A stretch of DNA of 64,000 bases, from assembly GCA_020746875.1 (NCBI GenBank), contig JAGTJL010000002.1, forward strand, positions 806,001 to 870,000, in the 5' to 3' direction. Source of the stretch: Rhexocercosporidium sp. MPI-PUGE-AT-0058. Taxonomy: Eukaryota; Ascomycota; Leotiomycetes; Helotiales. A model generated the notes under the pieces. That model ran no database searches. It had not been told where the DNA came from and saw only the letters and a list, made by a program, of their open reading frames with translations. The position numbers were made by a program, and so were the translations under genes. Of this stretch, positions 1 through 64,000 are shown piece by piece (the stretch's first letter is position 1; each line of letters opens with the position of its first letter).

Positions 1-2007
1 TGTTGCACTTGAGCAGTCAAGGATGCGCTCATTACTGCCAAAGACCTCTTGTAGGGCAGCATCCAGGTTTTGAGTTGGGTAGATGCCATCGGTAAACAAA
101 GAGATAATTATCGCTAAGTATGAAACTAGGTGTAGCCCGAACGCTTTCTTAGCCAGCCGCTCATAAAGAGCTATGCAGTCTCCTACCGATAATCCGGTAT
201 GGCTTAAAGCCAGAGCGATTATGCCCCCTGAAATAGAGTCAGTATGGGGCCACTGTGTACTCGTCAAAGCTAGACTGACCAGCACTTGTGCCAAAAATGA
301 AGTCGAAATTTCCCTGCACAGGATAGGGTAGGCCAACTAGCTCTTCTAAGGCCTGTAGAACAATTAAGGGAATGATCCCTCTCACGCCGCCACCATCAAT
401 ACACAAGAGCCGCGCAGTAGCTGTTGGTGGTCTGACCTTGAAAATGGCCCCCGAAGTCTCCAGGCCGCAGAGGAAGCAGTGCGGGACATGAAAGTCCCAG
501 ATGTCCTTCTTTTCCCCGTGAAGTCGGACACAATTGTCGCATATGATATGTCCACACGGTAAACGGTATTGTGGCCTTGCCCGTAAGCATACCAAACATG
601 TCGTCTTGGACCGTATAGAGAACCAGTTGGTTTTAGTAGTGCATAGCATTCGCCGATGCCATATAGCGCTGGAAACGTCGAGGAGCTTGATGAATGCCTC
701 CACTTGTGTCACAAACTCATCCTCTAGTAATCTAATGAAGCCAGATGGGAGAATCATATGGGTTGACCCTTCGTGAGCGAGGACCCCTGTGCGACAGACC
801 CGATGACATATTCCTTTGTAGAGGGTGCAGAAGACTTCACGGGGGCAAAACACTATACATTCATTAGTAGATGTTGGACTGGAGCTTTTAGCTTACAATG
901 CATGTCTGGTGGGTAGTTATCGAGCAAAAAGCTGGATGCAATGATAGGGATGGCAAACTGTAACAACGATTGAGGTGTTTTGATCCTGTGGAGGAACTCT
1001 ACTAGATGGTCCTGCAGGTCGCTTGCCACAGGATTCTCGATTCGTGAGTTGGCTATGAAATTAAACGGCTCTACAGATGTTGCTGCCACATGAGTTAAAG
1101 CATTGTGGAAAAATGCCGCAGTGTGGTGAGCCGAAAAGAGCGTCTGTGTGCGGACTTTGGCTTCTCGTACCTGATCAGAGAAGTTCAGCAACTGCTCAAA
1201 CAGCTCTCGGTGGCGAGCTCTATTGGACAGGTCCGTGTTGCGGGCTGCGAGGCTGAGAATCCGGATGTCAGAGAATTGATCTGCGATGTCGATTGTGGTC
1301 TCCTCGCTTAACATCTGCTTGAAGGAAATCGAGGCAGACTCGTCATCGCCATGGAACTCCCCACCTCGTTCGACCACGACCAGGACCTTAGGACGCGTGG
1401 ATTTGGGGAGGTACGAGGGCTGACCTAAGTCTAGCCAGAGGGCCAAACGTTTCACGACTGGTTGCAACTGCCCGAGATCGTCTGCGAAGAAGCAAAAGAC
1501 GTCGGTGAATGGCGAGAGGAGCCTGAAATAGGTCCTATCAGCAGCCTCAGAGAACGTCGGTACAGCCGGAGTTCCCGCAAGTAGTGGTCTGCTTGTTGTC
1601 TCATGGCATTGCTCGATAGCTAGCACTTTTTGCTTGTCGATGCTCGGCAAGTCCCCTTCAGCAAGTAGAACGGGCCTCTTGCTGAAAGTGCTCGGAGCAT
1701 GGATATGCAGATGTATCTCTCCGTTTGCACGTCTGCCACTTATTTTGGTTTGGCTCCAGCTCTGCTTATCGTAATTCTGGCGGCTTGAGTCACGACCATA
1801 TCGTGGTGGTGGGGAGAATGTCTTGGCTAACTCTTTGACAGCCATCGCCTTGGATCTGTTTCCAATAAAAACAAGCAGACTAGGACTTTGCTCGTCTGGA
1901 TCTGGAAGATCTTCTAGGAGTGTCTGAAGTCTGTCGGTATTCTGAAGGAGGATATCACCATCATTTGCGGCCAAGCCCAGCCACTGCGTATGCTTGCAAT
2001 ATCGCAT
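1..2007 (-). CDS. Patatin-like phospholipase with RING-type finger, 3' end outside window
   Basis: Exons read on the minus strand are 2007-897, 852-280 and 227-1, then the gene leaves the window; 637 codons are visible. Intron 1 (896-853, 44 nt) has GTAAGC, CTAAT and TATAG. Intron 2 (279-228, 52 nt) has GTCAGT and TTTCAG and splits the last Gly of the catalytic GTSAG motif. Seen: an N-terminal region of unknown fold, a RING-like Cys/His cluster at about residues 456-499 (CxxC, CxHxxCxxC, CxxC), the patatin oxyanion loop GGGVRG at about 524-529 and the nucleophile elbow GTSAG at about 558-562. Known of the family: patatins are Ser-Asp lipid acyl hydrolases, and fungal patatin-like proteins are often linked to nonself recognition. 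The catalytic Asp lies outside the window. The start is the first ATG of the open frame. I am sure of the family, less sure of the N-terminus. Confidence 0.9.
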
Positions 2008-2179
2008 GTTAACAAACGCTCAGACGATGAGACGGCAATCAAAATGCCCCCAAAAAGTTTAAAAATAAAGAAAAATTAAAATGTAAAAATGCAAAAAACT
2101 ATTTGGCCAACTCCAATTGCGTTAGGAAGAGGCTTTTATTCGTTCTCCGCTCCAGCCGTTTCGGGCCGGCTCGCTGGAT

Positions 2180-2743
2180 GTGGAAAGCCACTTGCGAACC
2201 AGGGCCAAATCTGGCGCAGACCTATCCATATTAAAGGAGGGGTTTGCTTCTTGTCATAAGCGCAATAGGGAAATCGTCCAAGCAATGGCAAAGGCACCAA
2301 GGCTAGAAGAGCATCGGGGGTTTATGGCTGTCAAGAGGTCCTTGACTTATAAGCATGCGCCCAGATACAGATGCATTGCTTGTGGCAGATCGAGGTCATC
2401 TAGATACCACTCAAGACACCCTCCTGAGGATCCATCTCCGCCTCCGGGCGTATGCCGAAGATGCATTGGTACAGAGCACAAAGAAACTCTTTCACTCTCT
2501 CCTCAGATCAAGGTCTATGAGTTCCACTACTACCACCACGACTGCACTTGTAGTCATGAACGGCCATGCCTGAGTTCAGCAGTGGAAGGTCCTCGGGTGC
2601 TGGGGTATCCTACATGCGCAGAGCTCCCTGCAGAACATATTGTAGATGGATCACTTCCACCATACCAGCCGATGGAGAGAGCACCACCACCAGTAGCATT
2701 TTGGAACAAGCCGGGCCTCTGGAGGCTGGGTAGTAGCAAATAA
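2180..2743 (+). CDS. Hypothetical Cys-rich protein
   Basis: An open frame of 187 codons. The middle of the protein has a Cys/His-rich block: YRCIACGRSRSSRYH, then HPPEDPSPPPGVCRRC, then further Cys and His (HHDCTC, HERPC). The two CxxC pairs could bind zinc. The C-terminus is rich in Pro. I do not recognise a named family, but the regular spacing of Cys, Arg and Ser suggests a real, conserved fungal protein and not a chance frame. It starts about 170 bp from the divergent patatin gene, so the two could share a promoter region. The N-terminus is uncertain, because an upstream exon cannot be excluded. No signal peptide or membrane segment is visible. Confidence 0.5.
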   Translation: MESHLRTRAKSGADLSILKEGFASCHKRNREIVQAMAKAPRLEEHRGFMAVKRSLTYKHAPRYRCIACGRSRSSRYHSRHPPEDPSPPPGVCRRCIGTEHKETLSLSPQIKVYEFHYYHHDCTCSHERPCLSSAVEGPRVLGYPTCAELPAEHIVDGSLPPYQPMERAPPPVAFWNKPGLWRLGSSK

Positions 2744-2842
2744 ATAGGTTCTGGTGGTCGTTTAACTGAATATTGTAGAGCGCACTAAAAATGAAGAAAT
2801 GCCTGACAAAAATGGTAACGGAGCGCAAATGAGAACGATAGG

Positions 2843-3093
2843 TAACGTCCCTCCCTGCGTAACGAGACGCACTGTGTGCCGAGACAGACCAATCAAATCG
2901 CGAGGATTTTGACATTTTCCTCGTAAAATCTCTTTTAAACTAACCATATTAAAAATTTATTTATAATCAGAGTTAGTAATATGTTCTTTATGCTACTCCA
3001 CTTAATATAGCGATGTATTAATCTTGAAAATCATCTGATTTCATTGGCCCGTCTCGGCACACAGTGCGTCTCGCTACGCAGGGAGGGACGTTA
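2843..3093. mobile_element. MITE family A, copy 1 (251 bp, TA ends)
   Basis: Non-coding inverted-repeat element. The left end runs TAACGTCCCTCCCTGCGT then AACGAGACGCACTG; the right end is its inverse, ending in GGGACGTTA. The arms match over about 60 bp, and the middle is AT-rich. A second copy of the same length (251 bp) lies at 59624-59874. The outermost TA on each side is the likely target duplication, as in Tc1/mariner-type elements. It has no coding capacity. Confidence 0.85.
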
Positions 3094-3109
3094 TTGAGTT
3101 GCCCCAATA

Positions 3110-3193
3110 TAACGTCCATCCCTGCGTGCCGGAAAAACCCCCGTGCCGGAAAATTTAATAGGTACTTGGACTTTGTGCGTCCAAAAAACCATA
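3110..3193. mobile_element. Truncated left end of a related element
   Basis: This begins TAACGTCCATCCCTGCGT, followed by two GTGCCGGAAAA motifs and a stretch resembling the inside of the long-end element (GTACTTGGACTTTGTGCGTCC). It stops where the next element starts at 3194, so it was probably interrupted or deleted by that insertion. No matching right end was found. Confidence 0.6.
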
Positions 3194-3650
3194 TAACGTC
3201 CCTCCCTGCGTGCTGAGAAACCCTGTGTGCCGAGAAAAACATGAAGTACTTTGACTTTACGCATCCTCAACTCTACGCCAGCTTATGAGTTTATAAAAAT
3301 AAAAGATTAGTAGTATTACACAGCTATTTCTTAGCAATTTGACACCTTCTAAAGAAAATTTTGTATTCGTATCATCGTTTTTTCGCCTAATTTATAAGAA
3401 GCCTCTATTTGGGCTTTAGTACGAGCCCTCTACCGCAGGTATATTAGCAAGCTTTTAATATCCCTTACATGTCTTAAAAGTTCTTATTTAAGCTTTAGAT
3501 TTATATTTTTTAGTCTGAGACATTTATAAGCTTTGTGGCTGCTGTGGCGCGCAAACAGCTGCAGGTCCGCCACGCGGTTCGGTACTTCTGATCGACGGAA
3601 CTAACGTTCTCGGCTAGGGGACCAACCCCGCACCTCCGGCAAAGCTTTGG
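3194..3650 (+). mobile_element. Left end of long-terminal-repeat-type TIR element (family C, copy 1)
   Basis: About 450 bp starting TAACGTCCCTCCCTGCGT and ending near an ACGGAACTAACG/CTCGGCTAGGGG block. The same sequence occurs at 27450 and 59916, just 5' of two NLR genes, and in reverse at 32672. Here no NLR follows, and I found no inverse partner before 6 kb, so this is a solo end or a deleted copy. It is non-coding. Confidence 0.75.
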
Positions 3651-3845
3651 TCGTGACGGGCTCGGCGATATACTTGTACAATACCCGTGAAAGCCTTAGA
3701 CAACAAGGCCACAGTGGCTAGCGCTACTCTAAATTAAAGACGGCCGGAACTATGATTTTCCAGTACAATAACACGGATTGTTTCGTCCCTTCTCTCGTGA
3801 ATCCAAATACGTCTTACCACCTCAGACTTCCTCACTACCTCGCCC

Positions 3846-4737
3846 ATGTCGCCACTGAAATTAACTAACCAAACTACACCTCCAGGAAGCATCGTTAACG
3901 ACCCTCCGACACCACCCCTCACTGCGGACGCCAAAATCTCAGGTTGTGATAAAAACCCGGGCCCATCATTTATCACTCGGCAGGAAACCAGGCACCTTCC
4001 TCTAACATCCGCGAAATATGTCTCTCGCCTCCTCCGTATCAATCATTCTGAAAAGGAAACGGTTCAACAGATATGGGACGAGATCTTTCAAGACCGCGGG
4101 TGGATCAACTCACCTAGAGAGATGGGATTGGCGCCTATTTTAGTTGGCCATGACTTGTATGGTCTCTGCTACAGACATAAAGGACCATACTACATTGTCC
4201 TAGTGGACGGAGACTGGTCTAGGGACCTGAGATACGAGAAATCGAATATTCTCGACTGTCTTAATCCACACTCCTTTAATAAAAGGACTAACGAGGTCAC
4301 TCTTAAGTATTAGAATATCATTCTTAATATTGATAGGCAAATTTGGGCATCGGAAGCAATCGGACCAGCTCCGACAAAGATCTTCTCGAGGAGATCTGTA
4401 TCCTCTGCTGCATTGGTCTGGGGAGAGACTGCCCTGCGTAAAATCTCACGCAAAGACGTTAGTCGATACTGTGAGCATCGGTTGCTACTTCGTCATGTCT
4501 GACAAGAAGTGGCGCTGGAACCAGTGTTTCCTGGTCCGTGACTGTCCTCGTCAAAATTTGCTCGGCTCCCCCGCCCCGGGAAGCATCCAGTTCTCGAATT
4601 ATAGTGGTGGGTACATGTTTGAGAGTTTATGGCTTTCCATGGGAGTAGTGGAAGGAGATTTGGCATTCCGATCGACGAAGACATTTGGAGATCTTTCCAT
4701 GGCGGTTTCAGTTACAGTATGCCAACATAATAAGTAA
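3846..4737 (+). pseudogene. Broken two-exon gene of unknown function
   Basis: An open frame of 155 codons starts at 3846. A phase-0 intron (about 4297-4340, GTCACT to TTGATAG) would join it to a frame reading NLGIGSNRTSSDKDLLEE and further. That frame reaches TAA after CPA at about 4439. The likely continuation (LRKISRKDVSRYCEHRLLLRH) is in another frame and then meets several stops up to 4737. The continuing sense across frames suggests a once-longer gene damaged by a small indel and nonsense changes. It sits just 3' of a solo element end, so it might once have been cargo. No family was recognised, and the 155-codon first exon could still be expressed. Confidence 0.4.
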
Positions 4738-4974
4738 ATAGGGAAAGCCTTTAAAAGTCGATCTAGAAGTTTTGAGGAAGTGGTCACTCTATAAACAATA
4801 TTTTTTAACTAACTTATACCGCAATACAGTACATCAACCACCTGACCTAGATTGGAAGACCGCTCGCTGCATCCTGAATTGAATTTTGGAGGTGCCGCAG
4901 TGGACTCACTAAGTAGAACGAATGTCGTTTACGAGCCACGACTTGAGCTTTCCACCTTCTACACTATGAACTAT

Positions 4975-6045
4975 CTACGCGAATGAGGCAAATGTCTCTC
5001 CAAGAGCAGAAAGAATTCCACCTGAAATGAGACTTCCTTCAGAAGCCATGAAATATGCATATCTGTGTACGTAGTCTTGAGTATCCAGCCAGGGCAGCAC
5101 TTCTTCCAAAAACAATATTTCCTCCTCCCCTAAGCCAGGGCCGCGAAACTCGGTAATCCAGACTGGTCTATATCCGCCGACTTTATATGCTTGCATAATG
5201 TAATTTTTGAATGCTGTGACATCTCCACCATTGTACCAATGTATAGCAACGAAATCGATTGTACAAGACGTGCATCTCGAGGTAAAGTCCTGGAGCCAGC
5301 TTAAGCCCATGTGCCCGCCTCCATTCGTTACAGCTGGAGAGCCGAGCTTAACTTTCTCGGCAAAGGGCTCCATGTGCTCGAGATAACCTGCCACGGCAGT
5401 AGCGACCGTGAGATTTGCTTGGGAAGCAAGGTCGGGCTCGTTGAATGCGAGGAGGTGGGTCGTACCCGATACAATCGAATCCTCAGCATGTGAGTGCCAG
5501 TAATCGGTATTCCCGAGTCCCCAGAGCATGGGCACATATTCAATCCTTGAGGGTATGTCGAGGGTCACGTCCGCCCAGTTGTAAGCCCATGATACTCTCG
5601 GAAACTTGCTAAATGCTGGGACGAATGCCGCATTATTATATGCAACCCCGCGCTTACTTGTTGTGGAAGCTGAAGAGATGGTATCAGTGATTGTATTTGC
5701 TGACGCAGTTTGGCTTGTCCCCGAAGCCAGAGGTGATCTCTTTGAGGTCGAGGGACTTTGCGTAGCCAGATTAACCGAGAGCGAGACTTTGACCGAGAAG
5801 GAAGAGATCGCGACCACACCAGTGGGTGAGAGCACGGTACGTGAAGCGCATTTCCACATATCCAGTGTATTTATTTGAGTACCGGGGTAAATATTCGTCA
5901 GAACCGGCACTGGGTGACCGCTCTCGAATAGTCTATGTGTGTACGTGTCTTCCACAGCAATAGAATCCTCATCTGCACAAGTCGATTCACGGGTGAACAG
6001 TAGCAAGAAGACAAAGACGAGGCTCGAAATATTTACACAAGACAT
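4975..6045 (-). CDS. GH128 (Asl1-like) secreted beta-1,3-glucanase
   Basis: A single-exon gene of 356 codons. Residues 1-24 form a signal peptide (hydrophobic SSLVFVFLLLF, then a polar cleavage region). Residues 90-130 are a Ser/Thr-rich linker. The glycosyl hydrolase catalytic-core domain begins at KRGVAYN (about 131) and runs to the end. It carries LLAFNEPD with the likely acid/base Glu203 and WITEF with the likely nucleophile Glu299, plus AIHWYNGG. Family knowledge: GH128 enzymes cut beta-1,3-glucan, and Asl1 of fission yeast is wall-associated. Inference: a secreted enzyme acting on the fungal's own wall or that of a neighbour. The first 90 residues contain no domain I recognise. The catalytic domain looks complete. 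Confidence 0.93.
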   Translation of the reverse strand: MSCVNISSLVFVFLLLFTRESTCADEDSIAVEDTYTHRLFESGHPVPVLTNIYPGTQINTLDMWKCASRTVLSPTGVVAISSFSVKVSLSVNLATQSPSTSKRSPLASGTSQTASANTITDTISSASTTSKRGVAYNNAAFVPAFSKFPRVSWAYNWADVTLDIPSRIEYVPMLWGLGNTDYWHSHAEDSIVSGTTHLLAFNEPDLASQANLTVATAVAGYLEHMEPFAEKVKLGSPAVTNGGGHMGLSWLQDFTSRCTSCTIDFVAIHWYNGGDVTAFKNYIMQAYKVGGYRPVWITEFRGPGLGEEEILFLEEVLPWLDTQDYVHRYAYFMASEGSLISGGILSALGETFASFA

Positions 6046-6106
6046 ATTAACACCAACTGTTACAGTAGATCCAAAGTAAAGAGTAAAGTTAGAGTAATCT
6101 CTAGTA

Positions 6107-6340
6107 CAGTAGAAGGCGAAATGGGTGTCGTTGTTGTTTAGTTAATTATTTTTAGCGAGGTCCACTTCTGGACACTTGTGGCTGTGCACCCTTTCCGGTT
6201 GTACCCGGAGGTACCTCTGCGAAGGCAGAATTGGCGACCTAAATTACCCCACCATTCGTGGCTGTCAGCACTTTCTTTTAGCAACCATGTCGTCACAACT
6301 GAATGATGCACAGCATATTTTCAACCCATTACGACAGTAC
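6107..6340 (+). mobile_element. 5' end relic of a Tc1/mariner-like element
   Basis: The sequence from the ACAGTAGAAGGCGAAATGGG end through the first codons of a transposase (MSSQLNDAQHIF) matches, in the other orientation, the element at 20870-21690 (MPPQLNAAQHILI). The transposase frame is lost after about a dozen codons. This is a truncated, inactive copy lying between the glucanase and NLR1. Confidence 0.7.
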
Positions 6341-6665
6341 GTTTGCTACCACTTATTCGATACTGCACATGCCAGCGACCACAAATCATGGTTCAACCAC
6401 GAATGAGAGTGAAGTGCCGAACACAGCCAGCATTGGGTTCTGCTGTACATCCCTAGCGCTTAGCTGCTGTTGTGGTACGCTCCGACAACGAACAGCAACG
6501 AACAACGATGCCACCATTCCCGCGAGGCTGCGTCCAGCTGAATCGGTTTAATGACAGCCTTCCCATCCAACATCCTGTCCTAACCCGACAACAATATCCC
6601 CATTCTGCGACGTAAACCTCACCGATAATCCTCTTCCCTTCCGACGCTCGAATCCAAGCTGAATA

Positions 6666-9600
6666 ATGCGTCTTTTGGCACGCAAAAACGACGGCGAGTT
6701 CGCCCTTACCAAGGACATCATCGATAACATTCCCAACTATGCTATACTATCGCACACATGGGGCGCGGATACAGAGGAGGTCACCTTCAGAGACCTGGCG
6801 GATGGCACGGGCAAGGACAAGACTGGCTACGACAAGATTCGACTCTGTGGAGAACAAGCTAGGCATGATGGCATACAATACTTTTGGGTGGATACATGCT
6901 GTATCGACAAGTCAAACAACACTGAGCTTGCAGAGGCTATCAACTCCATGTTCCGCTGGTATCGCCATGCGGCCAAATGCTATGTCTACCTGTCAGATGT
7001 TCCAAGGGATGCACCTGACGATGCATTCTGCCAGCTGCCCTGGGAATCGGCATTTCGTCAAAGCAGATGGTTCACTCGGGGCTGGACACTTCAAGAGCTC
7101 ATTGCCCCAAAATCAGTTGAATTCTTTTCCAAATACTGGAAACAACTGGGTGACAAGGCATCCTTAGGGACTATTATCCACGAGATAACAGGAATTCCGG
7201 ACGAAGCACTTCAAGGAGTTTCGCTCTCGGATTTCAGCGTGGCCGAGCGAATGTCGTGGGCAGAACGACGTGTGACTACCCGCAAAGAAGACCAGGCATA
7301 TTCATTACTCGGTATTTTTGATGTGTATATGCCACTGATCTATAGCGAAGGGAAAGAGCATGCATTCAAACGACTTCGAGAGGTGATTGATGTGAATTCA
7401 AGGGGTAAATAGACCTTTCGTTTGAGGTTGTGTCTTCGTTTGTAAATGCCGGTACTGATCGGCAAGCCAGGGCTCCATTCGGATGTATTTCAACGCCTAC
7501 CGTATGCACTCGATGCACCATTTAACTCGTTTGCAAAACAAGATTCGTCCACTTGCCTACCGAATACCCGAGTTGGCCTTCTTGAAGAGATATACAACTG
7601 GGTTGATAGTGAAGATGACCGGTGTATCTTCTGGCTTAATGGCTTAGCTGGTACTGGGAAATCAATAATTGCTCGGACCGTCGCCCGCAGATACTTTGAA
7701 CAAAAGCGCCTCGGCGCTAGCTTTTTCTTCTCAAGAGGCGGAGGAGATGTCAGCCATGCTGGTAAATTCTTCACGAGCATTGCTGTGCAGCTTGCGCATA
7801 ACGCACCATCGTTTGGACGATTCATTTCGGAAGCTGCCGAAGAACAGATTGATATTGCAAATCAGTCCCTCCGTGACCAGTGGCAGCAGCTCGTCCTTAA
7901 TCTACTGTCAAGGTTAGACACACGCTTTTCCCCGTCTTCCTATTTGCTCATTGTCGATGCCCTCGATGAGTGTGATAACGAAGACCATATTCGCACAATT
8001 CTGCAGCTTCTAGCTGAAGCTCGATCGTTGACGATAGTACGACTTCGAGTCTTTGTGACGAGCAGACCTGAAATTCCCATTCGACACGGGATATGCGCTA
8101 TCCTACAAGCCAAACACCAGGACTTCGTACTGCACAGTATACCGCTAACGATTATTAATCATGATATCTCTTTCTTTCTAGAATACAATCTGAGAACGAT
8201 CGGGCAAGAGTGGACACTTGGAGCTCATTGGCCCGGCGAGGAAGTTCTGAGATAGCTGGTTCTATATGCTAATAGCCTCTTTATCTGGGCGGCAACGGCT
8301 TGTCGCTTTATTCGTGAAGGAAAGGGGCGATTCGCACGCAAGCGACTGGATACAATTCTCAAGGGTAGTAGTAGCGCTATTACCGCACCAGAAAAGCACT
8401 TTAACGAGATCTACCTTGCTGTTCTCAAGTACTCGATCTCCTCTGACTTTTCGGACGAAGAGAAAACGGAGGTATGCGATGTGTTGAAACATGCACTCGG
8501 AAGTCTAGTAGTATTGCTCTTACCTCTTTCTACCTCTTCATTGAGTAGGCTATTACAGCTCTCAAGAGAAGATGTCGACTTGACATTTGAGAATCTTCAT
8601 GCAATCCTTGATATTCCAGATAACCCGACTCGCCAGCTCCGCCTACACTACCTTTCATTCCGCGATTTTCTCCTTAATAAAGATCGATGTGGGGACTTCT
8701 GGGTAGATAAGAAGGAGGCATACCAGCTATTAGCTATTAGCTGTATACAGCTAATGTCCTAGGCACTTAAGAAGGACATTTGCGGCATGCATGCTCCTGG
8801 TAGTCAAGCCAGCCAAGTTGAGAGCAGCCGTCTGCAGGGATGCCTTCCGCCTGATATTCAATACGCATGCCTTTATTGGGTTCAGTATCTGTATCGGAGT
8901 GGTTCTCATGCTTGCGACGGCGAGGCAGCCTACCGGTTTCTGTAATCTCATCTACTACACTGGCTTGAGGCCCTTGGGTGGATGGGCAAGATATTAGAAG
9001 GAATTCAAGCAATATTATCTCTAGAGGCTCATGTTTCGGTAAGCTTTCTGACTATTGTTTACAGGAGTGTAATTAACTTGTCCTTAGGCTAATGAAAGTC
9101 CTAATTTGCACGCGTTTATACATGATGCGAGGCGGTTCGTCGTATATAATCGATCAGTTATTGAATAAACGCCCTTTTAATCATATTGTTCAGCATTAGT
9201 CTTTAGCCCAGAGAAGAGTCTTGTTCGGGTAGCATTTGAGAAGTGTATCCCAGATTGGATTTTGCAGAAACCAAAAGTGCAAGCATACTGGAATGCGCTG
9301 CTGCAGACGCTCGAGGGACACACGGAGTCGGTCAGTTCTGTAGCCTTCTCACCTAACGGCAAGCAGGTCGTGTCTGGGTCTTACGATAACACAGTGCGGC
9401 TCTGGGACGCCGTAACAGGAGCGCCGCTGCAGACGTTCGAGGGACACACGGAGTCGGTCAGTTTTATAGCCTTCTTACCGAACGGCAAGCAGGTCGTGTC
9501 TGGGTCTCATAACAATACAGTGCGGCTCTGGGACGCCGCGACAGGAGCGCCGCTCCAGACTCTCGAGGGCCACTCGCAGTCGGTTTATACTGTAGCCTTC

Positions 9601-11184
9601 TCACCCGACGGCAAGCAGGTCGTGTCTGGGTCTCGCGATAATACAGTTCGGCTCTGGGACGCTACGACAGGAGCGCCGCTGCAGACGCTCGAGGGACACA
9701 CGGAGTCGGTCAGTTTTATAGCCTTCTTACTTAACGATAAGCAGGTCGCGTCTGGGTCTCATGATAATATAGTGCGGCTTTGGAACGCTGCGACAGGAGC
9801 GCCGCTCCAGACGCTCGAGAGCCACTCGCAGTCGGTTAGTTCTGTAGCTTTCTCACTTAACGGCAAGCAGGTCGTGTCTGGGTCTTACGATAATATAGTG
9901 CGGCTCTGGGACGCCGCGACAGGAGCGCCGCTCCAGACGCTCGAGGGACATACGGAGTCGATCAGTTCTGTAGCCTTCTTACTTAACGGCAAGCAGGTCG
10001 TGTCTGGGTCTCACGATAATATAGTGCGGCTCTGGGACGCCGCGACAGGAGCGCCGCTGCAGACGCTCGAGAGCCACTCGCAGTCGGTCAGTTCTATAGC
10101 CTTTTCACCCAACGGCAAGCAGGTCGTGTCTGGGTCTTACGATAATACAGTGCGGCTGTGGGACGCCGCGACAGGAGCGCCGCTCCAGACGCTCGAGAGC
10201 CACTCGGACTCGGTCTATATTATAGCTTTCTTACCTAACGGCAAGCAGGTCGTGTCTGGGTCTCACGATAATACAGTTCGGCTCTGGGACGCCGCGACAG
10301 GAGCGCCGCTGCAGACGCTCGAGGGCCACTCGCACTCAGTTTATTCTATAGCCTTCTCACTTAGCGGCAAGCAGGTCGTGTCTGGGTCCTGGGATAATAT
10401 AGTTCGGCTCTGGGACGCCGCGATAGGAGCGCCGCTTCAGACGTTCGAGGGCCACTCGGACTCGGTCTGCTCTGTTGCTTTCTCACCTGGCGGCAAGCAG
10501 GTCGTATCTGGGTCCTAGGATAACACAATTCGGCTCTAGGACGCTGCGACAGGAGCGCCGCTGCAGACGCTCCAGGGCCACTCGCACTCAGTCTATTCTA
10601 TAGCCTTCTCACCTAGCGGCAAGCAAGTCGTATCTGGGTCCTAGGATAACACAGTTCGGCTCTGGGACGCCGCGACAGGAGCGCCGCTCCAGACGCTCGA
10701 GGGCCACTCGCACTCGGTCAGTTCTGTAGCCTTCTCACCTAACGGCAAGCAGGTCGTATCTGGATCCTAGGACAAGATAATACGGCTCTGGGACGCCACG
10801 ATAGGGGCGCCGCTCCAGACGTTCGAGGGCCACTCGCAGTCGGTCAGTTCTATAGCCTTCTCACCCAACGGCAAGCAGGTCGTGTCTGGGTCTTACGATA
10901 ACACAGTGCGGTTGTGGGACGCCGCGACAGGAGCGCCGCTCCAGACGCTCGAGGGCCACTCGGACTCGGCCTATTCTGTAGCCTTCTCACCTAACGGCAA
11001 GCTGCTACCAACTTTGCGTGTATCAAATCATTGGATAATAGATGGCACTGCGAATATTCTCTGGCTACCTTCTGAATACCGACCTACATGTAAAGCTGTT
11101 CGGGATAAAACCCTCGTTCTAGGACATTCGTCAGGGAATATTTCATTCCTCCAGTTTAAACAAGGGCCAAAGCTTATAATGTGA
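6666..11184 (+). pseudogene. NLR1: HET-NACHT-WD40 gene with nine in-frame stops
   Basis: The exons 6666-7404, 7471-9038 and 9088-11184 keep one frame, with introns of 66 and 49 nt. The HET domain (AILSHTWG, YFWVDTCCIDKS, FTRGWTLQELIAP) is followed by a NACHT NTPase with Walker A GLAGTGKS and Walker B LLIVDALDEC, a helical linker, then WD40 repeats from 9301. Stops lie at 8253, 8760, 8943, 9166, 9178, 10516, 10537, 10642 and 10768. All are TAA or TAG, and where relatives allow a comparison they replace Gln or Trp. Known: such proteins (Podospora HET-E, HET-D, HET-R) trigger incompatibility cell death. The HET plus NACHT part up to 8253 stays open and could give a truncated protein, but the full receptor is dead. 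The 3' flank resembles that of NLR2, so the genes share ancestry beyond the coding part. Confidence 0.9.
9301..11010 (+). repeat. WD40 tandem repeat of NLR1, 14 units of 126 bp
   Basis: Units start every 126 bp (42 codons) from 9301 to 10939. The last unit is cut after SPNGK and followed by a conserved C-terminal tail (TLRVSNHW, LWLPSEYRPTC). Fourteen units would make two seven-bladed propellers. DNA is nearly identical between units except at a few codons (after GH, and around SGS-x-D). Units 10, 11 and 12 contain TAG in place of TGG. Confidence 0.92.
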
Positions 11185-11740
11185 ACCTAAGTTAGTATAA
11201 GTTAATCAAATTTATACTGATACTCTTATAATATCTCTTTTTCTTTCCATCTCTATTGCATAGAGGGTTCGAGGGAAGTGTGTCACTACATAGCAATTCA
11301 TAAGATCTATCACTACTCCAGCTTAGCTTGAATCGCTCCAGGATCATGTGGGAAACTGAACCAAGTTAACATCATCGCGCTAGCAGAAGATATTGGTCAG
11401 TCCTCCTTCTCTGATTCAACATTGATTTCTCGTCCAATGTAAGTGCTGTGCAACCCCAAATGCTCGCGTGGCAAAGCGCGATTGGCCTTTACTAATGAAC
11501 TAAACGATTTGCAGTACGATAACTGACCGAATAGACTTTAACATATCTTCTGAGGACGAACATGATGGTTCAGACGAAGATGCTCTTTCTTCCTACGTTC
11601 GTGAATCACTATTGAAGACTTCAAGGATCTCACATCAAAGCGACCTTCACAAAAGATGGCCCCGTCCTCCCCAAAAACAATGATGATAGAAATGATGGAA
11701 GAAGAACGAGAGGACCAGCAAAGGGCTTTAGGTCAAATTG
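11185..11740 (+). other. NLR1 3' flank and a small gene fragment
   Basis: 11185-11330 resembles the 3' flank of NLR2 (both have ATCTCTTTT and CATAGAGGGTTC). From about 11370 there is an exon-like stretch (ALAEDIGQSSFSDSTLIS), a good intron (GTAAGT near 11451 to TTTGCAG near 11513) and an acidic stretch (DFNISSEDEHDGSDEDALSS) that ends at a TGA near 11685. I do not recognise it. It may be the tail of a lost gene. Confidence 0.3.
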
Positions 11741-12799
11741 ACGACTGCTTTGAAGAGACCAGACCATGGTAGGCCAATCCCCTGTTTTTTCATGAAACTA
11801 TTAATGCCTACTCTAATAGCCCTGAATGTTCCTAAATTCCTAGCGAGACTTGCTTTCGCAAACACCATTTCCACTGGTGTACGGTTCATGAACGCATGAC
11901 AGACGATAATGGGGTTTGCTCGCAAAGCCCCCCGAGTAGTGCGCCTGATAATGTGATGCGATGCAGAGAGGTCCAGGCAGATAAGACCGTGGAGGAGGCA
12001 TACTGGGCTGAAGTGGAAGAAAATGCGGTGACAGGAGGGCAGGGTTTCGAGAATCAGACGAACCTCATGTTCATTAGCATTAAAACGTATAGCAGACGCA
12101 GGCAAATATTGGGATCTGCAGTACATCCCCAGCACTTAGCCAATGCATGTCATGGTGGTGAGTGGCGTTTGCAGTACGAGTCGAAAATTTGGCTTCCGCC
12201 GGGACCGTGCATGGCTGCCTGTGACTTTTATCAAAGGTACGATAAAGACGGGCTTCTGCATGCACTCTGCTGTGTGATGCATGCTTGCGTGTCCGCAGCG
12301 ATGTGGCAGCTTCAACGAGGAAACATGTGCGCAAGTTACAAACGATGCACATATTGACTGTCAGGCTCACAACGTCCGGCTGGAAGACCGAATGCAGTTA
12401 CTGATTCACGCAGAACGGTTTAACGGTTTCACGGAACCGTTTCACGTGGTCCGGCAGAAAGGTCGACTGCCTAGATTTCAAGCTATTGCGCATCTTGACT
12501 ATCTTCGATTTGTGAATATTAACTGGACTGTGTTTGCTGGTCTCCTAAGGTATTTCCCTTTATCGTTAATCTAGATTTGGCAGAAATGAAACACTTTCGC
12601 CTCATGCGCGCCACTGTGACCACCCTATCGGGAGTGTCTCAAGGACCCGTCACCGTCGTTGAAGCATCTACTTCTGTCCTGAGTAGACCACGCGTGGTGG
12701 CCCCGTACTCTTACATTATATACAATGTCACTAAAGAATGAAAACAATAGAAGATAAGGATGGTAATTTGTCGATCTACATAGGAAATAGAACGTAGTC
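11741..12799. other. Region without a confident gene
   Basis: A minus-strand frame (11728-12135) and plus-strand frames (11896-12357, 12281-12574) overlap each other. None shows a domain, and none joins to another by good splice signals. The sequence may be gene debris of the decayed block that also holds NLR1 and the recombinase. Confidence 0.3.
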
Positions 12800-15060
12800 T
12801 ATTTTAACCAACGCACAAACCTTGGTTCCTGAAGCTTGATGCCGTGTACTGTCTGTCTGTACATGGCCTTTGAAAGCCTGCAAGTGTTTGAGAACACGCC
12901 CCTGAGACTTACACGTGAGTGACAACACTCTATCTGCGGATCTTTTCCTTTGAGATGACCTATGATCCATCATCTTCGAAGGGCGGCAAAAAGAACCCAT
13001 TCATTCTTCGTAGCTCCTCGATTCGTCTCCAATACAGAACAGGCACTGCGTCTTGCCGCAGACAAGGGGAAAAACAGGAGCCAGAGGTCCAAGCTCAGGA
13101 GACTGTTCCTTGAGTAAAGCTCGTGGAAGCTGGGCGACGGGAATTCGGTAGCGTGAGGCGACCTCACGAAAACCGCAGAGAGCCTGCATCAGCTCAGCGG
13201 TCTCTATGCGGCGGTTGACAGCGTCCTGGAGGGTGATATCGGTAACGCGAGTGCAGATGAGGTCAACAAGCTGCATTCTTGGAGGGAACTGGTGCTGAAC
13301 TACGGGCTCTATGTACTCTCCCTCCTCCTGTTTGTGGTTCTGCTGCTTAATGTCTTCAGTTGGGCGGTGGCGGAAGTAGTCTGCCCGGCATTTCTCAGAG
13401 ATTTATGTTTCCACGCCGGCTCCTCGCACTGCCGATGGCGGTGGTAAGTCGCCGAATTCTGCCTCCACGTCCGTCCCTTGATCTCTGTATACCCCGGCCT
13501 TCAACTACTCTCACTCCTGCCCGAGTGCGGTAATATTAGGATTGGGAGGGAGCGCGGCTAGGACCATATCGGGGACGTGGATCGGGGCACATGGATTGCG
13601 CATGCGGCTCGTATGCGTCAGTATGCGAAGGATACCGTCGGCAGAGGGACGCTCAAGGGCGGCAGACTGAGCGTCAAACCGCACGCGCTCGTTGATAAAA
13701 GACCTATTGTGGACGGCCGAGTTCGGGTTGTGTCGCATGACCTGATCTCGAACGGCGTCGGTAGCAGTACCTAGATACCACGAACGTCTCTGTTAGCGAA
13801 CGCTGTCTCCGCGTCGAGGCCACGGACAAGCTTACGATCAACGACGTTGGCTGTTCCATGTCGAAAGCAGTAGCTGGTCAGCTTCTCCTTAAAGCCTATG
13901 GCAAGCATGAGGCGATTGAGGCAGTTCTTGTACTGAGAGTATGGAAAAGCCCTCTCCTCATCTCGACGAGAGATTGGCAACTTGAGCTTTTCTTGCTTCC
14001 AGCGCAGCGGCGAGCACAAGACCGGGTCCTAGACCTTGTGCTCGAAGACGTGCCTGGGAGTTGTCAGAGTCGGAGCTTCAAAAGCGTCATCAGGGAGGGC
14101 GAGGGCTACGAGGTGTGTGATGGGACAGGAGATCGGGTTGTCAACTCCAGTGAAGAAGAGTATCGTGCTGCGAGGTCCGTCAATTCCATCTCTAGAGCGC
14201 ATATTCGAGGTGATCAATCAACTCACGGCTTTGGGAGCCTCTTGCTCCTTTGTGATGAGCGATCGTGACCTCCATAGCAAGCACATTCCGTCCTCCACTG
14301 TCGGGGCCGCGCACAACTAGCAGGCGCACATCCTCATAGTAGATCGCGTCGAAGTATCTGATGTCCTCTCCCACCTCGCTTATAACACCGTCGCCTTCAT
14401 GAGCATCGCCATCGCAGCCACTGGTACCTCTGTTGCTCTCGGGGCCGAACCCGTTATCATTGCCGATAGCAAGGATATGATCGTCATCAAGGACTTCAAG
14501 GTCATCGTCGTCCGAATCCATATCGTCTTTCCTCTTCTTTCTTGCATCCACTAGCTCTGCGGGCCGGCACCCAGTGCCAAAAATGAGGGGCAGGATCAAT
14601 GCGAACTGCACCCGGTGCCGCTCTGTGGGAGATGTAGAAGTGTCACGAGCCCAGTGGTGGTTGAGTAAGAGGAGGGATCGTCTACGCCCAGGACGGGCTT
14701 CGACTTGATGGTATTATCGAGCCTGAACGTGTCGATGTGCTACAGATATCAGCACTGCTAGCTCGAACGAGCAGCCATGATTTGGGGGCATTTTACTTAC
14801 AGGGCCTCCTTCCCAATATTAGTATCCATGTGACGGCCATTCCCGCTGTTGAGCAGCATCCCGAACTGTGCTATGTATTGTTGCATCGCGCCCCTCTTGT
14901 TTACCCTGTCCTCGTCGTGGATGTGCTTGAACAGTGCCAGTGTGGTCCCCTTGGAGCAGTCCTGGATCACCGAGCGCTAGTTCCTGATATTATCATTGTA
15001 GAACCTGCTTGAGCATTAGGACAGTTCCTTGTATCGTTCCCTTACCCGATAAATTTGCTC
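12800..15060 (-). pseudogene. Degenerate DUF3435 tyrosine recombinase (Starship captain type)
   Basis: Read leftward, fragments in several frames line up as one protein. They are an N-terminal part (ALFKHIHDEDRVNKRG, QQYIAQFGMLLNSGNGRH) near 15000-14820, GTGCRPAEL near 14570, MEVTIAHHKG near 14260, VDNPISCPITHLVALAL near 14140, LTSYCFRHGTANVVD near 13870, VMRHNPNSAVHNRSFIN near 13740, and a C-terminal KTQCLFCIGDE and CRPSKMMDH near 13030. That order matches fungal DUF3435/FluG-domain recombinases, which head Starship elements. The frame changes between 14217 and 14019 and again after 13771. A TAG interrupts the N-terminal part, and the expected Tyr-containing motif reads SFIN, so the gene is inactive. 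Fragment edges are approximate. Confidence 0.75.
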
Positions 15061-15436
15061 TTGATACCTGAAAGATTGACCTTGGTCACCTCGGCATAGC
15101 TATTATTGAATCGTGGCATGGTGCCGCTCAATAGGTACAGTAATAACTAGGTGGGCGCTTATTCTTCGGTCTGTGTCGACGACGCACGGAGCCATGTGGG
15201 GGATGGCTCCACAATACAAGGAAAGGTGGGAGGACTGTCTTGGGCCGGCGAACCCCGCGATAACGATGACGTGTCTTATACGAAGGTGAGGCTGATGCTG
15301 TCTGTTGATGAATTTTGACAAACTACACCTTCTATCTTGATTACGTGAACCCAGCTGCTCGAGAATTTGGGTCAAGTTTGCGCATTCTGTTACTTACTTG
15401 TTTTATTCTGTGACTTCTAGTATTAAAGGCTTTCAA
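15061..15436. other. Short gap between the recombinase relic and the microexon HET gene
   Basis: No gene is seen. The two genes are divergent here, so this holds the HET gene promoter. If the recombinase headed a Starship, it would also hold that element's 5' border. The start at 15437 has a good context (TCAAATGGCG). Confidence 0.4.
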
Positions 15437-18400
15437 ATGGCGACGAGTTCTTCCGACATTTTCGATAGCGGGAGGCATCATGGTGAATATCGGAGAGTAA
15501 GTGCTATAGTCTGAAAAATCATCTGTTACTAATAACAATAATAATATAGGAGGTAAGTAGTTGTAGTGTCGAGAACAGAGAGAAGAGAATCGCTGACCGT
15601 GGGCGTCTTGGTGGTCACTTTAGAGTGTAAGTAGCAGCAGTGTCGAGAACAGAGAGAAGAGAGTCGCTGACTGCAGGCGTCTTGGTGATGATTTTAGGGT
15701 GTAAGTAGTAGTAGTGTCGAGAATAGAGAGAAGAGAATCGCTAACTATAGGCGTCTTGGTGGTGATTTTAGCGTGTAAGTAGTGGCAGTGTCGAGAATAG
15801 AGAGAAGAGAGCCGCTGACCGCAGGCGTCTTGGTGATGATTTTAGGGTGTAAGTAGTAATAGTGTCGAGAATAGAGAGAAGAGAATCGCTAATTGCAGGC
15901 GTCTTGGTGGTGATTTTAGCGTGTAAGTAGTGGCAGTGTCGAGAATAGAGAGAAGAGAGCCGCTGACCGCAGGCGTCTTGGTGGTGATTTTAGTATATAA
16001 GTAGCAGCAGTGTCGAGAACAGCGAGAATCGAGAATAGAGAAGAGAGAGTCGCTGACCGCAGGCGTCTTGGTGGTGATTTCAGTTTGTAAGTAGTAGCAG
16101 TGTCGAGAACAGAGAGAAGAGAGCCGCTGACCGCAGGCGTCTTGGTGGTGATTTTAGTATGTAAGTAGCAGCAGTGTCGAGAACAGCGAGAATCGAGAAT
16201 AGAGAAGAGAGAGTCGCTGACCGCAGGCGTCTTGGTGGTGATTTCAGGAAGTAAGTAGTAGCATTGCCGAGAAGAGAGAGAAGACAGTCGCTGACCGCAG
16301 GCGTCTTGGTGGTGATTTCAGTGGGTAAGTAGTAGCAGTGTCGAGAACAGAGAGAAGACAGCCGCTGACCGCAGGCGTCTTGGTGGTGATTTCAGGAAGT
16401 AAGTAGTAGCATTGCCGAGAATAGAGAGAAGAGAGTCGCTGACCGCAGGCGTTTTGGTGGTGATTTTAGGAAGTAAGTAGCAGCATTGCCGAGAAGAGAG
16501 AGAAGAGAATCGCTGACCGCAGGCGTCTTGGTGGTGATTTCAGGAAGTAAGTAGCAGCAGTGTCGAGAACAGCGAGAATCGAGAACAGAGAGAAGAGAGT
16601 CGCTGACCGCAGGCGTCTTGGTGGTGATTTCAGCGTGTAAGTAGCAGCAGTGTCGAAAATAGAGAGATGAGAGTCGCTAACTGCAGGCGTTTTGGTGGCG
16701 ATTTTAGCGTGTAAGTAGCAGTATTGCCGAGAAGAGAGAGAAGAGAGTCGCTGACCGCAGGCGTCTTGGTGGTGATTTCAGGAAGTAAGTAGCAGTATTA
16801 CTGAAAATAGAGAGATGAGAGTTGCTAACTGCAGGCGTTTTGGTGGTGATTTTAGCGTGTAAGTAGCAGTATTGCCGAGAAGAGAGAGAAGAGAATCGCT
16901 GACCGCAGGCGTTTTGGTGGTGATTTTAGGAAGTAAGTAGCAGCAGTGCCGAGAACAGAGAGAATAGAGAGAAGAGAGTCGCTGACCGCAGGCGTCTTGG
17001 TGGTGATTTTAGCGTGTAAGTAGCAGCAGTGTCGAGAATAGAGAGATGAGAGTCGCTAACTGCAGGCGTCTTGGTGGTGATATTAGCGTGTAAGTAGTAG
17101 TAGTGTCGAGAACAGATATAAGAGAGAAGAGAATCGCTGACCGCAGGCGTTTTGGTGGTGATTTCAGTATGTAAGTAGCAGCAGTGCCGAGAACAGAGAG
17201 AATAGAGAGAAGAGAGTCGCTGACCGTAGGCGTCTTGGTGGTGATTTCAGGAAGTAAGTAGCAGCAGTGTCGAGAATAGCGAGAATCGAGAACAGAGAGA
17301 AGAGAGTCGCTGAGCGCAAGCATCTTGGTGGTGATTTTAGGCAGTAAGTAGTAGTAGTGTCGAGAATAGAGATAACACAGAGAATAGAATCGCTGACCGC
17401 AGGCGTTTTGGTGGTGATTTCAGTATGTAAGTAGCAGCAGTGCCGAGAACAGAGAGAATAGAGAGAAGAGAGTCGCTGACCGTAGGCGTCTTGGTGGCGA
17501 TTTTAGGAAGTAAGTAGCAGCAGTTGTCGAGAACAGAGAGAAGAGAGTCGCTAATTTTATGTCTTAGGAAGTATGTATGATAGGTTAACCTGGTAACATG
17601 GCTAATTGGTATTTTAAAAACTTTTCTAGGCGGTAAGTTAGCCTATACACTTTTCCATATCATTCAATGCATATGTAGATTAAAAATTACAGAAAGCCAA
17701 GAACAAATGGACCCACTCGCCTGACAGCAAAATCCGGTTGGATTTGTCTTCAAAATTATGCAATCGCTGTCGCACGATCGACCTAGGGACCTATCTCTCT
17801 TCGTTACCTTATCCAGAGAACAGCTGTGATCTGTGTCAGATCCTCTCCAAAATCCCCGAGGAGGCTAGGAACAAAAATCCCGAAATTCGGCTGTCTGAAG
17901 CTTCGCAATACGTAAGGATTCGTGCTGTACCAGGTCTGTGCTCTGCTTTGCTGTGCTGGATAGATGCTAATACTATGTAGAGTCTAACCTGAAACACAGA
18001 CTTTCTAGATTTCTACAACATATCTCCAAATCCAAAGATAAATTTAGAAGCTCGCTCCATTGGGAACTAATCAGGGAATGGATTCGAATATGTGACGAAG
18101 GCCAATGCTCGCGAAGCGGTGGATGCTGTCCTGATCCCGATAGAAGTCGGATGCCAACCCGAGTCATTGATGTGGGAGATGGCTACACTGCGCGCCTTGT
18201 TTCGACAGTCGAAGAAAACATGAGTGAAGGTGCGCAATACATTGCTCTGTCCCATTGCTGGGGACTCCCGAAAGAACAGACAGACAAGTGGTGTACTACT
18301 ACCAGCAACAAGAATGATAGGAGGATGCAAGGATTCCCAATTACAGAATTGCCACAGACATTTCAAGATGCCATCAACGTCACTCGAGAACTCGGCCAGC

Positions 18401-19665
18401 GATATCTCTGGATCGATTCGCTCTGCATTATTCAAGGAGAGGGCGGAGACTGGGCTACTGAAGCTACGAAGATGGAAGCAGTCTTCAAGAATGCTTACTG
18501 TACGATAGCTGCCACCTCTGCTAAAAACTCAACCGAAGGATTTCTCGACCGGCTGGAAGAGAAAGGATCGCAATATGTGATGGTGCCCAAGTCCTCACTT
18601 GGCAAAGTCTACGTTTGCACATCGATTGATGAAGACTTCAATGGCGACGTGATGGAGGGGATCTTGAATAGACGGGCATGGGTGCTACAGGAACGAGCCT
18701 TGTCACGCCGAACGATCCATTTCACGAAGAGCCAAACTTACTTCGAGTGCGGCGGTGGGATACGTTGCGAAACGCTCACTCATATGAAGAAGTAAGTCTA
18801 CATCTAGGGCTTGGTGTTTTAAGTACCACTTTTCAATCCGCTTCTCCTTATTTGTAATCGAGCATTTACCGAAACATACCTACTAATTTCTAATCAAATC
18901 AGCGCGAACTTGTCATTTCAAAGTGACCCAGAATTTCCTCGCTCTATCAAAAGTCGTTATTTGTCTGCTCAAATACAGCTCTTCCAATCTCTCTTCGCAA
19001 ATTACTCGACATTTGGCATTACACATCCCACAGACAGGCCCGTTGCGATTAAGTCACTAGCTGAGGCGTTGGCTAAAACTCTCGATACCGTGGTCTACTA
19101 TGGGATCTTCAAATGCTTCCTCCACCGAAGTCTCATGTGGCAACCGGCACAGAATGCTTCGCTGGAGAAGATAGATTATAAGGATAATAAGATGCCTCCA
19201 TCGTGGTCTTGGATGGTATATCACGGGCAGATCCAGTATTTGCAATTGGAAACTGGAGAAGTTGAGTGGGATCATAGTGTTCAATTTATGGACGACAAGC
19301 CGAGCGACTCGGGTACTAGCTCTGATAATCATAGGTATGTCTTGGAAGCTCGGGTGAGACGACTGCGAGATTGCAAGATCAACTCCGAGGGCGTTATACT
19401 CGACGATGCGGACAAGAAAGTCGGGCTTGTACACTTTGATACTCAACCAGGGAGCTTCCTACCAGAGATAGTTTGTGCTATCATGGGAAGAGAGACTAGA
19501 GGTTATGGTGATGTTGATGGTTCGCCACGGAAATATTACGTGCTATTTTTGACAGAAGGTGCGATGCAACTAGGGCGCGGAACATTTACGAGGGTTGGAA
19601 TGGGTTGGATCCAGCAACGTTTTCTGCTTCTTGGTGATCAAGTCGATACGGCACGGATCCTCTAG
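15437..19665 (+). CDS. HET-domain protein with 28 single-codon exons
   Basis: Exon 1 is 15437-15496 (20 codons). Then come 28 exons of 3 nt, starting at: GAG 15550, AGT 15624, GGT 15698, CGT 15772, GGT 15846, CGT 15920, TAT 15994, TTT 16084, TAT 16158, GAA 16248, TGG 16322, GAA 16396, 16470, 16544, CGT 16634, 16708, GAA 16782, CGT 16856, GAA 16930, CGT 17013, 17087, TAT 17168, GAA 17251, GCA 17341, TAT 17424, GAA 17507, 17568 and GCG 17630. The last exons are 17693-17933, 17981-18791 and 18903-19665. The total is 1959 nt with one stop, giving 652 aa. Residues 21-48 are rich in Glu, Arg and Tyr. Cys71, 74, 93 and 96 form two CxxC pairs. The HET domain starts at YIALSHCWG (about 215) with YLWIDSLCIIQ (about 270) and RAWVLQERALSRR (about 361). 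The HET part is certain. The microexons are inferred from splice signals and frame. Skipping any or all of them also keeps the frame. Confidence 0.85.
15553..17570 (+). repeat. Tandem array of intron-plus-codon units
   Basis: Twenty-six tandem introns lie here, mostly 71 nt, with variants of 78, 80 and 87 nt and a last of 58 nt. Adding the 3 nt that follow makes a unit of about 74 bp. Each starts GTAAGT (one starts ATAAGT at 15997), has GCTGAC, GCTAAC or GCTAAT about 28 nt before its end, and ends in TTTTAG, TTTCAG or close variants. Unit length is not a multiple of three and the size differences are not either, as expected for introns. Two further, non-repeat introns follow at 17571-17629 and 17633-17692 and keep the same 3-nt spacing. 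Confidence 0.95.
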
Positions 19666-20216
19666 TATGTTCTATTCGCAGTTCGATTTTGTGTTTTCAC
19701 CTTTTTTCTTCTTGAACGAGGGCTGGATTCCTTTCTTCTTCCTTCTCTTAGCAAACAAAGACGCCTAATAGCCATACGAATTAAGCGCAGACAAGAGTGC
19801 CTCAAAAGCTGAGGCGGCATAGGAGTTGAATTTGAACGCTTAAGCCTTTTAAGATGTCCCCAAATCTCAAATAAATTCAACTAAATAGAATTTCCCGCAG
19901 TATAATTTCCGGGGCAACTCCTGTCGTGATGCAAGTAGGAACATGGAAGCGCTGAGAGTTCTGCGTTTCTGTAACGCCTCAAAATGAAGTCAGAAGTGAA
20001 GGAGTTTGAAATATTTTGACTCACGCGGCGGCACAGATTTGTGGAATGGCAGAAGAAAGACACGTTATGTAGTACTCCTGGTTTCTGAATCTCCCAGCTA
20101 CTGTGTTGTCGACCGTACATGTATTCTAGCTTCCATTACCCGTCAAATCCCGCTCTGAAGTCGCATCTCATTAGCTCTATCATATCCTTGCCACTCATAT
20201 TGCATATCCTACCTTT
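19666..20216. other. Intergenic, no gene seen
   Basis: AT-rich 3' flank of the HET gene. It holds a short Arg/Lys-rich minus-strand frame with no recognisable features. Nothing else is supported. Confidence 0.4.
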
Positions 20217-20699
20217 TCAAGCCCGCCAATCCCTCATATTCACTGCATCATTGACTATCCTTCGATCCTTGGTCCCCTTCCTTTTCCGACATCTCGGCAG
20301 TGCAAGCACCTTCTTCCCAGTATAAACCGCCGGGTCGATCTCAAAACAGCTGCTCTTGTTCGCATATATACCTCCAGCATCTTCAATTTCAAAATTGTTG
20401 ATCTGCAGGACTTCTGGATCGGTGTGGTCGATTGGCACAAGGTGGTTGAAGGTACTTCCATAGTAATCGATCATACTTGAGTTCAAAGACGTATCAGTGT
20501 AGAGTCCTGCGCCTGGCAATGTAAATATTGGTGAGTGATCAGCTGTATGCCATGAAATTTTTGGAAGCAGCTTCTGAAGTGCTATCAGGGGTCCTTCGAC
20601 TTGGATTCGAAGAGGTTGGTCTGGAGATGGCAAATGGAGGCGGTGGTGGGACTTTTGATGGCATGGGGGGATATAGAGCAGAAGAGCTGATTGATCCAA
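20217..20699 (-). CDS. Hypothetical protein
   Basis: An open frame of 160 codons. The C-terminal half looks protein-like (INNFEIEDAGGIYANKSSCF, then a basic stretch RCRKRKGTKDRR). The N-terminal part is Pro/His-rich and overlaps other open frames, so the true start or an upstream exon is unclear. No family or signal peptide was recognised. It could be a gene fragment, and I give it low weight. Confidence 0.28.
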   Translation of the reverse strand: MDQSALLLYIPPCHQKSHHRLHLPSPDQPLRIQVEGPLIALQKLLPKISWHTADHSPIFTLPGAGLYTDTSLNSSMIDYYGSTFNHLVPIDHTDPEVLQINNFEIEDAGGIYANKSSCFEIDPAVYTGKKVLALPRCRKRKGTKDRRIVNDAVNMRDWRA

Positions 20700-20869
20700 G
20701 GGTGGAGGATGGAAGCAGTGAATGTTGTACTTGTGTGTCGAGTTCGTGAGGCATGGAATGTCGGGGAGAGATATTGTTTTTGTTACTGTACTAGAAAGAT
20801 GTTATCTGCCACAGTGATGTAGCAACTGGGCAATAAAGTCCTCAAATAAATCACAGTCTGTTGATCCCC

Positions 20870-21690
20870 GGTATACTCGCCTCAGCATGATGCCATCTTG
20901 CGCGTATGCTGGAAGAATGTGCCATCTTTTCCCGCGACCGAACTTTGTGACATGGATTGGGGATGAACCCTTCGGAGACTACCCCCTAACGCCGGTGCCC
21001 AGCCCTCCCATCGCAGCCAGACTCATCCACAAAGATAAGCTAGTCGGACTTGTATCTCGATATTCCATGTAGGTAGTGGTCTCGAAGGTCGGCATCCCGT
21101 TGTTGTGCGATGCGTCGGATCGTTTTTTCGTGTCCAGCCTATTGACCTCAGAGTCCGACCAATTGATCTCTCCGATATCCTTTTACGAGACCTGCGGTAT
21201 AGGAAGTCTGCCATCTCGCATCGATATAGATAAGGCTGTTTGATTAGTATATCGCAGAGAGCTTCCTGCATAGGTGGTGTAATGCGGCTACGACGGCTGA
21301 CGGTCTTTGTTCTTTGGGGGTTGGGCAATTCGGACAGGTATCTCTTCAAACGCATTCTCTGACGGCGCGCACGCTGCATGAGGCCTCTGTGGCTATTAGC
21401 TTGGTATCGAACCCTTCATTTAGCAATGCGTTGATTAAAATATGCTGTGCGGCATTCAATTGTGGCGGCATGTTTGCTGACAAAAATGGATGACACGAAA
21501 GAAGAGGAGAGAGTGAAATAGGAAAATAGTGGAGACCAATTCTGTTATCTGCAAGGGCAAGGCGAGTGGGTACCTCCAGGTACATCTGGGGCAGGGGTGC
21601 ATAGCCACAAGTGCCAAAAGTGGACCTCGCTAAAAATAATTAAGTAAACAACAACGACACCCATTTCGCCTTCTACTGTATAATGGAGTG
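20870..21690 (-). pseudogene. Tc1/mariner-like DDE transposase relic with 5' end
   Basis: Read on the minus strand, the 5' terminal part starts near 21690 (inverse of the end at 6107). The transposase begins at 21471 (MPPQLNAAQHILINALLN) with a helix-turn-helix (IATEASCSVRAVRE). One base of frameshift leads to LKRYLSELPNPQRTKT, RITPPMQEALCDILIKQPYL and RSIGRTLRSIGW. Another shift leads to LIFVDESGCDGRAGH (DDE_3 second Asp) and WHILPAYAQDGIMLRRVYRG. It then stops near 20870, so the C-terminal part and 3' end are missing. Two frameshifts and several stops make it inactive. It is the same family as the stub at 6107-6340. Confidence 0.85.
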
Positions 21691-21903
21691 GATCAACATT
21701 TAAGTGTCCCTCGTTAGACTGCTAGGCCGATTTTGGAGGTTCAGCATTCTTCAAGGGCATTCAGTTGACGGGGAGTTTGTGATATCACGATCCGCACGGC
21801 AGTGTATAACATCATCAACCAAATTGGAATCTGCTACAAGCCATAACTGGAGTATTATTGACTGAGCTGATGGAGAAGCTAGTATACAAAACATCGAACA
21901 GGA

Positions 21904-22675
21904 TTACATTGTTTTGTTGGCATCTTCAGCTTGTTTTTCTAACCTCAAGTGTTCTTCGCGTACATGCTTCAAGTTCCAGAAATTGTGTATAAAGAATGAA
22001 ATCATCAGAATGCTTGCACAAGTTCCCATGACAGTCGCGGTTATAATAGCTGTACGTGACCAATATTTGTCCCGGGCGGTGTAGACATTGACAATAGTGG
22101 TGATCAGGCCAGCGAGAGAGTTTAACATGCCTGGCCTGTCAAAGGTTAATATTATTTTAACTGGACGAGTGATTCGATTACTCAATGATCTTTCGTAGCA
22201 ACCATATATAATTATTCCTCCATTTTACCCAAAGCCAGCACATTCCTGAGGCTCCTCCAACACAGCATACCGAAGCAACCGTTAATACCGGCCATGTTTG
22301 TGCTGCTTTCACGACTGCTTTACCTGCAGCACCAGCTTCTTCCGAAAGTACCCGAGAATTGCGGATAGAAGTGAACGCGCCAGGCAAGATGACATAGCCT
22401 GCAAGAAGGAGCCACGTGAACAAGCTGGCAAGAGTGCTATGCCACCATGGTATCTCATCAATGTGTAAGAGCATATTAATATAGCGGCTGGCTATTGGAG
22501 GCTTCTTAGGAATCCCGTCCTCTTCTAGTTTTTCTTTGGATATTTCTTTCTCGGTTTGCGGGTGACGAAGACCAAAGGGGTTGAAAGCTTGCCGATTGTC
22601 CATTTCCTTGGCTTGCTGCATGATATAGTTCTCTTGATAAAAGTTCAGACTAGAAGTGATGAAGAGATAATTCAC
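21904..22675 (-). CDS. Four-helix fungal membrane protein
   Basis: Exons 22675-22182 and 22135-21904 join in frame (241 aa) across a 46-nt intron with GTAATC and TTGACAG. The hydrophobic segments are SLFTWLLLAGYVILPGAF, VLTVASVCCVGGASGMCWLW, LNSLAGLITTIVNVY and IITATVMGTCASILMISFFI. The short motifs GAFTSIRNSRVL and WRNNYIWLL recur in a family of fungal integral membrane proteins of unknown role that I recall. The N-terminus is charged and probably cytosolic, and the C-terminus is a charged helix. An internal Met (MDNRQAFNPFG) may be the real start, since the first 25 residues look unlike the rest. No regulatory site is seen. Confidence 0.75.
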
Positions 22676-23235
22676 CTATGGTACGGCAGAAGTTAAAATA
22701 CCGGGATCTCGAGTCCCTCCACTTCTGGCTTTTTGGTCATAGACGAAAGTCTTGTTCTCACTTTTCTCAAGGCGAGAATTCGAGAAATGATGGGTCGCCA
22801 GTTTTGGAGGCTGCGAACATGAAGCGCCTGCATATCCCCAAAGTATTTCGTACTCGTCGCAAAAAAAAAAATTGTGTCGGAGAGTTCAGGTGATGCAATC
22901 GCAATGAAGCAGCTGGTGTTGCACAAGCGAATGGTTCGGAAATAGCCCATGCCATCGCGCCTGGTGAGGTGTGAGTGGATCATGCGGGTCGGAGGTCTCG
23001 ACACAGCGCTAAGACCGATTGTCTGCCAACGCATCACAATGCAGAGGCATGGCCACCGTTATCTTTGCTTGAAATTTGCGTTCTAAATTTGTTGTCTAAT
23101 AATCTAGAATAAACTAATCTTCATCTCATCTTCTGTTTCTATACTGCAGGGGCGTCAAGGGTGAGGAGCATGTCCCAAGCATCATCGTACCGTTTACTAC
23201 ATGTATCTATGTGCTAACGAGTCCCACTCTTCTAG
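22676..23235. other. Intergenic, divergent promoter region
   Basis: This lies between the divergent membrane protein and coiled-coil genes. A run of A (about 22860-22870) is visible. The stretch just before 23236 looks like a 5' UTR intron end (CTTCTAG before the ATG). No gene is supported. Confidence 0.35.
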
Positions 23236-23553
23236 ATGTCTACTAAAATTACCACTGCCCGTATTGAACAGCTTGAAGTCCTCCAGAGACGGAAGGATAG
23301 TCTACAGGAGAAGATCCTAGAAAAGAAGAAAATAATGACGGAAATCCGTAACGCGATGGAAGACGGAGGCACGGCTGATATCATGTCGTCATCATCAAAA
23401 GCCGCCTTGAAAAGAAGAGGGAATGAACCGTCTACTCTCACCAATGATGATGTGCTGGATTCCTTGGACATCGCGATCGAGCGCCTGGAAGAGGAAATGG
23501 GGAATTTGGACGATGAGTTGCAAGAACTCAAGGATCTTGTCGATTCAGCTTAG
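23236..23553 (+). CDS. Small coiled-coil protein
   Basis: 105 codons, start in good context directly after a CTTCTAG acceptor-like sequence. Two helical, highly charged segments (IEQLEVLQRRKDSLQEKILE at the N-terminus; LDIAIERLEEEMGNLDDELQ at the C-terminus) should form coiled coils. They are joined by a Ser-rich, polar linker. No catalytic motif, signal peptide or membrane segment is visible. The family is unknown, and it may be a structural or adaptor protein. Its 3' end lies 44 bp from the convergent kinase-like gene. Confidence 0.6.
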   Translation: MSTKITTARIEQLEVLQRRKDSLQEKILEKKKIMTEIRNAMEDGGTADIMSSSSKAALKRRGNEPSTLTNDDVLDSLDIAIERLEEEMGNLDDELQELKDLVDSA

Positions 23554-23596
23554 GTAGTTATAGGTGCAACTGGCGGGAAGGGCTAAAATAACAACA

Positions 23597-25184
23597 CTAA
23601 CGGCGCCTCCGAAACAGGAGCGACACGCCAGCGACGAGGAGGAGACTCCCTATAGCTACCGGAAGGGGTCGAGCACAACAAAGACTTATTGTTTTCCAGG
23701 ATCGTGCGAGACACCCTTGTACAGCACAATCCAAAAAATTGATGCAAGACTCGTTCGGATCATTGTGCTGCGATGTTGAAGGAGCTACTCGAAGGACCTT
23801 CCTTCTGATGAGTGCTTGACGAGTCGGTTCAGCTTGCATGAATTCCGTAATTCGTGAACTGAGGGTTTTCTTCCCGTCATAAACCCTGCAGTTGATCCAT
23901 CGATTCGCGAACCAGTCTATCGCTGTCCAGTTTTCCAGAGCATTAGCAACCATAAACCCACTTTTCTGTTTGCCTGTTTCCCATTCATTTGCCAAGATTT
24001 CATTCCCATACTTTTTCTGCTCAAGGACACGCAGGACGGCTAAAAACTTATCGAAATGCGCAAGGAAGCCCTTGTATTGGTAGCCATATGAAAGATCCTC
24101 AATTGAAGTACTATTAAGCCACAGGGGTGGCTTAAAGAACTGGCAAGGGACCACTCGACTCCACTCCCAATCAAGAACAGAGATGACGTTCATGTTGTCA
24201 TCGAAGAGCAAGTTGAATAACTCGAGATCCCCATGGACAAGGACAAATGGGCCGTGCTCAAAGTTGTTGTTCACCCACCCATTGACGTACTGGCGAAATA
24301 TGTGCAGATGATACAGGCGATCCTCTCCCTCCTCCTGCGAGATAGGGCTGCGATCCCCAGCAAACGCATTGTCCGAAATCTCAAGTAACATTGTAATGTA
24401 TTTGTTGGCCGAAGTGAGAGTGGTGCCGCTGCCACAGTACCTGCTCTGGACGCAGTGTGGTGCCCGGCCTTCTAGCTCTTGCATATTCAAGTCGATGGTA
24501 ACGGTTCTCTTGCAGACCTTGAAACCATCCAACCCTTGCATTAGACAGCCGATCGAGGGGAAGTCAAGCCGTCGAAGTTGAATGTAAACGTCGGCGAGGG
24601 AGGTGTACAAATTTGTACGTTGCTCGTCCGAGAGCTTTCTGAGGTCGGCATGAGTGAGCTTCTGGCCTTCGATGTATTGGAGGATGAGGAATGAGGACAA
24701 CGGCTTCCCAGCGTCGTCGTCGCCAAGGGCATAGGCGTGGATCTTAGGGATCGGAATTGTAGTCTTTTGAGCTATAAGCCTACAAGGCAGTCAGTATCGC
24801 TGCGGGGCTACAAACAAAGAAGCACACTTACTGCATCGTGGCGACCTCACTCTCTAGCTTGCTCCTGCTACCGAATGCAAGGCATGGAGCCAGAGGCACG
24901 CGCACCACCCATCTGTCGCCCGCTCCATCGTTTGAAGAGTGGAACTGTACAAAGTAACAGATGTTATAGCTGCCACGAATTGGCGGCTTAAAGAATTCGC
25001 AGGCGTCGCCGTTGTGATGTGATGCTGCGAGGGAGCAGACATCGTCGCGATGAATTGAGGCAATGAATTGGTCGCGAGCGCGATGTACGCGTGCTTCCAC
25101 AAGGGCATCTCTAAAGCTTTTTTGAATATTCTCCAGTGAGCGTCGTGGAGATTTTGGCTTAGAGTGAGAGACAATAGATGCCAT
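23597..25184 (-). CDS. APH-type kinase-like protein with C-terminal membrane anchor
   Basis: Exons 25184-24832 and 24779-23597 join in frame (511 aa) across a 52-nt intron (GTAAGT to CTTGTAG). The N-lobe has a nucleotide-site region (WVVRVPLAPC, SKLESEVATMQ, IPKIHAYAL). The C-lobe has the catalytic loop LVHGDLELFNLLFDDN, with HGD at about 300-302, and the metal-binding VLDWEWS. This is the aminoglycoside phosphotransferase/choline kinase-like fold, common and mostly uncharacterised in fungi. The last 25 residues are a hydrophobic segment followed by FRRRR, so the protein may be tail-anchored. The substrate is unknown. Start at MASIVSHS; a longer frame to 25232 exists. Confidence 0.85.
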
Positions 25185-25391
25185 GTTCGAATGTGAATAT
25201 TCTCTAGAATAAATTTCGCCCTTGTCCCTCACCAGTGATCGCCTGAGATGTAAGGCAAGAGTTACCGAAACGTTCCTTCATTCACTGGCCCAACTTAGTA
25301 ATTTGTTACGTAAGCAAATCGAAAAATCTTGAAAATTTTCGGTTTTTAGCGGTAGTTAAAGCAAGGTCACATAATTACAAGTCTCAGTTAT

Positions 25392-25438
25392 AGCAAATCA
25401 AAACAGCAAATCAAAACAGCAAATCAAAACAGCAAATC
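25392..25438. repeat. Short tandem repeat, 13 bp unit
   Basis: About 3.6 copies of AGCAAATCAAAAC in the 5' flank of the kinase-like gene. It is non-coding. Confidence 0.9.
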
Positions 25439-25524
25439 TCCATCTCTTTTGCTATGTCTGTTCCGAAGTTTTGTTACGGGCATCAGCTTGCTCGACGCCT
25501 TTAAGGCCCATCTCATGTCTCATC

Positions 25525-26511
25525 CTACCCACTTCTCTCTGCAAACTCCTCCTCCTCTACCTTTAGCTGCTCTGCAGTTTCTTCCGCAATTTCTGTGAGC
25601 AACGTTGCGGGTGTGTACCTCTTCTTCAATTTTGTGGGCTCCAGTACCCCGAACTGGCGGTGGCTGTTGTCGCTTGGGAATTCAATACCATTAGCAGGAT
25701 CCGCGGCAGCAGTTTTCCGAAGCTCTAGAGCGTGGTTGAACGTTTCCGTCAATATATGTCCGTCTTTCAACTGTCGATCACAAGCATCTCGAAACTCCGT
25801 CTCAAAAGCGATGGGTGCTTTGTTATGCGGCCCGTCTGAAGTTGTCAAGGCAGTACCACGGTCTTCCCATTGGAATAAATCGGGGAGAAGTACGGTGAGC
25901 CAAGACTTCTCGCATCGATCGAAGTTCTTCGAAAGTGTGATGTAATTATAAAACATAAACTGCTCGTTCACCCCAGGGCCATCGAATTTATTCTGCAGCT
26001 GAGTACTATACAATCGGCATAATAAAGCGATGTGATCGAAGACTAGTACTCGGCAGCTAAGTTGTAGGGTCCGGTTGTCCCGCAGGGTAGAGAGCAAGTC
26101 TCCCTGGGGGAAGCACTTGCGAATGTTCTTGGCGACGAACTGGTCTGACTGAACGCTTCTAGCGTATTGCTGATGTGTAGACTGGCAAAGTACATCCTGG
26201 ATTCCGAGGCCTAGAAGAGCTCGAGTATGTTTGTTTTGGATCAGGTCTACGGCGGCCTGCTTGGATACCTCATAAAGTCTTGCCGCGCATTGGAGCAACG
26301 TAAGGACCACCTCCTTGCAAATGTCACTCGTTGACGTATCTTCTAGAATTTTGGTATTACCGGCATCGATAATCCGTTGGAGGTAAGACCGAGTCGACTC
26401 GTCTTGATCAGACTCGTTGTTGTCCCGGTCTGCGCTCGCCATTTCTGTCTTAGCCATTGTCGTAGCAGAGCTGTTCACCATGCAATGGAAATTGACCGTT
26501 AAACAACTCAT
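25525..26511 (-). CDS. Unnamed-family protein, paralogue of the gene at 57758
   Basis: 328 codons, single exon. It shares blocks with the protein at 57758-59221: DTSTSDICKEV, LTLLQCAARLYE, then AAVDLI, TRALLGLG and DVLCQ; later FMFYNYITLSKNF, EKSWLTVLLPDLFQW. No known domain is recognised. The conserved part looks like a helical N-terminal domain of about 220 residues. Beyond that the two proteins diverge in low-complexity, charged sequence (here ending in a Glu-rich tail). The likely start is an internal Met (MAKTEMASADRD or the first ATG). Both paralogues lie near NLR elements, but a functional link is not shown. Confidence 0.65.
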   Translation of the reverse strand: MSCLTVNFHCMVNSSATTMAKTEMASADRDNNESDQDESTRSYLQRIIDAGNTKILEDTSTSDICKEVVLTLLQCAARLYEVSKQAAVDLIQNKHTRALLGLGIQDVLCQSTHQQYARSVQSDQFVAKNIRKCFPQGDLLSTLRDNRTLQLSCRVLVFDHIALLCRLYSTQLQNKFDGPGVNEQFMFYNYITLSKNFDRCEKSWLTVLLPDLFQWEDRGTALTTSDGPHNKAPIAFETEFRDACDRQLKDGHILTETFNHALELRKTAAADPANGIEFPSDNSHRQFGVLEPTKLKKRYTPATLLTEIAEETAEQLKVEEEEFAERSG

Positions 26512-27345
26512 GGGGCCCTGATCGCTATAATAGCGTCTATGCTGCCTGCATGCTTCCTATTCTGGCCGCCAAGAGGTGCAAGCAGTGGTCAAAGATGCCC
26601 AGGGGCGGAACTGGGTTCCTCGCTTAGCTAGTAAGTCAACATCTGGAGGCTTGGCGCAAAATGCGACGACCTATAAATTATCCGAGAGTGCCGCACGCAA
26701 GCCTGAAATTGAGGGGCCCCTATTGGCATCGGCAGGTGAGGTCAGTAATGGCTGTACGTGCTTTACCGATAAAGCTGTGTTCTTCTCCACGGTTTTTCTG
26801 GCTACACTTTTGCCCACAAATTCCAAGCATGTTTGGTGTTTTCATCTTTACCAACCCCGAGTCCGTAGACCGATATTGGGAATGGAAGATGATTGCAGGA
26901 GAGAAGATGAAGATGAGGACAAAAAAGACAATGGAGAGGAGGAAGAGATTATGGGAGAAAGCCTTATCATGCCTTCCTGCAGGGAGAAGGAATAAGGACA
27001 AAACTGCTTATTATGCATATCGGTATCCCGAAGACAGCGTACCACCGAGCTACTCTGCTATCCAAAAAGACAACAGCGTAAGATTTTGCAGTTGAGCCAA
27101 TTCACTGAAGGAAGAGTTCTTCGTACTTGCGAGAAATAATCTAAGTTATTTATCAGACTTTTAATAAGCTTCGTATTTCTTATTAGACACCAAATGAGCC
27201 ACGGTCTGACCACTACTCTCCCTTATCTACTCCCATGCGGGTCAAGTATTTATTGTCTCTCGCCTTCAGTAACCTATCGCTCGCCAGTCTTCTACGAATT
27301 AAGTTACCAAGCCTTACGTTAATATCAACAAGTTACCAAACCTTA
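26512..27345. other. Intergenic, possible exon near 26960-27090
   Basis: Short plus-strand frames only. One C-terminal stretch (KTAYYAYRYPEDSVPPSYSA) reads like protein, but no start or splice partner could be fixed. The rest is AT-rich, and no family is recognised. Confidence 0.3.
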
Positions 27346-28273
27346 TAACGTCCGTCCCTACGTGGCGGAAAACCCGGTGTGCCGGAAAATTTTACAAATT
27401 TCAACAATCACAAGTGGCTGTCTGAATAGAACTAGTGTGATGAACCTATTAACGTCCCTCCCTACGTGCCGAGAAACCCTGCGTGCCGAGAAAAACCGAG
27501 AAGTACTTTGACTTTAAGCATCTCAAACTCCACACCAGCTTATGATCCTATAAAAATAAAAGATCAGTAGCATGATATAGCTATGTGTTAGCAATTGGCC
27601 TTGATCCAAACACAATCTTTTAATCGCATCGTCGTGTTTTCGACTGATTTTTGAGAAGCCTCTATTTAGGTTTCAGTACGAGTCTTCTGCCACACCTCTA
27701 CTGGCAAGCTCTTACTATGCTTCGAAAGATCTTATCTGAGCTCTAGATCGATCTTTTTTGGTCCGAGACCCGGATAAGCTTTGTGGCTGCTGTGGCGCGC
27801 AAATAGTTGTAGAGCCTCCACGCTGTTCAGTACTTCTGATCGACGGAACTACGATTCTCCGCTAGGAGGGGACAGACCCCGCAACTCCCCTGACTAAATT
27901 CGCTGGTAGTTTCGCCGTAGCTTATTTAACACATGTTAGCCTGAGACTTAAGGCGAGAAACGTCGACACCAGATAGATAATCGATGGATGGTAGACTGGT
28001 TCCCTCTTAACAATAATATGTTTAATCGAGATTGACTTCGAATATCTTTTGCCACTTATGACTTCCAGCATCCCTACCGTGGCCCTGAGCGACTGGGTCA
28101 GGCTTGCGCGCTTCCAGTGATGTACGACGATGCGATTGTCGCGAGGCTGCCGCCCAGCTGAGTGTGCCAGCCTCAATCTGACATGAAGTCTTCACCCTTC
28201 GCATCTATGCCAACTCGACGGCCCAACTACTACCGAGAACCCTCCTCCTTTCGATCATCGAACCTAGTCGAAT

Positions 28274-31200
28274 ATGCGTCTGCTACAGTACAACAACGAT
28301 GGCGATTTTAGCCTGACCGAGTTCAATGAGAGCGATCTACCTGAGTATGCTATACTCTCGCACACATGGGAACAGGATAATAGCAAGGAAGTCACATATG
28401 CGGAAGTGATAAGCGGGACTGGCCAGGATAAGGAGGGTTTTAAGAAGATTAGGTTCTGTGGAGCACAGGCTAGACAAGATGGTCTACCATACTTTTGGGT
28501 TGATACCTGCTGTATTAACAAGCAAAACAAGGCCGAACTCAGGTACTCTATCAACTCCATGTTCCGTTGGTATCGCAATGCAAGTCGATGTTATGTCTAT
28601 TTGTCGGATGTTTCGACAAGGAAGGGAAAAGCAAGTGATCAGTCGTCAGAGCATACTTGGGACTTGAGCTTTCGGGAGAGCAGATGGTTCACTCGAGGCT
28701 GGACACTCCAAGAGCTCCTTGCCCCAGCTTCGGTGGAGTTTTTCTCCTTCGAGGGCAATCGACTTGGTGACAAGAGCTCTCTCCAGAAGCAAATCTGCAA
28801 AGCAACAAACATTTCACCCTCTGCGCTCCAAGCAAAATCGTTATCTCAGTTTCACATCGATGAGCGAATGCAGTGGATTGAACATCGAGAAACGGGTCAA
28901 GAGGAGGATAAAGCGTACTCGTTGCTGGGCATCTTCGGTGTCTCTATGGTCCCTGCCTATGGTGAAGGAGTCGCGAAAGCATTCGATCGGCTGTGGAATA
29001 GATTTCGCGAAATACAGAAATGTATGCAAGACTTACGGCCCACCGATCCCCGTCTAGATAAGGAACGTATCGAGGCCGCCAAAGGAGGGTTACTACAGGA
29101 GGCTTACCAATGGGTGATAGAAACCTCCGACTTTCAACAATGGCGTACTAATCAACACAATCGGTTACTGTGGATCAAGGGCGACCCTGGGAAGGGCAAG
29201 ACAATGTTGCTTTGCGGTATTGCCGATGAACTACAGAATTCGTTGGCCAAGTCTGCACTTCTGTCGTACTTCTTTTGCCAGGCCACCGATTCCCGGATTA
29301 ACCGTGCCACAGCTGTGCTACGAGGTCTGATTTATCTACTAGTCGACCAGCAGCCATCTCTCGTCTCGCATGTGCAAGCGAGTTACGATCAAGCTGGCAA
29401 GGCACTCTTTGAAGATGCGAATGCCTGGGTTGCTTTGACTAAGGTTTTCTCTAGCATTCTACACGATCCGAATCTAGTTGCGACTTATTTGATTATCGAT
29501 GCCCTCGATGAATGCGTAGTCGACTTGCTAAATTTATTATGTTTTATCGCGCAGACTTCGTCCGTATCCACTCGCGTTAAATGGGCAGTCTCTAGCCGCA
29601 ACTGGCCAGAAATTGAGAAGACGCTCGGCACCGCAATGCAGAAGCAAAGGCTATGTCTCGAGCTGAATGCAGATTCCGTCTCTACTGCCGTTGCGACTTT
29701 CATTCAAACTAAAGTTCACGATCTAAGAGAGAAGAACAAATATACGAGCGAGGCACGAGACGTTATCCAGCAACATCTTTCGCTGAACGCACATGGTACT
29801 TTTCTCTGGGTGGCGTTAGTCTGCCAGGAGCTGTCGAATCTTTCAGGGTGGAAAGCCATCCAGAAGTTGAAAGCCTTGCCGCCTGGACTCGATGCACTCT
29901 ACCAGCGGATGATGGATCAAATCAAGGCGTCAGAGGATTCTGAGCTGTGTATGAATGTTCTGGCTGTCGTGTCGACTGTGTATCGACCCATCACAATTGA
30001 CGAGCTAGTGACTTTAGTGAAGATGCCCAATGGAGTTGATGGCGAATATGAAGCTCTAGCAGAGATCATAGGTTATTGCAGATCTTTTCTCGCAATCCGA
30101 GAGCGCACCATTTTTTTCGTACACCAGTCAGCAAAGGACTTTTTAATTGGAAAGGCACCTCAAGATCCACTTCTCCTCAGAGCACAAGACTTGCATAACT
30201 CTATCTTCTCTCGATCACTGCAAGTCATGTCCATAATACTACGGCGTGATATTTATAATCTAAGGGCTCCTGGGATTTCTATCGACCAAGTAGAACCGCC
30301 TGATCCTGATCCCCTCGCCGCCTTAAGGTACTCTTGTCTTTACTGGGTCGATCATTTACTCGGAAGTCGAATTACAAAAGATGCAGTCAAGAACCTTGAG
30401 GCCAGTAGCTCGGTTTATAATTTCCTCCACCAGTACTACTTGTACTGGCTTGAGGCGCTGAGCCTGTTGAAAAGCGTGTCAGAAGGCGTAGTTATGATTC
30501 GGAAGCTCGAGAATCTTCAGGTACGTCTTTGTGTAGTCTCATCGTTTTCGGATTATCCTAACATAAACAAGCTTGATAGAAGTCCTGATCTGCGTGCGTT
30601 TATACAAGATGCAACGCGGTTTGCCATATCCACCCGATCAGTTATTGAACAGGCGCCTCTTCAAGCATATTGTTCGGCTCTTGTCTTTGCTCCAGAGAAG
30701 AGTATTATTCGAGAAACGTTCGAGACATGTGTTCCGCATTGGATCCTGAGAAAGCCTAGGGTAGAAGCACATTGGAGTGCGACGCTTCAAACACTGGAGG
30801 GTCATTCTAGCGGGGTCTTGTCTGTGGCCTTCTCCCCGGACGGCAGGCAGGTCGTATCGGGCTCTTACGACAAGACGGTACGGCTCTGGGACGCAGCGAC
30901 AGGAGCCTTACAGCAGACGCTCGAGGGCCATTCTGGCGACGTTACGTCCGTGGCCTTCTCTCCGGACGGCAAGCAGGTCGTATCGGGCTCTTGGGACGAG
31001 ACGCTACGGCTCTGGGACGCAGCGACAGGAGCCTTACAGCAGACGCTCGAGGGCTATTCTGGCTACGTCACGTCCGTGGCCTTCTCCCCGGACGGCAAGC
31101 AGGTCGTATCGGGCTCTTACGACAAGACGCTACGGCTCTGGGACGCAGCGACAGGAGCCTTATAGCAGACGCTCGAGGGCCATTCTGGCTGGGTCACGTC

Positions 31201-31912
31201 CGTGGCCTTTTCCCCGGACGGCAAGCAGGTCGTATCGGGCTCTTGGGACGAGACGGTACGGCTCTGGGACGCAGCGACAGGAGTCTTACAGCAAACGCTC
31301 GATGGCTATTCTGGCGACGTTACGTCCGTGGCCTTTTCCCCGGACGGCAAGCAAGTCGTATCGGGGGCTCACGACAAGACGGTACGGCTCTGGGACGCAG
31401 CGACAGGAGCCTTACAGCAAACGCTCGAGGGCCATTCTGGCGACGTTACGTCCGTGGCCTTCTCCCCGGACGGCAAGCAGGTCGTATCGGGCTCTAACGA
31501 CGAGACGCTACGGCTCTGGGACGCAGCGACAGGAGCCTTACAGCAAACGCTCGAGGGCCATTCTGGCAGGGTTACGTCCGTGGCCTTCTCCCCGGACGGC
31601 AAGCAGGTCGTATCGGGCTCTTGGGACGAGAGGCTACGGCTCTGGGACGCAGCGACAGGAGCCTTACAGCAGACGCTCGAGGGCCATTCTGGCTACGTCA
31701 CGTCCGTGGCCTTCTCCCCAGACGGCAAACACATTCCGACCTTACACGTATCTGATGAATAGCTAGTAGAAGGTACTGCTAGGTATCTCTGGCTACCTAC
31801 TAACTATCGACCTACTTGTGAAGCTGTATGGGACAGGATTGTGGTTTTAGGGCATTCGTCAGGGAGATTATCATTTCTTCAGATTCGACCAGGGCTAAAC
31901 CAACTAATATGA
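28274..31912 (+). CDS. NLR2: HET-NACHT-WD40 protein with two WD40-region stops
   Basis: The frame is open from 28274 to TAG at 31163 (946 aa with a 51-nt phase-0 intron at 30521-30571 removed). Beyond it, the same frame continues to TAG 31760 and TGA 31910. The HET domain spans about residues 1-230 (YAILSHTWEQ, YFWVDTCCINKQ, FTRGWTLQELLAP). NACHT has Walker A GDPGKGKT at 303-310 and Walker B LIIDALDEC at about 404-412. A helical linker leads to eight WD40 units of 126 bp from 30784. Three precede the first stop. Both stops fit Gln (CAG) and Trp (TGG) changed by C-to-T or G-to-A. Known: HET-NACHT-WD40 receptors drive incompatibility when the WD40 sensor meets its target. Whether this copy works with three blades is unknown. 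The intron is in frame, so read-through is also possible. Confidence 0.88.
30784..31735 (+). repeat. WD40 tandem repeat of NLR2, 8 units of 126 bp
   Basis: The LE codon pair recurs at 30793 and every 126 bp to 31675. Units are nearly identical in DNA. Variable residues are the one before Val in SG-x-V (G, D, Y, W, D, D, R, Y) and those around SGS-x-D-x (Y/K, W/E, H/K, N/E). The eighth unit is cut after SPDGK and followed by the conserved tail. Confidence 0.92.
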
Positions 31913-32871
31913 ATCTAGGACGATACTTGCCTACGCATGGTATTTGAAGCTTTGAATAAGATATCTCTTTTACTATTATCTCTATTTCATAGAGGGTTCT
32001 AGGGGAGCTTAAGACTTTGTAGCATTTTGATGACTACTTGCTTCTGGAATCTTCTAGGACAAGCTGACGGAATTATATGACTTTCTAACAATATCGCCCG
32101 TGTAAGAAAAAAGGTACGCGAAGTGCAAGGATAATATAATTAGTTTTCCATCTCATACTTGCAGTACAAAATAGTCAAATATCTTGCAGCAACTATTAAC
32201 TAAACATACGAAGTAAAGCTTTATGAGAAGAGCGCGGTCGGCCCCTCTTAGCCGAGAAACGTTAGTTCCGTCGATTAGAAGTACCGAACCGCGTGGCGGC
32301 CCTGCAATTGTTTGCGCGCCACGCAGCCACAAAGCTTATAAGGGTCTCGGACTAAAAAAATATAAATCTAAGGCTCAGGTAAGAACTTTTAAGACGTATA
32401 AGGGGTAATAAGAGCTTGCTAATATATCTGTGGCAGAGGGTTCGTACTGAAGCCCAAATGGAGGCTTCTTATGAACAAGGCGAAAGGGCGGCGATGCGAA
32501 TATAAAATTTTCTTTAGAAGTGGCCAAATTGCTAACAAATAGCTATATAATGCTTTTAATCTTTTCTTTTTATTAACTTTTAAGATAGTGTGGAATTTAA
32601 GATGCTCAAAGTCAAACTAGCCTTGTTTTTTCTCGGCACGGAGGGTTTCTCGGCACGTAGGGAGGGACGTTACTAATCTCAAATATAAAAAGCTTTACTT
32701 GTGGTTGGTATAAAAGAGAACATTATGAGAAAAAAACCCGCGATCCTTGCGATCTCATTGGTCGTTTCCGGCACACCGGGTTTCCGCCACGCAGGGACGG
32801 ACGTTAATACCTGAACTTATTTTTATTATTCTTGTGTTTCCACTAACAAACAAACAAAACTCCAAGGCGAG

Positions 32872-33121
32872 TAACGTCCATCCTCGCGTGGCGGAAAACC
32901 TGGTGTGCCGGAAAATTAATTTGATATTCAATATTTATGAGTCACTGTATATGACAACGTATATATAAATAGTATGATATAACTATCACTGAATCAAAAT
33001 AGAATATTTTCCTGTTGTAGTTCTTATAAACGGCAGATTATGAAGAAATGTTTCGGATCCTTGCGATCTCATTGGTCCTTTCCGGCACACCGGGTTTTCC
33101 GCCACGCAGGGACGGACGTTA
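32872..33121. mobile_element. MITE family B, intact copy of 250 bp
   Basis: It starts TAACGTCCATCCTCGCGT and GGCGGAAAACCTGGTGTGCC; the inverse right end finishes GGACGGACGTTA. It lies only 66 bp from the split copy and 44 bp from the terpene cyclase stop codon, so it forms part of that gene's 3' flank. Confidence 0.85.
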
Positions 33122-33165
33122 TCTCGTTTATAATAGCAGCATTTCTTATCACTCCCGACTAATCT

Positions 33166-34019
33166 TTATAGTATTTTCTCCTTTTGCAGTCTCACCCGAA
33201 GATAAACAAAGGGGTAGATTATTTCGGAAATGACTGTAAGCACCATTACCCCAACACTCCAGGGAGAACTAACGTATGCCCAATTTTCAGGTACATTCAA
33301 GTATCGCCAAAGAAAAACACTATAAGCGGCAATGCAGCCCAGAAATCGAGTGAGCCTAAAGCAGACACTCTCATTTTAGCATATGCTCAGGGAGAGAAAG
33401 AGTAGAAGAATTTACCAGATTTCAATTGAATGACCTCGTGTGTCCTGGCTTTTGACGAGCAAATATACACTTACCCAGCCTACGGGCAGTTCTAAGAGAA
33501 TACCGGTCCAGTAAGCCGTAATCTGTTGACGATCGTCTGGAAATATAGCCGAGAGTATCCTTAGAGCCAGAATGCCTACAAAGAAACCTCCAAGGATTTG
33601 AGAAATTATCATACGTCTTTGGCCACGTGAGTAAGTAGATAAAACAGCCGTCGCGGCGAAGATAATATCGAGAATAAACCAGATCAAGAAGCTTATCTTC
33701 TCAAATTTGGTAGTGGTGGTTGTCAAGGCGTAAAAGAGCTCATACGATAAATTTCCACAGCTATACCTCGAAGTTAGCACCTCTGCTTTAATCTTCGAAA
33801 TCAAACGTACACGCAAACCACAGGCCCGGCACATCTCCCGTCGCTATACGTTCGTATGGTGTAGAAGATATAGCATAACGAATAGAGCAGTCCGCATATA
33901 ATAATCAGACCATCCTGAACGAAAAGGTAACTTTCTGGGGGACCAAGGCGCAAATCTGATGGTTGGACGACGAGGTGGGTGTTATAGCTTCTAGCCAAAC
34001 CAAACGTGGAAGTATTCAT
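33166..34019 (-). CDS. Membrane-bound terpene cyclase (Pyr4/PaxB type)
   Basis: Three exons, 34019-33811, 33760-33416 and 33355-33166, join in frame to 247 aa, the usual size of this family. The introns are 50 nt (GTACGT to TATAG) and 60 nt (GTAAAT to CTTTAG). Family marks: NLSYELFYAL (equivalent of the N-x-A-W-E-x-x-Y helix, with the essential Glu), KFEKISFLIWFILDI, DTRGHSIEIWLTRFLG, YLNVPENWAY and YPFVYLRV. An acidic residue (Glu) stands three before YPF where Asp is usual. About seven hydrophobic segments fit an integral ER membrane enzyme. Known: relatives cyclise prenylated epoxide precursors in meroterpenoid and indole-diterpene pathways. No prenyltransferase, epoxidase or PKS gene lies in the window, so the substrate is unknown. 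Confidence 0.85.
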
Positions 34020-34998
34020 GGCGAATCTGTTGCACAGACAAGTACATCAACACGCAAGAGCGTACGCACGTTTAAGTACGATGTGATTTACAGTCGTATA
34101 CAAGCGCAGACGACTGTACCTGGGCTATTTTTGGCTGACGCCGTAACGAGCAGCCTCCATAAACAACTGGTGCATGAAATCAAGTCCCCTGATTTAAAGT
34201 CTGCGACGACACCTCCGTCTCTACGGTTGATTTCCCTAAAGTGGCCTAAGTGATCTAACTTACTTACCTGCACAATAACGCGAAGCTGGTTTTGCACGCA
34301 ACTGCTAAATTCTAGGTGTTTAGAGGCAGCGTCCTTGGATTCTTTACTGTGTCCCAAAGCAGCTCTGGGCGATCGACCTAGACACGACCTGGCACCAAGT
34401 ACATTGACCCAACGTCCCACCCATTTATCTACGACGTGAAGACGTGCTATTTCCTTCATTTAATATCTACGACCTTTTTATAAGAATTCAAGAGTAAGAT
34501 AAGGATCTTCAGGATGTGGTGGGGTTTACTTTAAATGTTCTTCTTTATATCATTAGGCTTATATCTTCCGGGACAGAGAGGTTTCTAAGACGTAAAGTTA
34601 TAGGTTAACCTGTCTTCCCAGGAGGAGAAGTCTCTATAGATTAATGGAGATGTTTTCAGGCGCAGAGATAAAAGTGTAGATAGTCCTTTAATACTGGGAT
34701 AGACTCAACTCAACTATATTGATGTGCTACCGGAAGGAATCGTGCTACCCTTCTAACAAGTAATATGCTAAAAATGCCAAGTGATATCCTCCACAATGTA
34801 TAGAGAGTCTCGTTCGGTGTTAGTCGTGTGATAGTAGGTGTTTCTGACATGGATGTTACGAAGCGTCTCCGTCAAGATGATCTTGTAGTTCACATCCCAG
34901 TATCTGCGTTGCCAAGAGGACCCTTGGAACCAGCCTCGACGAGGACACAGCCTTCTTCATAAAAACATGCTGCACCTCTATTAGCAGTGGATCGATCC
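34020..34998. other. Intergenic, no gene seen
   Basis: Short frames on both strands overlap without a domain or a good splice join. The 34500-34900 part is AT-rich. It may hold the promoter of the cyclase gene. Confidence 0.35.
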
Positions 34999-35819
34999 TT
35001 ACATGGCGGGACTCACGTTCTTAAATGGCGCCAACGAATCCGAAGCTGGAATTGTGGAGAATTCGGTAGCTGCTTGAGACCATCCTTTGCCGCTGGAGGT
35101 GCCGTGCAACATGAGGACTTCTAGTATCACAGCCAAGAAGGCAGAGTTATACTCATGGGTAACATAATCTTCTCGCGAGCTTTCGTACTGCATGTCAGGG
35201 ACTAGATTGTCAGCGACGGTAGCTAGTGAGAAGCATTTACGTTACCTAGCTTGACATCACCCTGGAGAGATACTCTCACGCTGTCGATATGGAGCTCAGA
35301 AGTTGGCAAGGTATCCAAGAGATAAGTCATCCCTTTGATAACCTACGCTATTTTAGTAAGGATTAGGATACGCGGCAGTCTTAGAGTTACCTCTGCAATA
35401 ATTGTTGCTATCTCCCACTCTTCCGGGGCTAATCTTTTGAATTCAAGGTCCAACAGAGAGACCGCCAGATGCTCACTTACAACGCACAGCCTACCATCGT
35501 GGAAATAGACGTCGAGTATTTTAGCAATATTAGGATGCTCAACCTGAGCTATGTCCTCAAGCATGTTTAATGGCGCATATGAGAATGACTCGCGGATGAC
35601 GGCAACGTGAAGGCGATTCTTGCGATGGCATACGAGCGTGCCCCGATTGGAACGCAGCTTCTGTACAAAGGTGTAATCATCTCTCGGGTCCCTGAAGTCG
35701 ATCCTCACTAACCGTCGCCCTCTCAGCGGCCAAGTGGTGTGTGATGGTGTTTGGGCGTTATCCTGAACACGACCGAAATGAAACGGCTTCACCTTTCTCA
35801 GTGAAATTTGGGAAGCCAT
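34999..35819 (-). CDS. Pseudokinase-like protein, possibly truncated
   Basis: Exons 35819-35391, 35342-35246 and 35201-34999 join in frame (242 aa) across introns of 48 nt (GTAACT) and 44 nt (GTAACG, CTGAC, CTAG). The order resembles a protein kinase: a strand with HVAVIRES, then HPNIAKILDVYFHDGRLCVV, EWEIATIIAEVIKGMTYL, ELHIDSVRVSLQGDVKLV, and a late helix AFLAVILEVLMLHG. The VAIK Lys, the HRD Arg and the DFG motif are all absent, so catalysis is unlikely. The C-lobe ends early, and a GTGAGT just before the stop may start one more intron. Function unknown. A fungal family of such kinase-like proteins exists, to my knowledge without a role. Confidence 0.55.
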
Positions 35820-36034
35820 GAAGGGACAAGGGCTAGGAGACTGAGGAAAGCATGCTCACAATATAAACGCCCGTGCCCAATACTACTGGCGTTTCTCGTC
35901 CAGGGGTCTAGTTTTGGCTCCTGGAGCAAGATCAAGCTCCCCATCTGCTGGTTCTTGGTACAATATCTGCACCCAGGAAATTGATGACAAGGTACGCTCA
36001 CCTTAGACTCCAACCAACGCGGACTGCATGTAAG

Positions 36035-36436
36035 ATGGATCAACAATGTCCCCATCCAGGTCAGGGTTCGTTCATGGAAGGATATTCTCGCCTGGCATTG
36101 TCACCGGACCGTCGACCAACGTCAAGCGTCTACAGCGACGACGCGTCCATCATGACCTACCTCATCCACAAAGTTTCAGAGCAGACAACGACGCAAGAAT
36201 ATGAGACAATTGCTTCGTTTACAAGAGAGAATAAGGCGCTGGAGGAGGAACTTGCGCTTCACAGGAAAGCATGGAATGGGACGATCCATATGGCGAATGA
36301 AGTCATACAGGCAATCACAACTATTAGAAAGAGTCTCGTCAAGGTTGAGAAAAATGTAGAAGATGCAGAGAAAACTTGGTTGGCATTCTGGGGAATCTAT
36401 AGAGAGTCTCTAGGGGAGCATCGACCCTGGATCTAA
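36035..36436 (+). CDS. Coiled-coil protein
   Basis: An open frame of 133 codons from the Met of MDQQCPHPGQG. A polar, Ser-rich N-terminus is followed by a long helix (TRENKALEEELALHRKAWNG, VEKNVEDAEKTWLAFW) likely to form a coiled coil. It ends convergently with the next gene, overlapping it by 4 bp (36433-36436). It resembles in style, but not clearly in sequence, the two coiled-coil genes at 37800 and 38909. No known domain. A longer frame upstream to 35981 lacks protein character. Confidence 0.5.
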   Translation: MDQQCPHPGQGSFMEGYSRLALSPDRRPTSSVYSDDASIMTYLIHKVSEQTTTQEYETIASFTRENKALEEELALHRKAWNGTIHMANEVIQAITTIRKSLVKVEKNVEDAEKTWLAFWGIYRESLGEHRPWI

Positions 36437-37165
36437 GATGTATCGTTGGCCAAGAAGTCGAATCCACCACTGTATTCCATGTATGGTTCTGAGAATGGCT
36501 CTTGTGCTTGCGAGGCTGATGGAGGGTAAAGGTGCGGTGTATGATGAGGAGGCTGAGCGGCATTTGTTCCTGAGTATGGTTTCTGAGGGTTAGAGGATGT
36601 CGGGGGTTGGGAGGCATATTGGCTGGGCGCAGGATTGGAGGCAATCGGTTGAGATGAAGCGCCATGCGGCGGCTGCACTGCCATTTCCAAAACCCTCCTG
36701 CCAACGATCTCGAACCTCTCCATAGTACCAACCATTGTTGCAACACCCTCCTCGACTGTCCTAGATCAAATTGTCAGTAAGGGTAACCATAAGACTGAAG
36801 ATAGAGCCTACCTCTTGATTTGATCTGACCTATATTTGAAATCAGCCATTTTCTATTGTATATTGACATGCTTACATTGTTCGTAGAGCACTGACGACAA
36901 CGTAGATCTCCTCCTGCCGTTTCTTCACGTCGTCTAAGGCTCGAAACAATGCCGATAGGTCGGCAGTATTTCGGAACGGGGTTGGTCGGGGCGGAGGTCG
37001 AGGGAGAGTTGGAGAGAGATGCTGTGATGTTACGCGTCGAACTTGACTCGGGGGCTGCTGAGGTCCGGTAAGTGGTTGGGAATTGCCCTGGCTTCGTGAG
37101 TCCATGTACTGCTGGAACAGATACAGAAAACTGGCAAAGTCGGAGCTCTCGTTCACGTTTGACAT
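36433..37165 (-). CDS. Pro/Gln-rich protein with an 18-nt exon
   Basis: Exons 37165-36876, 36829-36812 (18 nt) and 36760-36433 join in frame to 211 aa. The introns are 46 nt (GTAAGC to ATATAG) and 51 nt (GTAGGC to GATCTAG). The first part is helical (DFASFLYLFQQYMDSRSQ), followed by a Pro-rich linker and a conserved-looking helix (LFRALDDVKKRQEEIYVVVS). The junction peptide MSDQIKRTVEEGVATMVG reads smoothly through the short exon. The C-terminal 90 residues are low-complexity Pro, Gln, Ser and Ala. The family is unknown. Lack of a signal peptide suggests a cytosolic or nuclear protein. Confidence 0.6.
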
Positions 37166-37799
37166 GTTGTTCTGAAAGGAAAAGTAGTACGAGGCCGATA
37201 ACACCTCCTAGAAGGCAACTCTACGTCTGGCTCAATATGCTCGCCTCAGTTGAGTATACTTCTTTGCCAGGGGAGTTCATTTTCAACGTGGGGATGAAAG
37301 GTAAGTGAGGAAGGAACTAAATGGCGAAATAGAAAGTTGACGCCAAAAGCGAGGGGTGGCACCACCCTTGTCGGGCAGGGGTCGTGCAGAAGCAGCAAAG
37401 CGCCCCTCGCAGATCCTGAACTATCGTCATCGTCATCTTCATGGGAGCCAGAATCTCCGCATCACAATACCTGCCCCTGGATCAATGTTGCAAATGTGTT
37501 TGCAGGTTGGGGCAGCCAGATTCTCCTTTCCATCCCGGTAGCCAGCCGATTATGCATCTTGTGTCGACGACGACCGTCTCGACTTGAAGCCAGATTCTCC
37601 TGCGTACCGTGGGAGATCCCAGTTCTGGACACTTCGTCAAGACCGCAGCTGTCTTGACGAAGGTGATCCGGCACTGGTATGCCCTCAAAGCTGGTGATGC
37701 CTCCTTTCGTGATGTCGGGATACCTGGCATTATTTAAGGCCCAATCGACACCCCTCGAGGCTATATGCCATCAACTCACCAGGACACTGCCCACCGACC
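37166..37799. other. Intergenic, divergent promoters
   Basis: This lies between the divergent Pro/Gln-rich and coiled-coil genes. Short overlapping frames on both strands show no domain. Nothing further is supported. Confidence 0.35.
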
Positions 37800-38603
37800 A
37801 TGTCCCTACCAGAAGTTCCGAACATGACGGCCACTCTCAGCGGCACACCCCACTCCACACCAGAGCCAGAGGTTTGCTGAAACACCAAGACACGAGAATC
37901 GAGCTGACTTCCTCAGGTTTCGGGCACGCATGCTACAGAGCTTTCACCGACTCAACGCATCGAGCGCTTGAGAGCAGAGAACGATGATCTCCGTATCCAA
38001 CTCGATGAAGCGCATGTGCGACTCCTCCATTCTCAGATCTGCCACCAAGCCGATGCACAGGGTCGCCATGCCGAGGAGCAGATACGTCGCATCATGCAAC
38101 AAGGCATCAATACTCTAGAGACGACATATTTTCAGCTTGCAGCGAGATACAAAACTACACTCAGTACGAATGATGGCGAGAGAGTCAAGCTTCTGGAGGA
38201 CATTCGAATCACCGAGGAGCTTGTCGCGAGCCAAAAACAGTTGATCGATCTGTACGAAGCCCGAGATCGACAGCAGCAGCAACCTGCAAGCCATCTTGTG
38301 GACGGTGACCCACTGCTGTCCCAATACAGTACTCATAGCCACTGCGCACAATACCCAACCTACCAGCAACCTCACAACCAAGGCTTCATCATAGACACGG
38401 CTCGTCTTTCACCACTTGCTGATCTCGATTACAGATTGGGCCCTTCCATCGAGCCATGTAATCCAGCATCCACACCCGTTCCTGAGTTTGAACACCAGGC
38501 TTCCATCGTCCCCGTTCAGTCTAACCAAACCAGGAGCGACGGAATTAAGAGGGAGCTGGAGGATGTGGGAACAAAGAATAGCAGAAAGCGGAAGTCGAAG
38601 TGA
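37800..38603 (+). CDS. Coiled-coil protein with basic tail
   Basis: Exon 1 is 37800-37871 (24 codons, MSLPEVPNMTATLSG). A 45-nt intron (GTTTGC, GCTGAC, CCTCAG) leads to exon 2, 37917-38603, giving 252 aa. A long helix begins at LSPTQRIERLRAENDDLRIQ and continues to about residue 130. A Gln/His/Pro-rich middle follows, and the end is basic (KNSRKRKSK), which could be a nuclear localisation signal. The RIERLRAEN start of the helix resembles ERIEQLQKHN in the next gene, so they may be related. Function unknown. Confidence 0.6.
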
Positions 38604-38908
38604 CGACTGTGATAGAGGGTATTGTTGCATTGCTTTGGTAGAATTTCGTCCACTTATTTCTCTAGTGTCCAGACGCATTAGGTACATCACAATCAAGTCC
38701 GTCTCATTATTCACAGCATCTCAGGTGAAGACGACGTCGCCTACGTGAGCTGAATATGCTTTCAGGACGGATGCCAGAAGTGGCCGACTTGATAGCCCTT
38801 CCACCCTACTCGTTCAAATAGCTCTGAATCTCCTTCATTGAGTAACCTCTCGCTTATATATTATGACATCCGCAGGTATAATATCAGGAAATTTGTAACA
38901 TCCTGCGG

Positions 38909-39322
38909 ATGGCTATGGACAGTGATCGGAATACTAGTCGTCCTCAACGGCTCGACCCACGCATCAGGCCCCTCTCAACCAAACCACCTCAACTCAGTCC
39001 GGTGGACAGGATCATTAGCCTCCACCATGGCTCGACAACAGCGATAGAAGCCACACCTGAGCGACTACAGGCGACGAAGCAGTACCCAACCGCCACTTTA
39101 CCAGAGAGGATTGAACAGCTACAGAAGCACAACAGTAGCCTCACTCACGAGGTAGCATACTATCGAGAGATGGAGCAGTACAGGCAAGAATTCGAGCATG
39201 AGATGGTGCGTTTGAAAGAGAAGTTTGAGAGGGCCCTTTTTAAACTGGGCAAGCGCCAGCAAGAGGTTGGAGAAGAATGGTCTCGACTCAGGACGGAGAA
39301 TGGTGCTCAGGTACCAGAATAA
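38909..39322 (+). CDS. Small coiled-coil protein
   Basis: An open frame of 137 codons. A disordered N-terminal part (RPLSTKPPQLSPVDR) is followed by a charged helix (LPERIEQLQKHNSSLTHEVA, then YREMEQYRQEFEHEMVRLKE) that should form a coiled coil. It sits in the same orientation as the coiled-coil gene 300 bp upstream and shares its helix start pattern, which suggests a tandem duplication with divergence. The start could be the third codon (MDSDRN). No known domain. Confidence 0.5.
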   Translation: MAMDSDRNTSRPQRLDPRIRPLSTKPPQLSPVDRIISLHHGSTTAIEATPERLQATKQYPTATLPERIEQLQKHNSSLTHEVAYYREMEQYRQEFEHEMVRLKEKFERALFKLGKRQQEVGEEWSRLRTENGAQVPE

Positions 39323-40220
39323 TTTGTATTCGCCATGCGGCTCTACCAGCCCGACATAGGAAGCATGCATAGTTCAATGGCAATTTGGATATCAATGTAT
39401 ATGTAATCTATTTGCTTGAAAGTGACTTGCTCCTCCTTGAACTTTCTACCCCTCTTGCAACGATTCATACTTGTGAAAGGAGGTCTGTGATTTAGAGAAA
39501 GAAGCACTGTTCAGTGGACAAACAATTTTGAGTTCTAAGCAGGTGACTCGAACGGAGGAACATTTGACAGCACTAATGTCGTAACTGTTGTTCCTGTCCT
39601 CAAAAATGCATAGGTATTGTGAGAATGAGTTATGGTTCGAGATCTACCAAAGAGTGGTATGAAAGATGTAGTCAATATTTGGCTTGGATATTCAGAGGAT
39701 CAAGGATAGCATGATGAAAGGGTAATATTTTGGGCTTACGATGCAAAGGAGATGCTCCTGGTGGCAGGTCAAAAAATGGATCGTACAAGACCTACAAACT
39801 GCTGGATTAGAAACGGCTCGTGCCAAAAGATCCAGGAATGAAATGGTGTGGTACGTATTAGATCGGCATCTTCTAGACCGGGGTGAATTGCAGGGTCAGG
39901 AAATGGCTTGCGGGGAGGTGGGGTGGGTTTGCAGGGTCAGGAAATGGCTTGTGGCGAGGTGGGAAGGTACGTCAACATGCTTAAGCTAGTATGGGTTTAC
40001 AGGGTCAGGAAATGGCTTGTCAAGATGGTTGGAGTCCAATGTGCAAGAGGTCAAAAGTGGTTTTCAATAACTATGTGGTAAAGGAAGTGAACATAAGCTC
40101 TTAAGTACCGAGCCACACCTGGGTGTCAACAAACGGCATATCTCCCCTCACAAAACGACTACGGAGCACTCGTAACATCATTGGATTGCTAGCTAAAATA
40201 CACACGTCTTTCCTCCCACT
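39323..40220. other. Intergenic with a short direct repeat
   Basis: No gene is supported. It holds three copies of a 20-bp sequence, CAGGGTCAGGAAATGGCTTG (39891, 39932, 40000), with GGGGAGGTGGG-like spacers. Confidence 0.5.
39891..40019. repeat. Three direct repeats of a 20-bp motif
   Basis: CAGGGTCAGGAAATGGCTTG occurs at 39891-39910, 39932-39951 and 40000-40019, in the 5' flank of the MADS-like gene. The spacers are of unequal length. This is likely a local duplication. A regulatory role is possible but not shown. Confidence 0.9.
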
Positions 40221-41350
40221 ATGCCGTTACGCCGTTCCCAGACCAGGGCGACCAAGGAACGAGAGGAACGCAAAAAGCGCCAGGAGAAATTCAGAAAGAG
40301 AACTAGGAGCCTCTTCAACAAGACTAGACTGCTGGCCAAAGATACCGATGCTTGGGTTGCACTAATCGTTCGCGATAGGGCTGGCCGCGTCCAGTCAATC
40401 AGGTCATCAGGGAGTCGTTATTGGCCGCCGTCTATCCAAGACCTGATGGTAAGTTGGCACTTGCCGAGCTTTGTCATCTCATTTGCTGATTGACGCCGAA
40501 GAAGGCATACCCATCGGGTACCCATGAGTTCCTCGAGAAGGAAGATATATCTGGCTGTTGGAAAGAGGTGACAGGAGATGCAAATGATGCAGTCCTTGAT
40601 CATAGCGAGGCGGATTCATCCGACGAAGATGTTGAAGAAACCATCATGATTTCCGAGAAGGACCCTGAACCTGACACGACTATGCCAATCGAGCAGCACG
40701 ATACAGATAAGACCACCGAGAGCGGCAAATCTCCACGCCAGGAGAAACCAAACGAGCCTGTAGCTGAACACTCGCGTATCAACCCGCTGCATAAGTCGGA
40801 CAAGACACAACTATCTCAAGTCAAGGAATTGAGTAGACCATCAGTCGATGGTGGGCAAGTACAGGATACGGCTGCCACCCATACTAGGGAATGCGGGATC
40901 TCAAGAGTCGATTCAACTGAGAAGGATACTGTCCTCGACGCAGGTATGCCGGACGATACCATGTTCGAGTTCGAAAAACTTGAGGACACGATGATCGACG
41001 CTACTGAAGGATCCAATGACACAACGAGCAACATGGTTGTAGAGGAGCCAGCCGTTCCTGGCGAAGCTATAGCAATAGACAAACCAAGCACGGCAGCAGA
41101 TCTCTTAACTGCAGGATACGACATGATGATGGATCTGGATATTCCGGGGGCGGAGCGCAGGGCGCATAAAGATGTCAGTGAAGGCGAAGGGTCCAGTGCA
41201 CTTTCCACCATGAGCCAGCATCCCAACTCGCCATCATCTGGGAGTTCGGCTAGTTGGCAGGTGGTAAATCGGCCAAAGATGGACCCTAGAGACTTGCTTC
41301 AGAGGTGGGATTGGGTATTTGGGACCCGAGACCGGCCGTATGGGCTATAG
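40221..41350 (+). CDS. MADS-box-like protein with acidic tail
   Basis: Exons 40221-40448 and 40502 (or 40505)-41350 join in phase 0 (357-358 aa). The acceptor is a tandem GAAGAAG, so one Lys may be optional. The first 65 residues read KRQEKFRKRTRSLFNKTRLL, then DTDAWVALIVRDRAGRVQS: a basic helix, then two strands as in the MADS fold (compare LFKKA-x-ELS and VALI). The match is by eye and weak. The rest is long, acidic and Ser/Thr-rich, as in transcription activators. Inference: a DNA-binding regulator. Alternative: an unrelated basic protein. The promoter region has the short direct repeats. Confidence 0.5.
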
Positions 41351-42037
41351 TGCTACAACGTAATCGAATATAGGTGTCTGCCGGACTTCTCATCAGAAAT
41401 AGTTTAGGGAAGGATGGTGTCTGTCGGGCGGCAATTAAGAAGTGAATTGACATGTTTGGCAACTTCAAATGTTGTTTCTATAGATGCCGGGTTTGAGTGA
41501 CATTTGAGTGCGAACTCCAATAATGGCTTTGCTTAAGGACATGATGACTTAGTTAAGATCAGAACGCAGAGGTCGCACACTATCAAGCCTTCATCATGCT
41601 GCAGAGAGATGTCCTCCATCATTTCAGATCCTCCACCTATCTAGCTGTCGACTGAAGGAAGTGGTGGTATTAAATCTTGACCCGATGGTTATGTGACCAA
41701 GCGGGGTCAGACCACTCCATCGCCGCCAACCACGAGTTGAAATAGGTAGGAAAATTGTGTTGGTAATTATGGTTCTATTATGCCTCAAGCGGAGAATGTG
41801 GAGTGCAACGGGCTAGATAGGCATAACATCTGTGTGTATAGGCAAGTCGATCGTGCTGGATGTTAAAGGCGCAGTTTTCTTGAGGTGACGTTTCTGCCAG
41901 CCTTCGCCGCCCTGGACTGGTGGGAACGACAACATAGCCACATTGCTTGAAGCTAGCCGAGAAACAGGAGCACGTAAACTGGTAAAGGTAGGTGCTGTAA
42001 AATATTAGGGTTTATGGTCGCAAACGAACCAATTCAT
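41351..42037. other. Intergenic, no gene seen
   Basis: Convergent 3' flanks of two genes. No repeat, RNA gene or open frame with protein character was recognised. Confidence 0.4.
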
Positions 42038-42727
42038 TTAACCCTCACACATTATTGCTATTCCGTCAACTACCCTCCAAAATCTCCACTCTGCAAGCAC
42101 ACTCACGCCCGCTACCTCCGCCTCGAGGAGTGAAACGCTCCCTAAGCCTGCGCCGTTCCTTCTCCTCGCAGCTCGATCTAATTCAACTGCGCTCTGTTCT
42201 AAGAACGCCAAAATTGATTGCCAGGGCGATATTACTTGCTCTTCCGGATTGGTGTCGAGTAGTATTAATTTAAGCGATAGACCGAGAATAAACTTCAAGC
42301 GGTACAGCTGCTCTGTAATGTTTGCTGCGAGATGGACCGGTGAAGGAGAGCTTTGCGTTTCATATAGTATAGGGAACGCGATACCGTCTAAGTATTGAGA
42401 TAGAAGCCGTCGTGAAAGGTCATCTATTATGTATAGTACCTCTGGCACTAAAGGGACGCAGATTTGCGACGAGACAGTATAAGTCGCCAGAGTTGGTTGG
42501 TTTAAGCCATAGGAGGATACATTGATCGTACCGTGGAAAGTCAAGTCATCGTTGAGCGTGGGCCGGTGGTTCTGAATAGGGTGTTGAGAAGGTGGTGAGA
42601 ACGACAAAGGGCGATGGGGAAATTTCGAATATAGTGGACTCGCTGCAGTTATGCAAAGAGAAAGTAGCAGACACGGGAAAAGGTAAGTTGGTATAAGCAT
42701 CTTGTGGCGAAGACTGGAAACTATCAT
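42038..42727 (-). CDS. Secreted or membrane-anchored hypothetical protein
   Basis: 229 codons, single exon. A hydrophobic N-terminal segment (LIPTYLFPCLLLSLCITAAS) is a likely signal peptide, best used from the second Met (MLIPTYLF). The rest has strands and helices (YTVSSQICVPLVPEVLYIID, LYRLKFILGLSLKLILLD) and no Cys pairs of note. No family was recognised. It could be an exported protein of unknown role. It ends in VLAEWRFWRVVDGIAIMCEG. Confidence 0.5.
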   Translation of the reverse strand: MIVSSLRHKMLIPTYLFPCLLLSLCITAASPLYSKFPHRPLSFSPPSQHPIQNHRPTLNDDLTFHGTINVSSYGLNQPTLATYTVSSQICVPLVPEVLYIIDDLSRRLLSQYLDGIAFPILYETQSSPSPVHLAANITEQLYRLKFILGLSLKLILLDTNPEEQVISPWQSILAFLEQSAVELDRAARRRNGAGLGSVSLLEAEVAGVSVLAEWRFWRVVDGIAIMCEG

Positions 42728-43091
42728 TCCCTGGCAACGATGATGTCAACGTGCTGAGAACAAGAAAGCTGGATACTAAATGGTAAAATATAGTGCGTCA
42801 GTTATGGCGTAAAACTTTAGAGGGGATACGAGGATTTATCACCTGTGGGTGCTCGGTAGGAAGCGGCTGCACTGCTGAATTCCATTTCGTACAGCTGGCC
42901 AACTCGTTGCCGCTAGGCTCGAAAGAGTCCATCCGATATTCTCTAGGTTAGGTGCAAGGGAGGAGGCACATGGAGTGAGCCACGAAAGAAAGGCCTTCCA
43001 TGCATACTTTAAAGTAGGAAGCTATTTTTGTAGCCCATGATGGGATGTTGTTGAAGACTTGAGACCAGAGTATTCCAAGGGTAAAAACCAC
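42728..43091. other. Intergenic, no gene seen
   Basis: Promoter side of the secreted-protein gene up to the element relic at 43092. Nothing else is visible. Confidence 0.35.
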
Positions 43092-43330
43092 TAACGTCTA
43101 TCCCTGCGTGCCGGAAAATTATGCCGGTACTTTGGCTTCAAGCATTAATAAATCTGTGTACAACATAACATCCCTTATGATTTTTTGTCTATTGCATTGC
43201 GTGGCTATTTCTAAAGTTCTCAGATGCCATCGATTGAGAAAAATTACATTCACGTCGTCGTCTTACGGTTGATTTGTAATGAGTCTTTTTTCATATCATA
43301 ACAGACTTCCTCTACTGTAGCTGCACCATT
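43092..43330. mobile_element. Diverged left end of family C (relic)
   Basis: It starts TAACGTCTATCCCTGCGT and follows the order of the family C end (GGTACTTTGGCTTCAAGCAT, a CGTCGTCTTACGG block, GAGTCTTTTTTC, CCTCTACTG), but is much more diverged than the copies at 3194, 27450 and 59916. No right end was found. Confidence 0.5.
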
Positions 43331-43868
43331 AGGTTTATATTACTTTTAAAAGTCGTTGAAGGATCTCCCTCAAGCTTTTTAACTATCTGATCCTGCAAGA
43401 ATCCCTCAGAGATAGTAATTTCTTTCACAGGGGAAAGTTCAACAACTATGATTGTATCATTTGGTGTTAAACCTTCACCTCTGTATTGTTCCTCTGTAAC
43501 CCAGCTAATCTTTTCACCTGCTAGACACGATCCATATTCCTCGTCCTCTCTCTCAACCCATTCATATTGAATGCGACAATATTTCAAAGTCTTATTCGTG
43601 AAGCTGACTCCTATATAAATCTCCCGTTTATAATCGAAATGGTATTCAATCCAAGCTCGTACAGCTTGTCCCTTTTGTCCCTTGACTTTTGCACGTAGCC
43701 ATTCAGTAGGGTCCTCAATCCTAATAATCATGTGTCAGTTGGTGGTATAAGAAATAGGACTTATAAACGTATAGCTTACACGTCTTTGAAAGTGCTGAGA
43801 TCAGTACTTTGAACATCAGCCTCAAAGCTGCTTGATTCAACGGCAATGAGACGAGAGGGGGATTCCAT
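43312..43868 (-). CDS. Hypothetical protein, two exons
   Basis: Exon 1 is 43868-43780 (MESPSRLIAVESSSFEADV). A 58-nt intron (GTAAGC, CTGAC, TTATTAG) leads to exon 2, 43720-43312. The joined frame gives 165 aa and reads FKDVIEDPTEWLRAKVKG across the junction. The protein is rich in beta-type sequence (AWIEYHFDYKREIYIGVSF) and charged. No domain was recognised. Its 3' end overlaps the transposon relic at 43092-43330, so the last residues may be transposon-derived, or the gene may be old cargo. Confidence 0.55.
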
Positions 43869-44576
43869 AGTTGTAAAAGTGGTCAAAACGAGTCGAGAGT
43901 AATCTACTATTATCTCTCTTAACGCTTGAGCGAGCTCTAACAACATGTTGAGTTGGAGTAAATTAAATGAATAATAATCCCTTAGCGTTCATAGTGGAGC
44001 CCCCTTAGAAAGGTTGTCTGTAGAATTAATACAGTGGCTTGCAAAATCGGCTTCACGTTGTCTCGCTTAAAAACAATGTGAGCACAGACCACCTACGCCA
44101 CTTTTGGCTGACGCCGGAACGGGCCGCATCCGCACGCTCCATCACATCTGCCACTACTCCAGCTCGGGATCTACTGTACAGTACTGGTGTTAATTTACTA
44201 CCTCTCGAAGTGGTAAGCAGCCACTTTCAGCCGGCGATTATGATGTCGGTCATAAGCGCCAAAAATGGCTAAGACGATATGTGCAGGATTAAAAACTTTT
44301 GACAAAATAGAGCGAGGATACAGTAATACAGTACTGTATACAGTACTTTGCTATTGTACATACCTGGGATCATTTAGGGCTTAAGAAACTCCTATAAGGT
44401 CCCTATTTGGGACGTGCCTAAAAAGGCACTCAAAGTGTATAGCAGACAGCCTACAATGTGAGCGCGTAAGACTTTAGTATCCACTTACAAATAGACTTTA
44501 GTACTCACTACTCTCTGAAGAGACCTTGATACTACCTATAGTACTTGCCAACAATCAAAGAAGGAAATCGAATACC
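43869..44576. other. Intergenic with an 18-bp palindrome
   Basis: Divergent promoter region of the 165-aa and secreted-protein genes. It is rich in TACTGTA/TACAGTA words, with a perfect palindrome at 44330-44347. No gene is seen. Confidence 0.45.
44330..44347. promoter_or_regulatory. Perfect 18-bp palindrome AGTACTGTATACAGTACT
   Basis: A self-complementary site 230 bp before the secreted Cys-protein start. Partial copies (TACAGTACT) lie nearby at about 44170 and at 45590-45610. It could be a binding site for a dimeric regulator or a transposon end remnant. No further support. Confidence 0.3.
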
Positions 44577-44954
44577 ATGAATAAATTTTGGATCTTATTA
44601 GCTCTGTTTCACCACTCTTCTATTGCTTTTAATTCCTCTTCTATAAATTGTGGAGTAAAGATTGATATCAACAGTATTACTTTGTCTGATAATACCTTAG
44701 CCAGGTATATAACAGTCAAGTCTGCTGATATCTCACAATGCGGTAGCGACTGTGCCGACGATGACACTTGTAATGCTTTCGCGGGTGGCTTAGCAGAAAA
44801 GTCTTGCTTTCTGTTCTTGGGTCCAGTGTCTTACACTTTCCAAAAACCTGGGTCGGAATTGTATTGGGATAGAGACTGCTTGAATATCTCAAGCCGAATA
44901 CGCACTTCTACTACTACCCCAACACTATCTTCAGCTACTCTCGCGGTCGTATAA
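44577..44954 (+). CDS. Small secreted Cys-containing protein (PAN/Apple-like)
   Basis: 125 codons from the second Met. Residues 1-18 are a signal peptide (MNKFWILLALFHHSSIAF). The mature part has six Cys; the run DISQCGSDCADDDTCNAFAG then EKSCFLFLG resembles the core of PAN/Apple domains (Cys-x-x-x-Cys-x-x-x-x-x-Cys, Phe/Leu-rich). The end is a Ser/Thr-rich tail. Inference: an extracellular adhesion-type or effector-like protein. An upstream Met at 44526 would hide the signal peptide, so I prefer 44577. Confidence 0.55.
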   Translation: MNKFWILLALFHHSSIAFNSSSINCGVKIDINSITLSDNTLARYITVKSADISQCGSDCADDDTCNAFAGGLAEKSCFLFLGPVSYTFQKPGSELYWDRDCLNISSRIRTSTTTPTLSSATLAVV

Positions 44955-45214
44955 GGAGCTCGGCTCAAGTTTATTAAGAAGAAATAAAAACACCATAATA
45001 ACTTACAAGGGCGAGAATAGTTTGCGGTACTCTTGTCAGAGATTGGTCCATAGTCAGGCATTCTTTGAGGTTAATACATAGCTGGAAATATCGAATAAAA
45101 CTGTGTTATCATAGGGTCCCGTTTCTAGTGCTATATTTAAGCTCCAGAATTTTAGGAATGTTCGAGTGCCCGTGTTTGAGATTAACTTCTGATAGGATGA
45201 AGAAAGAAGACGTC

Positions 45215-45454
45215 TAACGTCCGTCCCTGCGTGGCGAAAAATTCGGTGTGCCGAAAAATTAGACAAATTTCAAAATTCACAAATCGTTGTATTAATAAGA
45301 ATAGTTTGGTGAACTTATTACTAACTTTAAATATAATTTTTTTTTGGTTGTGGTTAGTTTAAAGAGGACGTTGTAGAGAAAAATCCGTGATCCTTGTAAT
45401 CTCATTGGTCGTTTTCGGCATACCAGGTTTTTCGCCACGCAAGGACAGACGTTA
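45215..45454. mobile_element. MITE family B, intact copy of 240 bp
   Basis: It starts TAACGTCCGTCCCTGCGT and GGCG; the inverse right end finishes GGACAGACGTTA. It has no insert and is 240 bp long, the same as the split copy at 27346/32806 once the NLR2 element is removed. It therefore serves as the reference empty site. Confidence 0.88.
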
Positions 45455-46756
45455 TGATTAGAACGCTAAGGGGGTGGACCTGGAGATGATTTACTCTAAG
45501 CTGCACATGCCACTCATATTGCGCTCAAAAGCGTAGATATTAGATCACAGTCTCATGAAATAGATAGTGTTCTTTCGCAATCTTTTTACAGTACTACAGT
45601 ACAGTAATATATTCGGACGGGGCAGTTTCCTTTCTCTGAGCTTTGGCAAGTTCCTTCAAAGATTTGTGTGGTCGCTCACCCAACTACCATTTTTTCACCT
45701 TCTACTGCTTCTATCCTGTCTTTTCGCCGTTCTTAACTAAGGTTTCTTGCAAAGCAACCTCGTCATTAAGAATAACGACATCTCGAACACTATATACAGG
45801 TCAACAGTCAAAACTAGTAAACTCAGTTCGCCAGTTGCTAGACTTACTTCTTGAACCATCCGTCATCCTGAACAAATAACCATGAAACTTGACACTTTTT
45901 CACGCTCTTATAATCGATTCGCCATGTACATCCATCCTCTAGCTTCTCAATTCCCTCAGCCCAATGGTGACTTAAATAGAAACGATCTCGTAAGATATCC
46001 ACCGTCATACTATACTGTTAGCGTTGATAATATGTTTGTATGACAGTTCCAAAACATACCGTTCAGCAGTTTCTGGATCAAATTTGATTTCCAAGAAGTA
46101 GGTTGCCATTTTCACGCGAATTTAGGCTCGTGAGGTGCGAGGTTGAGGTTGGAGGTTGAGGTTGAGGTTGGAGGTGCGAGCTTGCAAGCGACTGTACACT
46201 CAATATACAGCAGTAATGGCATATTTGCCCAGGCTTGCCGGTATAGCATAATACAATTTCTGCTTGTCGGCGAGTCCAGCCCGCTGCCCATCTAAGCGAG
46301 CCCCTTTCTTCATCTACGCGAAGTTCCTCTAATCACATGACGTTTTCATATGAGCTCTAAGTGAAGTGCCATTTTTGGCTTATGTATCACTTGCGAGGGT
46401 CTATTTGGCAAGACCAAGGCAGTCTGACGAAGTTGGGCGGCGCTTTTTCTTCTATGAAGCTGATACAGTACAGGACATGCCTGTCATAACTTTACGTGAT
46501 GTACTGTCTCATTCTTAAATAAACGTCTGGAGGTTTGTCGAATTTTCAGGAGGGTGCGCAGTAGATAGATGAGATTTCGCAGCAAACAACGTTATATAGG
46601 CTCCTTGTAGTTATTTTAATATGATAATCTTAATAGGTGGCCAATTTTGGATTCAGCATTCGCCGAAAGTGTCTGTTACGAAAAGCAAAATATATATTCT
46701 CGTTATAAGCAACTCCTGTTATCTTAATCACACTGGTGACTAATTCTTGAAGAATA
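45455..46756. other. Gene-poor stretch with a microsatellite
   Basis: No confident gene. Minus-strand fragments near 45620-45880 read partly like protein but contain stops. A GGTTGA/GGTTGGA run lies at about 46139-46178. The rest is AT-rich. Confidence 0.35.
46139..46178. repeat. GAGGTTG/GGAGGTTG microsatellite
   Basis: Alternating GGTTGAGGTTGGA-type units, about 40 bp. It is non-coding. Confidence 0.85.
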
Positions 46757-47071
46757 ATGCGGTCACTCACTAATCCACTCGACATTTACGACGGCCCTAA
46801 TAACGATCTCGATATGTTAAATCATAAACCAACTAAGGCTGTTCGACCACCCACAAATACGAAGAGGGGAAGACTTTCAACGGGCCCAAACATCATGGAG
46901 CATGTCAAGGAAGGCCCTCTGCACACTGGCAAAGGGGAAAAACGCGAGGATAAAACGCATAAAGGGAAGAAGCCGAAGCAGTCTGGATTCAAGAATAAAA
47001 TTCACGGTGAAGAGGTTGCCAAGCCTAGGAGATCAGCAAGGTTGCAGGCTCAGGGGAGGAAGAAGTCATGA
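46757..47071 (+). CDS. Small basic protein
   Basis: 104 codons. It is strongly basic, with Lys/Arg clusters (KGEKREDKTHKGKKPKQ) and a terminal PRRSARLQAQGRKKS. The RRSARL motif is like that at the end of the F-box-like protein at 54040. No domain or signal peptide. Probably nuclear if expressed. It is convergent with the bromodomain gene, and the 3' regions are close. Confidence 0.4.
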   Translation: MRSLTNPLDIYDGPNNDLDMLNHKPTKAVRPPTNTKRGRLSTGPNIMEHVKEGPLHTGKGEKREDKTHKGKKPKQSGFKNKIHGEEVAKPRRSARLQAQGRKKS

Positions 47072-47195
47072 AGTCTCGAGGATTGGAGTAAAAGGTTTCC
47101 GTCTGTAATGTAAACTCGGATGCTCTAAGAGATAATTTGTCTAAAAGGACAAAAAGGACAAATTCCCCCAAAATCATAAGCCCTAGAACCACCTT

Positions 47196-49016
47196 TTACA
47201 CTTTTGGAGATCTGGTTAAGGATCTGAGCACGTTGCATTTACCTTCCTCCATATCACTTAGCGCTGTAAAAATCGTGTCTCGGACCTCAAGAGCAGCGCT
47301 GGTGATGATGTGGTCAACACCGTTGAAGTCAACACTATTTTTGTAAAGCAAAGCAACATCAGCTCTGAAATCACCCATAGAAGAATACATATTGCCCTTC
47401 ACCTTCGCTCGGATAGTGCCAAGGTCGATTGGATTGGCAACCTTTGCAGCATAAGCGCCTGCATATTCAGGCCATAGTTGCTCGACCGGTGCTTTGAAGC
47501 TCTGGCCTGCTGGAGTCTGACTGATATAGTTCAATATGCTTGCAATTTCTTTCGATTGGTGCTTCTTGATAGGAGCCTCAACACTGGCCGTGGCGGGTTG
47601 TTCGTGGCTGATTTTACGCGAGGAACTAGGTACCTATAATAAAACAACGTTCAATATCCGAGAATAAAGTCAGGTGGCTGCACTTACTGGTTCCTCTATG
47701 GACTCTAACTGTTGAAGATGAGCTTCTATTGCCTGCTCGATCTCTTCGAATCTTCGGGCGTGCATTTGTTGTTTCCCAAGGTCTTGCAGGATACGATCAG
47801 TCTCTTCCGCTGTGGTCCCGAGCGCTTCAAACTCCTCATCACCCTCGCACTCCTCACATCCGTCACAAGCATTATACAGATGACATTCTTCACATCCATC
47901 GCACTGATCATGTGCTTTTCCCTCGTCACTCTGATGAACCTCATCAAAACCACAAGACCTATCATCTCCATCATCCATGTCATATCCATGTTGATCCCGG
48001 CCGTTATCCGTATCGTTATCCTCACCACTTGTTTTGAGAAGATAAAGCTCTCCACTAGAATCTTCCCCGTCAGATAGAGTTCCAACTGGTGAGTGTTTAT
48101 CCCATTGGACCCCGTTATGGAATGAGGACTTGCTCTCCGATATTAGGTCGTCATCGAGCATGGTCCGATTGCTAGGTGAATTGTACTCGGTTGTGCGAAC
48201 ATCCTCATCTTCCAGCTCTTCAGATATGTCACCAGACGTTACTATCCCAGCTGGCATAAAAGGCTCAACTATGGTGTCGGAAATATCGAGAAATACTTCC
48301 TCGAAAACTTCGACAGCGAGATGGACCGGGATGTAGTAATTTTGATTCTTGAAATCGCTTAGCAGGTGGACAGTATGTATCCAATCACGACCGAGCAATA
48401 TCGTTTGCAATCCAGGAATCACTATTGTATCGATCATCGCTTTCTGTCCCGCTACTTGGATAGCAAACTGACAGTATTGGTTGGATTGGATCGAATGTCG
48501 GGCAATCGTAACTGCTCGGGTCTTGCCAGAATATAGCGTCAGGTTGAGATTTGTAGCTAACGACAGGGGAACAAGGTTGAATGGACATCGGTCGTCAACA
48601 TGAATGCTTTCAAGCTCAGTGAATCCTCTTGGTGTCTCTACCGAAGCCTTGGTGGAGAACCTGTGAGGTCCGTTTTGTGGCTTGGGATCTCCCCAATTCG
48701 ACATCTCGTAATTTGGCGCAGGCACCTCTTCTGCAATCTTAACTTCTCGATGTCCAGTAACTCCCTTGGCAATACAAGGGGCACCTTGCGAAGAGGTACT
48801 ATCGATATCATGGTTGTTCGGATACCTCATTAGATGAGTTACTTGTAGGCGTTTAGAGTACCGATCCTCGGTTTTGGCAGAATTAGTGCTATGCAGTGAA
48901 AATGGTTGGTGGTGTTCCGCAGAAGTATTAAAGGATAGAAGAGGAATAGGCGAAGCAGCACGTTTGACTCCTCCGGACCTCCGGTTTGCATTCGCGGCGT
49001 CACTGATGGACTGCAT
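47196..49016 (-). CDS. Retropepsin-like domain fused to a bromodomain
   Basis: Exons 49016-47688 and 47633-47196 join in phase 0 (588 aa) across a 54-nt intron (GTAAGT to TTATAG). The N-terminal 130 residues are disordered. A retropepsin-like fold follows: FNLVPLSLATNLNLTLYSG, MIDTIVIPGLQTILLGRDWI and LLSDFKNQNYYIP. Where retropepsins have D-T/S-G, this reads VDDRC, so the active site looks lost. An acidic middle with CxxC pairs (CDGCEECHLYNACDGCEEC) and a coiled helix follow. The second exon is a bromodomain: FKAPVEQLWPEYAGAY, ANPIDLGTIRAKVKG, MYSSMGDFRADVALLYKNSV and FNGVDHIIT (acetyl-lysine site Asn likely in this loop). The 3' end may continue, because a GTAAAT lies near the stop. Inference: a domesticated retroelement Gag-Pol part tied to chromatin reading. 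Confidence 0.75.
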
Positions 49017-49856
49017 TTGGTTGGCTTCGATAAAAGGGGCAGCGACTTAGGGAAAAAACGAGATGATGAGATATAAATAAGCTTGAAAGGTGCGCTGGTC
49101 GTTGCTTATACTGTTACGATACAGGATGAGTATATCTTCAAGTCGCACTAATGCCGATTTTGGATTGAGCTAGTTAAAGCCCACTCAGATGTCAATATAG
49201 TGCTTATTCCAGCTGTAGTGCGCCACTTCTGGACGTTGCACATCTTGCCATGGAATGGGTCGAATTGCCCCATTCAGCTAGTGATATAATTTATAATCCA
49301 TTTCTGACACTTCACTTTCACTGCACACTGTTCAACCACAAGTTGCAAGTACTCGAATGCTCCCGTCGTAAGTTTGATATAGCTCCAGGTAGTCAGCATC
49401 GGGTAGTCTCTTCGCTTTGGCACTAAAGGTGACACAATATTACTAACTATGAATTGATGCTGTATTGTATTGGGCTAGAATTAGATCACTAGATTAACTT
49501 ATAACACAATATTATAATTCCTAATCCCATGGCAAAGCTGCTGTAGTACACTTGCAAGCGACATTGCCGCCTCATATAAACTCTCTGTCATACCCTTTCT
49601 TAGTTCACGTAACTGATCTCCATCATTTGTTGAAACTTAACATCGATCATCTACAGGAGATGTAACGATATCCAAACTGCAAGTAGGATCAGGAGAAGGG
49701 GTGGGTTGAACTGCATTATGTGAGTTGCAGTCCTCCTATTGACGATATGGTGCGGTAGGGCCGCAGAATCGTGGCTAGAGCTTTACCACAACAAGGGCAA
49801 AAGATGTATGCCGGATGACGCAGTCAGCATTTCCGCCCTAGACTGAGAGCCTTTTC
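49017..49856. other. Intergenic, no gene seen
   Basis: 5' flank of the bromodomain gene. AT-rich, with no clear frame, repeat or element end. Confidence 0.35.
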
Positions 49857-50530
49857 TGCTGCCACACCTTTACGGGGATCTGCACACCCTTTTTCAGAAG
49901 AAGTTTTTAGCAACATCACTTTGCGGGTCGTCTACCACACCTTTGCAAGGGGTTTACACACCTCGCAACAAGGTGCCATTTTAGATGCCACACCTGTGTA
50001 CATTGGTAACGATCTGCACACCATCTCTAACAACTAGCCAGTTCTATTGCTCCGCATTACGTGGCATCACATGCCCACAAGAAGCCACTTCTATCACAGC
50101 TTCGTTAAGATCTGCACAAGCTGCAAGCTCTAGTGCCCCGCAGTGCGGGGCACCTAGACACCCCCCAGCAAGAAACCACTTTAGCTACGACACCATTGCA
50201 AGGATCTGCACACCCTTCCAACAACCAGCTGTTTTAGCTAGATTTCCTTTGCAGAGATCTGCATACTCTGTTCATAAAGGGCTTTTAGCTACCTCATTTT
50301 GCGGGACAATAGCACACTCTTTCCAACAAGAAGCCACTTTAGCTGCCACACCAATACAAGGATCTGCACACCATCTCAAACAAGCAGCCAGTTCTGCTTC
50401 CACACCTTTGCATCCCCCTGGGAGGAGCTACTTTTGGCTCCCACACCTTTGCATCCCCCTAGCAGGAGTTACTTTTGGCTCCCATACCTTTGCGAAGTTA
50501 GCAACAAGCAGCCACTTTTTGCTCCCACAT
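49857..50530 (+). repeat. Degenerate minisatellite, about 12 units of 40-65 bp
   Basis: Units share GCCACACCTTTGCAAGG, ATCTGCACACCC and CAACAAGAAGCCACTTTTAG blocks, in that order, with much variation. An open frame of 238 codons (49985-50701) runs through it, but its translation is repeat-like (Ala, Ser, Pro, His, with few charges) and shows no domain, so I do not call it a gene. Confidence 0.75.
50133..50153. other. Short GC-rich hairpin
   Basis: GTGCCCCGCA, one base, then TGCGGGGCAC: a perfect 10-bp inverted repeat inside the minisatellite. It could form a cruciform or stem-loop. No role is known. Confidence 0.6.
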
Positions 50531-50701
50531 GTCCTCCACGTTCAATTGATAGTACAGAGCACCTTGAAAACCTCCGTACATTCGACCCATCCGAAAGATG
50601 CAGCTGCCGAGCTTTTCTGCGTGATTCGGCCTGGCAGCTCCCTCGCTATGTTTGGGTATGATTTGGAGTTTACAAGAGCTTCAACTTCTGCGAAATCTTG
50701 A

Positions 50702-52222
50702 GGGAGGGGGGTAAGCCGATATGCTGCACTGCCTGCTAGTCTCAGTCAAGGTGCTTTGCAAGAGGTTCTGAAAAGAGCAAGTTTCGTTGATGTCAGCTTG
50801 AGAGACTTGACGGAGCACATCTTGCCGATGTTGAGGATGTTTTATGTTCTAGCATTTCCCCCTTACTCTATGATTACATCTTTTGGACTCCAACGGTAGT
50901 TCGTAAATACTGTCGCTAGGATGAGATTTATGTCCACAGGTCTGCGGCTTGGTATGTCTTGATTTCTGCGAGGACGTCGGATGAGGTATGGAGAGTTTGG
51001 TTGTATATTATTACTCATGGTTTTATTCGAAAGATAGAAGGCCGCGCTTCGGCCTTGTTGAATACTGAGTTAAGATAGCTTCTCTCATCTTCCCAAATAC
51101 GTTCCACCTCTCCCATAAGCCCCAGTCAAACGTCTCAAGCTGCCCCAAGATCTTCGACCGCCTCCAACCCTAGGTGGCCTTCCTCAACCTCATTTGCCAA
51201 AGCATCCACAGTAATGTTGCTGCAGTGGCTTTCTGTCCAATCACCCCATCTGTCGAAAAATGCATAGAATAGTCTCGACAAGGAGACGGACTAGCTGCTA
51301 CACGAAAACAAAGCTTCCATATGATCCTGGGCAGTGGCCTTAAGGGTCACAGTTCGTTGCTCGACTTGTTGATGGACATCTGCGTACGAAGATGGCATTG
51401 GTCCACGATCGGACAGTTGATCTTTCTATACACAGCAAACGGATCTCAGCCTCCAATTCTCCCTTTCATACACCAGTGCCACCTCCAAAACTCCGCCCGC
51501 CCTTTCTCTGCCAAATCCTAAAAGTCGCTGTATTTAACAGTACACACGTTATTATTTATATAATACAAGTATTTTCCGGCGATCTAATACAGAGCGTTTG
51601 GATCTGCCGCTTGTGGCTCTTGCTTATAGGAGCCCTTTGTAATTCTATCGCCCAAGATTGATATGTCTTATGCTGCCAAAACTGACATACCCGTCGAGTT
51701 CAAGTTGTGCGGCTGAGAGTTCAAGTGGTGCGATCGTAATGTGTAGAGATATGAAACATCCAGTGTAGTACTAATAAGACATGGGCAACTTTTAGTCTAA
51801 GTGTCGCCCAATAGGTTAAATTTCATACGCCTACTTTGAGGTAATTAAAGGAGCACTTGATTTATATCGAACGCAACATTCGACGCCTCCATTTTAGCTA
51901 GCGAAAACTCGCTAAGGTTATAAGAAAAGCGAGCCGTTGCCCTCGTAAACAACTCAGCGAACACGGTATAAAGCTCGCCTCTGTCGCCTCCACGACTTAA
52001 CGGAAAGCTAACTATAACCGATGCCATTATCATACTCTCCAGGAGGCCACGCATCATATCACGATGGGTCCTATCTCTTCTCTCGTCAGACCAACGCATT
52101 TAGCATGGACACGAGGGCCAGTGTTCGACAGCGAGATTAGGTCCGGCTCGTTCAATGGGCATGATAATTCAGAACCTAGTAGCTCTTGATATTTACTAAC
52201 AGATATTAGAGTTGACATCACT
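50702..52222. other. Intergenic, no gene seen
   Basis: Short frames only, on both strands. A minus-strand frame at 51845-52099 is charged and featureless. The last 150 bp hold the promoter or an upstream exon of the WD40-like gene. Confidence 0.3.
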
Positions 52223-53104
52223 ATGATTACTGACAGAAAGACCTTCTACAAGTTGGATGTTGACCTAAATCTGATTGCTGAACACGATGTTTCGGAATAC
52301 TCAAAGTGCGACATATACTGCCATGGCTATCACTCAGGTGTTCTCGTGTTAGGTAGCGAAGACGGCCGAATCCATATACTGGACTTCCAACGGCAAAAAC
52401 ACAACAGGATATCATTCTCTGGTCAGTCAATCTCAACCATCTCGATAGATGAGAACCATATTATGGTTGGTAGCTTCTGTGGTGATATTGGATTGTTCGA
52501 TCGAAGCGGTCGTCAATTACACGGATACAGGCCGGAAGGCGGCTCATTTATCCACAGTGTGAGCATGCATGACGGCAAAATTCTTGCTGGTGCCGTAAAT
52601 GCCGTTTATCTATGGGAAATAACGAATCAGGAGCTATCACCTCCTACAACCTTCCCACTCAAAAGCGATTATATATTATGGGCATGTTTAAATAAGTCAG
52701 GCAGGAAGTTTTACAAGCCCACGAGCTGGATCACGAAGCCATATATTGTTGGTAAGGCTCATCGTCCCAGATTCTATCGATATTTAACCATACATCCTCC
52801 AATATGGGACCATCCCTGTCGGCCTACTGTTCAGGAAAATGTGCCGATGCGCGAGCGTTACGCACTAATAATTACCACTTCGGCCCTGAAAGTACGAAAT
52901 CTGAAATATGGGTACTTTATTCAAAACTTCAGATTTAAAGAGGGAAGAGAATACGTTCTTATGCTTTGGTCAGCTCAGAAATACGTATTTCGGGTTATCG
53001 ACGGATCTAAAGTGATCGAACGAGCAGCAATCAGGACTGATAACACGAAAGTCAACACTTCTTATTTTGCAAGTGTTGATTTGCGAAGGGACGATGGTCC
53101 ATGA
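52223..53104 (+). CDS. WD40/propeller-like protein, possibly lacking its 5' part
   Basis: 293 codons. The first half reads like diverged propeller blades (GVLVLGSEDGRIHILDF, ISIDENHIMVGSFCGDIGLF, VSMHDGKILAGAVNAVYLW). The second half has further strands but no clear repeats (RYALIITTSALKVRNL). F-box-WD40 proteins often end this way, yet no F-box is seen, so an upstream exon may be missing, or the gene is a fragment. The sequence is unrelated to the NLR WD40 repeats (no 126-bp identity). Function unknown. Confidence 0.5.
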   Translation: MITDRKTFYKLDVDLNLIAEHDVSEYSKCDIYCHGYHSGVLVLGSEDGRIHILDFQRQKHNRISFSGQSISTISIDENHIMVGSFCGDIGLFDRSGRQLHGYRPEGGSFIHSVSMHDGKILAGAVNAVYLWEITNQELSPPTTFPLKSDYILWACLNKSGRKFYKPTSWITKPYIVGKAHRPRFYRYLTIHPPIWDHPCRPTVQENVPMRERYALIITTSALKVRNLKYGYFIQNFRFKEGREYVLMLWSAQKYVFRVIDGSKVIERAAIRTDNTKVNTSYFASVDLRRDDGP

Positions 53105-54039
53105 AGTATCACAGGGGATATAAGAAGAGAAGCCATGAAGAGCATATAATAAGTTATAAGCATGAGAAACCATTTGTAGCTATGTGCTAATTGTATATCA
53201 GGCCTGACAGTGCTACAAGTACTTCCAAGCACTTCACACTGAATCCAAAACTTTACGAGTTTGCTGCTTTAATTAGGGTGTAAAGGAGCATGGGATGCAA
53301 TTCATAATAGATAATAGTAAAAGATTTGTTTTAATTTTTTTATATGAATTCATCCTATTGTAAACTTATACCCGATGAAAACTCAAAATCTGTCGCACTT
53401 AACTTATTGGACCTTATCATTTTATAACCTAGCATTAGTAAATCCCCTCTACTCCTCCTAACCATTGCCCTATTGTAATAGATAAGTATTTTCTGTCTTT
53501 CTCCTGCGGTAAACACAGGTGTCCCGAGAGTCCAGTTACTTCCGGGACCTTTCCTCCGGGGAGTCATAGTGATCCCAAGAACATTTTGGCTCCCAGGAGC
53601 TTTCCTCCTGGGAGCCAAAACGTTCTTAGGAGCCCTCCTCCCAGGATATCTACTACTCTTAGGAGCATATAGTGTCCTGGAATCCACCACGTCGGATCGG
53701 TCCTAAACATGCCAAATCTCCCCTGGATACTGTTGGCGCTGTCGTTGTCGCCGCTGCAAGTGTTGCATGCTGCACGCAGTGTGCTCGTGGCGCAGCCCGG
53801 TGTCCTCCTTTGATAGGCTGGGGGATCTTCAGCTCGGCACTGCCACAAGAACAAAACTCTCTCTATAGCTGTTCTGATACCTAATTTTAGGTTTGGCTGC
53901 CTGCTAACATGCCGCCAATAGGACTCTTGAATGAGTAAGCTTGGGATCACAGAGCTATATATGCAAGCGTTCCCCCAACTTTGACTTCAGTTTTCATTCT
54001 TCACTTTCCTCACACGATATAAAACGTCTACCGCGCGAC
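53105..54039. other. Intergenic with a strong hairpin
   Basis: No gene is supported. It holds the inverted repeat at 53577-53627 and a similar GGGACCTTTCCTCCGGGG stretch just before it. Confidence 0.4.
53577..53627. other. 51-bp hairpin (23-bp arms, 5-nt loop)
   Basis: The arms 53577-53599 and 53605-53627 match at 22 of 23 positions around CTTTC. The core is TTTTGGCTCCCAGGAG and its complement. It could be a folded RNA, a MITE core or a recombination scar. No neighbouring gene explains it. Confidence 0.85.
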
Positions 54040-54925
54040 ATGCCCGACCTTGCTGCCGATTTAGAAGCTGCAGAGCTTGCGAGACGCAAGACCTTGCTAG
54101 ACATAGAATCCATGCTGGTCATCATCACCCAGCAGAAGGGAATTATTCAACATTATGAGGACGATAAAATGCCTTCAGAATCTTCGCGTCAACTTCATCG
54201 CAAAGCAATCAGACAGGGTTTCTCGCTTGGGGACGACTTGGTGAAGTTATACGATAAGCTTGACCAACAAGCGTATCATATCGAATTGTACGTAGTCATT
54301 GTAGAAACCGTGATATTAACTAATTTGACACAGTCTTGACGACGTTACGAAAAAGGGCTCGTTCCCCTTCCAGCGATTGCCTCCGGAAATTCGACGGCTG
54401 ATTTTGGAGTTCCTCTTTATTCGACAGACTTGGATACGTCTCATGAACCCACGTGATACGACTCCCCGAAAGAGCGGTAATCGCGGAACGCTTGCTTTTC
54501 TTCTCACCTCACGGCAGATGTTCGAAGAAGCTTCCAGTTTATTCTACAGTAAGAACCGGTTTGCCCACGTCTCGGGACTTGGTTCAACTAGTGGCCTACT
54601 TAAGATTATGGGAGGCTCTCTCAGAAATCTTGGTTTAACGGTCACATTCGAAATGAAATTGCCTGAGCTTCAACTACTCGAAAAATGTCAACGGCTACAA
54701 TGGCTCCAGTTACACATCCGTGAGGTACCTGCTGTACGGATGCCTAAGTCAATCGCGAGACCGAACACTCTTACCGAGGTGGAGCTATCAGTATCCGACT
54801 CGGATGACGAAACTGAACGAGTGAAGAAAGAGAGGTTCAAGGAGAAGTTAGGTGTTCTACTAGGAATTGAAGGGGAACCAGGACAAACTTCAAGGCGGAG
54901 CGCGAGATTAGCAGTTGCACATTAA
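54040..54925 (+). CDS. F-box-like protein, two exons
   Basis: Exons 54040-54287 and 54334-54925 join in frame (279 aa) across a 46-nt intron (GTACGT, CTAAT, CACAG). The N-terminal 80 residues are helical (MPDLAADLEAAELARRKTLL). At the start of exon 2, FQRLPPEIRRLILEFLF matches the first helix of fungal F-box-like proteins. LTSRQMFEEASSLFYSKNRF is the usual next helix (compare LLxxxRxxxxEAxxLFY). The rest resembles leucine-rich segments (ELQLLEKCQRLQWLQLHI). The C-terminus is basic (RRSARLAVAH). Known: F-box proteins bring substrates to SCF ubiquitin ligases. Here the target is unknown. Confidence 0.7.
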
Positions 54926-55574
54926 GCATAAAACCAATTAATGAGAGCAGTTCAGCTAAGACCAAGTCTTTGTTTTACGCATCTGTCTCGCATCCCAAAC
55001 CTATACTTGTGACTCTATAATATGCGGCTTCTTACCTGCTAACCTCACTACCTCCGCGTTAGACTAACCTCGCCCTTTTTACATAGGCATTAAGTAGGGT
55101 TTATCTTGCGGGACGCAAGATAACTTATGTGGTCGTTCGTATATGCTACTTGATTATAAGACCTACTACTATTTACTAGCATAAGATCGCATCACGAATG
55201 TGAGTACTGCCCCTCGAGATCTTGAAAGAAGCCGGTGACTTTCATCGACGTACACGTTTAGGTACCAGGAATTCAATTAGATAGTTCAGGCTGGGATGCA
55301 GGACGCTCTTCTACACTTCTCTCATTTTTCTTTGTCATTGTGAAGTTGTTATTATAATTCAAGTCCCGCGTCGCGACAACTACGAGAGTGAGTATGATAT
55401 CAACCTGAAAGCATACCATCACGAGGCCCAAGAAGCCGTTCCCCAGGTCCATCGTCTCCGATTCCATGGTCCAGTGATAGCGACTGTATTGGTAGGCAGA
55501 TATTTCTGACAGAAAGTAATTGAGAAGAGAGCATTTGGGACAATCTTCATATTTATTTACTCTCTGTTCCGCAG
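54926..55574. other. Intergenic, 5' part of the metalloprotease not found
   Basis: The metalloprotease needs a signal-peptide exon before 55575. A CCGCAG acceptor ends this stretch, but no convincing first exon was seen. The other short frames show no features. Confidence 0.35.
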
Positions 55575-57039
55575 GTTGAGCAGTACAAGATTCTTGTAGA
55601 GGCGACGCGAAACGCAGTTAGGCTTGCTGGGTTTTCCGGGGGTGATCTACTTCAGGAAGACAGACCTTTCAATAAGTTCTTCGTTCGAAACAGTGTAGCG
55701 CCTAAGGGCGGGCGATGGACAGTAAGTTCCACCTACTGCACTCAAACTTCTGCAAATCGAAGAATCTTAACTTGACCTAGTCTAGCAAGGACGCTCAGAA
55801 CGTCTATGCTTCAATACATCACAACATGATCTTACCATCAAGGTTCCCACTCGATGGAACCGGAAAACGAAGGAGACGGGATCGTATTGGCTACCAATGC
55901 AAGGATACTGAATATTTGCCTCCGGGCTCGCTGGGATGTGCTGGTAATGCGTATGCACTTCCACCTTCCCAGGTGATTTTTAAAGCTTAAATTACCAAAG
56001 TTCTGCATATACCGCAAACAATAAAGTAAATCCCACTGGTATGTTCGAGTAAAGAGTCTCACAATAGACACGTCTAATACATCTTTCTGTAGGATGGACC
56101 ATTGTCTTTTGCCCTAGATTCTTTACTAGTTTGACATACCTCAACCGAATTCTCGCTCGCCCAAACGTCCGTGAAACGGAGCTCGGAAACCTCGATCTAG
56201 TCTCATATGAGCAAGCGATTCTTCACGAAGTACGTTTTTCTAGTATCTAATACGTTTTCATAATCAATAACAGCGGAACTAATTAAAGTAAAAACCAGTG
56301 GTTGCATAATGACATAATGGGCTTTAATCAGCATCGTAAGCTATAGATTTTCCCGTGTCTAATCGTATGCTGATTCCTCCCTCAGTTACAGATATCGTTG
56401 ATAAGATCGATGACAACGGTCCACGACGTGTACGTTGCCCATTCAAACTTTGCTTCATGTGGTTATAACCCTGATTTAGAAAGTCTACGGTATGAGCGAA
56501 GCTCGAGATTACGCATGGAAGTTCATGAGGGGCGGCAAAATGAAAATCAATAAAAACGTTGCTGCTAATGGTAAGTTTTAAAAGTCCTTGTGGAAGACTT
56601 AGTACAATTTCAGTGTAGAAAATTTGACATTCTAACAGTGGAGAACTATGTTTGGTATTTTGTAGACAAATTGTATGGAAGCCAATGGGGATGGACAAGC
56701 ACGGGAAATTCCTATCCAAGGAGGAGGAAGAGGCAACACGAGCGTGACACCTCCCCTGTGCAAGCCGATGCCCTCGATCTCGGAGATGAATCTACAGATC
56801 CTTCGACCTTACCAGTAGCAAGTTGGCCTGAAAACTGCCATGGAGACCTAGCAATTGATACGACTGATACTGCTGCACTCCTTTGCGACTACAGTAGCCC
56901 ACCAAATAACGATCCTGCTCTTTCTAGTTCAGCTGCGGTACCTGTTGCTTCACTACCATCGAATCTAAAAAGTTGCAATTGTGATGAAAACGGATGCACG
57001 GCTGAGTCGCCGGCATGCTGTTACAATGGCACTTGCTAA
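55575..57039 (+). CDS. M35-type (HExxH) metalloprotease, 5' exon not found
   Basis: Eight exons join in frame to 357 aa: 55575-55721, 55781-55950, 55986-56038, 56093-56229, 56299-56335, 56392-56429, 56480-56570 and 56639-57039. Most introns are 50-70 nt with standard signals. The one at 55951-55985 is only 35 nt and is the weakest join. Family marks: CKDTEYLPPG, AYTANNKVNPTGWTIVFCP, then RFFTSL, and the zinc motif HEWLH, split by an intron between HE (56224-56229) and WLH (56299-56307). The tail is Ser/Pro-rich and ends in a Cys-rich stretch (CNCDENGC, CCYNGTC). Family knowledge: deuterolysin-like enzymes are secreted zinc proteases. The signal peptide must be in an exon upstream that I could not place. 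Confidence 0.75.
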
Positions 57040-57757
57040 GTCTTGCTTCGCAAGAATCTATCTACATATTGAAATGTATCACTGTTTACAAGTTATTAAA
57101 TAAATTCTTTATTGTACCACTACATCTTCCTACGTTTCAATCATAATATATTATGCGGCATCCAACGGTACTGTCATAAATTAGTCGTAGCTGACTCGAA
57201 AACGGCTAATTCTAGCGGGCAAGGAAATGAGCAGGATGTAAAAGGGCGTAGATAACGTCCGTCCCTATATAACAAGACTCCCGATATAACGAGAACAACT
57301 AATAAATTATCAGGGTTGCGAACTTTTATCCGTAAGATCCCCTTTAAATTAAGTATAATGACAAATTATACTTGTGATATAATTATTATACAGTCACAAA
57401 ATGCTGGTGTTCTAGATTCGTCGCGAGGTGTAGCAAACCCTCTTGGCAAAGAAGGGCCATTTTTGGAATCCATGGTCTGCCTTGATTAGCATTCGAAAAA
57501 GCTTTAGAGAAGTCGTTGGAGCTATTTAGGTGTTGTGTGTCACATGATCATGTTGACTACTTGCCGGAATTGGGCCCATAAGCGAAACTCCTAATCTGGC
57601 CCTTCACTTTCCACTTTGGCAGCCAGATGTTGCTGACGCACGGCCGCATCCCCACCAGAATACAGTTAAATGAACATATAGATTTCATATTCCATGAGTA
57701 CTGTGATCATACATTCCTGATTGGTAATAATAGCCACCACGCGCTACGGCTCCAACA
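57040..57757. other. Intergenic with a MITE relic
   Basis: 3' flank of the metalloprotease and 5' flank of the next gene. The only recognisable feature is the truncated element at 57253. Confidence 0.4.
57253..57380. mobile_element. Truncated MITE family A left end
   Basis: It starts TAACGTCCGTCCCTATATAACAAGAC, followed by a diverged family A interior. Many changes are C-to-T or G-to-A. No right end was found. Confidence 0.5.
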
Positions 57758-59221
57758 ATGCAGAATCAAGGAAAGGGCCTGTTGCACACCCTTGTGAGCG
57801 CATCTCGGGATGTTGATCTCGGGATGAGCCGCTATGACAGCTTCCCTTTCGTTCAAGATGAGACGGCTAAATCCCATCTCCTACGGATTATGGACTTCTG
57901 GAACACAAACAGGTGGGATGATACTTCAACGAACGCCATTTGTAAGGAAGTAACCCTCACATTACTTCAATGTGCGGCAAGGCTTTACGAAGATAAAGCA
58001 CATACAAAAGCGGCCGTGGATCTCATTGAAAGCAGTTATACTCGAGAAATCTTAGGTCTTGGCTTCCACGACATTCTTTGCCAACGATATGAAGCAGGGA
58101 TTACACCTAATAAGTTGGAAGAAAGCAACGCTAAGAACTATCTGCGTAAAGCAGACCGTTTCTCCGCTATACGAAAAAGTAAGGACCGAGAACTAGACTA
58201 CCAGGCCATGATATTTGAGCATATTTCGTCTTTATGTCGCTTCCATAGCGCAACACTGCAAAACTCGTTTGACAGCCCAAGGATTGACGAGCACTTTATG
58301 TTTCACAACTACGCTATACTTTCAAAGACGTTCAATTGCGACGAGAAGTCTTGGCTTATCACACTCCTCCCCAATACCTTCCAGTGGGATGGCCAGGACC
58401 CCTCCGCTACCAGCGGCGGAGATAGGTTGCTCGCAGACAACATTGTTGCCTCGAAGGAAACAAACCAGGAGCCCATTGCTCAGCAATCGAGTCCCCCTGA
58501 ACTCGAGAGGTTCTCCGACTTCTGTCCTTTGATCGCCGATGGAGAAGTGAAATTCGTTAGATGCCAGGCCACTACTAACGAACAGAATGAATGGTGGGCA
58601 CCCTATGAGGACTTACGGATTCGAAACTCAGACTCGGACTTTAAGTCACTGACGCCGACGAGCAAGGATTTAGAACGTAAAAAGGGTATTGATCCGTCCA
58701 GGAAAAGAGCCGTGAGTTACCCAGAGTCTTCGACCAGAGCTGTCACCTCTATCCTCAATGCGCCTTATAAGTCTTATGATGACTTGACGTCTCAGACGGA
58801 GGAGATTGGGCCTGTTGGGATCGAAATTCAGAGGGACAATGGTGATAGGTATCACAAAGACTTAAGGGAAGGGCTACTATCGCCACATCCAGGCGTTCCA
58901 GACGATGATTGGACCTTCCTGGAAAGCGATGACGACAGCGAAATCATCTTCCCATTCAGCCTAGGGTCTAGCAACGATACTGCCAATCGTGCACTGGTGC
59001 CAACCGTTTTACACGGTGCAAATAATGCCCGCTATAGCCGCGTACCCTCTGCCAAAGATAGTCAACTCGCCCTCTCTACAAGTGTACTTTCTCTGCCACT
59101 AAGGAACAAATATAGCCAACGGCCGCCACAATTTTTAAGCGAATGGATGATAGGCCATCGGAATAAGAGCGAGCTCAGGACAATTTCGGAAGAGCCAGAA
59201 GGGCCGCCGGAAGTAGATTAA
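57758..59221 (+). CDS. Unnamed-family protein, paralogue of the gene at 25525
   Basis: 487 codons, single exon. It shares the block DTSTNAICKEV, LTLLQCAARLYE, AAVDLI, TREILGLG, DILCQ and FMFHNYAILSKTF, EKSWLITLLPNTFQW with the protein at 25525-26511. Its C-terminal 250 residues are different: charged, Ser-rich and low in hydrophobics, probably disordered, with TFLESDDDSEIIFPF in the middle. No known domain. This copy is longer by about 160 residues, so one of the two has gained or lost a tail. The shared helical core is the likely functional unit. Confidence 0.65.
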   Translation: MQNQGKGLLHTLVSASRDVDLGMSRYDSFPFVQDETAKSHLLRIMDFWNTNRWDDTSTNAICKEVTLTLLQCAARLYEDKAHTKAAVDLIESSYTREILGLGFHDILCQRYEAGITPNKLEESNAKNYLRKADRFSAIRKSKDRELDYQAMIFEHISSLCRFHSATLQNSFDSPRIDEHFMFHNYAILSKTFNCDEKSWLITLLPNTFQWDGQDPSATSGGDRLLADNIVASKETNQEPIAQQSSPPELERFSDFCPLIADGEVKFVRCQATTNEQNEWWAPYEDLRIRNSDSDFKSLTPTSKDLERKKGIDPSRKRAVSYPESSTRAVTSILNAPYKSYDDLTSQTEEIGPVGIEIQRDNGDRYHKDLREGLLSPHPGVPDDDWTFLESDDDSEIIFPFSLGSSNDTANRALVPTVLHGANNARYSRVPSAKDSQLALSTSVLSLPLRNKYSQRPPQFLSEWMIGHRNKSELRTISEEPEGPPEVD

Positions 59222-59522
59222 AACCAGATCGGACCAGACGCAACCACTCAAGATGGCAAATATAGCACTCCTAGGTTACATGCTTCGAGCTGCGGAGTAG
59301 TTGGAACCGGCGCGACTGAGAATATAGATTCATCTTGAAACATGGCCCCTTTGGATAGGTGAGTTCGCAAGGACTTTTGTATGCATTGTCGCGGCCGACT
59401 GTTTCCATGATCTGCGAATCTTTGTCGTGCAGTAGCATATGTGCGAGGAGGATTCAAGTACAGTAGCGGTAGTATTATAATTTTGTAGAGGGTAATTATT
59501 TTGATTTTTCAGTGTCTTGGCT
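59222..59522. other. Intergenic, no gene seen
   Basis: 3' flank of the 487-codon gene up to the MITE stack. No feature recognised. Confidence 0.4.
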
Positions 59523-59915
59523 TAACGTCCGTCCTTACGTGGCGGAAAACCCGGTGTGCCGGAAAATTTTACAAATTTTAACAATCACAAGTCGCTGTCT
59601 GAATAGAACTAGTATCATGAACCTAACGTTTCTCCCTGCGTAGCGAGACGCACTGCGTGGCGAGACAGACCAACAGAATTAAAAGGTTTTCGAAATAAAC
59701 AGACCGGCATATTAAGATTCATTTTATAATGATTCTGTACCCAATTGTATACATAAGTATTTTCAAATTGTAGTTTAGTTTAGAGACAGAATACGTAGAA
59801 AAGCCCAGAATCCTTGCGATTTGATTGGTCTGTCTCGGCACACCGGGAGTCTCGCTACGCAGGGAGGGACGTTATTACTAATCTCAAATATAAAAAGTTT
59901 TACTTGTGGTTGGTA
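59523..59915. mobile_element. MITE family B, left part, broken by two later insertions
   Basis: The left half is 59523-59625, nearly identical to the left half at 27346. A family A MITE sits inside it (59624-59874), after which the B sequence resumes (59875-59915: TTACTAATCTCAAATATAAA) and is cut again by the element at 59916. The uninterrupted B order is GAACCTATTACTAATCTC, as at 27440/32673. The right half must lie beyond 64000. Confidence 0.85.
59624..59874. mobile_element. MITE family A, copy 2 (251 bp), inside MITE B
   Basis: Same length and ends as the copy at 2843-3093 (TAACGTTTCTCCCTGCGT, GCGAGACGCACTG; inverse end GGGACGTTA). Its insertion duplicated TA in the host MITE. Confidence 0.88.
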
Positions 59916-60803
59916 TAACGTCCCTCCCTGCGTGCCGAGAAACCTTACGTGCCGAGAAAAATATAAGGTACTTTGACTTTACGCATCCTCAACTCCACGC
60001 CAGCTTAAGAGTCTACAAAAATAAAAGATCAGTAGTATTACACAGCTATTTCTTAGCAGTTTAATACTTTCTAAAGAAAATTTTGTATTCGCATCATCGC
60101 TTTTTCGCCTGATTTATAAAAAGCCTCCATTTGGGCTTTGGTACGAGCCCTTTACCACAGGTATACTAGCAAGCTCTTATTATCCTTTACACATCTCAAA
60201 AATTCTTATCTAAGCTTTAAATCCATTTTTTTCATTATCCGAGACCCTCATAAGCTTTGTGGCTGTTGTAGCATGTAAATAATTACAAGGCCACCACGCC
60301 GTTCGGTACTTCTGATCGACGGAACGATTCTCGGCTAGGGGGACCAACCCCGCACCTCCCCGCAAAGCCTTGGTAATTTCGCCGTAGTTTCGCCGTAGCT
60401 TATTTAATAAATATCAGCCTAAGACTTAAGGCTGGAAAAACGATAACAAGTTGTATGATCGAGGGTAGACTGGGTCTTGAATTTTCTTTTCTTATCACCT
60501 AATTCCCTGATTTCTTTAGCTTCCCTCTCAGTAACAAGAATCTATTATGCTCAATTGAGATTGACTTCAATTGTCTTCTGCCACTTATGACTTCCTGCAT
60601 TCCTCCGGTGAGCCTGAGCGACTGGCCAAGTCTTGCGCGCTTCCAGTGATGTACGACGATGCTATTGCCGCGAGGCTGTGGCCCAGCTGAGTGCGCCAGC
60701 CTCAACCCGACATGAAGTCTTCACCCTTCCTATCTATGCCAACTCGACTGCTGAACTACTACCGAGAACCCTTCCTCCTGCGATCCTCGAACCTAGTCGA
60801 ATA

Positions 60804-63800
60804 ATGCGTCTGCTGCAGTGCGACAACGATGGCGACCTCAGCTTGACTGAGTTCGTTGAGAACGACATCCCGAAATATGCTATACTTTCACACACATGGG
60901 AAGGAGAGGAGGTCACCTTTGAAGATCTACAGAATAGGACCGGCACGACGAAGGCTGGCTACGAGAAGATACGGTTCTGCGCAGAACAGGCTACGCGGGA
61001 TGGCCTGCGATTCTTTTGGGTGGACACCTGCTGCATTGATAAATCAAATAGCGCTGAGCTTACAGAAGCTATCAACTCTATGTTTCGCTGGTACCGCATG
61101 TCGACTAAATGCTATGTCTATCTGCCAGATGTATCCAGAACTGCGGTTAATACTGATGAACTGGCCTGGGAATCAGCGTTTCGGAAATGTAGATGGTTCA
61201 CTCGAGGCTGGACCCTTCAAGAGCTTCTTGCTCCGACATCAGTTGAATTCTTCTGCCGGGAATCCAAGCGGATTGGTAGTAAGAGCTCTTTAGAGCAGCA
61301 AATTCACGAGATCATAGGAATCCCTAAGTCGGCACTTCAAGGAGCCAATTTGTCGCAGTTTAGCGATAAGGAACGATTTTCATGGATTCAACCCCGCCAG
61401 ACTAAGGTCGAAGAAGATAAAGCGTATTCGTTACTCGGTATTTTTGACGTCCAAATCCCCCTCCGTTATGGCGAAGGGATGGCGAATGTATTCAAACGGC
61501 TCGAAGAGGAAATCGACAAGTTTAACAAGTGCCTCCAAGACCTACGCCTTAGCGATCCCCGCGATGATAAGACGCGTATTGAGAACACCAAGGGTGGCTT
61601 GCTAAAGGGCTCATATATCTGGGTCCTAGAGACCTCCGATTTCCAACAATGGCGGAACAACCCGCAGACTTGGCTGCTATGGATCAGAGGAGATCCCGGC
61701 AAGGGCAAGATAATGTTGCTCTGCGGCATTATCAACGAGCTGAAGAAGTCTATACCGAAGTCGACTCTTCTATCATATTTCTTCTGTCAAGCGACCGAAT
61801 CTCGAATTAACAACGCCAAGGCCGTGCTACGAGGTCTGATCTACCTGCTTGTCAATGAACAGCCGTTTCTTATCTCGCATGTACGGAAGAAGTACGATCA
61901 TGCCGGCAGAGCGCTATTCGAGGATTCAAATGCCTGGGTTGCTTTATCCGAAATTTTTGTCAATATTCTACAAGACCCTAAATTGAATAGTGCGTGCTTA
62001 ATTGTCGACGCGCTCGACGAATGCGAAGTGGATTTGCCGAAATTGTTGGACCTTATCGTACAGACTTCGTCTATATCTCCTCGGACCAAGTGGATTGTTT
62101 CTAGTCGCAACTGGCCTAGCATCGAGAAGGATCTTGATAGAGCAACGCAGAAAGCAAGCATGTGTCTTGAGCTGAACGAAAAGTCCGTTTCCGCAGCCGT
62201 CATTACATACGTCGAATCCAAGGTAAATTGGTTAGCAGAGCGACAAGAATACGATACGGATACCCGAGACGCTGTCCGGCGTTACTTGTCCTCAAATGCA
62301 AACGGCATATTTCTCTGGGTTGCTTTGGTTTGCCAAGAACTCGCCGTTATCTTAGGATGGGAGGTTGAAGAAATGTTGTCAGCGTTTCCCTCCGGACTTG
62401 ATGCCCTTTATATGCGGATGATGAAGCAGATCAGCACTTTAAGGACAGCTAAACGCTGCCAAAGTATATTGGCCGTTGTCTCGGTTATATACCGGCTTAT
62501 TATACTAGACGAGCTGCCTTCTTTTGTCGATATGCCACTACGAAGTTCTAGTAATTACAAGGCTTTAGCAGAGATTATAGGACATTGTGGCTCTTTTCTC
62601 ACACTTCGAGATTGTACTATTTTTTTTGTCCATCAGTCTGCTAAGGACTTCTTGATCAATAAGGCTCTTAATATTGTCTTTCCTTCTGGGATAGCCGATA
62701 TTCATTACGTTATGTTCTCGCGGTCGCTACAAGCCCTGCGTACGGTATTACGGTGCGATGTCTATAGCCTAAGGGCTCCCGGTATCTCTATCGAACAAGT
62801 TAAGCAGCCCCATCCTGATCCGCTCGCTGCGGTACGGTACTCCTGTCTTTACTGGGTAGATCATCTCTTCGAATGTCGAATTAGAGAAGATATAATCAAG
62901 GATCTTAAGGACAGCGGCTTAGTCTACCGTTTCCTTCGCCAGTATTTCTTGTACTGGCTTGAGGCGTTGAGCCTGTTGAGAAGCGTGTCAGAATGCGTAG
63001 TTATGGTTCGGAAGCTCGAGGATCTTCTGGTATATTTCAATGTATCTTCTCTTCCCGTTATTAGAGATACTTACTAAAATCAATCAGTTCGTTGACAGTC
63101 CGAATTTACATGATTTTGTACATGATGCGAGGCGTTTTGCCGTATCCAACCGATCAATTATTAAACAGGCGCCTTTACAAGTATATTGTTCTGCTCTTGT
63201 CTTTGCCCCAGAGAAGAGCATTGTTCGAAAAACCTTCGAGAAGTGTATTCCGTCTTGGATCCAGAGAAAGCCTAGAGTAGAAACACATTGGAATGCGATG
63301 CTACAAACACTCGAGGGCCATATTAGTAGGGTCACTTCCGTGGCCTTCTCCCTCGACGGCAAGCAGATTGTATCGGGGTCTGACGATACGACGATCCGGC
63401 GCTGGGACGCGGCTACAGGCTAGCAGCTGCTACCGGCCTTTGAGTGCCATACTAGTTCGGTTACCTCTATGGCCTTCTCCCCCGACGGCAAGCAGATCGT
63501 GTCTGGGTTAAGCGATAAGACTGTCCGGCGCTGGGACGCAGCTACGGGACAGCAGCTGCTGCCAGCCCTTAAGGGCCATACTGAGAGGGTTACCTCCGTG
63601 GCTTTCTCCCCCGACGGCAAGCAGATCGTGTCGGGGTCAGGCGATACGACGATCCGGCGCTGGGACGCGGCTACAGGCTAATAGCTGCTGCCAGCCCTTA
63701 AGGGCCATACTAATTGGGTCACCTCTGTGGCTTTCTCCCCCGATGGCAAGCAGATCGTATCGGGGTCTTGGGATATAATGGTCCGGCGCTGGGACGCGGC

Positions 63801-64000
63801 TACTGGCCAGCAGCTGCTGCCAGCCTTTGAGGGCTATACTAGTTGGGTCACCTCTGTGGCTTTCTCCCCCGACGGCAAGCAGATCGTATCGGGGTCTTGG
63901 GATACGACGATCCGGCGCTGGGACGCGGTCACAGGAGCACTGCTGCAGACGCTCGAGAGCCATACTGACTCGGTCTTGTCTGTGGCCTTCTCCCCCGACG
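60804..64000 (+). CDS. NLR3: HET-NACHT-WD40 protein, 3' end outside window
   Basis: Exons 60804-63029 and 63088 to beyond the window; the intron (63030-63087) is 58 nt with GTATAT and ATCAG. The start at 60804 is the position homologous to NLR2; an upstream Met at 60633 is in the same frame but lies in the element spacer. The HET domain has YAILSHTWEG, FFWVDTCCIDKS and FTRGWTLQELLAP. NACHT Walker A reads GDPGKGK followed by Ile303 where Thr is expected (ATA at 61710). Walker B is LIVDALDEC. WD40 units follow from about 63310, with TAG at 63421, TAA at 63679 and TAG at 63682 in place of Gln. The uninterrupted protein is 853 aa with one blade. Paralogue of NLR2, with the same role inferred. The altered P-loop makes full function doubtful. 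Confidence 0.87.
63310..64000 (+). repeat. WD40 tandem repeat of NLR3, mostly 129-bp units
   Basis: The His (or Tyr) codon of the GH motif recurs at 63319, 63448, 63577, 63706, 63835 and 63961. Spacing is 129 bp (43 codons), then 126. Variable residues precede Val (SRV, SSV, ERV, NWV, SWV, DSV) and surround SGS-x-D. The array leaves the window. Confidence 0.9.

What the first reader, a model, noticed from the sequence alone, without database searches (positions are those of the whole stretch)
15437..17700. HET gene whose N-terminus is encoded by 28 one-codon exons
Between a 20-codon first exon and the HET-domain exons lie 29 introns, each separated from the next by exactly 3 nt. Nearly all have a GTAAGT donor, a CTGAC/CTAAC branch site and a TTTTAG or TTTCAG acceptor. 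Every intron is phase 0. Joining all 28 triplets gives no stop and lands in frame in the HET exon at 17693, making a 652-codon gene with one stop. The resulting segment has 10 Glu, 7 Arg and 4 Tyr out of 28. The array is a tandem repeat, so each duplication of the unit adds one intron and one amino acid. I know of no described gene built like this, though 3-nt exons do occur elsewhere.
Basis: partly seen in the sequence, partly recalled or inferred. Interest (0 to 1): 0.97.

Follow-up and report, generated by a model that had tools for sequence, protein, structure and literature searches.

The report
HET gene with one-codon exons
In a fungal genome, a HET-domain gene carries 28 three-base stretches, each flanked by intron-like sequence, so that each would likely add one amino acid to the protein; unrelated genes of the same genome show the same design, which would let the fungus vary such proteins one residue at a time.

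Summary
Between exon 1 (15437-15496) and the HET exons (17693-19665) lie 28 in-frame triplets separated by intron-like stretches; one of 28 donors is broken. The joined frame gives 652 codons and one stop.

It is more than a repeat that happens to look spliced. The same genome holds arrays of the same anatomy with unrelated introns: a second HET gene (36 triplets), an ankyrin NLR gene (48, with a 2-triplet paralog) and a secreted Cys-rich gene (32). Of exon lengths 2, 3, 4 and 6, only 3 exceeds the control (146 matches against 3). Triplets are the most or nearly the most variable positions, are rich in transversions, and hold no stop in 159 repeat-unit triplets. Donors decay less than comparable sites. 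In the 2-triplet NLR the two residues restore the exact 33-residue ankyrin spacing (31 without).

My searches listed no report of them in HET or secreted genes. No RNA was available, so splicing itself is inferred.

The parts
15437..15496 (+). exon 1, MATSSSDIFDSGRHHGEYRR, ends in phase 0 at GTAAGT
   Evidence: recognisable at paralogous loci C4, C23 and C58 (start codon lost in C58) and in Leptodontidium protein P0002 (MATSSSNFLVSRRHHGVYWKE)
15497..15549 (+). first intron (not a repeat unit)
15550..15552 (+). first one-codon exon, GAG
   Evidence: GAG also first at the three paralogous loci
15553..17567 (+). array: 25 repeat introns (71-87 nt) and a shortened last one (58 nt), separated by 3-nt triplets
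15994..16002 (+). triplet TAT with broken donor ATAAGT; would be skipped in frame
17568..17570 (+). one-codon exon GAA before a non-repeat intron (17571-17629)
   Evidence: GAA at the same place in C4, C23, C58, with the acceptor decayed to AA in C23 and C58
17630..17632 (+). last one-codon exon GCG before a non-repeat intron (17633-17692)
17693..17933 (+). HET gene exon, KAKNKWTHSPDS...
   Evidence: in-frame TAA 12 bases upstream and no in-frame Met before residue 138 of this part, so an upstream exon is needed for this region
17981..18791 (+). HET gene exon with the HET domain PF06985
18903..19665 (+). last HET gene exon and stop

Best explanation
The array is a run of complete short intron-like units separated by 28 one-codon stretches that are predicted to be spliced one after another, so that the codons would add a variable segment of up to 28 residues near the N-terminus of a HET-domain protein. 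Inferred mechanism: each 71-87 nt unit carries its own donor, branch site and acceptor and would be removed by ordinary intron definition. Because every junction is phase 0, gain, loss or skipping of any unit changes the protein by one residue and never shifts the frame. Unequal exchange between the near-identical units would change the number and order of codons (shown: 28, 15, 11 and 4 triplets at four paralogous loci, the shared flanking GAG, GAA and GCG/GCA included; higher-order periods in TRF). Selection then seems to keep splice signals and to favour amino-acid change in the codon (shown: low donor decay, transversion-rich and mostly non-synonymous triplets, no stops in 159). The likely use is diversification of a recognition surface, as proposed for the codon-sized microexons of truffle NACHT-ANK receptors; for the HET protein this use is untested.
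For: 1) Same anatomy with unrelated intron sequence elsewhere in this genome: B, ankyrin NLR gene on C1, 48 triplets; C, another HET gene on C12, 36; D, secreted Cys-rich gene on C20, 32. Each continues a coding exon in phase 0 into an in-frame downstream exon. 2) Only length 3 exceeds control: 146 matches vs 3, clustered in these arrays; length 2: 2 vs 4; 4: 2 vs 7; 6: 3 vs 3. 3) Triplet columns: pi .70/.60/.53 vs intron mean .107 in the window array. Polymorphic columns with a transversion: 15 of 16 in triplets vs 48 of 173 in introns, Fisher p=2e-7 over six arrays. 0 stops in 159 repeat-unit triplets. 4) Donor G after T lost in 1 of 105 cells vs transition at 116 of 1049 other TpG/CpA cells, p=2e-4, five arrays; p=.007 without D. 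5) NLR paralog L014: its two triplets make all four T-x-L spacings 33; without them the last is 31. 6) Window and C4 HET copies are open over 652 and 639 aa, dN/dS 0.47 over 602 codons of the shared exons. 7) Exon 1 is conserved in Leptodontidium P0002, whose annotated N-terminus reads like a translated unit. 8) Precedent in Tuber melanosporum NACHT-ANK genes, as cited.
Against: No RNA or peptide data. The annotated C4 protein P0001 starts inside the last intron (MKKIQ...) and omits the array; that in-frame ATG exists in C4, not in the window. In C4, C23 and B the triplet is not strictly the most variable 3-base window (2 of 67, 4 of 67 and 1 of 68 windows equal or exceed it). Units are related by descent and three of the six arrays are paralogs (C23 is decayed), so the p-values are not exact. 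Expected stops under column independence are only 2.1 (window), 0.7 (B), 1.5 (D) and 0 in the other three arrays. The assembled D peptide found no homologue and no Pfam family. One window donor is broken.
Confidence: 0.78

Rival explanations
1. One long intron: the spliceosome joins 15496 directly to 17693 (2196 nt) and never includes a triplet; the array is a minisatellite that grew from an intron and so carries splice signals by descent.
For: Database annotation of the paralog and of two close homologues leaves the array out (P0001, P0003, P0004). 3-nt exons are hard to define sterically (general knowledge).
Against: Does not explain why the codon is hypervariable and transversion-rich, why internal donors resist decay, why unrelated arrays have 3-nt exons, or the 33-residue ankyrin register of L014. 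It needs introns of 1.1-3.6 kb, while the two ordinary introns of this gene are 47 and 111 nt.
Confidence: 0.1
2. Combinatorial skipping: the array is spliced, but each transcript keeps a different subset of codons, so one gene gives many N-termini; the window gene is a post-transcriptional diversifier rather than a fixed 652-aa protein.
For: All junctions are phase 0, so every subset keeps the frame. Alternative splicing of such exons is what is reported for the truffle genes. The broken donor after 15994-15996 implies at least one skip.
Against: Donor and acceptor signals are nearly uniform in the arrays, which would favour full inclusion; no transcript data.
Confidence: 0.4
3. The HET protein starts downstream, at the Met of MPTRVIDVGDG (residue 138 of the part after 17693), and exon 1 and array are not part of it.
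For: That start leaves the HET domain whole (domain from residue 215 of 652); Cadophora P0003 is annotated from this Met.
Against: The region before that Met is conserved in homologues (LCNRCRTIDL...CDLCQIL), and exon 1 is recognisable at four paralogous loci and in P0002.
Confidence: 0.08
4. The triplet is hypervariable by a mutational process at the DNA level, with no coding meaning.
For: Tandem repeats mutate and convert often; in B one 3-base intron window is as variable as the triplet, in C4 two and in C23 four.
Against: The third base is T in 12 of 12 (C4), 8 of 8 (C23) and 41 of 47 (B) and T/C in 35 of 35 (C) while the first two vary; triplets are transversion-rich, introns transition-rich. 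Among 22 recognisable junctions of the decayed array E one triplet is a stop and 14 acceptors are lost.
Confidence: 0.06

Closest known systems
Codon-sized (3-bp) microexons of the nank (NACHT-ANK) NLR genes of Tuber melanosporum (Iotti et al. 2012, not held; seen through passages of PMC4986451, PMC3689799, PMC10197012, PMC9815663)
   Same: Dozens of 3-bp exons in one gene; proposed diversification of a recognition protein; array B and its paralog here are in NTPase/ankyrin NLR genes.
   Different: The window array is in the N-terminal part of a HET-domain gene in which no NACHT or ankyrin was found, and D is in a secreted Cys-rich gene. The fungus appears to be a Rhexocercosporidium, not a truffle. 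Here alternative splicing is not shown.
Fungal NLR WD/ANK/TPR repeats with high internal conservation (Dyrka et al. 2014, PMC4986451, abstract and passages)
   Same: Near-identical tandem units, length polymorphism, diversifying selection at a few codons, concerted evolution.
   Different: There the unit is a coding repeat of tens of codons; here the unit is an intron plus one codon.
Micro-exon genes of schistosomes (recalled; listings, a reference)
   Same: Many very short exons of multiples of 3 that can be skipped in frame.
   Different: Exons are longer and not in tandem arrays of near-identical introns (recalled).
Stwintrons of ascomycetes (listing and abstract starts)
   Same: Successive splicing of adjacent introns in fungi.
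   Different: In stwintrons one intron interrupts a splice element of another; here each intron is complete.
Introners (abstract start of PMC9860276)
   Same: Multiplication of near-identical introns.
   Different: Introners are scattered in many genes; this unit was found only at four paralogous loci.

Membership tests
HET-domain proteins (PF06985) | HET domain above the Pfam cut-off | tested here: met
   106.9 bits vs cut-off 22.5, residues 215-366
T. melanosporum-type nank genes with codon-sized microexons | many exons of exactly 3 bp in one gene | tested here: met
   28 by sequence and splice signals; exon status inferred
T. melanosporum-type nank genes with codon-sized microexons | gene encodes NACHT plus ankyrin repeats | tested here: not met
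   window gene: only HET found at E<=0.001. Array B gene: ankyrin families and NPHP3_N found; its paralog L014: NPHP3_N and, below cut-off, NACHT
T. melanosporum-type nank genes with codon-sized microexons | alternative splicing of the 3-bp exons in transcripts | not testable with these tools
   no RNA data
Stwintrons | a splice element of one intron is interrupted by another intron | tested here: not met
   24 of 25 repeat introns of the window have an uninterrupted GT donor and 25 of 25 an AG acceptor
Introners | near-identical introns dispersed in unrelated genes | tested here: not met
   unit found at C12, C4, C23 and C58 only, all paralogous HET loci; the search scores only best candidates, so a very diverged copy could be missed
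NLR repeats with high internal conservation | the tandem unit is itself translated | tested here: not met
   all three + strand frames of the array are closed (55-61 stops, longest open stretch 36 codons)

The most novel reading that the evidence does not exclude
One-codon-per-intron arrays are a general diversity device of filamentous ascomycetes: they arise again and again from unrelated introns, at fixed sites in unrelated proteins (HET N-terminus, tip of an ankyrin hairpin, mature part of a secreted Cys-rich peptide), and build hypervariable segments in which each residue is a separately movable and skippable genetic unit, comparable in role to the variable loops of immune receptors.
Probability: 0.4. 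Interest if true: 0.93.

Novelty: new variant of a known kind. Interest (0 to 1): 0.8.

Why it matters
Protein segments in which every residue is its own exon have one published family that my searches turned up, truffle NACHT-ANK genes. Finding the same design with unrelated introns in HET genes and in a secreted peptide gene of another fungus suggests that it arose repeatedly and is selected. It would give fungi a frame-proof way to lengthen, shorten and shuffle a segment one amino acid at a time, in DNA and perhaps in RNA. It also means that gene annotation can miss or truncate such genes, as database proteins P0001 and P0128 suggest here. It is directly testable by long-read RNA sequencing.

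Tried and rejected
Homologues of the assembled secreted peptide D: no candidate shared three words. PDB: one weak Cys-rich match, E=2. Pfam: none. Other donors in arrays: GTATGT 4 vs 3 control, GTGAGT 2 vs 2. The other gap ranges gave 49 vs 9 and 72 vs 4 and included matches that are simple repeats or a dispersed element, not arrays (such as C12:3918xxx, C17, C46, C56, C60). Translation straight through the array was rejected: + strand frames are closed. Stwintron and introner readings were rejected. A phase-1 start for gene C was rejected on inspection of the sequence, because it gives a stop within the triplets; the phase-0 ATG at L013 2695 was used. My first intron model of the HET exons was wrong and was corrected. 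The count 'AG acceptors 1 of 32' for D is a trailing-gap artefact; searches give 32 of 32. Dropped rows: the AGA (end of exon 1, C23 and C58) and TGC (C12, C23) matches are not array triplets; one of 23 fuzzy junctions (394996) was left out as a chance match, and the fuzzy pattern misses badly decayed units of array E. Paper searches. No listed paper names such arrays in HET or secreted genes by title or abstract start; lists were capped (15 of 16; 10 of 51), only open-licence papers are held, and Iotti et al. 2012 is not held.

Full report
WHAT IS IN THE SEQUENCE. Exon 1 (15437-15496) encodes MATSSSDIFDSGRHHGEYRR and ends in phase 0 at GTAAGT. Up to the exon at 17693 there are 28 triplets, each preceded by AG and followed by a donor-like hexamer: GTAAGT in 26, GTATGT in 1, ATAAGT in 1. 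The 25 repeat introns are 71 nt (16), 78 (1), 80 (4) or 87 (4). All 25 end in TAG or CAG, and 24 of 25 have a branch-like YTRAY. The first intron and the last two have sequences of their own, and the one before 17568 is a shortened unit of 58 nt with a different 3' end. The joined gene is 652 codons with one stop and a HET domain. The stretch upstream of 17693 has an in-frame TAA and the next in-frame Met is at residue 138 downstream, so the first part of the HET region needs an upstream start.

PARALOGS IN THE SAME GENOME. The repeat unit was found at four loci (the tool scores only best candidates), all copies of the same HET gene. Numbers of triplets, with the shared GAG, GAA and GCG/GCA counted: window 28, C4 15 (EPPPPRLPDPHHPEA), C23 11, C58 4. 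(One search also prints AGA, the last codon of exon 1, for C23 and C58, and a chance TGC for the window and C23; these are not counted.) So the array differs in length while its flanking triplets are shared. C4 is open (639 aa); dN/dS between window and C4 over 602 codons of the HET exons is 0.47. C23 and C58 are decayed: 5 and 22 stops in tblastn pieces, which in C58 may run across an intron.

UNRELATED ARRAYS OF THE SAME ANATOMY. A genome-wide pattern, two consecutive donor-NNN-AG junctions with 46-76 bases between, gives 146 matches against 3 for the reversed control pattern; only the first part of the list is shown, and the matches shown fall almost wholly in a few arrays. Neighbouring gap ranges give 49 vs 9 (63-93) and 72 vs 4 (31-61). 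These reveal arrays whose introns are not alike: B on C1 (unit 73, 48 triplets), C on C12 (unit 67, 36 triplets), D on C20 (unit mostly 68, 32 triplets, of which the last, AAG, may simply begin the last exon), a two-triplet relative of B on C1 (L014), and a decayed array E on C16 (unit 71, 22 recognisable junctions) in front of a further HET copy (tblastn 61% over residues 104-350 of the HET part). B continues an ankyrin exon (...EVEYWYNP) into an in-frame ankyrin exon (TPLMRAVERG...) that ends the protein; Pfam finds ankyrin repeats and an NPHP3_N domain in the upstream part. C joins MSEILTRWKSLLVRQRWREALFV to ASRQWQYTIDNEF... of a HET gene (HET); I did not model that gene to its end. D follows MKLFIVLSLALGALAFSSPNVMDRENHALAKRQ, which looks like a signal peptide and a Kex2-type KR site (by recall of such sites), and its triplets give CGTRPICFRGQCPRGCACVECGCIPGDPGCAK, 8 Cys in 32. 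A paralog of D on C19 encodes a Cys-containing region in one exon and ends at an intron that begins like the D introns. The similarity there lies mainly in the signal and pro part, so it is weak support.

CONTROLS ON EXON LENGTH. With the same donor and acceptor pattern, length 2 gives 2 matches vs 4 control, length 4 gives 2 vs 7, length 6 gives 3 vs 3. Length 3 with GTATGT donors gives 4 vs 3 and with GTGAGT 2 vs 2. Other lengths were not tested.

VARIATION. Pairwise diversity of the three triplet columns vs the intron mean: window .70/.60/.53 vs .107; C4 .17/.64/0 vs .041; C23 .64/.75/0 vs .136; B .53/.67/.23 vs .112; C .68/.68/.51 vs .119; D .75/.66/.48 vs .178. As a 3-base window the triplet beats every intron window in the window array, C and D; in C4, C23 and B, 2 of 67, 4 of 67 and 1 of 68 intron windows are at least as variable. 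Transversions make up .50-.81 of pairwise differences in triplets and .13-.35 in introns. By columns, 15 of 16 polymorphic triplet columns and 48 of 173 polymorphic intron columns hold a transversion (p=2e-7; with alleles seen at least twice 11 of 14 vs 21 of 120, p=7e-6). Distinct codons and residues per array: window 8 and 8; C4 5 and 5; C23 5 and 5; B 9 and 9; C 9 and 7; D 15 and 13. There are 0 stops in 159 repeat-unit triplets; under column independence 4.3 would be expected. In C4, C23 and C the third base is T or C in 12 of 12, 8 of 8 and 35 of 35, in B in 41 of 47, in the window in 15 of 25, in D in 23 of 32; NNY codons can never be stops. Donor G after T is lost in 1 of 105 cells of the five arrays other than C23, while other TpG/CpA cells of the same introns show the transition in 116 of 1049 (p=2e-4). 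With the last columns trimmed the figures are 1 of 105 vs 111 of 973 (p=1e-4), without D 1 of 83 vs 82 of 880 (p=.007), without D and C4 1 of 72 vs 78 of 773 (p=.01). In the decayed array E, 8 of 22 acceptors and 14 of 22 donors remain and one triplet is a stop. The units are related by descent and the A arrays (window, C4, C23) are paralogs, so these p-values are guides, not exact.

ANKYRIN REGISTER. In L014 the two triplets code D and R. The spacing between the T-x-L motifs is 33, 33, 33, 33 with them and 33, 33, 33, 31 without, and Pfam Ank starts at the residue coded by the second triplet. In B the 48 residues would form an insertion at this hairpin (spacing 79, against 31 without). Of the 12 database proteins found with the L014 C-terminus, 3 hold NYWY, from Cladorrhinum (P0124), Botrytis (P0126, marked partial) and Beauveria (P0128), and all 3 end or lose the ankyrin frame within a few residues of it. 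This suggests, without proving, that the site is split in those genera too. One of the 12, P0121 of Trichoderma, has the same KLDRTPLLRAV in one piece; the word search favours such a match, but it shows the microexon residues to be normal ankyrin residues.

HOMOLOGUES OF THE WINDOW GENE. The best database protein, P0001 (609 aa), lies on a contig of 2,270,726 bases, the length of contig C4, equals my C4 model from DAKNKW to the end and is named Rhexocercosporidium sp. MPI-PUG.... From this I infer the organism. It starts inside the last intron and lacks the array. P0002 from Leptodontidium covers exon 1, and its annotated N-terminus EVSSSNIENRKKRVADRRRLG reads like a translation of the repeat unit (EVSSSSVENREKRVADRRRLG), so the unit likely exists in another genus. 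In an alignment of 17 N-termini (window, C4 and 15 of the 120 listed homologues) the stretch between the HGEY-like motif and the W motif is short in P0008 (Fusarium) and long in P0010 and P0018, so it is length-variable in other genera too. Whether microexons are involved there is unknown.

WHAT IS KNOWN. Dyrka et al. 2014 (PMC4986451, passages), Bidard et al. 2013 (author name recalled; PMC3689799, passage), a 2023 review (PMC10197012, passages) and a 2022 survey (PMC9815663, passages) state that NACHT-ANK (NLR) genes of Tuber melanosporum hold many 3-bp microexons whose alternative splicing can diversify the receptor; all cite Iotti et al. 2012, which is not held. Array B belongs to that kind of gene. 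The window gene does not (no NACHT, no ankyrin found), but it is built in the same way. A 2024 paper (PMC11121469, abstract and passages) reports a functional microexon in Trichoderma virens Xlr2. I found no paper on such arrays in HET or secreted genes (ten searches, listed in Tried and rejected; open-licence papers only, mostly seen as listings).

HOW IT MOST LIKELY WORKS. Shown: complete intron signals per unit, frame-neutral codons, length and sequence differences between copies, maintained donors, hypervariable codons. Inferred: serial splicing of short introns, inclusion of most or all codons, unequal exchange as the source of length change, and a recognition role. The rival of combinatorial skipping is compatible with everything here and would be the more striking version.

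Noticed in passing
window 9295-11002, 30820-31728, 63313-64000: Three arrays of 126-129 bp units, 83-92% matches in TRF, that read like WD-repeat units (recalled motif), the high-internal-conservation type known from fungal NLRs.
   Followed up: no
G000 C19:4088 (L018): Paralog of secreted gene D with an internally repeated Cys-containing region (CANGGVPPACGCPNGGVPPGCESPP and a near copy) in one exon, ending at an intron that starts like the D array introns.
   Followed up: partly
proteins P0017 (Diaporthe) and P0018 (Fusarium solani): Annotated N-termini contain repeated LLTLVVFGDI-like pieces, which could be translated ends of tandem introns; a lead for arrays in other genera.
   Followed up: no
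protein P0121 (Trichoderma breve): An ankyrin protein with KLDRTPLLRAV in one piece, the same residues that in L014 would come from two exons and two one-codon exons.
   Followed up: partly
L016/L031, G000 C16:395476-399240: Decayed one-codon array in front of a further HET copy, with an unrelated 71-nt unit; 14 of 22 recognisable acceptors read AA.
   Followed up: partly
L010 and L011 (C23, C58): HET copies with stops and transition-rich decay of the kind expected from repeat-induced point mutation (by eye); flanks look similar over long stretches, so larger segments may have been duplicated.
   Followed up: partly
window 15997-16002: One donor of the array is ATAAGT instead of GTAAGT; a natural test of in-frame skipping.
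   Followed up: no
P0001 vs window 17677-17692: C4 has an in-frame ATG in the last intron (MKKIQ) used by its annotation; the window lacks it and has an in-frame TAA.
   Followed up: partly
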